DNA of 46,620 nucleotides from Thermoanaerobaculaceae bacterium (lineage in GTDB: Bacteria; Acidobacteriota; Thermoanaerobaculia; Thermoanaerobaculales; Thermoanaerobaculaceae). The stretch is from assembly GCA_013388425.1 (NCBI GenBank), contig JACADV010000031.1, forward strand, positions 1-46,620. The letters run 5' to 3'. Position numbers and translations under genes: made by a program. Below the pieces are notes generated by a model. That model ran no database searches. It had not been told where the DNA came from and saw nothing but the letters and a program-made list of their open reading frames with translations. The stretch's first letter is position 1; every line of letters begins with the position of its first letter. Shown in pieces: positions 1-46,620 of the stretch.

Positions 1-45
1 GACGAGTGGGCGGTCGGATTCCCCGGCTCGCCGCTCGCGCCGAAC

Positions 46-1179
46 GTGTTCAGCGAATCGCCGTGCGCGGACGAAGCCGCGGACGTGTTCGAAGCATTGA
101 ACATCCCCGGCGGTCCGATCCCGCCGTTTCCGTTGCTCGCGATCGTCCTCGCGGCAGGGCTGGTGGGGTGTGCCTCACCCCCCTCACCGGACGTGGAGGG
201 CGCCCGCAGCACCCTGGCCCGAGCGATCCGGCGCGTTCGCCCCGCGCACCCGGAGCAGGCCAGCTACCTGGAGCGCCTGGTGACCGCCGCAGAGGTGGCC
301 ACGGCAGGGGAGAAGGCCGCCCCGTTCTGGGCGCGAACACCGGGGCGTGGTACTGCCGCCTGGTTGCGGGCCGCCGTGGCGGCACGGGGGATCACCCACA
401 CCCTCGCCACCGAGCTAAGGGCGGCAGAGGCCAGCTACCGCAGCACATTCCCCACCGTGGCTGCCAACGTGGCCCGTTCCCGCAGCGAGATCCGCGAGAC
501 CGGCATGGGGCGGCGAGAGTCGGCGGCCCTCGAGCGGGCTCTCGTGGAACTGGCCACGGCCCAGCGCCTGGCAGCGGCGGGCGAGTGGGCGCGCGCTACG
601 GAAAAGCTGACCAAGGCCCAGCAGTTCGCAGCGGTGGTGCACGGTAGCTGGGCCGCCCTCCACTCCCGCTTCTCCGACCCCACGCTGCGGGCCCAGTGGC
701 GGCGCTGGGTGGAACTGACCATCGAGGAGTCGCGGGTCGGCGAGAGCACAGCCATCGTCATCGACAAGTTGCGGCGGCGCCTGACGCTCTACTACCGCGG
801 GCTCAAGATGGCCGAGTTCCCTGCCGAACTGGGCGCCAACGGCTTGCGCCGCAAGGAACACGCGGGGGACCGGGCCACACCTGAGGGGATGTACCGGGTC
901 GTCCAGCTCAAGCGGGGTTCGCAGACGCGCTACTACAAGGCGCTCCTCATCAACTACCCGAACGAGGAAGACCGGGCCCGCTTCGCGCGCAGCAAGGCGC
1001 GGGGTACAATCCCACGCCGTGCCGGGATTGGCGGCCTCATCGAGATCCACGGTGACGGGGGCGAGGGGAAAGACTGGACGGACGGTTGTGTGGCCCTCGC
1101 CAACGAGGACATGGACGTGGTCTTTGCCCGATCCCGCATCGGCACACCCGTGACCATCGTCGGCACCTATGAGCGCTGA
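46..1179 (+). CDS. L,D-transpeptidase (YkuD), putative lipoprotein
   Basis: Predicted periplasmic L,D-transpeptidase, a family that makes 3-3 peptidoglycan cross-links or attaches proteins to the wall. The C-terminal third is a YkuD domain. Its catalytic signature reads IHG (His335) followed by DWTDGCVAL with the nucleophile Cys348. A hydrophobic stretch ending in LVGCASP looks like a lipobox, so the mature protein is probably lipid-anchored. The frame is open to the left window edge. GTG 46 is the first start, but TTG 97 would put the lipobox Cys at residue 25, a more normal signal length. The stop overlaps the start of the next gene by 11 nt, so the two are probably co-translated. Function is well supported; the start is not. 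Confidence 0.85.
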   Translation: MFSESPCADEAADVFEALNIPGGPIPPFPLLAIVLAAGLVGCASPPSPDVEGARSTLARAIRRVRPAHPEQASYLERLVTAAEVATAGEKAAPFWARTPGRGTAAWLRAAVAARGITHTLATELRAAEASYRSTFPTVAANVARSRSEIRETGMGRRESAALERALVELATAQRLAAAGEWARATEKLTKAQQFAAVVHGSWAALHSRFSDPTLRAQWRRWVELTIEESRVGESTAIVIDKLRRRLTLYYRGLKMAEFPAELGANGLRRKEHAGDRATPEGMYRVVQLKRGSQTRYYKALLINYPNEEDRARFARSKARGTIPRRAGIGGLIEIHGDGGEGKDWTDGCVALANEDMDVVFARSRIGTPVTIVGTYER

Positions 1180-1864
1180 GCTACCCCCGCCCGCCGAAGT
1201 GGTGCAGGAGCCCCCCCGCTCTTCGCGCTGGGTGCCAGTTCTCCTCGTGGTGCTGCTCACCCTCCTGCTCCTCGCTGCCGGCACCACGCTGGTACTCGCT
1301 CGCTTCGGGGAGGTGGCGGTGGCCGTCCCGCTTCGCCCACTGCCAGCAACCGATGGGGGCGACCCGGTGGCCCTGGAGCAACGGGCTGCCGCCGCTCGGC
1401 ACGCCCTGGAGCAGTGGCGCCCGCGCGGCGTTTACATCGTCGTCGATACCTACCGCAACCGCCTCCGCCTGTACCGCAACGGGGAACTCCTCCGCACTGC
1501 CAGCTGCTCCACCGGCACCGGCATCGTGCTGCGGGATCCGCGGAACGGCCGCCAGTGGGTCTTCGACACCCCCTTGGGGGAACGGCTGGTGGAACGGAAG
1601 GTGAAGAACCCGGTGTGGGCAAAACCGGACTGGGCTTTCATCGAGGAGGGGATGTTGCCGCCCACCGACCCCAACGAACGCTTCGACCCCAACTCGCTGG
1701 GCGATTACGCCCTCTACATCGGAGACGGCTACATCATCCATGGCACGCTGTTCAAGACGCTGCTCGGCCGGCGCGTCACCCACGGGTGCATCCGGCTGGG
1801 CGATGAGGACCTGGAATTTGTCTACCGCCGCACACCGATTGGCAGCCGCGTTTATCTCTATTAG
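1169..1864 (+). CDS. L,D-transpeptidase (YkuD), membrane-anchored
   Basis: Second YkuD-family L,D-transpeptidase (231 aa). Residues about 20-45 form one transmembrane helix that would anchor the protein in the inner membrane. The rest is a periplasmic catalytic domain beginning near VYIVVDTYRNRLRLY. The signature is complete: HGT with His191, then THGCIRL with the nucleophile Cys207. The ATG overlaps the end of the upstream transpeptidase gene. The pair may act on different substrates, since their catalytic motifs differ (WTDGCVAL against THGCIRL), but that is inference. Confidence 0.9.
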   Translation: MSAELPPPAEVVQEPPRSSRWVPVLLVVLLTLLLLAAGTTLVLARFGEVAVAVPLRPLPATDGGDPVALEQRAAAARHALEQWRPRGVYIVVDTYRNRLRLYRNGELLRTASCSTGTGIVLRDPRNGRQWVFDTPLGERLVERKVKNPVWAKPDWAFIEEGMLPPTDPNERFDPNSLGDYALYIGDGYIIHGTLFKTLLGRRVTHGCIRLGDEDLEFVYRRTPIGSRVYLY

Positions 1865-2516
1865 TGTGGCCACGGCGACGCGGGGCGGTGGGACCGAGTC
1901 CGCGCCCCAGCCGCAGGCAGTGGCGGCAGTAGAGCTGGAGGCGCAGCTGGCCAAGACGCCAGCCGTGTACCTGGTGGTGGACACGGTCCGGCGGGTCATC
2001 GACATCAGGGCGCGCGCCCTCAACCTGGACCGGCTGGCGCTCAAGGGGATCGAGGTGGTGGTCTACCAACCGTTCTTCTCCTCCCGCCAGGTCCCCATGC
2101 CGGAGCTCCCCGCCATTTGGACCATCGAGAACGGCCCCGGCGATACGGACCGCGAGACCATCGCCCCGAAAGAGCTGCGCCCCTACTCCAGCGGCGACGA
2201 GGAAGAAGAAGCGCCAGCCACGCCGGTTCCCACCCCCGTCGGACCCACCCCCACCCCGACCCCGGTACCCGAACCACCCGTGCGGTACCGCGCCCACCTG
2301 GACAACGGCTGGGACCTCTGGGTGGTGGACGCCCTCCCGGCCCGGGACTGGCCCAGCCGGTTTGCCGAGGCCGTCCGCGACGGGTGGCGGCGTCTCCACG
2401 GCGAAGAGGTGAGGTTCCGGCCCGCGCTGGCCCTCGCCATGGAGGGGGAGGACGCCCGCCGCCTCCACCACCTCATGCGCACCGGCACCAAGATCCTGGT
2501 GGTGGCCACCCCCTGA
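1839..2516 (+). CDS. Unrecognised protein following the L,D-transpeptidases
   Basis: About 225 aa if translation starts at TTG 1839, which overlaps the end of the preceding gene; GTG 1866 is the alternative. I do not recognise the family. The N-terminus contains YLVVDTVRRVIDIRARAL, which resembles the first strands of the neighbouring YkuD domain (YIVVDTYRNRLRLY), but no His/Cys catalytic motif follows. The middle is an acidic run (DEEEEA) followed by a Pro/Thr-rich linker (VPTPVGPTPTPTPVP), typical of a periplasmic spacer. The C-terminal 80 residues look globular. The overlap with the transpeptidase genes suggests a shared role in the cell wall, perhaps as an accessory protein. Confidence 0.65.
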   Translation: MAAAFISISVATATRGGGTESAPQPQAVAAVELEAQLAKTPAVYLVVDTVRRVIDIRARALNLDRLALKGIEVVVYQPFFSSRQVPMPELPAIWTIENGPGDTDRETIAPKELRPYSSGDEEEEAPATPVPTPVGPTPTPTPVPEPPVRYRAHLDNGWDLWVVDALPARDWPSRFAEAVRDGWRRLHGEEVRFRPALALAMEGEDARRLHHLMRTGTKILVVATP

Positions 2517-2533
2517 GAGCACCGGCGCTCCCC

Positions 2534-2562
2534 TTGCCGGTGTGGCGTGACGGCGATACCAT
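2534..2562 (+). promoter_or_regulatory. Sigma-70-type promoter of elbB
   Basis: TTGCCG at 2534-2539, a 17-nt spacer, and TACCAT at 2557-2562. Transcription would start near 2569, giving a short leader that holds the Shine-Dalgarno sequence GGGAGG just before the ATG at 2581. The -35 overlaps a small hairpin (2520-2542) that follows the upstream stop codon. Confidence 0.5.
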
Positions 2563-2580
2563 CCCTGCGGGAGGCGAACG

Positions 2581-3255
2581 ATGGCACTGTTGCGAGTCGG
2601 CGTGGTGTTGTCCGGGTGCGGCGTCTTTGACGGCGCCGAGATCCACGAGTCGGTCATTACCCTCCTCGCCCTGGATCGGGCCGGGGCCCAAGCCGTGTGC
2701 ATGGCCCCCAACGTGCAGCAACTGCACGTGGTCAACCACCTCACCGGCGAGGTGGCGGCGGGCGAACAGCGCAACGTGCTGGTGGAAGCTGCCCGCATTG
2801 CCCGGGGCTCGATCCGCGACATGGCCAGCGTCGATGCGGCGGAACTGGATGCCCTCATCCTGCCCGGCGGCTTTGGAGCGGCCAAGAACCTCTGCGATTT
2901 TGCCCTCAAAGGTGCCGACTGCCAGGTGCACCCAGAGGTGGCGCGGGTAGTGCGGGCGGTGCACGCCGCCGGCAAGCCGGTAGGGGCCGTGTGCATCGCC
3001 CCGGCGCTGTTGGCAAACCTCCTGGGGACCGAGAAGCCGCGCGTGACCATTGGCACCGACCGCGAAACTGCAGCGGCGATCGAGTCCATGGGCGCGTGTC
3101 ACGTGGACTGCGACGTGCGCGGCACCGTGGTGGATCGGGAACGCCGCGTGGTCACCACTCCAGCGTACATGTTGGCCCAGTCCATCTCCGAGGCTGCGGC
3201 CGGCATCGAGAAGCTGGTCCAGGAGGTGCTGGAACTGGCTCGCACCGCGGCGTAG
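2581..3255 (+). CDS. elbB: ElbB family protein (DJ-1/PfpI superfamily)
   Basis: Cytosolic ElbB-like protein (224 aa) of the DJ-1/PfpI glutamine-amidotransferase-like superfamily. Members have been linked to isoprenoid metabolism and to glyoxalase activity, but the physiological substrate is uncertain. Family signs are the N-terminal VVLSGCGVFDGAEIHES, the loop PGGFGAAKNLCDFA (about 95-108) and the nucleophile elbow AVCIAPA with Cys138. Length is normal. It has a good Shine-Dalgarno sequence and its own promoter, and converges on the downstream TPR gene, so it is probably monocistronic. Confidence 0.9.
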   Translation: MALLRVGVVLSGCGVFDGAEIHESVITLLALDRAGAQAVCMAPNVQQLHVVNHLTGEVAAGEQRNVLVEAARIARGSIRDMASVDAAELDALILPGGFGAAKNLCDFALKGADCQVHPEVARVVRAVHAAGKPVGAVCIAPALLANLLGTEKPRVTIGTDRETAAAIESMGACHVDCDVRGTVVDRERRVVTTPAYMLAQSISEAAAGIEKLVQEVLELARTAA

Positions 3256-3275
3256 CGACCTTCCCCAACTGCCCT

Positions 3276-3306
3276 TGACGCGTCCTGCCGGTGGGCGGGC
3301 GCGTCA
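3276..3306. terminator. Hairpin between convergent elbB and TPR gene
   Basis: TGACGCG (3276-3282) pairs with CGCGTCA (3300-3306). Inside it CCTGCC (3284-3289) pairs with GGCGGG (3294-3299) around a GGTG tetraloop, with one bulged T. This gives a 13-bp stem between two converging genes, so it is a likely bidirectional terminator, although no T-tract follows. The distal arm includes the stop codon of the TPR gene. Confidence 0.45.
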
Positions 3307-6123
3307 GTTGGCCTGCTGCATCCGCGACACCCGATCCACCACGTCCCGGAAGCCGGGGTTTACCGCCAGCACTTCGGCGTAGTGGGCCAGGGCCTGCTCG
3401 CGGTTTCCGGCCATCTCGTAAATCCGCCCCAGCTCGTAGCGGATGCCCAGCTCTGCCTCGGGGGTCATGGCCGGGTCCTGGAGCGTCTTCGTGTACCAGG
3501 CGGCAGCCTCGTCGAGGAGCCCCTTCTCCGCATAGCAACCGGCGATGAGCGAGCCCGCCTCGATGGCATACTCCGGCGACTTCACCGCGAGCTGGAACTC
3601 GCCGATGGCCTCGTCGAGCAGCCCCATCTCCCGGTAGGCGATACCCAGGTTGAAGTGGGTGTCGAAGTCCTCCTCGCTCAACTGCGCGGCAACACCCTTC
3701 TGGAACTCTCGGAACAGCTCCTCGATGGAGACGTCCACCGCGCTCCCCTTGCCCCGCGCCTCGGCCACCAGCTCCTCGTCCGCCAGCTCCTGCTCCAGCT
3801 CCCGAGCAAGGTCGAAGAACTGTTCCTCCTCCGAGAACAGCTCGGCGGCCGAGCCTTCCTTGGGCGGCGCTGGCTTCTCCTCCCACCCACGCGCCTTAAG
3901 CAGGGCGCGGCGGGAAGCAACTTCCGCGTGACCGGGGTACTCCGCTTCGATCCTGCCGAGCTGCCTGGCCGCCTCGTCCAGCAGCCCCTGCTGGATGAAG
4001 AAATCCACCTCGCGCAGCTGACTCTCGTCAGGCCCCGCCAGCACCTCGCCGATGTCCACGAGCTCCACTGGCGCGGGCACCGGCTCGGGCGCTGGAGCTG
4101 GCGGTGGCACCGGCGGCGAGGGGGGGACAGCGGCGCCGCCTGCCAGCAGGGAATCGAAGGAAAACTCTACCGCCGCCGGCTCGCCCTGTTGCCGAGCCGG
4201 TGGCTTGGCGGCTCCACCCCCTTTGGTGGCGGGGGCGGGCGCGGGCCGCAGCCCGATGATCGCCTCGAGATCGTCCAGTTTGGCCTGGGGGACCGGCTTC
4301 TTGCCCGGAGGTCGCGGCGCGGGAGCAGGCGGAGGAGGCGGCGACTTGAGCAGCGCATCGATCGCCTCCAACTCCGGTACGGGGACACTCACCGGGCGGG
4401 AGGGCGTGGCAGCGACTGGCCGCGGGGGCGAAACCCCGCCGTCCTTCTCCGCCGCGGCCAGCACCGACTCCACCGGCGGCAGTTCGATGGGTGGAATCTC
4501 CACCTCGGCGCCCAAAGGCTCAGGTTCTGGCAGCTCCTCCAGGAGTTCCCTGGCCGCCTCACCCTCCGCCTCCAGCGCCACCACCTCCCCAGCCCCAAGA
4601 CTAGCGAGGAGTTTGCGCCCCTCCTCGTGGGTGGGGTCGAGGGAGAGCAACCGATGCAGGTGCGCCACGGCCTTTTCTGTGAGTCCGTACTTGGCAAACA
4701 CCACGGCTTCGGTGAACAGCTCCTCGGCGCTGGTCCCCCCCACCACCTCCTCGGGCACGGGGGGCGCCGCCACAGGCTCCGGCTCCCTGGGCGGCGGTAC
4801 CGGCTCCGGCGGCGGCGCCTCGGCGAGCGGGGGAATCGGGGCCATCTGCTCGGGCACGACCAAGGCCTGCTCCAGGTCCAGCTCAACGACTTCGAACTCG
4901 TCGCTGACTGCACCGGTCTTGGCTTCGGCCGGCGGTGCCCCTTGGGCCTCTGTTGGTTCGCCCAGCTGCGCCAGGCGGTCGCGAAACAGCCGGTTGGCGG
5001 GATCCGCTGCCGCCAGGTTGCGGTAGAGGGGGCGCGCCGCGTCGTGCCGACCGGCCCGGAAGTAGGCATCGGCCAGCGCCGCCTCGATACCAGCCACCAT
5101 GTCGGGGTCGTCGCGGCGATCGAACACCTTGAGTGCCCGCTCCAGCACGTCGATATCGCTGGGCACCGAGCGCAGCAGCCGCTTGACGAGCGCCGCTGCC
5201 CGGGCCGTGTCCCCCCCCGAGACCAGCCGGTCGATGGCGGGCACAAGGTGCTCCTTGGCCACTTCCGACTCGCCGACCCGCAGCATCACGTCGCCGTAGA
5301 GCTGGACCACATCGGTGCGGGAGCCCACCTCGGAGAGCAGGCCCTCCAGCATCTGCCGCGCCGCCTTGAGGTCACCCACCTCGGCAAGCGCCCTGGCCGT
5401 AGCCCGCTGCAGGTCCACGTCGGGCCGCCCGGCAGCCAGCGCGCGTCGCCCCAGCTCAGCCGCTTCGGCAGCGTGCCCGCCGCTCACCAGCGCATCCAGG
5501 CAGGGGGCGAGGAAGCCCAGGCTGGAGGGGCGAAGATCCAGCGCCCGGTGGTAGAGCTTCACCGCCTCGTCCAAGAGGCCTCGCATGAGGAGCGTCTTGC
5601 CGAGAGAGTCGATCTCGGCCATGGCCTCCTCGGTGGCGCCTAGCTGCGTCAGGAGGTCGATCAGCTTGCCGCGCACCTGGAAGTTGGCCGGCTCCAACTC
5701 CCCCAGGCGCCGGTACACCCGCACCGCCTCGTCGGGCTGCTTGGAGCGCAGGAACCAGTCCGCCAGGGTCAGGAGCTGCTGCCGGCCCTCGATGGCCAAC
5801 CCCTGCTTGAAGTACAAATCGGCCAGCTTCTCGTACACGTCGGTCCGCTGCGGATCCAAGCGGTTGATCTTCTTGTAGATGGCAATCGACTTGACGAAGA
5901 AACCGTCCTGCGCAAAGTGGTCGGCCACCCGTTCGTACGCTTCGATGGCCTCGGGGATCCGGTTGGCCCTGGCCAGCAGATCGCCCAGACGGTTCAGGGT
6001 GTTGGGGTCGTTGGGGTTCTGCTCCAGGGCGGTGCGGTACAGGCGCACGGCTTGATCGAGCTTGCCCCGCGAGACAAGTTTCTCGGCCTCCTGGAGGATC
6101 TGGTCGCGCTTCACCGTCGCCAT
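3304..6123 (-). CDS. Large tetratricopeptide repeat protein
   Basis: A 939-aa protein built from TPR helical repeats, so a likely scaffold for protein-protein interaction. The start [17 protein letters not shown] is chosen because its ATG overlaps the rnhB stop as TGATG. Residues 5 to about 400 are TPRs (for example RLYRTALEQNPNDPNTLNRL). Then comes a long low-complexity Pro/Glu/Ala region interrupted by isolated TPRs, and a last TPR block at about 810-930 (THFNLGIAYREMGLLDEAIG). No signal peptide or transmembrane segment is visible. It lies last in the rnhB operon. TPR proteins of this layout occur in gliding and predatory bacteria, but the partner cannot be read from sequence. Confidence 0.88.
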   Translation of the reverse strand: MATVKRDQILQEAEKLVSRGKLDQAVRLYRTALEQNPNDPNTLNRLGDLLARANRIPEAIEAYERVADHFAQDGFFVKSIAIYKKINRLDPQRTDVYEKLADLYFKQGLAIEGRQQLLTLADWFLRSKQPDEAVRVYRRLGELEPANFQVRGKLIDLLTQLGATEEAMAEIDSLGKTLLMRGLLDEAVKLYHRALDLRPSSLGFLAPCLDALVSGGHAAEAAELGRRALAAGRPDVDLQRATARALAEVGDLKAARQMLEGLLSEVGSRTDVVQLYGDVMLRVGESEVAKEHLVPAIDRLVSGGDTARAAALVKRLLRSVPSDIDVLERALKVFDRRDDPDMVAGIEAALADAYFRAGRHDAARPLYRNLAAADPANRLFRDRLAQLGEPTEAQGAPPAEAKTGAVSDEFEVVELDLEQALVVPEQMAPIPPLAEAPPPEPVPPPREPEPVAAPPVPEEVVGGTSAEELFTEAVVFAKYGLTEKAVAHLHRLLSLDPTHEEGRKLLASLGAGEVVALEAEGEAARELLEELPEPEPLGAEVEIPPIELPPVESVLAAAEKDGGVSPPRPVAATPSRPVSVPVPELEAIDALLKSPPPPPAPAPRPPGKKPVPQAKLDDLEAIIGLRPAPAPATKGGGAAKPPARQQGEPAAVEFSFDSLLAGGAAVPPSPPVPPPAPAPEPVPAPVELVDIGEVLAGPDESQLREVDFFIQQGLLDEAARQLGRIEAEYPGHAEVASRRALLKARGWEEKPAPPKEGSAAELFSEEEQFFDLARELEQELADEELVAEARGKGSAVDVSIEELFREFQKGVAAQLSEEDFDTHFNLGIAYREMGLLDEAIGEFQLAVKSPEYAIEAGSLIAGCYAEKGLLDEAAAWYTKTLQDPAMTPEAELGIRYELGRIYEMAGNREQALAHYAEVLAVNPGFRDVVDRVSRMQQAN

Positions 6124-6758
6124 CAGCCGGTCGCTCGCCCCGAATTCAATGCTAACACACGCACCGGCGCAAAACTGCGGCGGTGCAGCGGAGAGGGACC
6201 CAGACACCGGAGCGCCTCCAGGTGCTCCGCCGTGCCGTACCCCTTGTTCCGGTCCCAACCAAAGGCCGGGTAGCGCTTAGCCAACTGCACCATGAGCTCG
6301 TCCCGCGCCACCTTGGCGAGGATGGAGGCAGCGGCCACACACTGGTAGCGGCCATCGGCGCGAATCTCGGCGAACACCGGCACGGCGAGAGTGGTGGGCG
6401 CCAGGGCGTCGCACACCACGCACGCTGGCGGTGGCGATAGGGCGTTCACCGCCCGTGCCATGGCGGTGCGGGTCGCCGCGACAATGCCCATGCTGTCGAT
6501 CTCTTCGACGCTGCACTGGGCCACTGACCAGGCCACGGCAGTGTCCCGGACTTGTCTCGCCAGTCGCTGGCGGCGGGCGGCCGAGAGCAGCTTGGAATCG
6601 TCGAGGCCAACTGGCAGGCGCGCCCGATCCAGCACCACCGCCGCCACGAAAAGCGGCCCTGCGAGCGCACCGCGCCCCACTTCGTCAACGCCCGCCACAG
6701 GCCCAAACCGCGATGCGAGCAGCTCGTCGAGCACCCCGTCGGGAGGCCGATGCCTCAC
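6123..6758 (-). CDS. rnhB: Ribonuclease HII
   Basis: Endonuclease that cuts the RNA strand of RNA-DNA hybrids and removes misincorporated ribonucleotides from DNA. The metal-binding catalytic residues are present: Asp25-Glu26 in [13 protein letters not shown], Asp117 in VVCDALAP and Asp153 in ILAKVARD. The 211-aa length is normal. Translation starts at a GTG overlapping the rplS stop (GTGA) and ends in a TGATG overlap with the TPR gene, so the three are translationally coupled. The position after rplS is a widely conserved arrangement. Confidence 0.95.
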
Positions 6759-7102
6759 CGCGGGCGGTAATCCTCCTCCAGACGTGCCGCCTTGCCGCGC
6801 AGGTCACGGAGGAAGTAAAGCTTGGCCCGCCGCACCTTGCCGTGCCGGACCACCTCGATCTTCTCCAGGTTGGGCGAGTGCACGGGGAAGACACGCTCCA
6901 CACCGACGCCGTAGGACACCTTGCGCACCGTGAAGCTCTCCCGCACGCCACCACCGCGCCGGCCGATCACCACCCCCTCGAACACCTGGATGCGTTCCTT
7001 CTCGCCCTCGCGCACCTTGACGTGGACCCGCACCGTATCGCCCGGCCCGAAATCGGGTATGTCGCTGCGCATCTGCTCGCGCTCGAGTTCGTGTAGATCC
7101 AT
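6755..7102 (-). CDS. rplS: 50S ribosomal protein L19
   Basis: Large-subunit protein at the 30S-50S interface (115 aa, normal length). Typical family segments are [32 protein letters not shown] and [18 protein letters not shown]. It follows trmD after 74 nt, which hold a near-consensus -10 element, so L19 probably has an internal promoter in addition to operon read-through. Confidence 0.97.
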
Positions 7103-7145
7103 CTGTCCCTCCAGCCTTCAGCCGCCCGACGGGCGCAGGCAAGGA

Positions 7146-7174
7146 ATTATACACGCCTAACGGCGCTGGGGGAA
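7146..7174 (-). promoter_or_regulatory. Internal promoter before rplS
   Basis: On the minus strand a perfect TATAAT (7151-7146) lies 17 nt after a weak -35, TTCCCC (7174-7169). It falls between the trmD stop and the rplS start. Such an AT-rich hexamer is rare in this sequence. It would let rplS-rnhB-TPR be expressed independently of ffh-trmD. A small hairpin, CGCCCG-A-CGGGCG (7123-7135), sits in the leader. Confidence 0.55.
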
Positions 7175-7176
7175 CC

Positions 7177-7941
7177 TCATTCCTCCTCGCCGGGAGGCGG
7201 GGTCCCCAGCTCGCGGGCAAGACCCTGCAGCACCTCCCGGGTCTCTTCGGCAAGGCGGGACCAGTGGCGCCGGATCAGGTCGGGGCGGCGCTGGAGCGTG
7301 GCCCGAGCAGACTCCTGGAGCCGCCATCGGCGAATGGCTTCGTGGTTCCCCGACAGGAGCACCTCGGGCACGGCCCGCCCCTCGAAAACCCGCGGGCGAG
7401 TGTACACGGGGTAGTCCAGCAGTCCAGCGGCAAAGGAATCCTCGGCCACCGAGCGCGGGTCGCCCACCACACCGGGGAGGTAACGGGATAAGGCGTCGAG
7501 CAGCAGCAGCGCTGGCAACTCGCCCCCCGATACCACGAAGTCCCCTACGGAAACGGTATCCGCCTCCAGGAGCTCGAAGACCCGTTCGTCGAACCCCTCG
7601 TACCGCCCGCACACGAAGATGAGGCGCGATTCCCTCGCCAGATCCCGGGCCACCTCGTCGGAAAAGACGCGCCCGCGGGGGTCGGGGACGACCACGTGGG
7701 CAGCACCGCCCGAGCCGGCCACCTCCCGCACGGCCCTCACCACCACCGGCGCCATCAGCACCATGCCGGGCCCTCCGCCAAAGGGCTCGTCGTCCACCTG
7801 ACCGTAGCGGTTGATGGCCCAGCGGCGCAGGTCGTGCACGTGCACGTCCAGGATCCCCGCCACCGCCGCACGCCCCAGCACGCCCACCGCCACGTACGCC
7901 TCCACCGGTGAGGGGAACAGCGTCAGGATGTCACAGCGCAT
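7177..7941 (-). CDS. trmD: tRNA (guanine-N1)-methyltransferase
   Basis: SPOUT-class enzyme that uses S-adenosylmethionine to make m1G37 in tRNAs, preventing +1 frameshifting. The start MRCDILTLFP overlaps the rimM end by 11 nt. Knot-forming motifs are visible: FGGGPGM at about 54-60, then CGRYEGFDER, VSVGDFVVSGGELPAL and SRYLPGVVGD. Length (254 aa) is normal. The C-terminal tail is Pro/Glu-rich (TPPPGEEE). It sits in the conserved rimM-trmD-rplS order. Confidence 0.96.
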   Translation of the reverse strand: MRCDILTLFPSPVEAYVAVGVLGRAAVAGILDVHVHDLRRWAINRYGQVDDEPFGGGPGMVLMAPVVVRAVREVAGSGGAAHVVVPDPRGRVFSDEVARDLARESRLIFVCGRYEGFDERVFELLEADTVSVGDFVVSGGELPALLLLDALSRYLPGVVGDPRSVAEDSFAAGLLDYPVYTRPRVFEGRAVPEVLLSGNHEAIRRWRLQESARATLQRRPDLIRRHWSRLAEETREVLQGLARELGTPPPGEEE

Positions 7942-8461
7942 CGCCGTCGAAAAGCCCTGCCGGCGGATCGAGGATGACAGCCCCGCCCGGCAAATCCACG
8001 CGCACGACGATGGGGGAGCAGAACGGCACCAGGACCTCCTGCCCCGCCACCGCAACGCGCAACAGGTGGCCGCCACCGTATTCGGCAAACCCCAGCGCCT
8101 GGCCGAGCCTCGTGCCGCTGGTGTCAAGGCAGACGAGCCCGGCAATCTCGTGTTCGTAGTAATAGGTTGGCGGCAGCTCGCTGCGCTCCTGGGCCGGCAG
8201 GAACAGCCACTGCTCGCGCAGCGACTCGGCAGCTTGTCGATCCTCGATCCCCTCCAGGAGGAGGAGCCACAGCCCCTTATGGGTGCGCACGCGGCGCACC
8301 GTGCAGAACCGCTCGGGCTCCACGGCCCCGATGCCCACCGTGATTCCTGCCGTGAGGCGTTCCGGGAAGTCGCTGTGGACTTCGGCGGTGATCTCGCCGT
8401 GGATGCCGTGGGGTCGGCGCACGAAGGCAACGGCCAGCCACCCCTGGGCGGGGTGGGCCAT
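7931..8461 (-). CDS. rimM: Ribosome maturation factor RimM
   Basis: 16S rRNA processing factor that binds S19 and helps mature the 30S head (176 aa). The N-terminal beta-barrel begins VAFVRRPHGIHGEI, matching the family signature of GRI.-HG.-GE type. The PRC-barrel half includes YYYEHEIAGLVCLDTSG and the closing VPFCSPIVVRVDLPGG. It overlaps trmD and starts just after khpA, consistent with one transcript. Confidence 0.93.
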   Translation of the reverse strand: MAHPAQGWLAVAFVRRPHGIHGEITAEVHSDFPERLTAGITVGIGAVEPERFCTVRRVRTHKGLWLLLLEGIEDRQAAESLREQWLFLPAQERSELPPTYYYEHEIAGLVCLDTSGTRLGQALGFAEYGGGHLLRVAVAGQEVLVPFCSPIVVRVDLPGGAVILDPPAGLFDGDAL

Positions 8462-8464
8462 CGC

Positions 8465-8695
8465 CTATTCCAGGATCTCGAGCACGAAGCGCTTGCGCAC
8501 CTTCATGCCCGCAGCCGCCAGGATCGTGCGCATGGCCCGCGCCGTCTTGCCCTGCTTGCCGATGACCTTGCCCAGGTCCTCGGGTGCCACGCGCAGCTCC
8601 AGCACCGTGGTCTGCTCGCCCTCCACCTCTTTCACCTGGACTCTGTCAGGCTGATCCACCAGCGCCTTGGCGATGTTCTCGACGAGCTGTCTCAT
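8465..8695 (-). CDS. khpA: KH-domain RNA-binding protein KhpA
   Basis: Small single KH-domain RNA-binding protein (76 aa). The GXXG loop is in [20 protein letters not shown]. KhpA proteins bind many transcripts, often with KhpB, and affect cell division and envelope genes in some bacteria. The position between rpsP and rimM is the classic one. Length is normal. Confidence 0.93.
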
Positions 8696-8727
8696 TTCGA
8701 GTCTCCTCCGGTCTCAACTGGGAAGTC

Positions 8728-8964
8728 TCACTCGCTGACGCGTTTGAGCAAGCTGGCGACGGTCTCGGAGAGCTGCGCTCCACGGTCGGTCCAGTACTTC
8801 ACCCGTTCCCGGTCGATCCGCACTTCGATCGGCTCGCTGCGCGGATTGTAGAAGCCAATCTCTTCGATGATCGCCGAAGTCGGCGTCCGGCGGGAGTCGG
8901 ACACCACGACCCGGTAGAGGGGGCGGCGGTTCGAACCCATGCGCCGCAGTCGAATCTTGACCAT
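8728..8964 (-). CDS. rpsP: 30S ribosomal protein S16
   Basis: Small-subunit assembly protein (78 aa). The start MVKIRLRRMGS matches the family N-terminus and has a good AGGAAGGAG Shine-Dalgarno sequence upstream; an in-frame extension further upstream lacks both. Conserved segments include RPLYRVVVSDSRRTP and IEEIGFYNPR. Gene order with ffh upstream and khpA downstream is conserved. Confidence 0.97.
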   Translation of the reverse strand: MVKIRLRRMGSNRRPLYRVVVSDSRRTPTSAIIEEIGFYNPRSEPIEVRIDRERVKYWTDRGAQLSETVASLLKRVSE

Positions 8965-9038
8965 CCACGTCTCCTTCCTACCCACACACCTTCGCGGTTT
9001 CCCGCGAGTTTTCAATTGTAGCAGAACGAAAGCCCCTC

Positions 9039-10358
9039 CTACAGCCCCAGCGACTTCAACACCCGCCTGGGGTCGCCGCTGCCCAGTCGCTTGACCAGGC
9101 GCTGCATCTCGGCATGCTGCCGGAGCAGGCGGTTGACCTCCTCCACGGTGGTGCCTGCCCCGCGGGCGATGCGCCGCCGCCGCGACCCGTTGATGACCTC
9201 CGGGCGACGCCGCTCCAGTGGCGTCATGGAGCAGATGATTGCTTCAAAGCGCTTGAGCTTGCGGTCGTCCATGGCAGCACCCGCCAGGGGTGCCGCTCCC
9301 GGGATGAGGGAGGTGAGCTGGCTCAGCAGCCCGCCGCTGCGCATCTGGCGGAGCTGCTCGCGCAGGTCCTCCAGGTCGAACCCCTCCTTCTTCATCTTGC
9401 GCTGCAGCTCGGCGGTCTTCTTGGCGTCGAACGCCTCCTGGGCCTTCTCCACCAGGGTCAGGACATCGCCCATGCCGAGGATCCGCGAGGCCAGGCGGTC
9501 GGGGTGGAACGGCTCCAGATCGCTGATGCGTTCGCCCACACCGATCATGCGGATCGCCTTCCCCGTCACCGCCACGGTGGAGAGCGCCGCACCGCCCCGC
9601 GCGTCGCCGTCCAGCTTGGTGAGGATCACGCCGGTGACGGGGAAGGCGTCGGCAAAGGCTTTGGCCGAGCGAACCGCATCCTGCCCCGTCATGGCGTCGG
9701 CAACGAAGAGCACCTCGGAGGGCGCGAGGATGCGGTGGAGTTCGGCCAGCTCCTGCATCAGCGCCTCGTCCACGTGGAGCCGCCCTGCCGTGTCCAGGAT
9801 GATCACCTCGTACCCCTTGCGGCGCGCCTCCACCAGAGCCGCGCGGGCAATGGCCGCAGCGTCGGACCAGGGGCGGGTGTCCAGCACCTTGAGGCCGGCC
9901 TGGGTTCCCAGCTGTTCCAGCTGCTCGCGAGCCGCGGGACGGGCGGTATCCGCCGGCACGAGCAGCACGTGCTTGCCCAGCTTGGAGGAGATGAACACGC
10001 CCAGCTTGGCGCAGGTGGTGGTCTTGCCCGTGCCCTGCAGCCCCACGAGCATCACCGGCGAAGGGAACCCTTTCAGGCGCAGTGGCTTTTGCTCCCCACC
10101 CAGGAGCCGGGTCAGCTCTTCGTGGACGACCTTGATCACCTGCTGGGCGGGGGTGAGGGAGGACAGCACCTGCTGGCCCACGGCCCGCTCGCGCACGCGG
10201 GCCACGAAATCCTTCACCACAGGGAGGGCCACATCGGCCCCCAAGAGCGCCCGCCGGATCTCGGCCAGCGCCGCGTCCACGTGCCGCTCCGTGAGGTGCC
10301 CCTCGCCGCGGAGCGTTTTGAAGACCTGCTGCATGCGTTCGGACAGCACTTCCAGCAT
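9039..10358 (-). CDS. ffh: Signal recognition particle GTPase Ffh
   Basis: Protein component of the signal recognition particle. It binds signal sequences and SRP RNA and delivers ribosomes to FtsY and the Sec translocon. Domains in order: N (1 to about 95), G with P-loop GLQGTGKT (106-113), DTARPAAREQL, DTAGR and TKLDGDARGG, then the methionine-containing M domain from about 300 with the RNA-binding stretch NGSRRRRIARGAGTTVEEVN. Length 439 aa is normal. First well-defined gene of the rpsP-trmD-rplS operon. No SRP RNA gene was seen nearby. Confidence 0.97.
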   Translation of the reverse strand: MLEVLSERMQQVFKTLRGEGHLTERHVDAALAEIRRALLGADVALPVVKDFVARVRERAVGQQVLSSLTPAQQVIKVVHEELTRLLGGEQKPLRLKGFPSPVMLVGLQGTGKTTTCAKLGVFISSKLGKHVLLVPADTARPAAREQLEQLGTQAGLKVLDTRPWSDAAAIARAALVEARRKGYEVIILDTAGRLHVDEALMQELAELHRILAPSEVLFVADAMTGQDAVRSAKAFADAFPVTGVILTKLDGDARGGAALSTVAVTGKAIRMIGVGERISDLEPFHPDRLASRILGMGDVLTLVEKAQEAFDAKKTAELQRKMKKEGFDLEDLREQLRQMRSGGLLSQLTSLIPGAAPLAGAAMDDRKLKRFEAIICSMTPLERRRPEVINGSRRRRIARGAGTTVEEVNRLLRQHAEMQRLVKRLGSGDPRRVLKSLGL

Positions 10359-10381
10359 CGTTCGCTCCAGAGCCCACGAGT

Positions 10382-10471
10382 CTACCCGCCTTTGCCCGCG
10401 GCCTCAAGGCCCTGTATGAGTCCAGTACCTTTGGCACTCGGGTTGCGGTATCCAATGTGCTGCACCCGCAT
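10382..10471 (-). CDS. Possible 29-aa leader peptide upstream of ffh
   Basis: A short frame beginning MRVQHIGYRNPSAKG and ending in AAGKGG, preceded by a strong AGGAGGAG Shine-Dalgarno sequence 4 nt before its ATG. It ends 23 nt before the ffh start. I recognise no family. The start region lies among repeated GGCACTC/GAGTGCC segments that can pair in alternative ways, so it may be a regulatory leader rather than a functional peptide. Existence as a translated ORF is inference from the Shine-Dalgarno sequence and position. Confidence 0.4.
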   Translation of the reverse strand: MRVQHIGYRNPSAKGTGLIQGLEAAGKGG

Positions 10472-10505
10472 GGCACTCCTCCTGGATCATGAGAGTGCCA
10501 AAGGT
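10427..10505. repeat. 13-bp inverted repeat with a third 8-nt copy
   Basis: ACCTTTGGCACTC at 10427-10439 is perfectly complementary to GAGTGCCAAAGGT at 10493-10505. A further TGGCACTC (10471-10478) repeats eight of these bases, so the 10493-10500 arm can pair with either copy. On the minus strand the middle copy falls between the Shine-Dalgarno sequence and the ATG of the small ORF before ffh. Confidence 0.6.
10431..10448 (+). promoter_or_regulatory. Sigma-54-like -24/-12 element
   Basis: TTGGCACTCGGGTTGCGG has GG and GC dinucleotides exactly 10 nt apart, matching the TGGCAC-N5-TTGC sigma-54 consensus. It would direct transcription toward malQ from about position 10458. The match overlaps one arm of the inverted repeat, so it may be coincidental; no enhancer-binding protein gene is in the window. 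Confidence 0.25.
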
Positions 10506-10560
10506 TTCTGAGCTTGTGCAGGCGCCCGCGGGGTAGCGCGGGGCGCTATGCTTGAACGTC

Positions 10561-12057
10561 ATGCGGCGCGCGGCCGGCACCCTGCTCCACCTGACCTCCC
10601 TCCCCTGCCGCTTTGGCATTGGCGACCTGGGGCCTGCGGCGCTTGCCTTCCTGGACTGGGCCGCCGCGGCCGGGCAGTCGGTGTGGCAGGTGCTGCCGGT
10701 GAACCCGCCGGCGCTGGCCAACTGCCCCTACGCCGCCCTCTCCTCCCACGCCGGCAACCCACTGCTCATCTCCCCCGCTCGCCTGGTGGAGGAGGAGCTC
10801 TTGCCCGCGGCGCACCTGGCGAGCGCCCCGCCCTTTGCCGAGGATTACGTGGCCTTCGAGCCCGTCGCCGCCTGGAAGACCGACCTGCTGCGCACCTCCT
10901 TTGCCATCTTCCGCACCCGGCCCCGCGCGCCGCTGCGTCAGGCGTACGAGGCGTTTCTCGCCGACGAGGCGATCCGCCCCTGGCTCGACGACTGGGCGCT
11001 CTTCGCTGCCCTGCGGGCGCGCTTTGGCGGGCGCCCCTGGACGCGCTGGGAGGCCGCGGCGAAGGCCCGGGAGCAGGCTGCCCTGGCGGCCGCCCGCCGC
11101 GAGCTGGCGGAGGAGCTGGACTTCCAGCGCTTCCTGCAGTTCCTTTTCTTCCGGCAGTGGGATGCGCTCCACCAAAAGGCCCGGCAACGTGGCATTGCGC
11201 TCATGGGCGATTTGCCCATCTACGTGGCCCACGACAGCGCCGACGTCTGGACGCGGCCGGACCTGTTTGCCCTGGACGAGAGGGGGGAACCCACGGTGGT
11301 GGCGGGGGTGCCGCCGGACTACTTTTCGCCCACCGGCCAGCGCTGGGGCAACCCCCTGTACCGCTGGGAGCGGCACGCGGCCGAAGGGTTCGCCTGGTGG
11401 CTGGGGCGTCTGCGCGCGGCGTTTCGTCTCGTGGACATCGTCCGCCTCGACCACTTCCGCGGCTTTGCCGCCTGCTGGGAGATTCCCTCCAGCGAGCCCA
11501 CGGCCGTCCACGGTCGCTGGGTGGAAGGGCCCGGCGACGCCTTCTTTGCCGCTGTCCGAAGCACCCTGGGGGAAGTCCCGATCGTGGCCGAGAACTTGGG
11601 GGTAATCACCCCCGACGTGGAGGCGCTGCGACAGCGCTGGGGGTTGCCAGGGATGAAGGTGCTGCAGTTTGCCTTCGGCGAGCCAGCCAGCCCGCACTTG
11701 CCCCACGCCCACACGCCCGACACCGTGGTCTACACCGGTACCCACGACAACGCCACCGCCGCCGGCTGGTACGAGAGCGCCTCGGCCGAAGAGCGGGCCC
11801 GTTTCCTGGACTACACCGGCAGCGACGGGGCGGAACCAGCCTGGGACCTGATCCGCGCCGCCTACACCTCGGTGGCGGTGCTGGCGGTGGTGCCGCTGCA
11901 GGATGTGGTGGGGCTCGGCAACGAGGCCCGCATGAACACCCCTGGCGTGGCAGCCGGGAACTGGCGGTGGCGCGCCTCGCGGCAGCATATGAACAGCACC
12001 ACTGCCGCGCGACTGCGCCGTCTGGCCGAGGTCAGCGGTCGCCTCCCCTCCCCCTGA
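10561..12057 (+). CDS. malQ: 4-alpha-glucanotransferase (amylomaltase)
   Basis: GH77 enzyme (498 aa) that transfers maltosyl and longer glucan units, disproportionating malto-oligosaccharides or glycogen fragments. The start MRRAAGTLLHLTSLPCRFGI matches the family N-terminus; a TTG nine bases upstream is possible. The expected catalytic acids are in RLDHFRGF (nucleophile Asp), VAENLG (acid/base Glu) and GTHDN (Asp). No clear Shine-Dalgarno sequence precedes the ATG, but TATGCT lies 8 nt upstream (10547-10552), so the mRNA may be leaderless. The next gene, galT, also belongs to sugar metabolism. Confidence 0.93.
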   Translation: MRRAAGTLLHLTSLPCRFGIGDLGPAALAFLDWAAAAGQSVWQVLPVNPPALANCPYAALSSHAGNPLLISPARLVEEELLPAAHLASAPPFAEDYVAFEPVAAWKTDLLRTSFAIFRTRPRAPLRQAYEAFLADEAIRPWLDDWALFAALRARFGGRPWTRWEAAAKAREQAALAAARRELAEELDFQRFLQFLFFRQWDALHQKARQRGIALMGDLPIYVAHDSADVWTRPDLFALDERGEPTVVAGVPPDYFSPTGQRWGNPLYRWERHAAEGFAWWLGRLRAAFRLVDIVRLDHFRGFAACWEIPSSEPTAVHGRWVEGPGDAFFAAVRSTLGEVPIVAENLGVITPDVEALRQRWGLPGMKVLQFAFGEPASPHLPHAHTPDTVVYTGTHDNATAAGWYESASAEERARFLDYTGSDGAEPAWDLIRAAYTSVAVLAVVPLQDVVGLGNEARMNTPGVAAGNWRWRASRQHMNSTTAARLRRLAEVSGRLPSP

Positions 12058-12101
12058 CGCCCGGGCCGGCGCGCCGTCGTCCGGGGGGAGCGGAGCGGAC
12101 C

Positions 12102-12130
12102 TTGTGAGGTACCTGCCGCCGTGCTACGGT
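12102..12130 (+). promoter_or_regulatory. Promoter of galT
   Basis: TTGTGA (12102-12107), 17-nt spacer, TACGGT (12125-12130). The predicted start is near 12137, followed by AAAGGA as Shine-Dalgarno sequence before the ATG at 12155. The hexamers are weak but the spacing is ideal. Confidence 0.45.
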
Positions 12131-12154
12131 GTTCCTCGCCAAAGGAACGAGGCC

Positions 12155-13156
12155 ATGCCAGAGATTCGCCAGAACATCGCCACCAAGGAATGGGTCATCA
12201 TCGCCACCGAACGGGCCAAGCGGCCGGAGGATTTCACCGCCGAACAGCGCACCCCCACCCACCTGCGCCCACCCCACGTGGCCACGTGCCCGTTCTGCCC
12301 GGGCAACGAGGCGATGACGCCGCCGCCGAGCCTGGTGCGAACCGCCGCCGACGGGAGCTGGCAACAACGCATCGTGCCCAACAAGTTTGGGGCTCTCTCC
12401 CCCGCAGCTCCCGCCGTTCGCCTGGAGGAGGGGGTCGCCCGCATGACTGGAGGGTACGGCTTCCACGACGTGCTCATCGAGTCGCCGCTCCACAACACCA
12501 CCACCGCGCTCCTTGCACCGGAGGAGGTGGCGGCCACCCTCTCGGCCCTGCGCGACCGGGCCCGCGAGCTGGCCCGGGACGAGCGGATCGCCCAGATCAT
12601 CCCGTTCAAGAACCACGGCGAGTCGGCCGGCACGTCGTTGGAGCACCCCCACTGCCAGATGGTGTCGCTGCCCATCGTCCCCAGCCACATTCGCCAGCGC
12701 CTGTAAGAGGCCATGCGCTACTTCGACGAGCACGGCACCTGCGTGTTCTGCGACATGGCGCGGCTGGAGAGCGAGGCAGCCATCCGGGTCGTTTGCGAGG
12801 ACGAGCACTTCGTCGCCTTCATCCCCTACGCTGCGTTCTCGCCCTTCCACACCTGGATCCTGCCGCGTCGCCACCGCTCCCTCTTCACCCAGGCCTCGGA
12901 CGAGGAACTCGCGAGCCTCGGGAACATCCTCAAGACCACCCTCCTGAAGCTCTACCGCGGCCTTGGCGACCCCCACTACAACTACATGATCCGCATGGCA
13001 CCGCTGGCCTACGAGAAGGTGCACTGGAGCCACTGGTACCTGTCCATCGTCCCCAAGGTAACGCGCGCAGCTGGCTTCGAGCTGGGCTCCGGCATGTACA
13101 TCAACACGGCCCTGCCCGAGGAGAGCGCCGCCTTCCTGCGCGCCGTCACCACCTAG
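12155..13156 (+). pseudogene. galT: Galactose-1-phosphate uridylyltransferase split by in-frame TAA
   Basis: Leloir-pathway enzyme exchanging UMP between UDP-glucose and galactose-1-phosphate. The start is MPEIRQNIATKEWV. One frame of about 333 positions carries the family features: CPFCPGNE (probable Zn ligands), the active-site HPHCQ in SLEHPHCQMVSLP, a second CxxC in CVFCDM, and a C-terminal half with HTWILPRRH. The frame is broken at 12704-12706 by TAA, between HIRQRL and EAMRYFDEHG, where homologues read through. An ATG at 12713 preceded by AAGAGG could restart translation and give a two-piece enzyme (N part 12155-12706, C part 12713-13156). Alternatives are a true nonsense mutation or a sequencing error. 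Confidence 0.88.
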
Positions 13157-13234
13157 CGTAGCTTTTGGCTTCTGCGGCCTGCTGCGCGACAAGCGCCCGC
13201 CCCAGCCTGCCGGTACGTTGCGGTTCCAACGGCA

Positions 13235-13262
13235 AGCGGGCGAGGTGCAACCCTCGCCCGCT
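13235..13262. terminator. Hairpin between convergent galT and saccharopine dehydrogenase-like gene
   Basis: An 11-bp perfect stem, AGCGGGCGAGG (13235-13245) with CCTCGCCCGCT (13252-13262), closes on the 6-nt loop TGCAAC. It lies between converging genes, so it can serve both strands. There is no T-tract. Confidence 0.55.
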
Positions 13263-13294
13263 CTCGACCCCAAGGGGAAGGGGATCTTTTGCCG

Positions 13295-14530
13295 TCACAT
13301 TTCCTCGATCTTCTCCAGGATCTTGATGTTGCGCTTCTCCAGTTGGGCCATGAACTCCGCGTACAACGGCCCGGTGATGCAGTCCTCGGGGGGTACGATG
13401 CCGCGCTCTTTGATCTTCCCCTGGGCAATCATCACCGCGCCAATGGCGGCTGGAAAACCGGTGACCCGGGCCATGGACGAGAAGCGCAGCTTGGTGTCGG
13501 CCTCGTCCCACATCGAGTAGCTGATGCGCACCTTCTTCCCGCCCTTGCGGCCGTCCACGGTGTTCCACATCACGCACACGTCCGTGTCACCTGGCCGCGC
13601 GCGCAGCCGCGGCTCGATGAGGGCCAACAGCACGTCCCGCGGGACGACCTTGACGCCGTTCACCTCCACGGGCTCGAGGCTCAAGAGCCCGCACTCCTTG
13701 AGGGTCTGCACCCCCTGCCAGTGCCCAGGCCAGCGCACCGTCTTTTCGGCAAAGTAGGTGAGGTTCGGGCGGGTATAGACGAAACTCGGCATCCCCGGGG
13801 TCACGCAGCACTCCAGCATCTCGTCCTGGCCAAAATCCGTGAAGTGGAAAGCCTCCAGCTCCGTGGCCGAGTCCACCTCCACCCGCTGGCCGTCCTTCAG
13901 GATGTAGAGCTTCACCATGTACTCGCGCAGCACGTGCCAGAACGCCCAGGTGATCATGTAGCGGAGGGGGTTGCGAGCCGCCACGTCCTTGCGGGGGATG
14001 CCACCCACCCGCGCCACGGCGCGCTCCGCCACGTCCAGCTTGCGGATCCCTTCCCCCACCGTGATGTTGGAAAGCCCCGGGGCAAAGCCAATCCCATCCA
14101 GGAACAACACCCCCTTGGCAAGGGCCGTCTCGTGCAGGTAGTCGCCGTACTGCTCCAGCGTCATCCCAGCCGGCAGCTTGAGCCCCTCGATCTCGTAGGC
14201 GTCGGGGCGGCGGTGGTACTCCTCCAGCATGTCCACGCAGTGCACCCCCGTCGAGATCGAGGCCTCCACCACCGTGTAGCTGGTGTACCGATCCGGGAGG
14301 GTGAGCACCACCACGTCGTAGCCACCAATGACCTTGGTCAGGGCCGGCCGATCGGAGATGTCCAGGGGGTGGAGCACGATATTCCCCGAGCCGACGAAGC
14401 GAGCCGTCTCCTCCAGCGCTTCCCGGCGTCTCCCCACCAGCCCCACCGTTTGCACCCCCGCCACGTTTGCCAGGTCCCATGCCACTGCCCGTCCCATCGC
14501 ACCGCTTCCACCGACCACCAGGATCTTCAT
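13295..14530 (-). CDS. Saccharopine dehydrogenase family protein
   Basis: A 411-aa NAD(P)-dependent oxidoreductase. The N-terminal Rossmann fold starts MKILVVGGSGAMGRAVAWDL with the GGSGAMG dinucleotide loop; the central and C-terminal parts match the saccharopine dehydrogenase/reductase fold. The family includes saccharopine dehydrogenases of lysine metabolism and carboxynorspermidine synthase of polyamine synthesis; nothing nearby decides the substrate. It has an AGGAGA Shine-Dalgarno sequence and no operon partner, and converges on galT. Confidence 0.82.
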   Translation of the reverse strand: MKILVVGGSGAMGRAVAWDLANVAGVQTVGLVGRRREALEETARFVGSGNIVLHPLDISDRPALTKVIGGYDVVVLTLPDRYTSYTVVEASISTGVHCVDMLEEYHRRPDAYEIEGLKLPAGMTLEQYGDYLHETALAKGVLFLDGIGFAPGLSNITVGEGIRKLDVAERAVARVGGIPRKDVAARNPLRYMITWAFWHVLREYMVKLYILKDGQRVEVDSATELEAFHFTDFGQDEMLECCVTPGMPSFVYTRPNLTYFAEKTVRWPGHWQGVQTLKECGLLSLEPVEVNGVKVVPRDVLLALIEPRLRARPGDTDVCVMWNTVDGRKGGKKVRISYSMWDEADTKLRFSSMARVTGFPAAIGAVMIAQGKIKERGIVPPEDCITGPLYAEFMAQLEKRNIKILEKIEEM

Positions 14531-14825
14531 TGCACGCGTCTCCTTTCTCTGCGGCGTTGCCGCGGGATCACATTGCTGCGTTGTGCCCAGCCACCAGCGC
14601 CTCGCTGGCGGCCTTCTCGCCCCTCACGAGCCCCCGCCACCGTGCCGTGGGGCGCTTTGCTGCCCGCGCCCCAGGGGAAGGCACCGCGCGAGAAACCCAA
14701 CGGCAGCGGCGGGAAAGGGGTGCCCGATGCACTTGTACACGGTAGCACATGCTCGGTCCCAGCGTGCCGCTCGAAGCCGGTGCTGGAGAAGCCAACCTCT
14801 GCTATGGTGGTGGTGGAGGCGTGCC
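14531..14825. other. Divergent intergenic region
   Basis: These 295 bases separate the divergent saccharopine dehydrogenase-like and cNMP-binding genes. They contain an 8-bp inverted repeat, TGGGGCGC (14648-14655) with GCGCCCCA (14666-14673), and a -10-like TATGGT (14803-14808) before the cNMP-binding gene without a convincing -35. No supported coding frame or RNA gene was found. Confidence 0.4.
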
Positions 14826-15296
14826 ATGCCTGCGGATGCCGTGGACGCGCTGCGCTCCAGTGCCCTCTTTGCCGGACTTTCCGAGCAGGAGCTGGAGAAC
14901 CTCGCCAACCTCGTGCGCCGGGTCTCTTACCCCAAGGGCACAGTGGTGTTTGCCGAGGGGGATCCGGGCGACGCCCTGTACTTCGTCGAGGCGGGGAGGG
15001 TGCGCATCTCCAAGGTGCTCTCGGGGGTCGGCGAGGAAGCCCTGGCGATCTTCGGACCGGGTAGCGTGTTCGGCGAGATGGCGGTGCTCGACGGCGGTCG
15101 GCGCTCCGCCGACGCCATCGTCCATGAAGATGCCCGCCTCCTCGTGCTGGACCGCGACCGCTTCCAGGAGTTGCTCCGCGAGGACAAGGAGTTTGCCTAC
15201 CAGGTGCTCACCGGGATCGTGCGCAGTCTCGCCGGCCGCGTCCGGGAGATGAACGACAAGCTCTTTGCCTTCTACGCCCTCGCTGCCTTCACCTAG
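14826..15296 (+). CDS. Stand-alone cyclic nucleotide-binding domain protein
   Basis: A 156-aa CRP/CAP-type effector domain. It begins SSALFAGLSEQELENLANLV and contains the phosphate-binding cassette in FGEMAVLDGGRRSADAI, with Glu, Arg and Ser/Ala where cyclic-nucleotide binders place them. A helix (GIVRSLAGRVREMNDKL) follows and the protein ends in AFYALAAFT. CRP/FNR regulators are about 220-240 aa with a C-terminal helix-turn-helix; that domain is absent, so this is unlikely to bind DNA alone. It may sense a nucleotide and act on a protein partner. Good GGAGG Shine-Dalgarno sequence. It converges on the fumarase genes. Confidence 0.88.
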   Translation: MPADAVDALRSSALFAGLSEQELENLANLVRRVSYPKGTVVFAEGDPGDALYFVEAGRVRISKVLSGVGEEALAIFGPGSVFGEMAVLDGGRRSADAIVHEDARLLVLDRDRFQELLREDKEFAYQVLTGIVRSLAGRVREMNDKLFAFYALAAFT

Positions 15297-15336
15297 CGGC
15301 TCCTGGCGGCACCCCCACGGGTGGGCGACAAGGAGT

Positions 15337-15924
15337 CTACGCCGACAAACCCAGGAGCTGGTCCAGCTTGGCCTTGGAAGCACCGTCCACCTGGGTGTGG
15401 AGACTGCCGCCGTGGCTGTCCATGGTGACGACCACGGGGAAGTCCTCCACCTGGATGACCCACAGCGCCTCCGGCACGCCAAATTCGGCCAGCTGGAAGA
15501 CGGTCTCCACCTTCTTCACGGACTCCGCCAACACCTGAGCCGCCCCACCAATGGCGTGGAAGTACACGGCCCCGTGCTCCTTGAGACCGGCGAGGGTCTT
15601 TGGCCCCATCCCCCCCTTGCCGATCACCCCGCGCAGGCCGTACCGACCGATCACGTCCGCCTGGTACGGCTCCTCGCGGATCGAGGTGGTGGGACCGGCG
15701 GCCACGAACGAGTAGCTGCCGTCTTCGTGTCGCTTCACCACCGGCCCCACGTGGTAGATCACCGAGCCGGCCATGTAGGGGGCCACCTCGCTCCGGTACT
15801 GTTCGATCAACCAGTGGTGGGCCGCGTCGCGACCGGTGATGAGGCGGCCCGACAACTCCACGAAGTCGCCCACCTTCAAGGAGCGGATCGTCTGCTCGTC
15901 GCAGGGCAAGCTCAGTCGAGCCAT
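15337..15924 (-). CDS. Class I fumarate hydratase, beta (C-terminal) subunit
   Basis: Beta subunit (195 aa) of the two-subunit Fe-S hydro-lyase family (fumarase class I / L(+)-tartrate dehydratase). Typical segments are LKVGDFVELSGRLITGRDAA, AAGPTTSIRE and GKGGMGPKT. It starts 13 nt inside the end of the alpha-subunit gene, so the subunits are translationally coupled. Fumarase is preferred over tartrate dehydratase because the divergent neighbour is the 2-oxoacid:ferredoxin oxidoreductase of the TCA cycle; sequence alone does not decide. Confidence 0.9.
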   Translation of the reverse strand: MARLSLPCDEQTIRSLKVGDFVELSGRLITGRDAAHHWLIEQYRSEVAPYMAGSVIYHVGPVVKRHEDGSYSFVAAGPTTSIREEPYQADVIGRYGLRGVIGKGGMGPKTLAGLKEHGAVYFHAIGGAAQVLAESVKKVETVFQLAEFGVPEALWVIQVEDFPVVVTMDSHGGSLHTQVDGASKAKLDQLLGLSA

Positions 15925-16796
15925 TGCACACCTCCATCGGGCGAGAAGCGCGCCGCTGCCCGGCGGTTCGCCCAGCACATGTAGGACACGCTCACGAAGT
16001 ACGAGGCCGGGAGCCGTCCCAGGTAGCCAATCTTGACGCCCAGCACGGTGGTCTTGCCGCCAAACCCCATGGGGCCAATGCCAAGCTGGTTGGCCTTGGC
16101 GAGGATTTCCTGCTCCATGGCGTCGAGTTCGGGGAGCGGGTTGCGGTCGTCGAGCCGGCGCAGCAGTTGCCGCTTGGACTCCAAGTACCCCGAGCCCCGG
16201 TCCCCCCCAAAGCAGGCGCCAATGATCCCCGGCGCGCACCCCTTCCCCTGGGCGCGGTAGATCGCGTCCAGGATGCACCGCTTGACCCCCTCCAGGTTGC
16301 GGTCCGCCTTGAGGGCGGGGTTGGGGAGGGAATACTGGGCCCCCACGTTCTCGCAGCCGCCACCCTTGAGGAGCATGCGGACTTCCACCGCGTCCTCGTC
16401 CCACTCCTCGCAGTGCACGGTGGGGATCCCCGGCGCGGCCCCGTGGCCGGTGTTCCGGTCCAGGAGAGGATCCACCGCGTTGGGGCGCAGCAGCTGGCGT
16501 GAGGTCGCCACCTTCACCGCCTCGGTAAAGGCTTGTGAGAGCATGCGCGTGGACATACCCACGGGGTGATGGATCCACACCAGCGGCGTCCCCGTGTCCT
16601 GGCAGATTGGCTGCCACTTGTCCCGCGCCAGATCGACGTTGGCCAGGATGGTATCCAGGGCCTTGCGCGCCAGGGATCCTTCCTCCTCCTCGGCCCGCCC
16701 CCGCTGCAGCGCCGCCACCACGTCGGGCGCCAGTTGCGTCGAGGCCCGGGCGATCACCTCGACGAACCGCTCCGTCCACTGCTCGGTCGACGTCAT
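15912..16796 (-). CDS. Class I fumarate hydratase, alpha (N-terminal) subunit
   Basis: Alpha subunit (294 aa) carrying the oxygen-sensitive [4Fe-4S] cluster of class I fumarase. It interconverts fumarate and malate with the beta subunit. Candidate cluster ligands are Cys65 (ICQDTGTP), Cys187 (GKGCAPGIIG) and Cys274 (YMCWANRR), by analogy with the family. GGGCENVGAQ and MGFGGKTT are also conserved. A TTGCCG-N18-TATAGT promoter precedes it. Length is normal for a separate alpha subunit. Confidence 0.93.
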   Translation of the reverse strand: MTSTEQWTERFVEVIARASTQLAPDVVAALQRGRAEEEEGSLARKALDTILANVDLARDKWQPICQDTGTPLVWIHHPVGMSTRMLSQAFTEAVKVATSRQLLRPNAVDPLLDRNTGHGAAPGIPTVHCEEWDEDAVEVRMLLKGGGCENVGAQYSLPNPALKADRNLEGVKRCILDAIYRAQGKGCAPGIIGACFGGDRGSGYLESKRQLLRRLDDRNPLPELDAMEQEILAKANQLGIGPMGFGGKTTVLGVKIGYLGRLPASYFVSVSYMCWANRRAAARFSPDGGVQWLD

Positions 16797-16855
16797 GCGC
16801 TCCTCCCGGGCAAGGCCCTCCGGGCCCGCCCCGCTGTTGCTACCAGCGCCCGCCG

Positions 16856-16885
16856 ACTATAGCCCGCCCGCGCCAATCTCGGCAA
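16856..16885 (-). promoter_or_regulatory. Promoter of the fumarase operon
   Basis: Minus-strand TTGCCG (16885-16880), 18-nt spacer, and TATAGT (16861-16856), a near-consensus -10. The leader would be about 50 nt and ends in the Shine-Dalgarno sequence GGAGGAG. It faces away from the kor promoter about 75 bp to its right. Confidence 0.55.
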
Positions 16886-16959
16886 CCGCGCCCCACGCCT
16901 GCCGGGTTGGGCCGGCGCGCTCCTCGGGCAGCGCAGCTTGCCCTAATGCGCGCGAGCAC

Positions 16960-16988
16960 TTGTCAGACGCCGCCGTTTCTCGTAGGAT
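16960..16988 (+). promoter_or_regulatory. Promoter of the korDABC operon
   Basis: TTGTCA (16960-16965), 17-nt spacer, TAGGAT (16983-16988). Good hexamers at ideal spacing. The start is predicted near 16995, about 25 nt before the korD ATG, with AAGGGGG as the Shine-Dalgarno sequence. Confidence 0.6.
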
Positions 16989-17019
16989 GCAGGCGGCGCT
17001 TGGAAGGGGGATCTGGACC

Positions 17020-17316
17020 ATGAGCGAGGCCGAAACCGTACGACGAGGGAAAGGCACGATCTTCCTCCGCATCGAGATCTGCAAGGGGTGCTCGTACTGC
17101 ATCGACTTCTGCCCCACCCACTGTCTGGAGTTTTCCCGCGAGTTCAACCGCAAGGGGTACCACTACCCCGTGCTGGCGCGGCCGGAGGATTGCACCGGCT
17201 GCGACCTGTGCGGGTTGTACTGTCCCGACTTTGCCATCTTCGGTGTCCGCTTCAAGGACCTGGAGAAGCTGAAGCCACCCCAGGGCCCGGAGCCGCTCAT
17301 CCCCACACGGCCCTGA
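17020..17316 (+). CDS. korD: 2-oxoacid:ferredoxin oxidoreductase, delta (ferredoxin-like) subunit
   Basis: A 98-aa 2[4Fe-4S] ferredoxin-like subunit that passes electrons from the catalytic subunits to ferredoxin. Two cluster motifs are visible: CKGCSYCIDFCP (Cys21, 24, 27, 31) and CTGCDLCGLYCPD (Cys58, 61, 64, 68). It is the first gene of a four-subunit operon. The gene order D-A-B-C and the alpha-subunit sequence favour the 2-oxoglutarate-specific type. Confidence 0.93.
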   Translation: MSEAETVRRGKGTIFLRIEICKGCSYCIDFCPTHCLEFSREFNRKGYHYPVLARPEDCTGCDLCGLYCPDFAIFGVRFKDLEKLKPPQGPEPLIPTRP

Positions 17317-17350
17317 CGGGCACCGACCAGGCACGAGCGAGGAGGGCACA

Positions 17351-18508
17351 TTGCACGCCGATCCAAGGGGAGTGTTGACCGGAGTTCACTTCATTGACGG
17401 GGACCACGCCGCCTGCGAGGGCGCCCTAGCCGCTGGCTGCCGCTTCGTGGCCGGCTATCCCATCACCCCCTCCACCGAGGTGGTGGAGCGGTTCGCCAGC
17501 CGGATCCCCACCGTGGGTGGCGTCTTCATCCAGATGGAGGACGAGATCGCCTCCTCCATTGCCATCCAGGGGGCCGCCTGGGCTGGGAAGAAGGTGATGA
17601 CGGTCACGTCTGGACCGGGGCTGTCGCTGATGATGGAGCACGTTGGCCTCGCCGCCATCACCGAGACGCCCTGCGTGTTCGTGGACGTGCAGCGGGGCGG
17701 GCCCTCCACCGGCCTGCCGACGCTCCCGGCCCAGGCCGACATGATGCAGGTGAAGTGGGGCTCCCACGGCGACTACGAGGTGATCGCCCTCTCCCCCCAC
17801 TCGCCGCAGGAGTGCTTCGACCTGATGATCAAGGCCTTCAACCTGGCCGAAACCTACCGCGTGCCTGTGTTCTTCATGATGGACGAGGTGGTGGGGCACA
17901 TGACCGAGCGCGTGGTCATCCCGCCGGCGGAGCAGATCGAGGTGGTGGAGCGGCGGTGGACGCGCAAGCCCCCTGGCGAATATCGCCCCTACGACACGGA
18001 CGAGTCCCTCGTGCCCGAGATGGTGAAGGCCGGTGACGGGTACCGCATCCACATCACCGGCCTCACCCACGACGAGCGTGGCTACCCGGCCATGAACCCC
18101 ACGGCCCAGGACGCCATGGTGCGCCGCATCTGCGCCAAGATCCGCCAGCACGCCGAAAAGTTGGTGGACGTGCGCATGGATGGCGTGGAGGGGGCCGAGG
18201 TAGTGGTGGTGTCGTACGGGATCACCTCGCGGGTGGCCGGCGCCGCGGTGGCCGAGGCGCGCCGTCGCGGCCTCAAGGTGGGACACCTGCGGCTCGTCAT
18301 CGTCTGGCCGTTCCCCGCCCGCCTGGTGCGAGAGTTGGCCCCGTCGCTGAAAGCCTTCGTGGTGCCGGAACTCAACATGGGCCAGATGGCGCTGGAGGTG
18401 GAACGGGCAGCAGCCGGCAGGACCCGCACCATCTCCGTACCCCACGCGGGCGGCACGGTCCACGAACCCGAAGCGATCCTGGAGAAGATCCTGGAGGCGG
18501 CACGATGA
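17351..18508 (+). CDS. korA: 2-oxoacid:ferredoxin oxidoreductase, alpha subunit
   Basis: Alpha subunit (385 aa) of a CoA-acylating oxidoreductase that converts a 2-oxoacid, probably 2-oxoglutarate, to its acyl-CoA with reduction of ferredoxin; reversible in reductive TCA cycles. Conserved features: the N-terminal domain with GCRFVAGYPITPSTEVVERF and GPGLSLMMEHVGLA, and a transketolase-C-like segment with VVVSYGITSRVAGAA. The TTG start at 17351 is favoured by a GAGGAGG Shine-Dalgarno sequence. The stop overlaps the korB start (ATGA). Confidence 0.93.
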   Translation: MHADPRGVLTGVHFIDGDHAACEGALAAGCRFVAGYPITPSTEVVERFASRIPTVGGVFIQMEDEIASSIAIQGAAWAGKKVMTVTSGPGLSLMMEHVGLAAITETPCVFVDVQRGGPSTGLPTLPAQADMMQVKWGSHGDYEVIALSPHSPQECFDLMIKAFNLAETYRVPVFFMMDEVVGHMTERVVIPPAEQIEVVERRWTRKPPGEYRPYDTDESLVPEMVKAGDGYRIHITGLTHDERGYPAMNPTAQDAMVRRICAKIRQHAEKLVDVRMDGVEGAEVVVVSYGITSRVAGAAVAEARRRGLKVGHLRLVIVWPFPARLVRELAPSLKAFVVPELNMGQMALEVERAAAGRTRTISVPHAGGTVHEPEAILEKILEAAR

Positions 18509-19401
18509 GCGCAACCGAGGCCCCTGGTTTCAAGCTTGGCGTCGACATCGACAACCCGGTGATGCCGTACCTGCGGCGGGACCGCATCCCGCACATCTGG
18601 TGCCCCGGCTGCGGCATCGGCACCACCGTCAACTGCTTTGCCCGGGCCCTCACCGAGTCGGGGCTGAACCTGGACGAGGTGGCCATCGTCTCCGGTATCG
18701 GCTGCACGGGTCGGGTGGCCGGGTACTTGAACCTGGATTCGTTCCACACCACCCACGGGAGGGCCATCCCCTTTGCCACCGGCCTCAAGCTTGCCAACCC
18801 CAAGCTCAAGGTGGTGGTGTACTCCGGGGACGGGGACCTCTTCGCCATTGGCGGCAACCACTTCGTCCACGCTGCCCGTCGCAACATGGACATCATGGTG
18901 GTGTGCGTCAACAACTTCACCTACGGCATGACGGGCGGGCAGGTGGCGCCCACCACCCCCCTGGGGCCCACGCAAACCACCATGCCGTACGGCAACTTCG
19001 AGAATCCTTTCAACTTGCCGTTCCTCGCCGACGCCTGCGGGGCCGTGTACGTGGCGCGCTGGACCGTGTACCACGTCAAGCAGCTCACCCGGGCCATGAA
19101 GGAAGGGCTCAACAAGAAGGGGTTCGTCTTCATCGAGGCCCTCTCCCCCTGCCCCACCCTTTACTCGCGCCGCAACCGCCTCGGCGATGGCGTGGACCAG
19201 GTCAAGTACTACAAGGAGAAGAGCGTCATCAAGAACGACGCCAACACCAAGGACGTGGCGCTCGGCTTCCAGAGCGAGATCATCGTGGGCAAGTTCGTGG
19301 ATCGCGAGCGGCCCACGTGGCTGGAGGCCATGAACGAGCACCTGGGCCGGGTGCTGGGAGAGCGCTACACCCCCTACGGAGTGACACATGTCGAAGACTG
19401 A
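18505..19401 (+). CDS. korB: 2-oxoacid:ferredoxin oxidoreductase, beta (TPP-binding) subunit
   Basis: Beta subunit (298 aa) that binds thiamine diphosphate. The TPP/Mg motif runs from SGDGDLFAIGGNHFVHA to VNNFTYGMTGGQ, and an N-terminal IWCPGCGIG supplies cysteines typical of the subunit. It starts in a 4-nt overlap with korA and overlaps korC by 14 nt, so stoichiometric translation is likely. Confidence 0.95.
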   Translation: MSATEAPGFKLGVDIDNPVMPYLRRDRIPHIWCPGCGIGTTVNCFARALTESGLNLDEVAIVSGIGCTGRVAGYLNLDSFHTTHGRAIPFATGLKLANPKLKVVVYSGDGDLFAIGGNHFVHAARRNMDIMVVCVNNFTYGMTGGQVAPTTPLGPTQTTMPYGNFENPFNLPFLADACGAVYVARWTVYHVKQLTRAMKEGLNKKGFVFIEALSPCPTLYSRRNRLGDGVDQVKYYKEKSVIKNDANTKDVALGFQSEIIVGKFVDRERPTWLEAMNEHLGRVLGERYTPYGVTHVED

Positions 19402-19948
19402 GATCCGCGTGGGTGGCCTGGGCGGACAGGGCGTGATCCTCTCCGCCCAGATCATTGGCAAAGCAGCTTCCATCTACGACGACAAGGAAGCGACCCTCAT
19501 CCAGTCCTTCGGCCCCGAGGCCCGCGGCAGTGCCTGCAGCGCCCAGGTGACCATCGACACCGAGACCATTGGCTACCCGTACGTCAAGAACCCCGACGTG
19601 CTCGTGGTCATGTCGCCGGACGCTTACGCCCAGTTCATCCCCACCTTGAAGCCGGGAGGGTGGCTCCTCTACGAAGAGGACCTCATCACGCTCGACGAGC
19701 GGGTCCCGCAAGGGGTCAAGGCGTTCGGTATCCCCGCCACGCGGTTTGCCGAAGAGCTGGGGCGTCGGCTCGTCCTGAACATCGTCATGGTCGGGTTCTT
19801 TGCCGGGGTGACCGGACTCGTTTCCTACGAGGCCATCACCAACGCCGTGAAGACCTCCGTGCCCAAGGGCACCGAGGACCTCAACCTCCGGGCCCTGGCG
19901 CGTGGCTACGAGTACGGGTGCGAGCTGGCCCGCAACTCCAGCTCGTGA
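19388..19948 (+). CDS. korC: 2-oxoacid:ferredoxin oxidoreductase, gamma subunit
   Basis: Gamma subunit (186 aa) with the family N-terminus RVGGLGGQGVILSAQIIGKA and the segment FGPEARGSACSAQV. It completes a korDABC set, so all four subunits are present and intact. The start lies inside the korB end, in a different frame. Confidence 0.95.
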   Translation: MSKTEIRVGGLGGQGVILSAQIIGKAASIYDDKEATLIQSFGPEARGSACSAQVTIDTETIGYPYVKNPDVLVVMSPDAYAQFIPTLKPGGWLLYEEDLITLDERVPQGVKAFGIPATRFAEELGRRLVLNIVMVGFFAGVTGLVSYEAITNAVKTSVPKGTEDLNLRALARGYEYGCELARNSSS

Positions 19949-19995
19949 GCGCTGCCGGGCGGCGGCACGAGCACCGCACCGGAGGGAGGAGTGGC

Positions 19996-20598
19996 ATGGT
20001 GAAGCTTGAAGGGTTTCCCGTCGAGGTGACGCTGCGAGACGGACGGAGTGTGGTGCTGCGACCCATGACCGCTGCCGACGGCGGCCGGCTCCTGGAGTTC
20101 TTCCGCGCCCTGCCCGAGGAAGACCGCCAGTTCTTGAAGGAGGACGTGACCCGCCAGGAGGTGGTGGAACGTTTCGTGCGCGAACTCGACTACGAGCGGG
20201 TCTTCCCCCTCCTGGCGGAACACGGTGGCACTATCGTCGGGGATGCCACGTTGCACCGCACCAAGTACGGCTGGAGCACCCACGTGGCGGCCATCCGCAT
20301 GGTGGTGGCACGCCCGTTCCAGCGCTCAGGGCTCGGCACGGCCCTCGCCCGCCACCTCGTGCGCCACGCGGTGAACGTGGGCGTGGACAAGATGATCGCG
20401 GAGGTTGTCGACAACCAGATCGGGGCGCGACGGGCCTTTGCCAAACTGGGGTTCTACGAGGAAGCGGTGCTCAAGGGCCAGGTCAAGGACCGGCAAGGGA
20501 TCCGCCGCGACCTCGTCATCATGGCCAACGACGTGTCGCACCTGTGGGAAGCCATGGAGGCTCTGGTCGCCGATTACTCCCCCACCGTGGGCGAGTGA
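19996..20598 (+). CDS. GNAT family N-acetyltransferase
   Basis: A 200-aa Gcn5-type acyltransferase. The acetyl-CoA site is in MVVARPFQRSGLGTALARHL (motif A, R-x-x-G-x-G/A type), followed by ARRAFAKLGFYEEA. It has a strong GGAGGGAGGAG Shine-Dalgarno sequence and follows korC after 47 nt without an evident terminator, so it is probably co-transcribed with the kor genes. The substrate is unknown. The location suggests modification of a metabolite or protein linked to acyl-CoA supply, which is only inference. Confidence 0.85.
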   Translation: MVKLEGFPVEVTLRDGRSVVLRPMTAADGGRLLEFFRALPEEDRQFLKEDVTRQEVVERFVRELDYERVFPLLAEHGGTIVGDATLHRTKYGWSTHVAAIRMVVARPFQRSGLGTALARHLVRHAVNVGVDKMIAEVVDNQIGARRAFAKLGFYEEAVLKGQVKDRQGIRRDLVIMANDVSHLWEAMEALVADYSPTVGE

Positions 20599-20687
20599 AG
20601 GCCCCAGGGCACAGGGAAGGACTCTCTCCACCACCAGACCTGGCCGCTGCACAGGTGGCAGGGGTGCCTGGCGCCCGCAGGTAACCT

Positions 20688-21659
20688 TCAGTTTTCTTTC
20701 TCTGCCGCCTCTTCGAGCTCGCGAATCCGCTGGCGGACGATCATCTCCGCCATGTCGGGGATGACCTCCCAGGCGATCTTCTCGATCTGCTCCGAGGCGA
20801 GCTCCATCACCCGGCGGGCAATTCGCTCGATGTGCTCCTCGGAGAGCCCCAGCTCCCCCGCCTCGGCCACTGGCGCCGGTACCGCAGGCTCCGCCGCACT
20901 CGTGGTTGCAGCTCCAGGTGCAACCAACTCCTCCTGCGGTGGGACGGTGGCAGCCGGCGCGGGCGGAGGGGCAGCGGCCGGCGTTGCCATCGCCCACGGC
21001 CCCGCCTCCCCTGTCTGCGGCGGTTCGGGCTCCAGGGCAAAGGGCGGCACCGTCTGCTCCATCGCCGGCTGAGCCGCTCCCGGCCCATCCGGAGACGGGG
21101 GAGTAGCGGGCGCCGCTGGCGAGGCCAGGCTGCCGGTCAGCTCGATCCCCTCCTCGGGGGGCGCGAGGGGAGCTGGTGGTGGCGGCACCATCTGGTCCAG
21201 ACCGGTGGTGGTGAAATCCAGGGCCGGCACACCCTCGGGAACCCCCAGACCCTGCAGCTCCTCGTCGCCCATGTCGAGGGAAACCGCCTTGGCGCGGGCG
21301 ATCAGCTGCTCCACCGTGTCGATGAGCTCCCTGGCCTCGAACGGCTTGGTGACGATGGCATCGCAGCCAGCCGCCATGGCCCGGTCCCGGTCGAAGGGCT
21401 CGAAGGTGCCGGTGAGCAGGACCACGGGGATGTGCAGACGGGCAGGGTCGCGTTTCAGCGTCTGGCACACCTAGTAGCCGGTCATGTCGGGCATGACCAC
21501 GTCGCAGAGGATCAGGTCGGGATTGACCTCCGACAGCCTGTTGAAGAGTTCTCGCCCTCCCCCCACGGCCACGACGGAGTGCTCCGTCTCCGCAAAGGTC
21601 AGCTCCACAACCTTTTGGATTGTGGGACTGTCGTCAGCCAGCAGTATGGTCCCGCCCAT
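20688..21659 (-). pseudogene. Response regulator interrupted by in-frame TAG
   Basis: One frame of 322 residues plus an internal TAG at 21473-21471. The N-terminal receiver domain has the acidic pair in LLADDSPTIQKVVELTF, the phospho-acceptor Asp in LILCDVVMPDMTGY and the Lys in VTKPFEARELI. The stop falls after MTGY and before VCQTLKRDP, where receivers normally read GYEVC, so a Glu codon (GAG) appears changed to TAG. A Pro/Ala-rich linker and a conserved-looking helical tail (IERIARRVMELASEQIEKIA) follow; there is no DNA-binding domain. Cut at this point the receiver is unlikely to work. GTG at 21470 immediately follows the stop but has no Shine-Dalgarno sequence. Could be a pseudogene, read-through or an error. 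Confidence 0.85.
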
Positions 21660-21688
21660 GGTCACCTCTCGTTCGCCCACTGCTCTCA

Positions 21689-21717
21689 CACCTACCACGA
21701 ACTCCGCCGCGAGTCAA
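21689..21717 (-). promoter_or_regulatory. Possible promoter of the response regulator gene
   Basis: Minus-strand TTGACT (21717-21712), 17-nt spacer, and TAGGTG (21694-21689). The -35 is good and the -10 weak. It lies right after the lpxH stop and would give the response regulator its own transcript. Confidence 0.35.
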
Positions 21718-21721
21718 CAAT

Positions 21722-22441
21722 TTACTCGTTCCCGGCCGATGCCTCCAGGGCGATCCTGCCGTCCTCCTGGACCCAGAGCACCAACCCACCGTCCATCCAG
21801 GCGGGCACCACGTGCGCCTCGCAATCCCCCTCCCGGAAGCTCCAGGGGTCGTGGAAGTGCCCCCACAGCACCGTGTGCACCCCGGCAGCAAAGTGGCGTC
21901 GTGCCGCCGCCGCCAACGCCTGGGTGGGCAAGGCTCGGCGGTACGAGAAGTTGGTGCGGGCGAGTTGAGCCTCGGTGCGCGCCACGATGCGCCGCGCCAG
22001 GGGAGGTGGCAGGGCAGCCGCCCAGAGCCGGGCCACGCGACTCTTGGAGACGGTGCGCCAGAACCGGTAGGAACGGTCGAGCTGGTTGAGGAGGTCGCCG
22101 TGCTCCAGCAGGAACCGGCGCCCCCCTGCAGCAAAGGAGTGGACCGTTACGGCTGCGTCGCGGAACGGGTCGAGGGCGGGGCAATCCAGGAAGAAGTCGC
22201 GGTTCCCTTCCACCAGCACGACCCGGACCCCTGCCGCCCGCAGTTCTCCCAGCACCCCCAGCCCCTCCTGCACCGTGCCGGCCCAGAAGCGCGGGAAACC
22301 CACGAGCGCCCGGAACAGGTCGCCCAGGAAGACCACCTCGCCCACGCCGCGTCCCACCAGAGTGCGGGCCAGTGCGGCAAATCTGGTCACGTCCCCCTGC
22401 TGCTGCCCCAGGTGGAGGTCGGCCAGGACCGCGCGCACCAT
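21722..22441 (-). CDS. lpxH: UDP-2,3-diacylglucosamine diphosphatase-like metallophosphoesterase
   Basis: A 239-aa calcineurin-type phosphoesterase, probably LpxH, which hydrolyses UDP-2,3-diacylglucosamine to lipid X in lipid A synthesis at the inner membrane. Metal-binding motifs in order: ADLHLG (Asp8, His10), FLGDLF (Asp41), EGNRDFF (Asn80), EHGD and WGHFHDP. The GNRDF form, rather than the general GNHD, is characteristic of LpxH. No obvious Shine-Dalgarno sequence. Its ATG is only 5 nt from a possible ATG of the divergent gene, and a TAGCAT element directly upstream suggests a leaderless transcript. Confidence 0.8.
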   Translation of the reverse strand: MVRAVLADLHLGQQQGDVTRFAALARTLVGRGVGEVVFLGDLFRALVGFPRFWAGTVQEGLGVLGELRAAGVRVVLVEGNRDFFLDCPALDPFRDAAVTVHSFAAGGRRFLLEHGDLLNQLDRSYRFWRTVSKSRVARLWAAALPPPLARRIVARTEAQLARTNFSYRRALPTQALAAAARRHFAAGVHTVLWGHFHDPWSFREGDCEAHVVPAWMDGGLVLWVQEDGRIALEASAGNE

Positions 22442-22473
22442 GGGTCATGCTACCATCCCGCCGGTTTGCGAGG

Positions 22474-23445
22474 ATGACGGAGCCCACCACCCCGAAAGAC
22501 TCGAACCAGCCCCACGCTCCCCGGGCTGCAGCCGCGCCCGGTGGCGAGGTGCCAGCGTCCCGCCGCCCCTCCCGCCGCCGGCGCGTGGTGCTCACCGGCG
22601 CCACGGGGTTCATCGGCAGGCACGTGCTCGCGGCCCTCCTGGAACAACGCTACCAGGTGGTGGCGGTGGCCAGGTCGCAGCCGAAAGCGTTGCTGGCACG
22701 AGGCGTCATTCACGTGGTGGCCGACATCGGTGGCGAGGCGTGGCAGCGGTGGTGCGAGGGGTGCTCGGCGGTCATCCACCTGGTGGGCATCATCAAGGAA
22801 GCGCCTGCCCGAGGCGTCACCTTCGACCGAGTCCACCGCGTGGCCACGGAACGGGTCGTGGCCGCCTGTCGGGAGCTGGGGATCCCCCGCCTCGTCCACA
22901 TGTCCGCCCTGGGGGCCCGCCCCGATGCCCCCACCGCCTACCACCGCACCAAGGCCCAGGCGGAAGAGCTCGTGCGCCACTCCGGGCTCCGCTGGACGAT
23001 CTTCCGCCCCTCGGTGGTGTTCGGCAAGGGGGACGGTTTCACCACCGCATTGATCGCGGCGCTCCGCCGTTTTCCCGTGTTCCCCATCTTTGGCGACGGG
23101 AGCTACCGGCTCCAGCCCATTGCCGTGACGGAAGTGGCGGCAGCGCTCGTGGCTTCACTGGGGGAGAAGCGCAGCGAGGGTAAGGTAGTCGAGCTCGGGG
23201 GACCGGAGGCGCTCACCTATAGCGAGCTGCTGCGCCGCACCGCCGCAGCCATCGGTCGGCGCCCCCTCACCCCGCACCTGCCCCTGGGCATGTCGCGGCT
23301 CCTCGTCCGCCTCTTGGAGCGCTTCCCCGGCAGCCCCATCACCACCGACCAGCTCACCATGCTGCTGGAGGGCTCCACCTGCGACACGACGCTGAGCCGC
23401 GAGCTCTTCGGCATACCCGTGGCCCGCTTCGAACCGCCCTTCTGA
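22474..23445 (+). CDS. NAD(P)-binding epimerase/NDUFA9-like protein
   Basis: A 323-aa extended short-chain dehydrogenase. After a 36-residue basic, Pro/Ala-rich leader comes the Rossmann motif VVLTGATGFIGRHVLAALL (about 38-56), then HLVGIIKE and YHRTKAQAE with the Tyr-x3-Lys pair. The family includes NDUFA9-like complex I proteins and sugar epimerases; the substrate is unknown. An in-frame ATG at 22447 would add nine residues, and neither start has a clear Shine-Dalgarno sequence. It is divergent from lpxH and convergent with the DUF302 gene. Confidence 0.85.
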   Translation: MTEPTTPKDSNQPHAPRAAAAPGGEVPASRRPSRRRRVVLTGATGFIGRHVLAALLEQRYQVVAVARSQPKALLARGVIHVVADIGGEAWQRWCEGCSAVIHLVGIIKEAPARGVTFDRVHRVATERVVAACRELGIPRLVHMSALGARPDAPTAYHRTKAQAEELVRHSGLRWTIFRPSVVFGKGDGFTTALIAALRRFPVFPIFGDGSYRLQPIAVTEVAAALVASLGEKRSEGKVVELGGPEALTYSELLRRTAAAIGRRPLTPHLPLGMSRLLVRLLERFPGSPITTDQLTMLLEGSTCDTTLSRELFGIPVARFEPPF

Positions 23446-23465
23446 GTACCCCCGCCCAGACACCC

Positions 23466-23861
23466 TCAGCGACACGCTGCCACCACTCGCGACAGCGCCT
23501 GGGCCACCGGGGTGCCCACGGCCTCCAGCGCCGGCTCGCCAACTGCGCCCATCACCACCCGTGGATCCATGGCCCGCACCACCGTCTTGCCCCCCTCCAC
23601 CGACACGGTCACGTTGCAGGGCAAGAGGACCCCCACCTCCGGGGCCACCTGGAGGGCGGCGTGGGCCGAGGCCGGGTGGCAAGCCCCCAGGATGAGGTAG
23701 GGTTCGCGCTCCACGCCCAGCTTGGCCTTGAGGGTAGCCGCCACGTCGATCTCCACCAGTACGCCAAACCCCTCGGCCGCGAGCGCTGCGCGGGCGCGAG
23801 ACACCGCCTCCTCGAACGCCAACGAAGACACCACCTCGAACGCTACTTTCGTCTTGCTCAT
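23466..23861 (-). CDS. DUF302 family protein
   Basis: A 131-aa DUF302 protein. The signature PYLILGACHPASAHAALQV followed by GVLLPCNVTV is clear, with two cysteines in conserved places. The biochemical role of the family is not settled; members often lie near thiol-redox, sulfur or metal-stress genes. The start MSKTKVAFEVV is chosen for its GGGGGTG Shine-Dalgarno sequence. Last gene of the ArsR/zinc-ribbon cluster. Confidence 0.85.
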   Translation of the reverse strand: MSKTKVAFEVVSSLAFEEAVSRARAALAAEGFGVLVEIDVAATLKAKLGVEREPYLILGACHPASAHAALQVAPEVGVLLPCNVTVSVEGGKTVVRAMDPRVVMGAVGEPALEAVGTPVAQALSRVVAACR

Positions 23862-23963
23862 GGTCACCCCCATCGCGGCCCGCCACCGGGGCAGCCGCCT
23901 GTCTCCTGCTCCAGCGCTGTGTTCAGCTGTCCCCCAGGGCTCGACCGAGCCCGCTCAGGAAGC

Positions 23964-24176
23964 TCAGGTAAAGCCGCCCGTACCGCAGGAGGAAGGGGAC
24001 GGTGCCCCGCAGGGGGCCGGGGCAGCGCCCACCTTGGCTGCAAAGGTGGAGAGTCGCTTCTCCACGTCGGTGCTGGCACAGGACGGGCACTGCAGCCCGG
24101 CGCTGCTCTCCCCGAGGCGCTGCAGCACCTCGAACCGCTTTCCGCAGACCCGGCACTGATACTCGTACAACGGCAT
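23964..24176 (-). CDS. FmdB-type zinc ribbon protein
   Basis: A 70-aa protein with the FmdB/CxxC regulatory-protein signature: MPLYEYQCRVCGKRFEV, then CPSCAST, giving two CxxC pairs for one zinc. The C-terminus is short, Pro/Ser-rich and contains two more cysteines. Members are annotated as putative regulators without firm evidence. GGGAGGG Shine-Dalgarno sequence. It follows another zinc-ribbon reading frame by 44 nt. Confidence 0.88.
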   Translation of the reverse strand: MPLYEYQCRVCGKRFEVLQRLGESSAGLQCPSCASTDVEKRLSTFAAKVGAAPAPCGAPSPSSCGTGGFT

Positions 24177-24220
24177 GCAACCCTCCCAGATCGTTCAGCT
24201 GATGCAGCGGTGCAACCCCC

Positions 24221-24463
24221 TCACCCTCGCTCTTCCCCGGGTACTTCGCAGCCACAGGTCGGGCAGCGCTGATCCTCGGGCCCCAGCGGCCCGCCGCAGC
24301 TCTGGCACACCTGCCCCTCGCCCGGGGCACTGCCACACTGCCCCCCCTGCCGACCGCCGGCCGGCCTGGGCACCGCTCAGGTGGGTACACCCAGCCGCGG
24401 CAGCACCACCCACTGCAGCAGCACCCACCCCGCAAGAATCGCCAGGAGGACGAGAACGTCCAT
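24221..24463 (-). CDS. Membrane helix plus zinc ribbon with in-frame TGA (selenoprotein candidate or broken gene)
   Basis: One continuous frame of 81 codons. It starts at ATG 24463, 6 nt after the arsR stop. Residues 1-28 form a single transmembrane helix (MDVLVLLAILAGWVLLQWVV) ending LPRLGVPT. Codon 29 is TGA (24379-24377). The same frame continues for 51 residues into a zinc ribbon, CQSCGG then CPTCGCE, and stops at TGA 24223-24221. The second part has no Shine-Dalgarno sequence of its own; GTG 24373 is its first possible start. On the mRNA a 17-nt hairpin with loop GGC begins 11 nt after the UGA, the geometry of a bacterial SECIS. It may encode selenocysteine, be a nonsense mutant, or be two small genes. 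Confidence 0.6.
24349..24365 (-). promoter_or_regulatory. SECIS-like hairpin after in-frame UGA
   Basis: On the minus strand GCCGGCC pairs with GGTCGGC (one G-U wobble) around a GGC loop. The hairpin begins 11 nt after the TGA and its loop begins with G 19 nt after it, which fits published geometry for bacterial SECIS elements. The surrounding sequence is so GC-rich that a chance hairpin is quite possible. Confidence 0.3.
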
Positions 24464-24469
24464 GGGACG

Positions 24470-24823
24470 CTAGCTCCCCTCGCGCAGGAAGGCCGCGCGT
24501 CCCCGCTCGATCTCTTTCTTCTCGGCGTTCACCTGCCGCTCCAGGGAGTCGCAGACACTGCTACAAATCGCAAACACCGTGGCGTCCTCGATGCGGTAGA
24601 GAATGTTGACCCCCTCCCGGCGGCAGCTCACCAGACCCGCGCGGCGCAGCACCGACAGGTGCTTGGACACGTTGGCCTGGCTGCCGCCCACGGCGCCAAG
24701 GATGTCGTTGACGCACAGCTCGCCGCCGTGGAGTGCGTGGAGGATCCGCAGCCGCATGGGGTCCGCCATGGCCTTGAGCCGATCCGCGATTCGCTCGAAG
24801 AGTATTTCCGAAGCAGCCTGCAC
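24470..24823 (-). CDS. ArsR-family transcriptional regulator
   Basis: A 117-aa winged helix-turn-helix repressor. GTG 24823 is chosen because GGAGGGG lies just upstream and it gives normal ArsR length. The DNA-binding helix is in GGSQANVSKHLSVLRRAGLV and the start of the domain in MADPMRLRILHAL. Possible metal or thiol sensing cysteines are in ELCVND (where classic arsenic sensors have ELCVC) and ICSSVCDSL. Its promoter carries an element shared with the tolC-RND promoter, so it probably represses both itself and the efflux operon. Confidence 0.92.
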   Translation of the reverse strand: MQAASEILFERIADRLKAMADPMRLRILHALHGGELCVNDILGAVGGSQANVSKHLSVLRRAGLVSCRREGVNILYRIEDATVFAICSSVCDSLERQVNAEKKEIERGRAAFLREGS

Positions 24824-24839
24824 GTCCCCTCCCCGGAAA

Positions 24840-24857
24840 CTGCATAACCACTCGGCA
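24840..24857 (+). promoter_or_regulatory. Putative ArsR operator at the arsR promoter
   Basis: CTGCATAACCACTCGGCA covers the predicted transcription start and touches the -10 box of arsR. Nearly the same sequence, CTGTATAACCATATCGGCA, overlaps the -10 of the tolC promoter on the opposite strand (31219-31201). Confidence 0.5.
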
Positions 24858-24885
24858 ATATAAGAAATCTCCGGGGCAAGGTCAA
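24857..24885 (-). promoter_or_regulatory. Strong promoter of arsR
   Basis: Minus-strand TTGACC (24885-24880), 17-nt spacer, TATATT (24862-24857). Close to sigma-70 consensus and AT-rich against the local background. Start near 24850, leader about 27 nt. It separates arsR from the upstream PII-like gene. Confidence 0.7.
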
Positions 24886-24912
24886 GTGGCGGCGGGAGCG
24901 GGTGGCGCCGAC

Positions 24913-25197
24913 TCACATGACCTCCTCGACCCCCCACACGATCATCTTCAACCGCTCGCCGCAATCGCTGCAGAAGGAGCGGATCTCCTCCACCAGGCGA
25001 TCCAGCGCCTCGGCGGTGAGCACCGTGAAGATGATGGCCGAGGTCTTAGGAAACGCCCGCGAGCCCAGCCGCGGGCCGGTAGCCCCAACTCCCACGGCAC
25101 GGGGGATCTCCGTGTACCCCACCACCCCCGCCCGATTCAGGAGCACTTCCAGCTCTTCCTTCTTCCCCTCGTCGATGATCAGCATCAAGAGCTTCAT
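24913..25197 (-). CDS. Small PII-like protein
   Basis: A 94-aa protein with the ferredoxin-like pattern of the PII/CutA superfamily: MKLLMLIIDEGKKEELEVLL, VGATGPRLGSRAFP in place of the T-loop region, and a closing strand with MIVWGVEEVM. It lacks the GlnB uridylylation context. PII-like proteins outside nitrogen control (sometimes called PII-NG) are known next to heavy-metal RND pumps, and this one follows an RND operon. Two cysteines in FCSDCGERL could bind a metal. Function is inferred. Confidence 0.65.
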   Translation of the reverse strand: MKLLMLIIDEGKKEELEVLLNRAGVVGYTEIPRAVGVGATGPRLGSRAFPKTSAIIFTVLTAEALDRLVEEIRSFCSDCGERLKMIVWGVEEVM

Positions 25198-25200
25198 TGC

Positions 25201-25389
25201 TCACTCCCTTACGCCCAGCGCCCGCAGCACCCACATCATGGGGCACCACTTGGTAAAGGCGGACTGGAGGAGGTTGAGGCCCACAAAGGCAGTGAAGGCC
25301 AAGAACCCCGGGTGCACCAGATACCCCAGCGCCACCGACACCACCACGAAGAATCCCGCAATACCCCGCAAGCCATCGTTCACTGTCAT
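25201..25389 (-). CDS. DUF2892 inner-membrane protein
   Basis: A 62-aa protein with the YgaP-type DUF2892 pattern: N-terminal NDGLRGIAGFFVVVSVALGY helix and the signature FVGLNLLQSAFTKWCPMMWV with a conserved Cys. Two transmembrane helices are expected. The start is fixed by GGAGGGAG upstream. Such proteins often lie beside ArsR regulators and sulfur or rhodanese genes; the molecular role is unknown. Confidence 0.85.
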   Translation of the reverse strand: MTVNDGLRGIAGFFVVVSVALGYLVHPGFLAFTAFVGLNLLQSAFTKWCPMMWVLRALGVRE

Positions 25390-25420
25390 CGTCTCCCTCC
25401 TTTGCACCGCGGCCAAGCCG

Positions 25421-28400
25421 CTACGCTTCGTTGCCGTCCATCTCCACCACGCGTTCGACCCCCACGGTTTTCACGTACATGTAGTACAGCAACGGGATCA
25501 CCACCAGCGTCAGCATGGTGGCCACCACCACGCCTGAGATCAGCGCCACGGCCAGGCCCTGGAAGATGGGATCCAGGAGGATCACCGTGCCGCCCACCAC
25601 CAGGGCTGCAGCTGTCAGGGCAATGGGCCGGAACCGCACCGCCCCGGCCTTCACCACCGCCTCCTCCAAGCGCTCACCGGCGGCCAGTTCCAGGTTGATG
25701 AAGTCCACCAGCAAGATCGAGTTGCGCACGATGATTCCGGCCAAGGCAATGAAACCAATCATGGAGGTGGCGGTGAAGAAGACCCCACCTAAAGCGTGCG
25801 CCGGCAGGATGCCGATCAGGGTCAGCGGGATGGGTGCCATAATGATCAACGGCGTAACAAACGATCGGAACCACCCCACCACCAGGAAGTAGATGAGCAC
25901 CAGCACCGCCGCAAAGGCCACGCCCATGTCGCGGAAGACCTCGTAGGTGATGTGCCACTCCCCGTCCCACTTCACGGCGTAGGCGGTGGCGTCCTCGGGC
26001 AGGTGGGTGGAGAGGACCCGGATCGGTTTCCCGTCGGGACCGCAGAGCGCGGCGATCCGATCCCGCATGGCAAGAATCCCGTACACGGGAGCCTCGGCCA
26101 CCCCGGCCATCTCCGCCACCACGTAGGTGACGGGCTGGAGGTTCTTGTGGTAGATGAACGGTTCGATCCCCCGCGGGGTGGGGCGCAACACCTCCCGCAG
26201 CGGCACGAGCGTGCCGGCCGGTGTGGGCACAGCAACGGCCAAGAGCCCGTCCAGGCTGGAGCGCTGCCCACGCCCAAGCCGCAGCACCACGGGCACCGGC
26301 TCCCGGGAGTGCGGGTCGTGGAGAAGACCCACCTCGGCGCCCGCCAGCGCCACCCGCACGGTGCGCGCCACCATCTCGGGCGTGATTCCCAGCCGGGAAG
26401 CCTTCTCGCGGTCCACCTCCACATCCACGAGCGGAGCCGGATCCTCCACGTACCAGTCCACGTCCACCACCCCTGGCGTGCTTTCGAAGATCTTCCGCAC
26501 CTGTTCCGCCAGGCGAGTCCGCTCCTCGAGGTCCGGGCCGTACACCTCCATCACCAGGGTGGACAGCACCGGCGGTCCCGGCGGCACCTCGGTCACCTTG
26601 ACGTTGGCGCCGTGACGCTGGCCAATGGGGGCCACCACGTCCCGCAGCGCGAGGGCAAAGGGGTGGGACGCCCGGCGGCGCTCGTGCTTGGGGACCAGGT
26701 TCACCTGCAGGTCGGCGACGAGCGGCCCCGAGCGCAGAAAGTAGTGCCGCACGAGGCCGTTGAAGTTGAAGGGCGCGGACGTCCCCACGTAGACCTGAAC
26801 ATCGCTCACCTCGGGCAGCTGCCGCACCGCCCCGGCCATCTCCCGAGCCGCCGCTGCCGTGGCCTCGAGGGTGGTGCCCTCGGGCATGTCGATCACCACC
26901 TGCACCTCGCTCTTGTTGTCGTAGGGCAGCATCTTCACCGTCACGACCTCGAACATCACCAAGCTCACGGAGACCAGCAGCAGCAACGCCACGCCCGCCA
27001 GTAGCGCCCACCGCCGCCACGCCCGCTCCAGGAGCGGTGCGAACAGGCGTGCGTAGAGGCGGTGCAGCCGCCCCTCCCCGGAGGTCTCCCGGTAGGGAGC
27101 GTGCGCCTCCCTAGCGCTGGCCATGGCCTGCTCTGCTCTCTTGCGGAACAGGCGATGGGTGAGCCACGGCGACACCACGAACGCCACCAGCAGCGAGAAG
27201 AGCATCGCCGCCGAGGCGTTGATGGGGATCGGCCGCATGTACGGCCCCATCAGGCCGGAGACGAAGGCCAGGGGCAGCAGTGCGGCCACCACCGTGAAGG
27301 TGGCGAGGATCGTGGGGTTGCCCACCTCGTCCACCGCGTAGAACGTGGCGATGCGCGGGGGTCCCCAGGCCAGGGAGTAGTGGCGGTGCACGTTCTCCAC
27401 CACGACGATCGCGTCGTCCACGAGGATGCCGATGGCGAAGATGAGGGCGAACAGTGTGACGCGGTTCAGGGTGTAGCCAAAGAGGTAGGAGGAAACCAGG
27501 GTGAGGGCCAGGGTCATGGGTACCGCCACGGCCACCACCACCGCCTCCCGGCGGCCGAGGGCAAAGGCCATCAGGACCACCACCGACAAGGTGGCCAGAC
27601 CCATGTGGAAGATCAGCTCCGAAGACTTCTCGTTGGCGGTGAAACCGTAGTCGCGGGTCTTGGTCACGGTGACGTTGGAGGGGATGACGGGTCCCCGCAG
27701 CTGCTCGAGGCGCGCATCCAGCTCCCGCACCAGTTCCACGGCGTTGCTGCCGGGTTTCTTGGCCACCGCCACGGTGACCGCCGGGGCGTCCACGTCCCTC
27801 CCCAACCCCTTGGCCTCTCCCCTCGCCCCACTCAGCATCCACACGTACTCGCCTGGTTCGTCGGCGCCGTCCACAATTTCGGCCACCTCCGAGAGGTAGA
27901 CGGGGCTGCCGTGGAACACGGCAATCACTGCGCGCGCCACCTCCTCGGCGGAGCGGAAGAAGCTCCCCACCTCCACCTGCGTTTCACGGTTGTTTTCCGA
28001 GAAGGAGCCCGCCGGCAATCGGAAGTTGAGCCCGGCCAGCGCCTGGTGGGCCTGGAGCAGCGACACGCCATGGGCCGCCAGCCGCTCGCGGTCGAACACC
28101 ACCCGCACCGCCCGCCGCTGCCCCCCCAGGACCCACACCTGCGAGACCCGGGGGTGATGGGCCAGCTCCGACTTCAGCTCCTCCGCCACCTGGCGGAGCT
28201 CGAGGGGCGTGGCCTCGTTGGACCAGAGGGTGTACGCCACCACCGGCACGTCGTCGATGCTGCGCGGTGCCACCACCGGCGGCAGCGCGCCCGGCGGGAG
28301 CTGCGGCGCCAGCTCGGCAAGCTTGGCGTGCAGGCGCACCACCGCCTGGTCGGGGTCGCTGCCCACCTTGAAGCGAGCGATGATCATACCCCCCGAGGCT

Positions 28401-28747
28401 TGGCTGGTGGAGTACAGGTACTCCACCTCGGGGATCTCGGAAATTGCCTTCTCCAACGGGAAGACGAGGCGCCGCTCCACCTCCTGGGCCGAGGCGCCCG
28501 GGAGGGCCACGAACACGTCGATCATGGGCACCGCAATCTGCGGTTCCTCCTCGCGCGGGGTCACCAGCACGGCAAAGGCGCCCAGGAGCAGGGAGAACAC
28601 CACGAAGAGCGGCGTCAGCTTCGACTCCAAGAAGGCGCGGGCGATCCGCCCCGAGATGCCGAGGGGACGCCTCGTCATCTTGAGCCGCTGCGCCTCGCGG
28701 CGCGCCTCTTCCCGCGCCTTGGCCACGTCCGTCGTCCGGCTGTCCAT
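25421..28747 (-). CDS. RND-family efflux pump, inner-membrane permease
   Basis: An 1108-aa resistance-nodulation-division permease, the proton-driven pump of a tripartite exporter. The N-terminus has a basic 45-residue extension, the first helix (SKLTPLFVVFSLLLGAFAVL), and two large periplasmic domains. TM4 reads GILVDDAIVVVENVH, with the Asp-Asp pair of drug-type (HAE) pumps rather than the pattern of CzcA-type metal pumps. The ATG overlaps the stop of the adaptor gene (TGATG); a GTG one codon earlier is possible. Operon order is TolC, adaptor, permease. The substrate is not determined. Confidence 0.93.
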   Translation of the reverse strand: MDSRTTDVAKAREEARREAQRLKMTRRPLGISGRIARAFLESKLTPLFVVFSLLLGAFAVLVTPREEEPQIAVPMIDVFVALPGASAQEVERRLVFPLEKAISEIPEVEYLYSTSQASGGMIIARFKVGSDPDQAVVRLHAKLAELAPQLPPGALPPVVAPRSIDDVPVVAYTLWSNEATPLELRQVAEELKSELAHHPRVSQVWVLGGQRRAVRVVFDRERLAAHGVSLLQAHQALAGLNFRLPAGSFSENNRETQVEVGSFFRSAEEVARAVIAVFHGSPVYLSEVAEIVDGADEPGEYVWMLSGARGEAKGLGRDVDAPAVTVAVAKKPGSNAVELVRELDARLEQLRGPVIPSNVTVTKTRDYGFTANEKSSELIFHMGLATLSVVVLMAFALGRREAVVVAVAVPMTLALTLVSSYLFGYTLNRVTLFALIFAIGILVDDAIVVVENVHRHYSLAWGPPRIATFYAVDEVGNPTILATFTVVAALLPLAFVSGLMGPYMRPIPINASAAMLFSLLVAFVVSPWLTHRLFRKRAEQAMASAREAHAPYRETSGEGRLHRLYARLFAPLLERAWRRWALLAGVALLLLVSVSLVMFEVVTVKMLPYDNKSEVQVVIDMPEGTTLEATAAAAREMAGAVRQLPEVSDVQVYVGTSAPFNFNGLVRHYFLRSGPLVADLQVNLVPKHERRRASHPFALALRDVVAPIGQRHGANVKVTEVPPGPPVLSTLVMEVYGPDLEERTRLAEQVRKIFESTPGVVDVDWYVEDPAPLVDVEVDREKASRLGITPEMVARTVRVALAGAEVGLLHDPHSREPVPVVLRLGRGQRSSLDGLLAVAVPTPAGTLVPLREVLRPTPRGIEPFIYHKNLQPVTYVVAEMAGVAEAPVYGILAMRDRIAALCGPDGKPIRVLSTHLPEDATAYAVKWDGEWHITYEVFRDMGVAFAAVLVLIYFLVVGWFRSFVTPLIIMAPIPLTLIGILPAHALGGVFFTATSMIGFIALAGIIVRNSILLVDFINLELAAGERLEEAVVKAGAVRFRPIALTAAALVVGGTVILLDPIFQGLAVALISGVVVATMLTLVVIPLLYYMYVKTVGVERVVEMDGNEA

Positions 28748-29817
28748 CACTGCAGCTCCTCCACCGGCGTCCCGTCCGCCGGCAGTGACCGCACGTCCAC
28801 CAGCACCACTTCGCCCCCGCTCAGGCCCGACAGGACTTCCACCCGCCCGTCCGGCAACCGGTTCCCCACCGTCACCGCCCGCGTCCTGGCCTTGCCCTCC
28901 TGGTCGCGGAGCACCACCATGGCCACCCCCCCCTGGAGGAGGACCGCGCGCTCCGGCACCGTGACGGTGCTCCGCCTCCCCGCCGGTATGGCAGCCCGGC
29001 CAGCCGCGCCACTGGGGATGTCCACGCCGTCCAGCTGGATCTTGACGGTGAAGGTGTGGCTCGCTGGGTTGGCCCCTGGTGTCATCTCCACCACGCGCCC
29101 AAACTCGTTCCCACCGGCCGGCGCCGCGTCCAGGCGCACGGGGATCTGGCTCCCCACCCGCACGCCGCTGGCCAAGCTCTCCGGCACCTGCACCACCAGC
29201 CGCCGCCCCGCGGCTGACTCCACCAGGAAGAGCGGGCGCCCGGGCACCGCCAGGTCGCCCACCTCCACGAGCTTGGCCGCCACTCGCCCCGCAAAGGGCG
29301 CCACCACCTGCGCGTCGGCGGCAATGGAAGCGGCAGCGGCCACCGCACCCTGCGCCTGCTCCACCGCCCCCTTGGCCTGCTCAAACTGCATCCTCGCCAG
29401 GTCCAGCTCCAGTTCCGAGGCCGCGGAGGAGGCGTGCAGCGCCACGAACCGTTCGTAGTTGCGCTGGGCCAGTGCCAGGGCCGCTTCGGCCTGGGCAAGG
29501 GCGCCCCGCGCCTGGGCCTCCTGGCCCTTGGCCGCCGCCGGATCGATTTCGGCCAGCACCTGCCCCGCCTTCACACTGTCCCCCGGCTGCACCAGCACCG
29601 CTACCACCGTTGCCATGACCCGACTCGCCACGGCCGCTGTCCGCAGCGCTTCGACGGTGCCGGACAGCTCCACCGTGCGGTCAACCTCCACCGCTGCTGC
29701 CCGGTCCACCTTGGCCCGGATCGGTGGGGGGGTGTCGGCTGCCGGCTGGGGCGCGGAGCCACCGCACGCTGCTATGACGATCGTGAGCACGAAAACCATG
29801 GTTCCCACACGCCGCAT
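28747..29817 (-). CDS. RND efflux periplasmic adaptor (membrane fusion protein)
   Basis: A 356-aa lipoprotein adaptor linking the RND permease to the outer-membrane channel. The signal is MRRVGTMVFVLTIVIAACGG, lipobox Cys18. A split lipoyl domain (VVAVLVQPGDSVKAGQVLAE and APFAGRVAAKLVEVGDLAVP) flanks an alpha-helical hairpin rich in Ala/Gln/Glu, followed by beta-barrel and membrane-proximal domains. GGAGG Shine-Dalgarno sequence. The stop overlaps the permease start. Confidence 0.93.
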   Translation of the reverse strand: MRRVGTMVFVLTIVIAACGGSAPQPAADTPPPIRAKVDRAAAVEVDRTVELSGTVEALRTAAVASRVMATVVAVLVQPGDSVKAGQVLAEIDPAAAKGQEAQARGALAQAEAALALAQRNYERFVALHASSAASELELDLARMQFEQAKGAVEQAQGAVAAAASIAADAQVVAPFAGRVAAKLVEVGDLAVPGRPLFLVESAAGRRLVVQVPESLASGVRVGSQIPVRLDAAPAGGNEFGRVVEMTPGANPASHTFTVKIQLDGVDIPSGAAGRAAIPAGRRSTVTVPERAVLLQGGVAMVVLRDQEGKARTRAVTVGNRLPDGRVEVLSGLSGGEVVLVDVRSLPADGTPVEELQ

Positions 29818-29852
29818 GGAATCCTCCGCAAACTCTCTGTTCCGAAAACCTC

Positions 29853-31187
29853 TCATTGCAGCACCGCTTCCGGTGGCTTGCCGCTCGCAACCGCCAGCCG
29901 CAACGCCGCTTCGATGGCGCGCGCGCGCGCCACCAGTTCCCGGGTTTCCGCCTCGCGACGAGCGGTGGAGGCGTCCAGGAGATCCAGCATCTTCACCACA
30001 CCACTGGCGAAGCGTTCGCGCGTGATGCGCTCCGACTCCACAGCTGCCTCCAGCGCTCTCTGGGCCGTGCGGTGGCGTTGCCACTCCGTCCGGGCCTCCT
30101 CGAAAGCCTGCCGGACCTCGAGGGCCACGCCTTCGGCAAACCGTTCCACATCCTCCGCTGCCGCCTCTGCTTCCAAGCGTGCGGCCCTGGCCGCGGCTCG
30201 ATCCGCCCCGGCGTCCAGCACCCGCCACCTGGCCACTGCCACCAGCGAGGTGGAATCCCCGTGGCTGCCAAAGAGCGTGTCGTCCACCCAGTCGCTGCGT
30301 GCCACAAGAGCTACACGCGGCCGCAGCGCTGCCCGCCGCACCTGCTCCTCCAGCGCGACGGCGCGCTGCATGGCCCGCGCTGCCGCCACATCGGGCCGGG
30401 TGCTGGCCGCCGCCAACCACTCCCCCACATCCCCCGTCACCGCCGGCGGATCCCCCAAGGGTTTCAGGTCCCACTGCAAACCCTGGTCCGCGCCCAGCCG
30501 GAAGGACAGGTTGGCCGACGCCACTTCCACACGACCCCGCGCCTCGGCCAGCAGGTCCTCCACCCGGGACAGTTCCACCTCGGCCCGCAGGAGCTCCGAG
30601 CGCACCAGCATCCCCTGCTCCACGTAAGCTCGCGCCAGGGCCACGTGACCTGCCACCGTGTCCCGGGCGCGCTCCAGCAGGCTCGCGTACTCGCTGGCCT
30701 GGGCCAGCGCCACGTACGCCTGGGCGGCCTGCAGGGCTGCCGTGTCGGCGGCCCAACTGGCCGAACGCGTGGCTGCCTCCGCAAAGGAAGCGGCCTGGGC
30801 AATGCGCCCTGAAAGCTCCCCCCCCGTGTACAGCGGCACCGCCAGCTCCAGCCGCGTCACTGCCGTGTCCAACGCCTCCGGTCGGTTGGGATCCGAGCTC
30901 ATGAGCTGTTGCAGCGAGAAGCGCTCCTGGTTCAGGGTGAGGGCAAACACCTCCGCCGGCGAGTCGGTGCGAATGTAGGTTTCCTCCAGCGTTACGGTCG
31001 GCCAGCGCGAGTCGCGGGCGCGCCGTAGCTGTTCCCCGGCTGCTTGAGCGCGCAGCTGTGCGGCCGTCACCTCGCGACTGTGCTCGCGCGCCCGCTGCAT
31101 CGCGCTCTGCAGCGAGAGCGGTTCGCGCGCAGCGGCCATCGCCGGAAGCAGAGCCAGGGTCCAGAGGAAAAGGGGAAGACGCCGCAT
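29853..31187 (-). CDS. TolC-family outer-membrane efflux protein
   Basis: A 444-aa outer-membrane channel. The start MRRLPLFLWTLALLPAMAAA is chosen because GGAGG lies 7 nt upstream, whereas an ATG two codons earlier is too close to it; the same residues form a signal peptide. The two internally repeated halves of the OEP fold are visible as long Ala/Glu/Arg-rich helices, each after a segment of the LAVPLYTGGELSGRI kind. It is the first gene of the efflux operon and has a near-perfect promoter. Confidence 0.92.
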   Translation of the reverse strand: MRRLPLFLWTLALLPAMAAAREPLSLQSAMQRAREHSREVTAAQLRAQAAGEQLRRARDSRWPTVTLEETYIRTDSPAEVFALTLNQERFSLQQLMSSDPNRPEALDTAVTRLELAVPLYTGGELSGRIAQAASFAEAATRSASWAADTAALQAAQAYVALAQASEYASLLERARDTVAGHVALARAYVEQGMLVRSELLRAEVELSRVEDLLAEARGRVEVASANLSFRLGADQGLQWDLKPLGDPPAVTGDVGEWLAAASTRPDVAAARAMQRAVALEEQVRRAALRPRVALVARSDWVDDTLFGSHGDSTSLVAVARWRVLDAGADRAAARAARLEAEAAAEDVERFAEGVALEVRQAFEEARTEWQRHRTAQRALEAAVESERITRERFASGVVKMLDLLDASTARREAETRELVARARAIEAALRLAVASGKPPEAVLQ

Positions 31188-31200
31188 AAGCATTCCTCCA

Positions 31201-31219
31201 TGCCGATATGGTTATACAG
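31201..31219 (-). promoter_or_regulatory. Putative ArsR operator at the tolC promoter
   Basis: Minus-strand CTGTATAACCATATCGGCA overlaps the -10 (TATAAC) and the transcription start. Ten of the first 11 bases match the element at arsR (24840-24857), and TCGGCA is shared after a one-base shift. Confidence 0.5.
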
Positions 31220-31239
31220 GAGGCGAGGCGTCGTGTCAA
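31211..31239 (-). promoter_or_regulatory. Strong promoter of the tolC-RND operon
   Basis: Minus-strand TTGACA (31239-31234), 17-nt spacer, TATAAC (31216-31211). Perfect -35 and five of six bases in the -10, the best promoter in the window. Such strength fits a gene set normally held off by a repressor. Confidence 0.8.
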
Positions 31240-31263
31240 CCCCCCAGGTGCTCTGCAACGACA

Positions 31264-31286
31264 ACGCCCGGCGCGAGGCCGGGCGT
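31264..31286 (-). terminator. Hairpin at the end of the ribosomal operon
   Basis: ACGCCCGGC (31264-31272) pairs with GCCGGGCGT (31278-31286) around a 5-nt loop, 21 nt past the rplQ stop. A 9-bp GC stem; only a short T-containing stretch follows on the minus strand. It also lies upstream of the tolC promoter and would insulate it. Confidence 0.6.
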
Positions 31287-31307
31287 CACTCCAGCGGCAG
31301 CCTCACC

Positions 31308-31775
31308 CTAGGAGCGATCGGGAGCGCTCCCGGCGTCGGCCATGGCCGCGGCGGGGCGATTGCGCTTCTTCTCCTTGGCGGACTCGCCGGCAGCGCTCTT
31401 CTTTGCCTCCGGCAGCCGGTAGTCCACGAACTCCAGGATGGCCAATTCGGCGCCGTCCCCCCGCCGTGGTCCAAGCTTGACGATGCGGGTGTACCCGCCG
31501 GGACGATCCACGAAGCGCGGCCCGATCTCGGTGAACAGCCGCTTGATGAGGTCCCGGTCGCTGAGCCAGCGCCCTGCCAGACGGCGGGCATGGACCGAGT
31601 CGGCCCGCCGGCCCAGGGTGACCATCTTCTCCACGATGGGGCGCAACTCCTTGGCCTTCGGCAGCGTGGTGATGATGCGCTCGTGGGTAATGATGGACCG
31701 GAGCTGATTGCGGAACAGCGCGCGCCGGTGCTCCGAGACGCGTCCGAGTTTGCGGTGAACCATGTTGTGACGCAT
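31308..31775 (-). CDS. rplQ: 50S ribosomal protein L17
   Basis: Large-subunit protein (155 aa) at the end of the alpha operon. Core: [20 protein letters not shown] and [20 protein letters not shown]. About 32 extra residues follow the core, Lys/Ala/Glu-rich then Ala-rich, beyond the usual length of about 120 aa. Confidence 0.96.
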
Positions 31776-31787
31776 GCCCTTCCTCCA

Positions 31788-32738
31788 CTACGACCGCGGC
31801 AAGTCGAAGCGCATGCCGAGCGAGAGGCCGCGCGACTCCAGCTGCACGCGGATGTCCTCCAAGGCCTTCTTGCCCAGCCCCGGCACGCCCTTGAGCTCCG
31901 CTTCGCCGAGCGACACCAGGTCCTTGACCGTCCGGACCCCAGCGTTGCGCAGCATGTTCAGGATTCGCCCGCCCAGTTCCAGCGTCTCGACGGGTTCCTC
32001 CAGGGCCCCTCCCGCCTCTTCCTTGCGGACCGCCGGCGCCGCTGCCCCCAGCGACACGAAGATGGGCAGGTGGTCGGCGAGGAGCTGCGCCGCCTCGGCC
32101 ACCGCGGCGGCCGGGCGCACCGCGCCGTTGGTCCACACTTCCAGCACGAGCTTCTCGTAGTCCGTGGCATGGCCGACCCGCGCCGGCTCGATGCGGAAAT
32201 TCGCCTTCCGCACCGGGGAAAAGGCAGCGTCCACGTAGATGAACCCCGTCCCCAGATCGCCCCCGGGCCGTTCGTCCGCAGGCACGTACCCGCGCCCCCG
32301 CTGCACCACCAGCTCCACCGACAGCGACCCGTCCTCGGCCAGGGTAGCCAGGTAGGCGTCGGGGTCGATCACCTCCAGCTCCGACCCACCGTCGATGGCC
32401 GCCGCCCGCAGGACACCGGGGGTGGAGGCCTGGATGGTGGCGGTCAACCGCTCCGGACCGTGCAGCCGCAGCGGTACCTTCTTCATGTTGAGGATGAGGT
32501 CGGTGACATCCTCCATCACCCCGGGGATGGAATCAAACTCGTGATCGTACCCGGCAAACCGCACCGCAGTGATGGCGCTCCCCTCGATGGACGAGAGGAG
32601 GATCCGTCGCAGCGCATTGCCCACCGTCACGCCCCAACCGCGCTCGAACGGCTGCGCGGTGAAGACCGCGTAGTCGGGCAAATCGTGCTCCGGATCCACC
32701 ACCACCGCCGGTGGCCGATGCAGCTCAAGACCCCTCAT
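31788..32738 (-). CDS. rpoA: DNA-directed RNA polymerase, alpha subunit
   Basis: Alpha subunit (316 aa) that nucleates RNA polymerase assembly and contacts UP elements and activators. The N-terminal domain has FERGWGVTVGNALRRILLSS; the C-terminal domain (about 250-316) has LELGGRILNMLRNAGVRTVK and the helix-hairpin-helix GVPGLGKKALEDIRVQL. Length is normal. It sits between rpsD and rplQ as in most bacteria. Confidence 0.97.
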   Translation of the reverse strand: MRGLELHRPPAVVVDPEHDLPDYAVFTAQPFERGWGVTVGNALRRILLSSIEGSAITAVRFAGYDHEFDSIPGVMEDVTDLILNMKKVPLRLHGPERLTATIQASTPGVLRAAAIDGGSELEVIDPDAYLATLAEDGSLSVELVVQRGRGYVPADERPGGDLGTGFIYVDAAFSPVRKANFRIEPARVGHATDYEKLVLEVWTNGAVRPAAAVAEAAQLLADHLPIFVSLGAAAPAVRKEEAGGALEEPVETLELGGRILNMLRNAGVRTVKDLVSLGEAELKGVPGLGKKALEDIRVQLESRGLSLGMRFDLPRS

Positions 32739-32748
32739 GGCTCCCTCC

Positions 32749-33375
32749 CTACCGCGAGTACAGCTCGACGATCAACTGTTCCTGGATCGGCAACCGAATG
32801 TCCTCGCGGCTCGGCAGCGCCAATACTCTGCCCCGGAAATTCTCCGCGTCCAGCTCCAGCCACGGCGGCACCCCCCGCGCCAGGGCGGTTTCCAGTGCCT
32901 CCGCCACAAACGCGTTGGAGCGCAGCTTCTCCTTCAAGGCGATCTCCATGCCCGGCTTCACAGCAAACGACGGCACATCCACCCGGCGTCCGTTCACTGT
33001 CACGTGGCCGTGGCGCACCAGCTGCCGTGCCTGCGCTCGCGACGACGCGAACCCCAGGGTGTAAATGACGTTGTCCAGCCGCAGCTCCAGAAGACGCAGC
33101 AAATTCTCGCCCGTCACGCCCTTCTGCCGGGCCGCTTCCGCAAAGTAACGCCGGAACTGGGCCTCCAGCACGCCGTAGACGCGGCGCACCTTCTGCTTCT
33201 CCCGCAACTGCAACCCGTAAGGCTGGGCCTTGTTGCGGCGCTTCCCGTGCTGGCCAGGTGCGTACGAGCGCCTCTCCACGGCGCACTTTTCCTTGAAGCA
33301 CCGCTCCCCTTTGAGAAAGAGCTTCATGCCCTCGCGGCGGCATAGCCGGCAGACCGGCTCGTGGTAGCGTGCCAC
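32749..33375 (-). CDS. rpsD: 30S ribosomal protein S4
   Basis: Primary 16S rRNA-binding protein (208 aa). The N-terminus carries four cysteines (Cys9, Cys12, Cys26, Cys31), so this is the zinc-binding form. The S4 RNA-binding domain lies in [20 protein letters not shown] and [19 protein letters not shown] start with a GAGGAGG Shine-Dalgarno sequence. Confidence 0.97.
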
Positions 33376-33387
33376 AACGTCCTCCTC

Positions 33388-33789
33388 TTAGACCCGGCGC
33401 CGCTTCGGCGGCCGACAACCGTTATGGGGGATCGGCGTCACGTCCTTGATGCTCTTGATCTCCAGCCCCGAAGCAGCCAGGGCCCGGATGGCCGATTCGC
33501 GACCCGCCCCCGGCCCCTTGATCTCCACATCCACCGAGCGCACCCCGTGCTCCTGGGCCTGCTCCGCCGCGTTGCGGGCGGCGAGCTGGGCCGCATAGGG
33601 CGTGCCCTTGCGCGATCCCTTGTAGCCGATCCGGCCGGCGGAGGACCAGCACAGCGTCCCGCCCGTGGCGTCGGTGATCGTGACGATCGTGTTGTTGAAC
33701 GTTGCCTGAATGTGGGCAACGCCGTGCGGGACGTTCTTGCGCTCGCGCCGGCGACCACCCTTCTTCGTTGCCTTCGTGCCTTTTGCCAT
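33388..33789 (-). CDS. rpsK: 30S ribosomal protein S11
   Basis: Platform protein of the 30S subunit (133 aa) lining the mRNA exit. Family segments: [19 protein letters not shown] and [20 protein letters not shown], then the C-terminal [16 protein letters not shown]. The N-terminal basic leader ([18 protein letters not shown]) is normal. Located between rpsM and rpsD. Confidence 0.97.
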
Positions 33790-33801
33790 GACGCTCCCTC
33801 G

Positions 33802-34188
33802 TTACTTCTTCCCCGCCTTCTTCTTCTTGGCCACCGTTGCACGCCGAGGACCCTTGCGGGTGCGGGCGTTGGTGTGGGTGCGCTGCCCCCGCACTGGCAA
33901 GCCGCGCCGGTGCCGAACGCCGCGGTAGCAGCCGATCTCCATCAGCCGCTTGATATTCATTGCCACGTCCTTGCGCAGGTCACCCTCCACCTTGATCTCG
34001 TCGTCCTGGATAACCCGGGCAATGCGACGGACCTCGTCTTCGGAAAGGTCCTTCACCCGCACCATGGGATCCACACCGGCCCTGTGGAGGATGCGTTTCG
34101 ACAGGTCCCGGCCGATGCCGTAGATGTAGGTCAGACCAATTTCCACGTGCTTGTTCTGGGGAAGATCGACGCCAACGATGCGTGCCAC
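33802..34188 (-). CDS. rpsM: 30S ribosomal protein S13
   Basis: 30S head protein (128 aa) contacting the P-site tRNA and the 50S bridge. GTG start, [20 protein letters not shown], the helix-hairpin-helix region and the basic tail [20 protein letters not shown], followed by a Lys-rich end. Normal length. Confidence 0.97.
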
Positions 34189-34199
34189 CTGCTACCTCC

Positions 34200-34313
34200 T
34201 CAGCCTTGCCGCTGCTTGTGCTTGGGGATCTCGCAGATCACCCGCACAACGCCCTTGCGCACCACGATCTTGCACTTGGAGCAGATCTTGCGAACCGACG
34301 ATCGTACTTTCAT
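34200..34313 (-). CDS. rpmJ: 50S ribosomal protein L36
   Basis: A 37-aa zinc-ribbon ribosomal protein, [18 protein letters not shown] and so on. The zinc ligands Cys11, Cys14, Cys27 and His32 are all present, so it is the C+ (zinc) form. It lies between infA and rpsM, its normal place. Confidence 0.95.
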
Positions 34314-34380
34314 GACTGCCTCTCCTCGCTGCACCAGGCCCCCATCGGGAACCCACCTTCCAGCGCGACAGTGTGCGCCA

Positions 34381-34599
34381 TCACTTGTACCGGAACACGA
34401 TGCGCCCGCGGGTCAGGTCGTAGGGCGACAACTCGACCAGTACCTTGTCCCCCGGCAGGATGCGGATGAAGTGCTTGCGCATCTTGCCGGAAATGTGGGC
34501 GAGCACCTCGTGCCCGTTCTCCAGCTCCACCCGGAACACTGCGTTCGGCAGTGCCTCGAGCACGGTGGCCATCACCTCGATGGCCTCCTCTTTGGCCAT
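34381..34599 (-). CDS. infA: Translation initiation factor IF-1
   Basis: A 72-aa OB-fold factor that binds the ribosomal A site during initiation. [20 protein letters not shown], then [20 protein letters not shown] and the end [13 protein letters not shown] match the family. GGGGGAGG Shine-Dalgarno sequence. It follows map directly. Confidence 0.97.
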
Positions 34600-34607
34600 A
34601 CCTCCCC

Positions 34608-35360
34608 CTACCTCTTCTCGACCCCGAGCACCCAGGGGCCGTTTTCCGTTACGGCCACCGAGTACTCGAAATGAGCGGAAAGCTTACCGTCTTCGGTCCG
34701 CGCTGTCCAGCCGTCCGCGTCGATCACCACCCCCGGCGACCCGGCGTTGATCATCGGCTCGATGGCCAGCACCAGACCGGGTCGTAGCTCCGGCCCCCGC
34801 CCCGCCGGCCCCACGTTGGGCACCTGCGGCTCCTCGTGCAGCGAGCGACCGATCCCGTGCCCCACGAAATCCCGCACCACCCCGAACCCGGCCGCCTCCG
34901 CACACCGCTGGATGGCGTCGCCCACATCCGAAAGGCGGCGGCGCGGCTGCATCACCGCAATGGCCTCCTCCAGGCACTGCCGAGTCACCGCCACGAGGCG
35001 CTCTGCCTCCGGGGAAACCGTGCCCACCGGCACGGTGATGGCCGCATCCCCGTAGAAGCCATCCAGCACCACCCCGCAATCCAGCGACAGGAGATCACCC
35101 TCCCGCAGCACGCAGCGCCGATCCGGGATGCCGTGGACGATCACGTCATTCACGGACGTGCACAGCGTTCCCGGGTACCCCTTGTACCCCTTGAAGGCGG
35201 GTCGGCCACCCCTGGCCACGATGTGCCGCTCGGCCAGCTCGTCCAGCTCCGCGGTCGTCACCCCCGGCTGCGCGGCGGCAGCCACCAGGCGCAGCGTCTC
35301 CAGCACCAGGGCGTTGGCCCGGTCCATCACCGCCAGCTCCTGGGGGCTCTTGAGCAACAT
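34608..35360 (-). CDS. map: Methionine aminopeptidase, type I
   Basis: Removes the initiator Met from nascent proteins (250 aa). The five metal ligands are in LSLDCGV (Asp), YGDAAITV (Asp), [12 protein letters not shown] (His), LAIEPMI (Glu) and SAHFEYSV (Glu). No N-terminal zinc-finger extension. The ATG at 35360 overlaps the adk stop (TGATG); a GTG one codon upstream also fits. Confidence 0.96.
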
Positions 35361-36028
35361 CACCGCTTGGTGCTCCGCATTGCCTCTCGCAGCCGCTCAA
35401 ACACCTCGTCCTGCGTTCCCGTCCCCACCACCTCGCGCAGGGCACCCCGCGCCTGGTAGTGCTCCAGGAGCGGCGCTGTCTGCTGGTGGTAGACGCGGAG
35501 TCGCTCGCGAATCACCTCTTCCCGGTCGTCCGCGCGTTGCACCAGGGCACCGCCGCAGGTGTCGCACACGCCCTCCACGTGGGGCGGATGCGTCACCACG
35601 TGGTAGACCGCCCCGCAGCTCGGGCACGATCGCCGCCCCGTCAAGCGCTCCAACAGCGCCTCGTCGGGCACGTTCAGGTAGAGCGCAATGTCCACCCGGC
35701 GGTTTAGCTCCGCCAGCAGGCCGTCCAGGAGCCCCGCCTGCTCCAGGTTGCGGGGGTAGCCGTCGAAGGCACACCCGGCCGCGGCCTGCTGCGAGTGCAG
35801 GCGTGCCAGCAGCATCTTGCCCACCAGAGCGTCCGGCACCAGCTCGCCCCGCTTCATGTACCCCTCGGCCTCGCGCCCCAGCTCGCTGCCCCGCACCACC
35901 TCCTCGCGCAGCAGGTCACCGGTGGACAGGTGCAGCAGCTCGTAGGCAGCGGCGAGCCGTTTGGCCTGCGTTCCCTTCCCGGCCCCGGGGGGCCCCAACA
36001 ACACCACGTCCAGCGCCCGAGTCACCAT
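35360..36028 (-). CDS. adk: Adenylate kinase
   Basis: Interconverts AMP + ATP and 2 ADP (222 aa, long-lid type). P-loop GPPGAGKGT at 12-20, STGDLLREEV, and FDGYPRN. The lid carries four cysteines, CPSC (135, 138) and CDTC (155, 158), the zinc-binding variant. ATG 36028 is preferred because AGGGGGTG is well spaced; GTG 36034, right after the secY stop, is the alternative. Confidence 0.96.
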   Translation of the reverse strand: MVTRALDVVLLGPPGAGKGTQAKRLAAAYELLHLSTGDLLREEVVRGSELGREAEGYMKRGELVPDALVGKMLLARLHSQQAAAGCAFDGYPRNLEQAGLLDGLLAELNRRVDIALYLNVPDEALLERLTGRRSCPSCGAVYHVVTHPPHVEGVCDTCGGALVQRADDREEVIRERLRVYHQQTAPLLEHYQARGALREVVGTGTQDEVFERLREAMRSTKR

Positions 36029-36034
36029 CGTCAC

Positions 36035-37420
36035 TCACCCCCTGCGCCCGCGGATTCTGCGCCCCCGCGGTCCAAGTCCGTCGTAGTGGCGCATCACCAT
36101 CTGCGCCTCCACCTGCGACACGGTGTCCATCGCCACGCCCACCACGATCAAGAGCGAGGTACCGCCAAAGTAGAACTTCACCCCCAACCCTTCCGTGAAC
36201 CAGCGCGGCAGCATCGCGTCCAGCGTCCCGCCAATCAACGGGATGGTGGCTACCTTGAAGCCGGTGATGAGGATCTCCGGGAGGATGGCCACCAGCGCCA
36301 AGTAGATGGCGCCGACCAACGTGATTCTGGTCAACACCATGTCGATGAAGTCGGCCGTTCTCTGGCCCGGTCGAATCCCAGGGATGAACCCCCCGTACTT
36401 GCGCATGTTGTCCGCCGTGTCCTGGGGGTTGAAGATGATGGAGGTGTAGAAGTAGCAGAAGAAGACGATGGACACGAAGTAGATCAGGTTGTACAGCGGC
36501 TCCCCCCAGGAAATGGCGCGGGTGATGGACTGCAGCACCGGGTGCTGGATCATGGCGCCAAGGGACTGGGGGAAGGACAGGATGGACGCGGCAAAGATCA
36601 CCGGGATCACGCCACCGGTGTTGAGGCGCAGCGGCAGGTAGGTGCTCTGGCCCCCGTACATGCGGCGGCCCACCACCCGCTTAGCGTACTGCACCGGGAT
36701 GCGCCGCTGCGCCCGCTCCATGAGGACGATGGCAGCGACCACCACCACGGCAAAGATCACAAAGAGGAGCAGCGTGATGATGGACATTGAGCCGAGGCGT
36801 ACATCCTCCAGGGTGTTGAGGATGGCGGCCGGCAGACCCACCACGATACCGGCAAAGATGATGAGGGAAATGCCGTTACCCACGCCGCGCTCGGTGATCT
36901 GCTCGCCGAGCCACATCACGAACGCGGTGCCAGTGGTGAGGGTCAGCACCGTGAGCAGGCGGAACCCCCATCCGGGAGAAGGCACGAGTGGCGCCCCGCC
37001 GGGGGCCGAAGACTTCTCCAGGAAGAAAGAGATACCCAAGGACTGGATGATCGACAGCACCACCGTCCCGTAGCGGGTCCACTGCGTGATCTTCTTGCGC
37101 CCCAGCTCCCCCTCCTTTGACAGCTTCTCCAGGTACGGCCAGACCACGGTGAGGAGCTGCAGGATGATGGAGGCGGAGATGTACGGCATGATCCCCAGGG
37201 CGAAGATCGTCATCCGGCCCAGGGCGCCGCCGGAAAACAGGTTCAGAAAGCCCAGGATGGTGCCCTTCGCCTGGTTCGTGAATTCGGCAATGGCAACGGG
37301 ATCCACGCCCGGGGTGGGAATGAACGCGCCGAGGCGGTACACCGCCAAGAGCAGGAAGGTGAAGATCACCCGCTTGCGCAGCTCGGGGATGGCAAAGATG
37401 TTCCGCAAGCTCTCGATCAT
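36035..37420 (-). CDS. secY: Preprotein translocase subunit SecY
   Basis: The channel subunit of the Sec translocon (461 aa, ten transmembrane helices). Start [20 protein letters not shown] overlaps the rplO stop. Conserved features include the plug and first loop ([10 protein letters not shown]), [18 protein letters not shown] and the cytosolic loop with [22 protein letters not shown]-dependent substrates delivered by Ffh, also encoded here, use this channel. Confidence 0.97.
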
Positions 37421-37863
37421 CGCCCGATCACCTCGCACACGCCCCCGGCCGCTTCGATGAGCTCCTTGGCCTTCTTGGAAAAGGCGTGGGCCTTCACGGT
37501 CAACTGACGGGTCAGCGCTCCCTTGCCGAGGACCTTCACGCCATCGCCCAGCTTGGAGACGATCCCCTCCGCCAGCAACACCTCAGGCGTCACCTCCGAA
37601 CCGCTCGGGAACCGTTCGAGCTGAGCGACGTTCACGATCACGTGTTGAGTGCGGAAGATGTTGGTGAAACCGCGCTTGGGCAAGCGCCGCACGAGGGGCA
37701 TCTGCCCACCTTCAAAGTTGCGGCGCCGGGTCGTGCCCGAGCGGGACCCGGCCCCCTTGTGGCCGCGCCCTGCCGTCTTTCCGTGTCCGGAACCGGGACC
37801 GCGTCCCACCCGCTTGCGGGCCTTCCGGGATCCCGGTTTGGGAGTGAGTGAATGGAGCTCCAT
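37417..37863 (-). CDS. rplO: 50S ribosomal protein L15
   Basis: A 148-aa large-subunit protein. The N-terminal Gly/Arg-rich extension ([20 protein letters not shown]) and [19 protein letters not shown] are typical. Translation is coupled to secY by an ATGA overlap. Confidence 0.97.
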
Positions 37864-37866
37864 GGC

Positions 37867-38226
37867 CTACTCCTCGCTCGCTGCAGCGCCTGCCGTGCTG
37901 CTCGCCCGGCGCTCGCGCTTCCCATTGCTCTCGTCGCTCGCGGCCTCCCCCGGCGTGTCGCCGCCGGCCGACGTGGCCGACGGAGTGGCTTCCTTGGCGC
38001 CCTTGCCGGCGGGTCTTGCTCCCAGCTCCTCCACGCGCACCATGTGCGAAACCTTGGCGATCATGCCGCGGGTGGCGGGCGTGTCGGGCAGTTCCACGCA
38101 GGAGCCAATCCGCCCCAAGCCGAGCCCATCCGTGAGCACGCGGACGATGCGTTCCTGGTTGCCAATCCGGCTGCGCACCTGGGTGATTCGCAGCATCGCC
38201 TGAGCTTGCTTGCGTCGCGGTGTCAT
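37867..38226 (-). CDS. rpmD: 50S ribosomal protein L30 with extended C-terminus
   Basis: Core L30 (about residues 11-70: [18 protein letters not shown] to [11 protein letters not shown]) plus about 50 extra C-terminal residues rich in Ala, Ser, Glu and Thr. L30 is normally about 60 aa; this product is 119 aa. ATG 38226 overlaps the rpsE stop and has GGAGG at good spacing; ATG 38196 would begin directly at the core but has a weaker Shine-Dalgarno sequence. Confidence 0.9.
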
Positions 38227-38759
38227 ACCTCGACCTCCGGGAGGGGACCGCTAGCCTGGGGCGAATCCTCCACGATCTCGCCCTCGGCAGCCCCACCGCG
38301 CAGCTGGGCCGCCTCTTCGCGCGTGGTGAGCTGCTCGAGCGCCGCAAAGGCTGCCCGCACCACGTTGTGGGGGTTGGTGGTGCCGAGGCACTTGGTGAGG
38401 ATGTCCTGGATCCCTGCCGCCTCGGCGATGGCGCGCACCGTGCCACCGGCGATCACCCCCGTGCCCGGCGCCGCCGGTCGCAGCAGCACCCTGCCCGCCC
38501 CGAAACGGCCGATCACCTCGTGGGGAATCGTGCTCCCCACGCGCCGCACCGACACCATGGCGCGGCGGGCAGCCTCGGTGGCCTTGCGGATGGCCTGGGG
38601 CACCTCGCGGGCCTTGCCGCTGCCGAACCCGACGCGGCCGTTGCCATCCCCCACCACGACCAGGGCGGAGAAGGAGAAGTTCTTGCCCCCCTTCACCACC
38701 TTGGTGACTCGGTTGATGCTGACCACGTGATCTATGAACTGGCTCTCGCGCTCGTCCAT
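38223..38759 (-). CDS. rpsE: 30S ribosomal protein S5
   Basis: A 178-aa decoding-fidelity protein. The dsRBD-like part has [20 protein letters not shown] and [15 protein letters not shown]; the C-terminal part has [20 protein letters not shown] short acidic tail ([17 protein letters not shown]) exceeds the common end. Overlaps rpmD. Confidence 0.97.
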
Positions 38760-38768
38760 CTTTCGCCC

Positions 38769-39137
38769 CTAGAACTGGAGGCCCGCCTCGCGGGCCGCAT
38801 CGGCAAGCTCCTTGACCACCCCGTGGTAGCGGAAGCCAGCCCGGTCGAAAACCACCTGGGAGATACCCTTTTCCTTGGCCCGTTCGGCAAGGCTCTTGCC
38901 CACCGCCCGGCCAGCCGCTCGGTTGCCGCCGTGGGTGAGGCCGCTGCGGATCGAGGCATCGAGGGTCGACGCGGCCACCAGCGTCACGCCGGCCACGTCG
39001 TCGATGAGCTGCGCGTACACGTTGTTGAGCGAACGGAACACCACCAAGCGGGGCCGCTCCGACGTACCGGACACCACCTTGCGGATCCGCAGGTGGATCC
39101 GCCGACGCCGCTGCTTGCGATCGGTTATTCGTGCCAT
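38769..39137 (-). CDS. rplR: 50S ribosomal protein L18
   Basis: 5S rRNA-binding protein (122 aa) with L5 and L25 partners. [40 protein letters not shown] and the end [20 protein letters not shown] are typical. Confidence 0.97.
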
Positions 39138-39141
39138 GGCC

Positions 39142-39684
39142 CTAGGCTCCTGACTTCCCTGCCTTCAAATGCAGGATCTCGTCGGCGTACTTCACGCCCT
39201 TCCCCTTGTAGGGGTCCGGGGGACGGACGGCACGGATTTCCGCCGCCGCCTGCCCCACCTTCTGCTTGTCGATCCCCTCCAGGGTGATCCGGTTTGCCTT
39301 GGCGTCGTACGCCACCGCCACCCCCTCCGGCAGCCGGTACACCACCGGGTGGGAGAAACCCAAGGAGAGGGAGATCTCCTGCGGGCTCTTGAGCTCCGCC
39401 CTGTAGCCGACACCCACGATGTCCAGCTCCTTCTTGAAGCCCACCGACACCCCGTGCACCGCGTTGGCAAGCAACGCCCGCGTCAACCCGTGGAGAGCCC
39501 GGGTAGCCCGTTCGTCGTTGGCGCGGGTCACCACCACCCGCCCCTCTTCCACCGCCACCGAAATGGAGGCCGGCACCGGCTGCAAGAGCGACCCCTTGGG
39601 CCCCTTGACCTCGACCACCCCGTGGCCCACGTGCACCTGGACTCCCTGGGGAATTGGTATGGGGTTCTTTCCAACTCGCGACAT
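39142..39684 (-). CDS. rplF: 50S ribosomal protein L6
   Basis: A 180-aa two-domain protein near the factor-binding site. [20 protein letters not shown] at the start and [20 protein letters not shown] at the end are diagnostic. It starts 9 nt after rpsH. Confidence 0.97.
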
Positions 39685-39693
39685 GGATCCTCC

Positions 39694-40092
39694 TCACCAA
39701 ACCCGGCACACGACCTCGCCGCCCAGACGCTGCTCGCGCGCCTTGGCGTCGGTCATGAGGCCCTTGGAGGTCGAGATGACGGCAACCCCGATGCCGCCCC
39801 GGACCGTGGGCAGTCCTTCCACGTTGCGGTAGACCCGGCGCCCGGGCCGCGACACGCGCTCGAGCCCGTGAATGGCCGGCTCCCCCTCCGGGGAGTAGCG
39901 CAGGTACACGCGGATGGCCCGCTCGGAGCCCTCCTCGACCACCTTGAAGGTGCGGATGAAGCCCTCTTCCTGCAGGATCTTGGCCAGCTCCAGCTTGAGT
40001 CGCGAGGCCGGGATGTCGCAGCGGTCCTTGTTGGCCCGTGCGGCGTTCCTGATCCTGGTGAGAAAGTCAGCGATGGGATCGGTTGCCGTCAT
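39694..40092 (-). CDS. rpsH: 30S ribosomal protein S8
   Basis: A 132-aa primary 16S rRNA-binding protein. TDPIADFLTRIRNAARANKD and the C-terminal RGGIGVAVISTSKGLMTDAK are characteristic. In many bacteria S8 represses its own operon; no target site was assigned here. Confidence 0.97.
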   Translation of the reverse strand: MTATDPIADFLTRIRNAARANKDRCDIPASRLKLELAKILQEEGFIRTFKVVEEGSERAIRVYLRYSPEGEPAIHGLERVSRPGRRVYRNVEGLPTVRGGIGVAVISTSKGLMTDAKAREQRLGGEVVCRVW

Positions 40093-40102
40093 GCCTCACC
40101 TC

Positions 40103-40288
40103 CTACCAGCTCGCCTTGGTGACGCCGGGCAGGTAGCCCTCCAGGGCCAGCTTCCGGAAGCAGATGCGGCAAATCTCGAACTTCCGCATGTACGCCCGTG
40201 GCCGACCGCAAATCTTGCAGCGGTTGCGGGCGCGGATCCGAAACTTCGGGGTCTTGTTGGTCTTTGCAATCATGCACAGCCGCGCCAC
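40103..40288 (-). CDS. rpsN: 30S ribosomal protein S14, zinc-binding type
   Basis: A 61-aa S14 of the short, zinc-binding (type Z) form. Zinc ligands Cys24 and Cys27 (CKIC), Cys40 and Cys43 (CRIC). GTG start supported by GGAGGAG at good spacing; an ATG five codons later has no Shine-Dalgarno sequence. End [13 protein letters not shown] is standard. Confidence 0.96.
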
Positions 40289-40297
40289 CGTCTCCTC

Positions 40298-40840
40298 CTA
40301 TCCCTTGGCGAACGGGAACCCCAGTTCCTCGAGGAGGAACCGCGCCTGGTCGTCCGTTCGGGCGGTCGTCACCACCGTGATGTTCATGCCCTTGGGGGTC
40401 TCCACCTTGGTGTAGTCAATTTCCGGGAAGATCACGTGATCCCGCACCCCCATGGTGTAGTTGCCGCGCCCGTCGAAGCCCTTGGGCGAGAGGCCGCGGA
40501 AGTCGCGGACGCGGGGCAGGGCAATGTTGATGAGCCGGTCCAGAAACTCGAACATGCGGTCCCGCCGCAGCGTCACCGCGCACCCCACCTGCATCCCCGT
40601 CCGCAACTTGAACTGGGCGATGGAGCGCCGTGCCCTGCGGGGCACTGGCCGCTGGCCGGTGATCGCCGCCAGCTCCTCCACCGCCTGGTCCATGAGCTTT
40701 GGGTTCCGGGTCGCCTCGCCCAGGCCGATGTTGCACACCACCCGCGTGATGCGGGGCACCGCCATGGGGTTGGAGATCCCGAACTCCTTCTTGAGCTTCG
40801 GGACCACTTCCTGTTCGTACTTTTCCTTCAAGCGCGCCAT
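40298..40840 (-). CDS. rplE: 50S ribosomal protein L5
   Basis: A 180-aa 5S rRNA- and P-site-tRNA-contacting protein. [39 protein letters not shown] and [20 protein letters not shown] match the family. Confidence 0.97.
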
Positions 40841-40852
40841 CGTCCCCTTCCT

Positions 40853-41182
40853 TTACTGGTCGAGAATCGCGCCATCAGCCTTGGCGTATCGCACTTTCCG
40901 ACCATCTTCCAAGAACTTGTAGCCGACGCGGGTGCCCCTCCCGCCCTCGGGAGAAACCAGCGCCACCTTGCACACGGCAATGGGCGCCTCTCGCTCCACG
41001 ATCCCGCCGGTCTGACCCTTGGCCGGGTTGGGCCGGGTGTGGCGCTTGATCATGTTGATCCGCTCCACCAGCACCTTGCCCGACTTCCGGTCCACGCGCA
41101 GGACCTTGCCCTTCTTGCCACGGTCCTTGCCGGAGAGCACGATGACCTGGTCGCCCTTCTTGATCTTGAGATGCTTTGTCAC
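40853..41182 (-). CDS. rplX: 50S ribosomal protein L24
   Basis: A 109-aa assembly initiator with a KOW motif (KKGDQVIVLSGKDRGKKGKV), VERINMIKRHTRPNP and GGIVEREAPI. GTG start with AGGAGG 7 nt upstream. Confidence 0.97.
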   Translation of the reverse strand: MTKHLKIKKGDQVIVLSGKDRGKKGKVLRVDRKSGKVLVERINMIKRHTRPNPAKGQTGGIVEREAPIAVCKVALVSPEGGRGTRVGYKFLEDGRKVRYAKADGAILDQ

Positions 41183-41192
41183 CGTTGGCCTC

Positions 41193-41564
41193 CTAGAGCA
41201 CTTCCGGTGCCAGCGACACGATCTTCATGAAGCGCCGCTCGCGCAGCTCCCTGGCCACCGGGCCGAAAACCCGGGTGCCGATGGGCTCGCGCTGCGCGTT
41301 GATCAGCACCGCCGCGTTGTCGTCGAAGCGGATGTACGAGCCGTCGCGCCGCCGATGGGTGCGCCGGGTGCGAACGATCACCGCCCGAACCACCGTCCCC
41401 TTCTTCACCGGCGACTCGGGGACCGCCTCCTTGACCGAGCACACCACCACGTCGCCCAGACGGGCGTAGCGGCCGGCGGTTGCGCCCCCCACCTGACGGA
41501 TCGCCTGCAGCTTCTTGGCCCCCGAGTTGTCGGCCACGTTGAGCATGGTCCGCATCTGGATCAT
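41193..41564 (-). CDS. rplN: 50S ribosomal protein L14
   Basis: A 123-aa protein at the subunit interface, also a binding site of ribosome-silencing factors. [20 protein letters not shown], and the conserved [20 protein letters not shown] near the C-terminus. Normal length. Confidence 0.97.
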
Positions 41565-41576
41565 GTCTGCCTCCCC

Positions 41577-41840
41577 TCACCGGGCCTGCTCGATCACCCG
41601 CACGACCCGCCAGCGCTTGTGCCGCGACAGCGGTCGGCATTCGGTAATCTGCACCGTGTCACCGACCTTGCAGCTGTTGCTGGCGTCGTGCGCCATGAAC
41701 TTACGCGCCCGCCGCACGAACCGGTGGTAGAGCTTGTGCATGACCAGGCTCTCCACCCGCACGACGACGGTCTTCTGCCCGTCGCCCGAGACCACCGTGC
41801 CGATCTTGACCGTCTTGCGCCCAGTTGCTTTCGTCGCCAT
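41577..41840 (-). CDS. rpsQ: 30S ribosomal protein S17
   Basis: An 87-aa OB-fold primary rRNA-binding protein. KTVKIGTVVSGDGQKTVVVR and GDTVQITECRPLSRHKRWRV are diagnostic. Confidence 0.97.
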   Translation of the reverse strand: MATKATGRKTVKIGTVVSGDGQKTVVVRVESLVMHKLYHRFVRRARKFMAHDASNSCKVGDTVQITECRPLSRHKRWRVVRVIEQAR

Positions 41841-41843
41841 ACC

Positions 41844-42041
41844 TCACTCCACGTCCCGCAGGCGCTCCACGAGAATCGTCTCCACCCGCGCAATGTCCTT
41901 GCGAACCAGACGGATCTTTGTGGGGTTGCTGATCTGACCCGTGGCCTTTTGAAAACGCAGCTTGAAGAGCTGCTCCTTGAGCTCCGCCTGGGTCCGGCGC
42001 AGCTCCTCGATGGACTTGTCCCGCAATTCCCGCGCCTTCAT
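41844..42041 (-). CDS. rpmC: 50S ribosomal protein L29
   Basis: A 65-aa helical hairpin protein at the peptide exit tunnel. [20 protein letters not shown] and [20 protein letters not shown] are typical. Its ATG overlaps the rplP stop (ATGA). Confidence 0.96.
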
Positions 42042-42454
42042 CGCACCTGCCCCCGCATCACGAACCGCGTCCTGAGGGGGATCTTGTGGGCCGCCAGGCG
42101 CATCGCCTCGCGCGCCACCTCTTCGCTCACCCCCTCCATCTCGTAGAGGATGCGGGCGGGCTTGATCACGCACACCCACTCCTCGGGAGCCCCCTTGCCC
42201 TTGCCCATGCGGGTCTCGGCGGGTTTCTTGGTGATCGGCTTGTCAGGGAAGATGCGGATCCAGATCTTGCCACCCCGCTTGACGTGCCGGGTCATGGCAA
42301 TACGAGCCGCCTCGATCTGCCGCGCAGTGATCCAGCCCGGCTCCGTGGCCTGCAGCCCGAAGTCTCCGAACGCCAGATCCCCGCCCCGCGTCGCCAATCC
42401 CCGACGCCGTCCCCGCTGCTGCTTCCGGAACTTGACCTTCTTTGGCATCAACAT
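42038..42454 (-). CDS. rplP: 50S ribosomal protein L16
   Basis: A 138-aa protein organising the A-tRNA site. [30 protein letters not shown]-like [20 protein letters not shown], and [18 protein letters not shown] fit the family. ATG 42454 (MLMPKK) has the better-spaced Shine-Dalgarno sequence; ATG 42448 is the common family start. Confidence 0.96.
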
Positions 42455-42470
42455 GAGCGCACCTCACCCC

Positions 42471-43121
42471 TCACAGCGTCCGCCAGTGAGCCTTGCTGCG
42501 GTGAAGCTCACCCTTGAACACCCACACCTTCACGCCGATCGCCCCGTAGGTGGTGAACGCCTCGGCAAACCCGTACTCGATATTGGCCTTCAGGGTGTGC
42601 AACGGCAGCCGCCCCTCCTGGTACCACTCGGAACGGGCAATCTCCGCCCCGTTGAGACGACCCGAACAGCGGATCTTCACGCCCTGGGCACCAAACCGCA
42701 GGGCGTTCTCCATCGCCCGCCGCATGGCGCGGCGGAAGGTGATGCGGCGCACCAGCTGCGAAGCGATGGACTCGGCGATCAGCTGCGCCTCGATCTCCGG
42801 CCGCTGGATCTCCTGGATGTTGATGTGGATATCGCGGCCGTAGCTGGCGCGCAGCTCCGCTCCAAGCTTGTCCACCTCGGCCCCCTTGCGGCCAATGATG
42901 ATGCCGGGCCGGGCCGAGTAGATGTTGACACGGATCTTGTTGGCCGTGCGCTCGATATCGATCTCCGCCACACCAGCGTGCATGAGGCGGCTCTTCAGAT
43001 CCTTGCGCAGCCGGAGATCCTCGTGGAGGAGCCGCGCGTAATCCTTGTCCGCGTACCACCGCGAGCGCCACGTCTTGTTGTAGCCCAGCCGGAAACCGTA
43101 CGGGTGCGTCTTTTGACCCAC
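42471..43121 (-). CDS. rpsC: 30S ribosomal protein S3
   Basis: A 216-aa mRNA-entry protein with an N-terminal KH domain ([20 protein letters not shown]). The GTG start giving [18 protein letters not shown] has AGGAGGGG upstream and matches the usual N-terminus; it lies 10 nt after the rplV stop. Confidence 0.97.
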
Positions 43122-43131
43122 GTTGCCCCTC

Positions 43132-43473
43132 CTACTCCTCACGCTCGGCCACCTGCACCGTCACGTGGCACGTGCGGTGCAGGCGCGGAAAAACCCGCCC
43201 CATGGAAGCTGGACGGAAACGCTTCAGCGACGGTCCTTGATCCACTTGGATCCGCGACACCACGAGCTTGCCGGAGTCGATCCCCGGCGAGCGCTGCTCC
43301 AGGTTGGCCACCGCCGAGCGGACCAGCTTCTCCAGGTCCCGGGCACCCCGCTTCTTGGTCAGGCGGAGGGTCGCCAGCGCCCGCACCACCCCCTGGCCGC
43401 GAACCAGGTCGGCCACCAACCGCAGCTTCTGGGGCGAGCCCCTGTAGTATCGGAGTCGTGCCTGTGCCTCCAT
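43132..43473 (-). CDS. rplV: 50S ribosomal protein L22
   Basis: A 113-aa protein whose loop lines the exit tunnel. [20 protein letters not shown], and the loop region [19 protein letters not shown]. The loop Gly/Arg/Lys residues look ordinary, with no macrolide-resistance duplication. Confidence 0.97.
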
Positions 43474-43482
43474 AAAAGCCCC

Positions 43483-43767
43483 CTAGTGCTTCGCGCCCTT
43501 TTCCTTCTTCGTGCCCGCGTGGCCACGGAAGGTGCGCGTCAGGGCGAACTCGCCCAGCTTGTGACCGACCATGTTCTCGGTGATGAACACGGGCACGAAC
43601 TTCTGCCCGTTGTGCACGGCCAGGGTGTGCCCCACCATCTCCGGGATGATCGTCGAGCGCCGCGACCAGGTCTTGATCACCTTGCGCTCCCGCGTCTGGT
43701 TGAGCTGCTCCACCTTGCGCAAAAGGTGCGTATCGATGAACGGTCCTTTGGCTACCGAGCGCGACAT
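43483..43767 (-). CDS. rpsS: 30S ribosomal protein S19
   Basis: A 94-aa 30S head protein. [20 protein letters not shown], and the C-terminal [18 protein letters not shown]19 is the protein that RimM, encoded in this window, binds during 30S maturation. Confidence 0.97.
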
Positions 43768-43776
43768 ACCGCCCCC

Positions 43777-44598
43777 TCACTTCCGCCGCTTGACGATGAA
43801 GCGGCTGGTCCGCTTGCACCGCCGGGTCTTGAAGCCCTTGGTTGGCTGACCCCAGGGCGACACCGGGTGCCGGCCACCCTTGGTCTTGCCCTCGCCGCCG
43901 CCGTGGGGATGGTCGATGGGGTTCATCGCCGTCCCGCGCACGTGCGGCCGGCGCCCCAGCCAGCGCGTCCGGCCGGCCTTGCCGATGGACACGTTGGCGT
44001 GATCCAGGTTACCCACCTGGCCCACGGTGGCCCAGCAGCGCGACAGCACCAGGCGCATCTCCCCCGAGGGCAGGCGCAGCGTGCAGTACTTCCCCTCCTT
44101 CGCCATGAGCTGGGCCGCCGCCCCGGCGGAACGGACCAATTGGCCACCCTTGCCGGGTTGCAACTCCACGTTGTGCACCAGCGAGCCCAGCGGGATGTTG
44201 GCGAGCGGCAGCGCGTTCCCCGGCAGGATCTCGGTCTTCTCGGCAGCCATCACCGTGCTGCCCACCTCGAGGCCCAGCGGCGCCAGGATGTACCGCTTCT
44301 CGCCGTCGGCGTAAACCAAAAGGGCAATCCGGGCGCTGCGGTTGGGGTCGTACTCGATGCTCGCCACGCGCGCAGGGATCCCGCGCTTATCGCGGCGAAA
44401 GTCGATCACGCGGTAGCGCCGCTTGTGACCACCCCCCCGGAAGCGGACCGTCTCGTGCCCTTCGTTGTTCCGTCCCCCCGCCCGTGGGATGCCGCGGGTC
44501 AGCGACTTCTCGGGCCGCTTCGCGGTGATCTCCGCAAAGTCCAGCCTCGTCATGAAGCGGATCGCCGGGGAGGTGGGCTTGAACGATTTGAGCGCCAT
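43777..44598 (-). CDS. rplB: 50S ribosomal protein L2
   Basis: A 273-aa peptidyl-transferase-centre protein. [40 protein letters not shown], and the conserved [20 protein letters not shown] containing the essential His. Full length. Confidence 0.98.
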
Positions 44599-44609
44599 GA
44601 TGCGTCCCC

Positions 44610-44903
44610 CTACACCTGATCGAAGAACTCGATCGTCTTCTCGCCGGCGGCGAGCCTGACGAACGCCTTGCGCCAATCCGGGCGCCGCCCCGAGTAGCGG
44701 CCGAACCGCCGCATCTTCCCGTGCACGTTCACCACCCGCACGTCGATCACCTTGACGCCGAAGAGGCTCTCCACCGCCCGGCGAATCTCGATCTTGTTGG
44801 CCCCCTTCGCCACCTCGAAGCACACGGTGTTAGTGCTCTCCTTGGCGTCGGCCGTCTTCTCGGTAACGATGGGCCGGATGATCACTTCGCGCGCGTCTCT
44901 CAT
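44610..44903 (-). CDS. rplW: 50S ribosomal protein L23
   Basis: A 97-aa exit-tunnel protein that docks SRP and trigger factor. [20 protein letters not shown] and [20 protein letters not shown] are typical. Its ATG overlaps the rplD stop. Confidence 0.97.
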
Positions 44904-45526
44904 GCCGACAGGACCTCCGCGAGCGTCAACGCCGCCCGCTTCGACAGCACCACGTGGCGGTGCTTCATCACGTCGTAGACGTGCAGGTGCACCGCGTCCG
45001 CCACCGCCAACTCGCGCCGGTTGCGGGCTGCGAGCAGCAGGTTGAGGTTCTCGTAGGAGTCCACCAACAGCACCTTGTCGCCAGCGAGGTTGAGCTTGGC
45101 GAGCCGCGCCATGAACTCCTTCGTGCGGTGCGAGTCCACCTCGAGGGAATCGAGCACCAGGAGCCTGCCCTCGGCCAGGCGGTCGGAAAGGGCCGACCGC
45201 AGTGCCGTCTTCTTTGCCTTGACGTTGACCTTCGCCACGTAGCTACGCGGCTGCGGGCCGTGGGCCGTGCCACCGTGCCGCCACAGGGGCGAGCGCGTCG
45301 AGCCGACGCGGGCGCGGCCAGTTCCCTTCTGCCGCCACGGCTTCTTGCCGCCGCCCGAGACCATGGCGCGGGTCTTGGTGGCGTGGGTTCCCCGCCGCAA
45401 CCCGGCAAGGTATGCCTTGATCACCTCCCACACCACGTGCTGCTTGGGGGGCTGGGCGAACACGGCGTTGGGCAGTTCCAGCTCCTCGACCACCTCGTTG
45501 TCCCAGTTGCGAACGTCCACCTTCAT
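44900..45526 (-). CDS. rplD: 50S ribosomal protein L4
   Basis: A 208-aa protein with a tunnel-lining loop (VSGGGKKPWRQKGTGRARVG) and the start MKVDVRNWDNEVVEELELPN. In enterobacteria L4 represses the S10 operon; no leader is visible because the window begins inside tuf. Confidence 0.97.
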   Translation of the reverse strand: MKVDVRNWDNEVVEELELPNAVFAQPPKQHVVWEVIKAYLAGLRRGTHATKTRAMVSGGGKKPWRQKGTGRARVGSTRSPLWRHGGTAHGPQPRSYVAKVNVKAKKTALRSALSDRLAEGRLLVLDSLEVDSHRTKEFMARLAKLNLAGDKVLLVDSYENLNLLLAARNRRELAVADAVHLHVYDVMKHRHVVLSKRAALTLAEVLSA

Positions 45527-45537
45527 GGCCTGCCCCC

Positions 45538-46161
45538 TCACCCTTTCACCAACCGCAGCAAGGCCCGCCGACCACCCGGTACGGCGCCCCGCAGGAACAG
45601 GAGGTTCCGTTCCAGGTCCACCCGCACCACCTTGACACGCTTGAGGGTGACCCGATCGCCACCCATGCGGCCCGCCATGCGGGTACCGGGGAACACCCGC
45701 GAGGGGTAGGCGGACGGGCCGATGCTGCCGGGGGCGCGGTGGAACATCGAGCCGTGGCTCGCTGCCCCGCCCCGGAAGTGGTGCCGCCGCACCGCACCCT
45801 GGAACCCTTTCCCCTTGGAGGTTCCCACCACGCGGATGGTCTCGTCGGCGGCAAAGATGTCGCACAACACCGTGTCGCCGGGTTTCACCTCGGACCCCGT
45901 GGCCACCGGAAACTCGGCCAGCACCCGCGTCGGCGGCACCCCAGCCTTGGCGAACTGCCCGGCCAGTGGCTTGGGCAGGTGCCGCGGCGGCCGACCCTCC
46001 ACGAGGCCGAGCTGCGCTGCCTCGTAGCCGTCCCGCTCTGCGGTGCGCCGCTGCACAACGACGCAGGGCCCGGCCTGCACCACCGTCACCGGCACCACCG
46101 CACCGTCGGCAGCCAGGATCTGCGTCATCCCGATCTTCCTCGCGAGAATCCCCTTCACCAT
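45538..46161 (-). CDS. rplC: 50S ribosomal protein L3
   Basis: A 207-aa protein. Start [20 protein letters not shown], then the conserved [19 protein letters not shown], and SYP-like [20 protein letters not shown]. The chosen ATG (46161) gives the family N-terminus and has GAGGTGG upstream. Confidence 0.97.
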
Positions 46162-46171
46162 GGCCGCCACC

Positions 46172-46495
46172 TCACTTCTTCCCGCCGTACGCCTTGATCT
46201 CCACATCCACGCCGGCCGGCAGCTCCAGCTTCATCAGGGCGTCCACCGTTTGCTGCGTCGGGTCGAGGATGTCGAGGAGGCGCTTGTGCGTGCGGATTTC
46301 GAACTGCTCGCGCGACTTCTTGTCCACGTGCGGAGAGCGGAGGACGGTGAAGCGCTGGATCTGAGTGGGCAGGGGGATCGGTCCCGACACCGCTGCCCCG
46401 GTGCGCTTGGCGGTGTCTACGATCTCGGCCGTCGACTGGTCCAGCAGTCTGAAGTCGTACGCCTTGAGCCGAATCCGGATCTTGTCCTTGACCAT
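46172..46495 (-). CDS. rpsJ: 30S ribosomal protein S10
   Basis: A 107-aa protein that in other bacteria also pairs with NusB in antitermination. [20 protein letters not shown] and [20 protein letters not shown] are diagnostic. It follows tuf by 8 nt. Confidence 0.97.
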
Positions 46496-46503
46496 GATCT
46501 CTC

Positions 46504-46620
46504 CTACTTGAGGATCTCGGTGATGGTGCCAGCGCCGACGGTGCGACCGCCCTCGCGGATGGCGAAGCGCAACCCCTTCTCCATGGCGATCGGCGTGATC
46601 AGCTCCACCTCGATGTTCAC
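46504..46620 (-). CDS. tuf: Elongation factor Tu, C-terminal end (partial)
   Basis: The last 38 codons of EF-Tu domain 3 run off the right window edge: [20 protein letters not shown] and [17 protein letters not shown], then TAG. EF-Tu carries aminoacyl-tRNA to the ribosome. The tuf-rpsJ order marks the join of the str and S10 operons. Confidence 0.95.

Follow-up and report, generated by a model that had tools for sequence, protein, structure and literature searches.

A small gene on the minus strand of the window (the whole 46,620-nucleotide stretch of DNA analysed here) very probably encodes a selenoprotein, in which the UGA at residue 29 would be read as selenocysteine (Sec). This prediction comes from sequence comparison: the UGA is kept among relatives, coding sequence and a covarying bacterial SECIS (bSECIS) hairpin lie downstream of it, and the hosts mostly carry the Sec machinery. 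The gene had been put forward as a selenoprotein candidate from the window's letters alone, and the homologue codons, the occurrence of selA and selB and the covarying hairpin all favour that proposal.

The reading frame and its relatives

Translation from the ATG at 24463 (minus strand) gives MDVLVLLAILAGWVLLQWVVLPRLGVPT-TGA-AVPRPAGGRQGGQCGSAPGEGQVCQSCGGPLGPEDQRCPTCGCEVPGEERG-TGA, that is, 28 codons ending in LPRLGVPT, the in-frame UGA and 51 further codons to a TGA that ends at 24221. Re-derivation returned the same coordinates, motif and 51 downstream codons as the original prediction. The elements of the gene are:

24221–24463, minus strand: predicted selenoprotein gene, 80 codons including Sec, plus stop (translation, read-through search, profile search)
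24395–24460, minus strand: single transmembrane helix, residues 2–23 (AlphaFold2, pLDDT >90 over most of the helix)
24377–24379, minus strand: predicted Sec UGA codon, residue 29, directly after the conserved LPRLGVPT motif (codon counts, n = 126)
24349–24365, minus strand: bSECIS hairpin, 7-bp stem with one G–U pair, apical loop GGC (folding, covariation, recoding test)
24224–24334, minus strand: genome-specific C-terminal tail, zinc-ribbon-like CxxC...CxxC (Pfam DZR, below cut-off)

Relatives share the helix and an LP[KR]LGVPT-U motif. When 100 related genomes were searched with read-through allowed, about 43 proved to have the frame, and in almost every case the match contained a single TGA. 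Profile searches place the family in 59 of 149 genomes (species) of the window's class, in about 90–99 of 396 sampled genomes of the phylum Acidobacteriota (at E 0.01, where a few matches at the weak end are chance) and, with a profile that includes more distant members, in 102 of 396 Nitrospirota genomes. The main alternative raised at the outset was a nonsense mutation; a mutation or sequencing error that split the gene in one genome would suit a source assembly that is fragmented and 83% complete, but recurrence of the same UGA at these frequencies in two phyla excludes it, and we assign it negligible probability. The earlier impression that both halves look like real protein is borne out, as more than 120 distinct relatives share the UGA together with both its flanks, far beyond chance.

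In a 28-member alignment the invariant positions are Q17, L21, P22, L24, G25, V26, T28, the Sec column, P32, P34 and G36; these fall on both sides, and the conserved part therefore crosses the UGA. Downstream of Sec lie conserved tails (AVPxPAGGR or ESRR) with coding-type substitution, and differences at the three codon positions after the UGA (0.25/0.17/0.41) have the pattern of a constrained protein. Beyond the first 10 residues the tails vary in length and sequence. Four genomes (G041, G075, G123 and G124) gave two matches each; in G075, G123 and G124 the second match likewise reads across a TGA, while in G041 it is a diverged copy reading LGIDTU (L146).

AlphaFold2 models a confident helix only at residues 2–23, with the remainder disordered. 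Across the family the N-terminal flank of the helix carries 115 D/E versus 31 K/R and the C-terminal flank 559 K/R versus 213 D/E, a bias that favours an N-out/C-in orientation, so Sec would face the cytoplasm. At least one tail Cys is found in 116 of 127 members, often as U-x4-C in Terriglobia. The conserved unit is one helix with a short predicted Sec tail, usually containing one Cys. The zinc ribbon of the original prediction stands in part: the CxxC...CxxC tail is present here, matching the Pfam double zinc ribbon (DZR) at E 2.9e-4 with 21.4 bits against a cut-off of 27.3, but it does not belong to the conserved protein. Among the genomes seen it is private to that of the window, relatives having other short tails, and we dropped a reading centred on the ribbon since relatives lack it. 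An FmdB-like protein or some other ribbon is a possible source of the tail.

Codon 29, the hairpin and the decoding machinery

We fetched all distinct members, permitting any stop or Cys at codon 29, and the 126 recovered carry 125 TGA, one TGT (Cys) and neither TAA nor TAG. The alignment sought in the original prediction thus holds UGA or Cys only, with no Gly or Trp, and as in bacterial selenoproteins coding conservation extends to both sides of the in-frame UGA. An ordinary stop, whereby translation ends at the UGA with a 28-residue membrane peptide and the frame beyond it is either not translated or independent, has some points in its favour: UGA is the commonest terminator of these genes (71 TGA, 28 TAG and 27 TAA at the true ends), the helix alone resembles a complete small membrane protein and the tails differ outside their first 10 residues. 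Yet an ordinary stop would drift, and TAA or TAG, used at 55 of the 126 real ends (24 of 36 in Nitrospirota), never occurs at codon 29 (Fisher p 2.7e-20, phylogeny ignored), so we reject a plain stop. The coding-type substitution in the AVPxPAGGR/ESRR tails and the covarying SECIS also count against it, and we consider it very improbable.

A DNA pattern that permitted TGA, TGC, TGT or TGG at codon 29 was scanned against about 85,000 genomes and hit 37 loci, of which 35 are true members, every one with TGA. The other two, L103 (TGC) and L106 (TGG), are chance matches without the helix; weak matches such as L148–L152 and L154 were likewise judged chance or uncertain on inspection. Several Nitrospirota members keep the UGA even where the preceding Thr differs.

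The sole Cys homologue that we found, L145, comes from a genome of the same phylum. It has the same helix as the window protein with Cys at the Sec position (TGT for TGA), carries ...WVLPAMGIGTCMSGACKVP... and reads MDLTIIPEWLKAILFVAGYFALMRWVLPAMGIGTCMSGACKVP..., with the sequence CMSGAC where Terriglobia often have U-x4-C. Small one-helix proteins of the type LGV-x-T-Cys, raised in the original prediction, do therefore exist. L145 adjoins a YgaP-like transmembrane protein, with a CoA-disulfide reductase bearing a rhodanese-like tail nearby. A tblastn search of plasmids with the Cys homologue gave no match.

The proposed 17-nt hairpin was found again and belongs to the predicted minimum-energy fold. 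It begins 11 nt after the UGA, with stem strands GCCGGCC (24365–24359) and GGUCGGC (24355–24349) enclosing the loop GGC (24358–24356), which itself begins 18 nt after the UGA. By the bSECIS rule given in a review, a G occupies one of the first two loop positions and the loop lies 16–37 nt from the UGA; the conserved hairpin agrees in placement, loop G and loop distance. Folding the 48 nt downstream puts a short hairpin in a similar position in most members despite differing sequences (GGCC-GGC-GGCC in the window's class, GCCGA-GUC-UCGGC in Terriglobia), with G in the first two loop positions in 75 of 80 non-identical members. Hairpin scores over the same 80 members average 19.5, and those of synonymous recodings 14.2 (sd 0.4). 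Pairing is kept in 91% of the cells of a 27-member alignment and double changes occur in six of the seven pairs; none of 500 shuffles reaches any of these measures, and slid versions collapse. The bSECIS check called for at the outset therefore finds a hairpin that conforms to the rules and shows covariation among relatives. In some of the AT-richer members from Nitrospirota the hairpin is weak or ambiguous. An Rfam scan of the region gave no match for the hairpin, which says little as that library holds only described families.

The window was said to contain no sel genes, which our analysis does not contradict; selA and selB lie elsewhere in its genome. The wider search for Sec genes thus succeeded in part: selD and tRNA-Sec were not found in that genome, an 83% complete MAG, but are present in most family relatives. 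A tRNA-Sec with confirmed TCA anticodon occurs in 13 of the 17 family genomes searched and an over-cut-off selD in 15 of 17 (window genome included in both counts). Two over-cut-off Rfam tRNA-Sec matches in the window's own genome were discarded, being tRNA-Leu and tRNA-Ser by ARAGORN. The selD of most relatives in the window's family (G001–G015) has one in-frame TGA, like known Sec-containing SelD. Of 100 relatives, 89 have selB above the cut-off, as do 17 of the 19 named hosts. At E 1e-60 no selB match was obtained in some genomes with TGA members, including G039 (99% complete), either through assembly gaps or because Sec decoding was lost with the gene left behind.

These data bear also on decoding of the UGA as some other amino acid such as Trp, through a general suppressor or an altered code. 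The frame is open past the UGA, as such decoding would demand, but UGA terminates 71 of the same 126 genes, the sole non-UGA homologue has Cys rather than Trp, hosts mostly carry selA, selB and tRNA-Sec, and the hairpin fits the bSECIS rules; we regard this explanation as extremely improbable. Under the preferred selenoprotein reading, SelB with Sec-tRNA would bind the hairpin and Sec would be inserted at UGA 29, as in the established pathway.

Gene neighbourhood and possible function

The neighbouring genes in the window are:

23466–23873, minus strand: DUF302 protein, downstream (domain model; adjoins the gene in 24 of 30 class members)
23964–24176, minus strand: FmdB-family zinc-ribbon protein, downstream (domain models; adjoins the gene in 24 of 30 class members)
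24470–24964, minus strand: ArsR/SmtB-type repressor, directly upstream (domain models; true start probably inside the ORF)
24913–25197, minus strand: P-II-like, PG0541-family transporter-associated protein (domain models, neighbour comparison)
25201–25416, minus strand: YgaP-like transmembrane protein, PF11127 (domain models, neighbour comparison)
25421–28750, minus strand: RND efflux pump (AcrB/AcrD/AcrF family)
28747–29817, minus strand: membrane-fusion protein of the pump (HlyD/CusB type), start estimated
29853–31193, minus strand: TolC-like outer membrane efflux protein (OEP)

The order YgaP-like transmembrane protein, P-II-like protein, ArsR, selenoprotein, FmdB and DUF302 is widely conserved in the window's class, and in the window this cluster lies downstream of the RND pump, membrane-fusion protein and TolC. 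The ArsR gene ends 6 nt before the selenoprotein ATG and adjoins the gene in 26 of 30 class members; in the window its product has Cys residues at ELCV and in FAICSSVC that may be a sensing site. Terriglobia often have the gene after a YgaP-like gene or ArsR, with a SAM methyltransferase adjoining in some. Single members of the family lie next to OsmC or a CoA-disulfide reductase bearing a rhodanese-like tail. Nitrospirota differ: 28 of 30 loci (L178–L207) have the gene after rplQ, and it seems to be carried along by the ribosomal alpha operon, at whose end rplQ lies. Three loci of the window's class (L019, L021 and L027) have rplQ about 0.8–1.5 kb upstream with ArsR in between, apparently an intermediate linking the two contexts.

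Common to the family are a membrane tether, a predicted selenol and usually a nearby thiol, with neighbours that are mostly sulfur, thiol or efflux related. The product would span the inner membrane with a single helix and hold Sec immediately beneath it, at the cytoplasmic face, and the Cys that usually lies about 4–15 residues past Sec could resolve oxidized selenium as a selenenyl sulfide. We tentatively suggest an ArsR-controlled, membrane-tethered selenol–thiol relay that may reduce or carry reactive sulfur (persulfide) or electrophiles, with partners that would vary by lineage among the YgaP-like, OsmC, DUF302 and CoA-disulfide-reductase/rhodanese neighbours; this is a possible function, drawn only from neighbourhoods, which differ between phyla (ArsR operon versus rplQ).

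Its main rival, which we hold to be doubtful, also takes the gene as a selenoprotein: the Sec/Cys tail would be a soft-metal or metalloid ligand on a membrane-tethered chaperone feeding the RND pump. An ArsR/SmtB regulator and a tripartite RND pump whose fusion protein is of the CusB/HlyD type, both in the operon, the SAM methyltransferase that adjoins in some Terriglobia and the zinc-ribbon tail in the window genome are consistent with metal binding. Against this, no pump stands beside the gene in the stretches read of the Nitrospirota rplQ and CoA-disulfide-reductase contexts, which makes metal export an unlikely common denominator and the pump an unlikely constant partner, and no metal-binding motif is conserved beyond U...C.

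Relation to known selenoproteins

Scans with Pfam and NCBIfam release 20 of 28 members and further diverse ones returned no model for the helix–Sec core. A 2026 inventory tabulates 119 bacterial selenoprotein families and subfamilies (PMC13188914, Table 1), and none of its entries is a one-helix membrane family with an LPxLGVPTU motif; none of the new families from deep-Sep resembles ours. Literature searches on the motif or the neighbours found no description, a mention in Haft and Tolstoy 2025 or Deng et al. 2026 being possible. Absent from the catalogues searched, the family would be new and, if real, of an unusual plan, one helix and a Sec tail. Gene callers that end at the UGA would truncate or skip the protein, so a common protein of two large phyla would be missing from annotation. 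The near-absence of Cys forms poses the question of what selenium does here that sulfur cannot, the recurring neighbours (ArsR, YgaP-like, DUF302, OsmC, CoA-disulfide reductase and rplQ) lead to testable hypotheses, and the family supplies many natural bSECIS variants for study.

With bacterial selenoproteins generally the family has in common an in-frame UGA, an adjacent bSECIS, Sec machinery in most hosts, a Cys homologue and a nearby Cys. The Tso selenoproteins (TsoA, TsoB, TsoC, TsoX and TsoY) are likewise small, and the named set includes an ArsR/SmtB regulator model, TsoR, against which the window ArsR scores 47 bits and does not reach the cut-off of 115. The Tso motifs LULAxC, NEPxGxxU and HSGNPxU, however, do not fit the family, and the Tso NCBIfam models gave no match among the 28 members and seven further diverse ones.

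Eukaryotic SELENOK and SELENOS are single-pass membrane proteins with Sec in a short disordered cytosolic tail. The family may be likened to them in architecture only, and Sec lies near the C terminus in SELENOK and SELENOS but about five residues past the helix in the window protein. We place even weight for and against a broader reading, in which the family is a nearly Sec-obligate single-pass membrane selenopeptide of about a quarter of the sampled Acidobacteriota and Nitrospirota species, a housekeeping membrane partner (rplQ-adjacent in Nitrospirota) that would require selenium rather than sulfur, and perhaps the first bacterial instance of a SELENOK/SELENOS-like plan.
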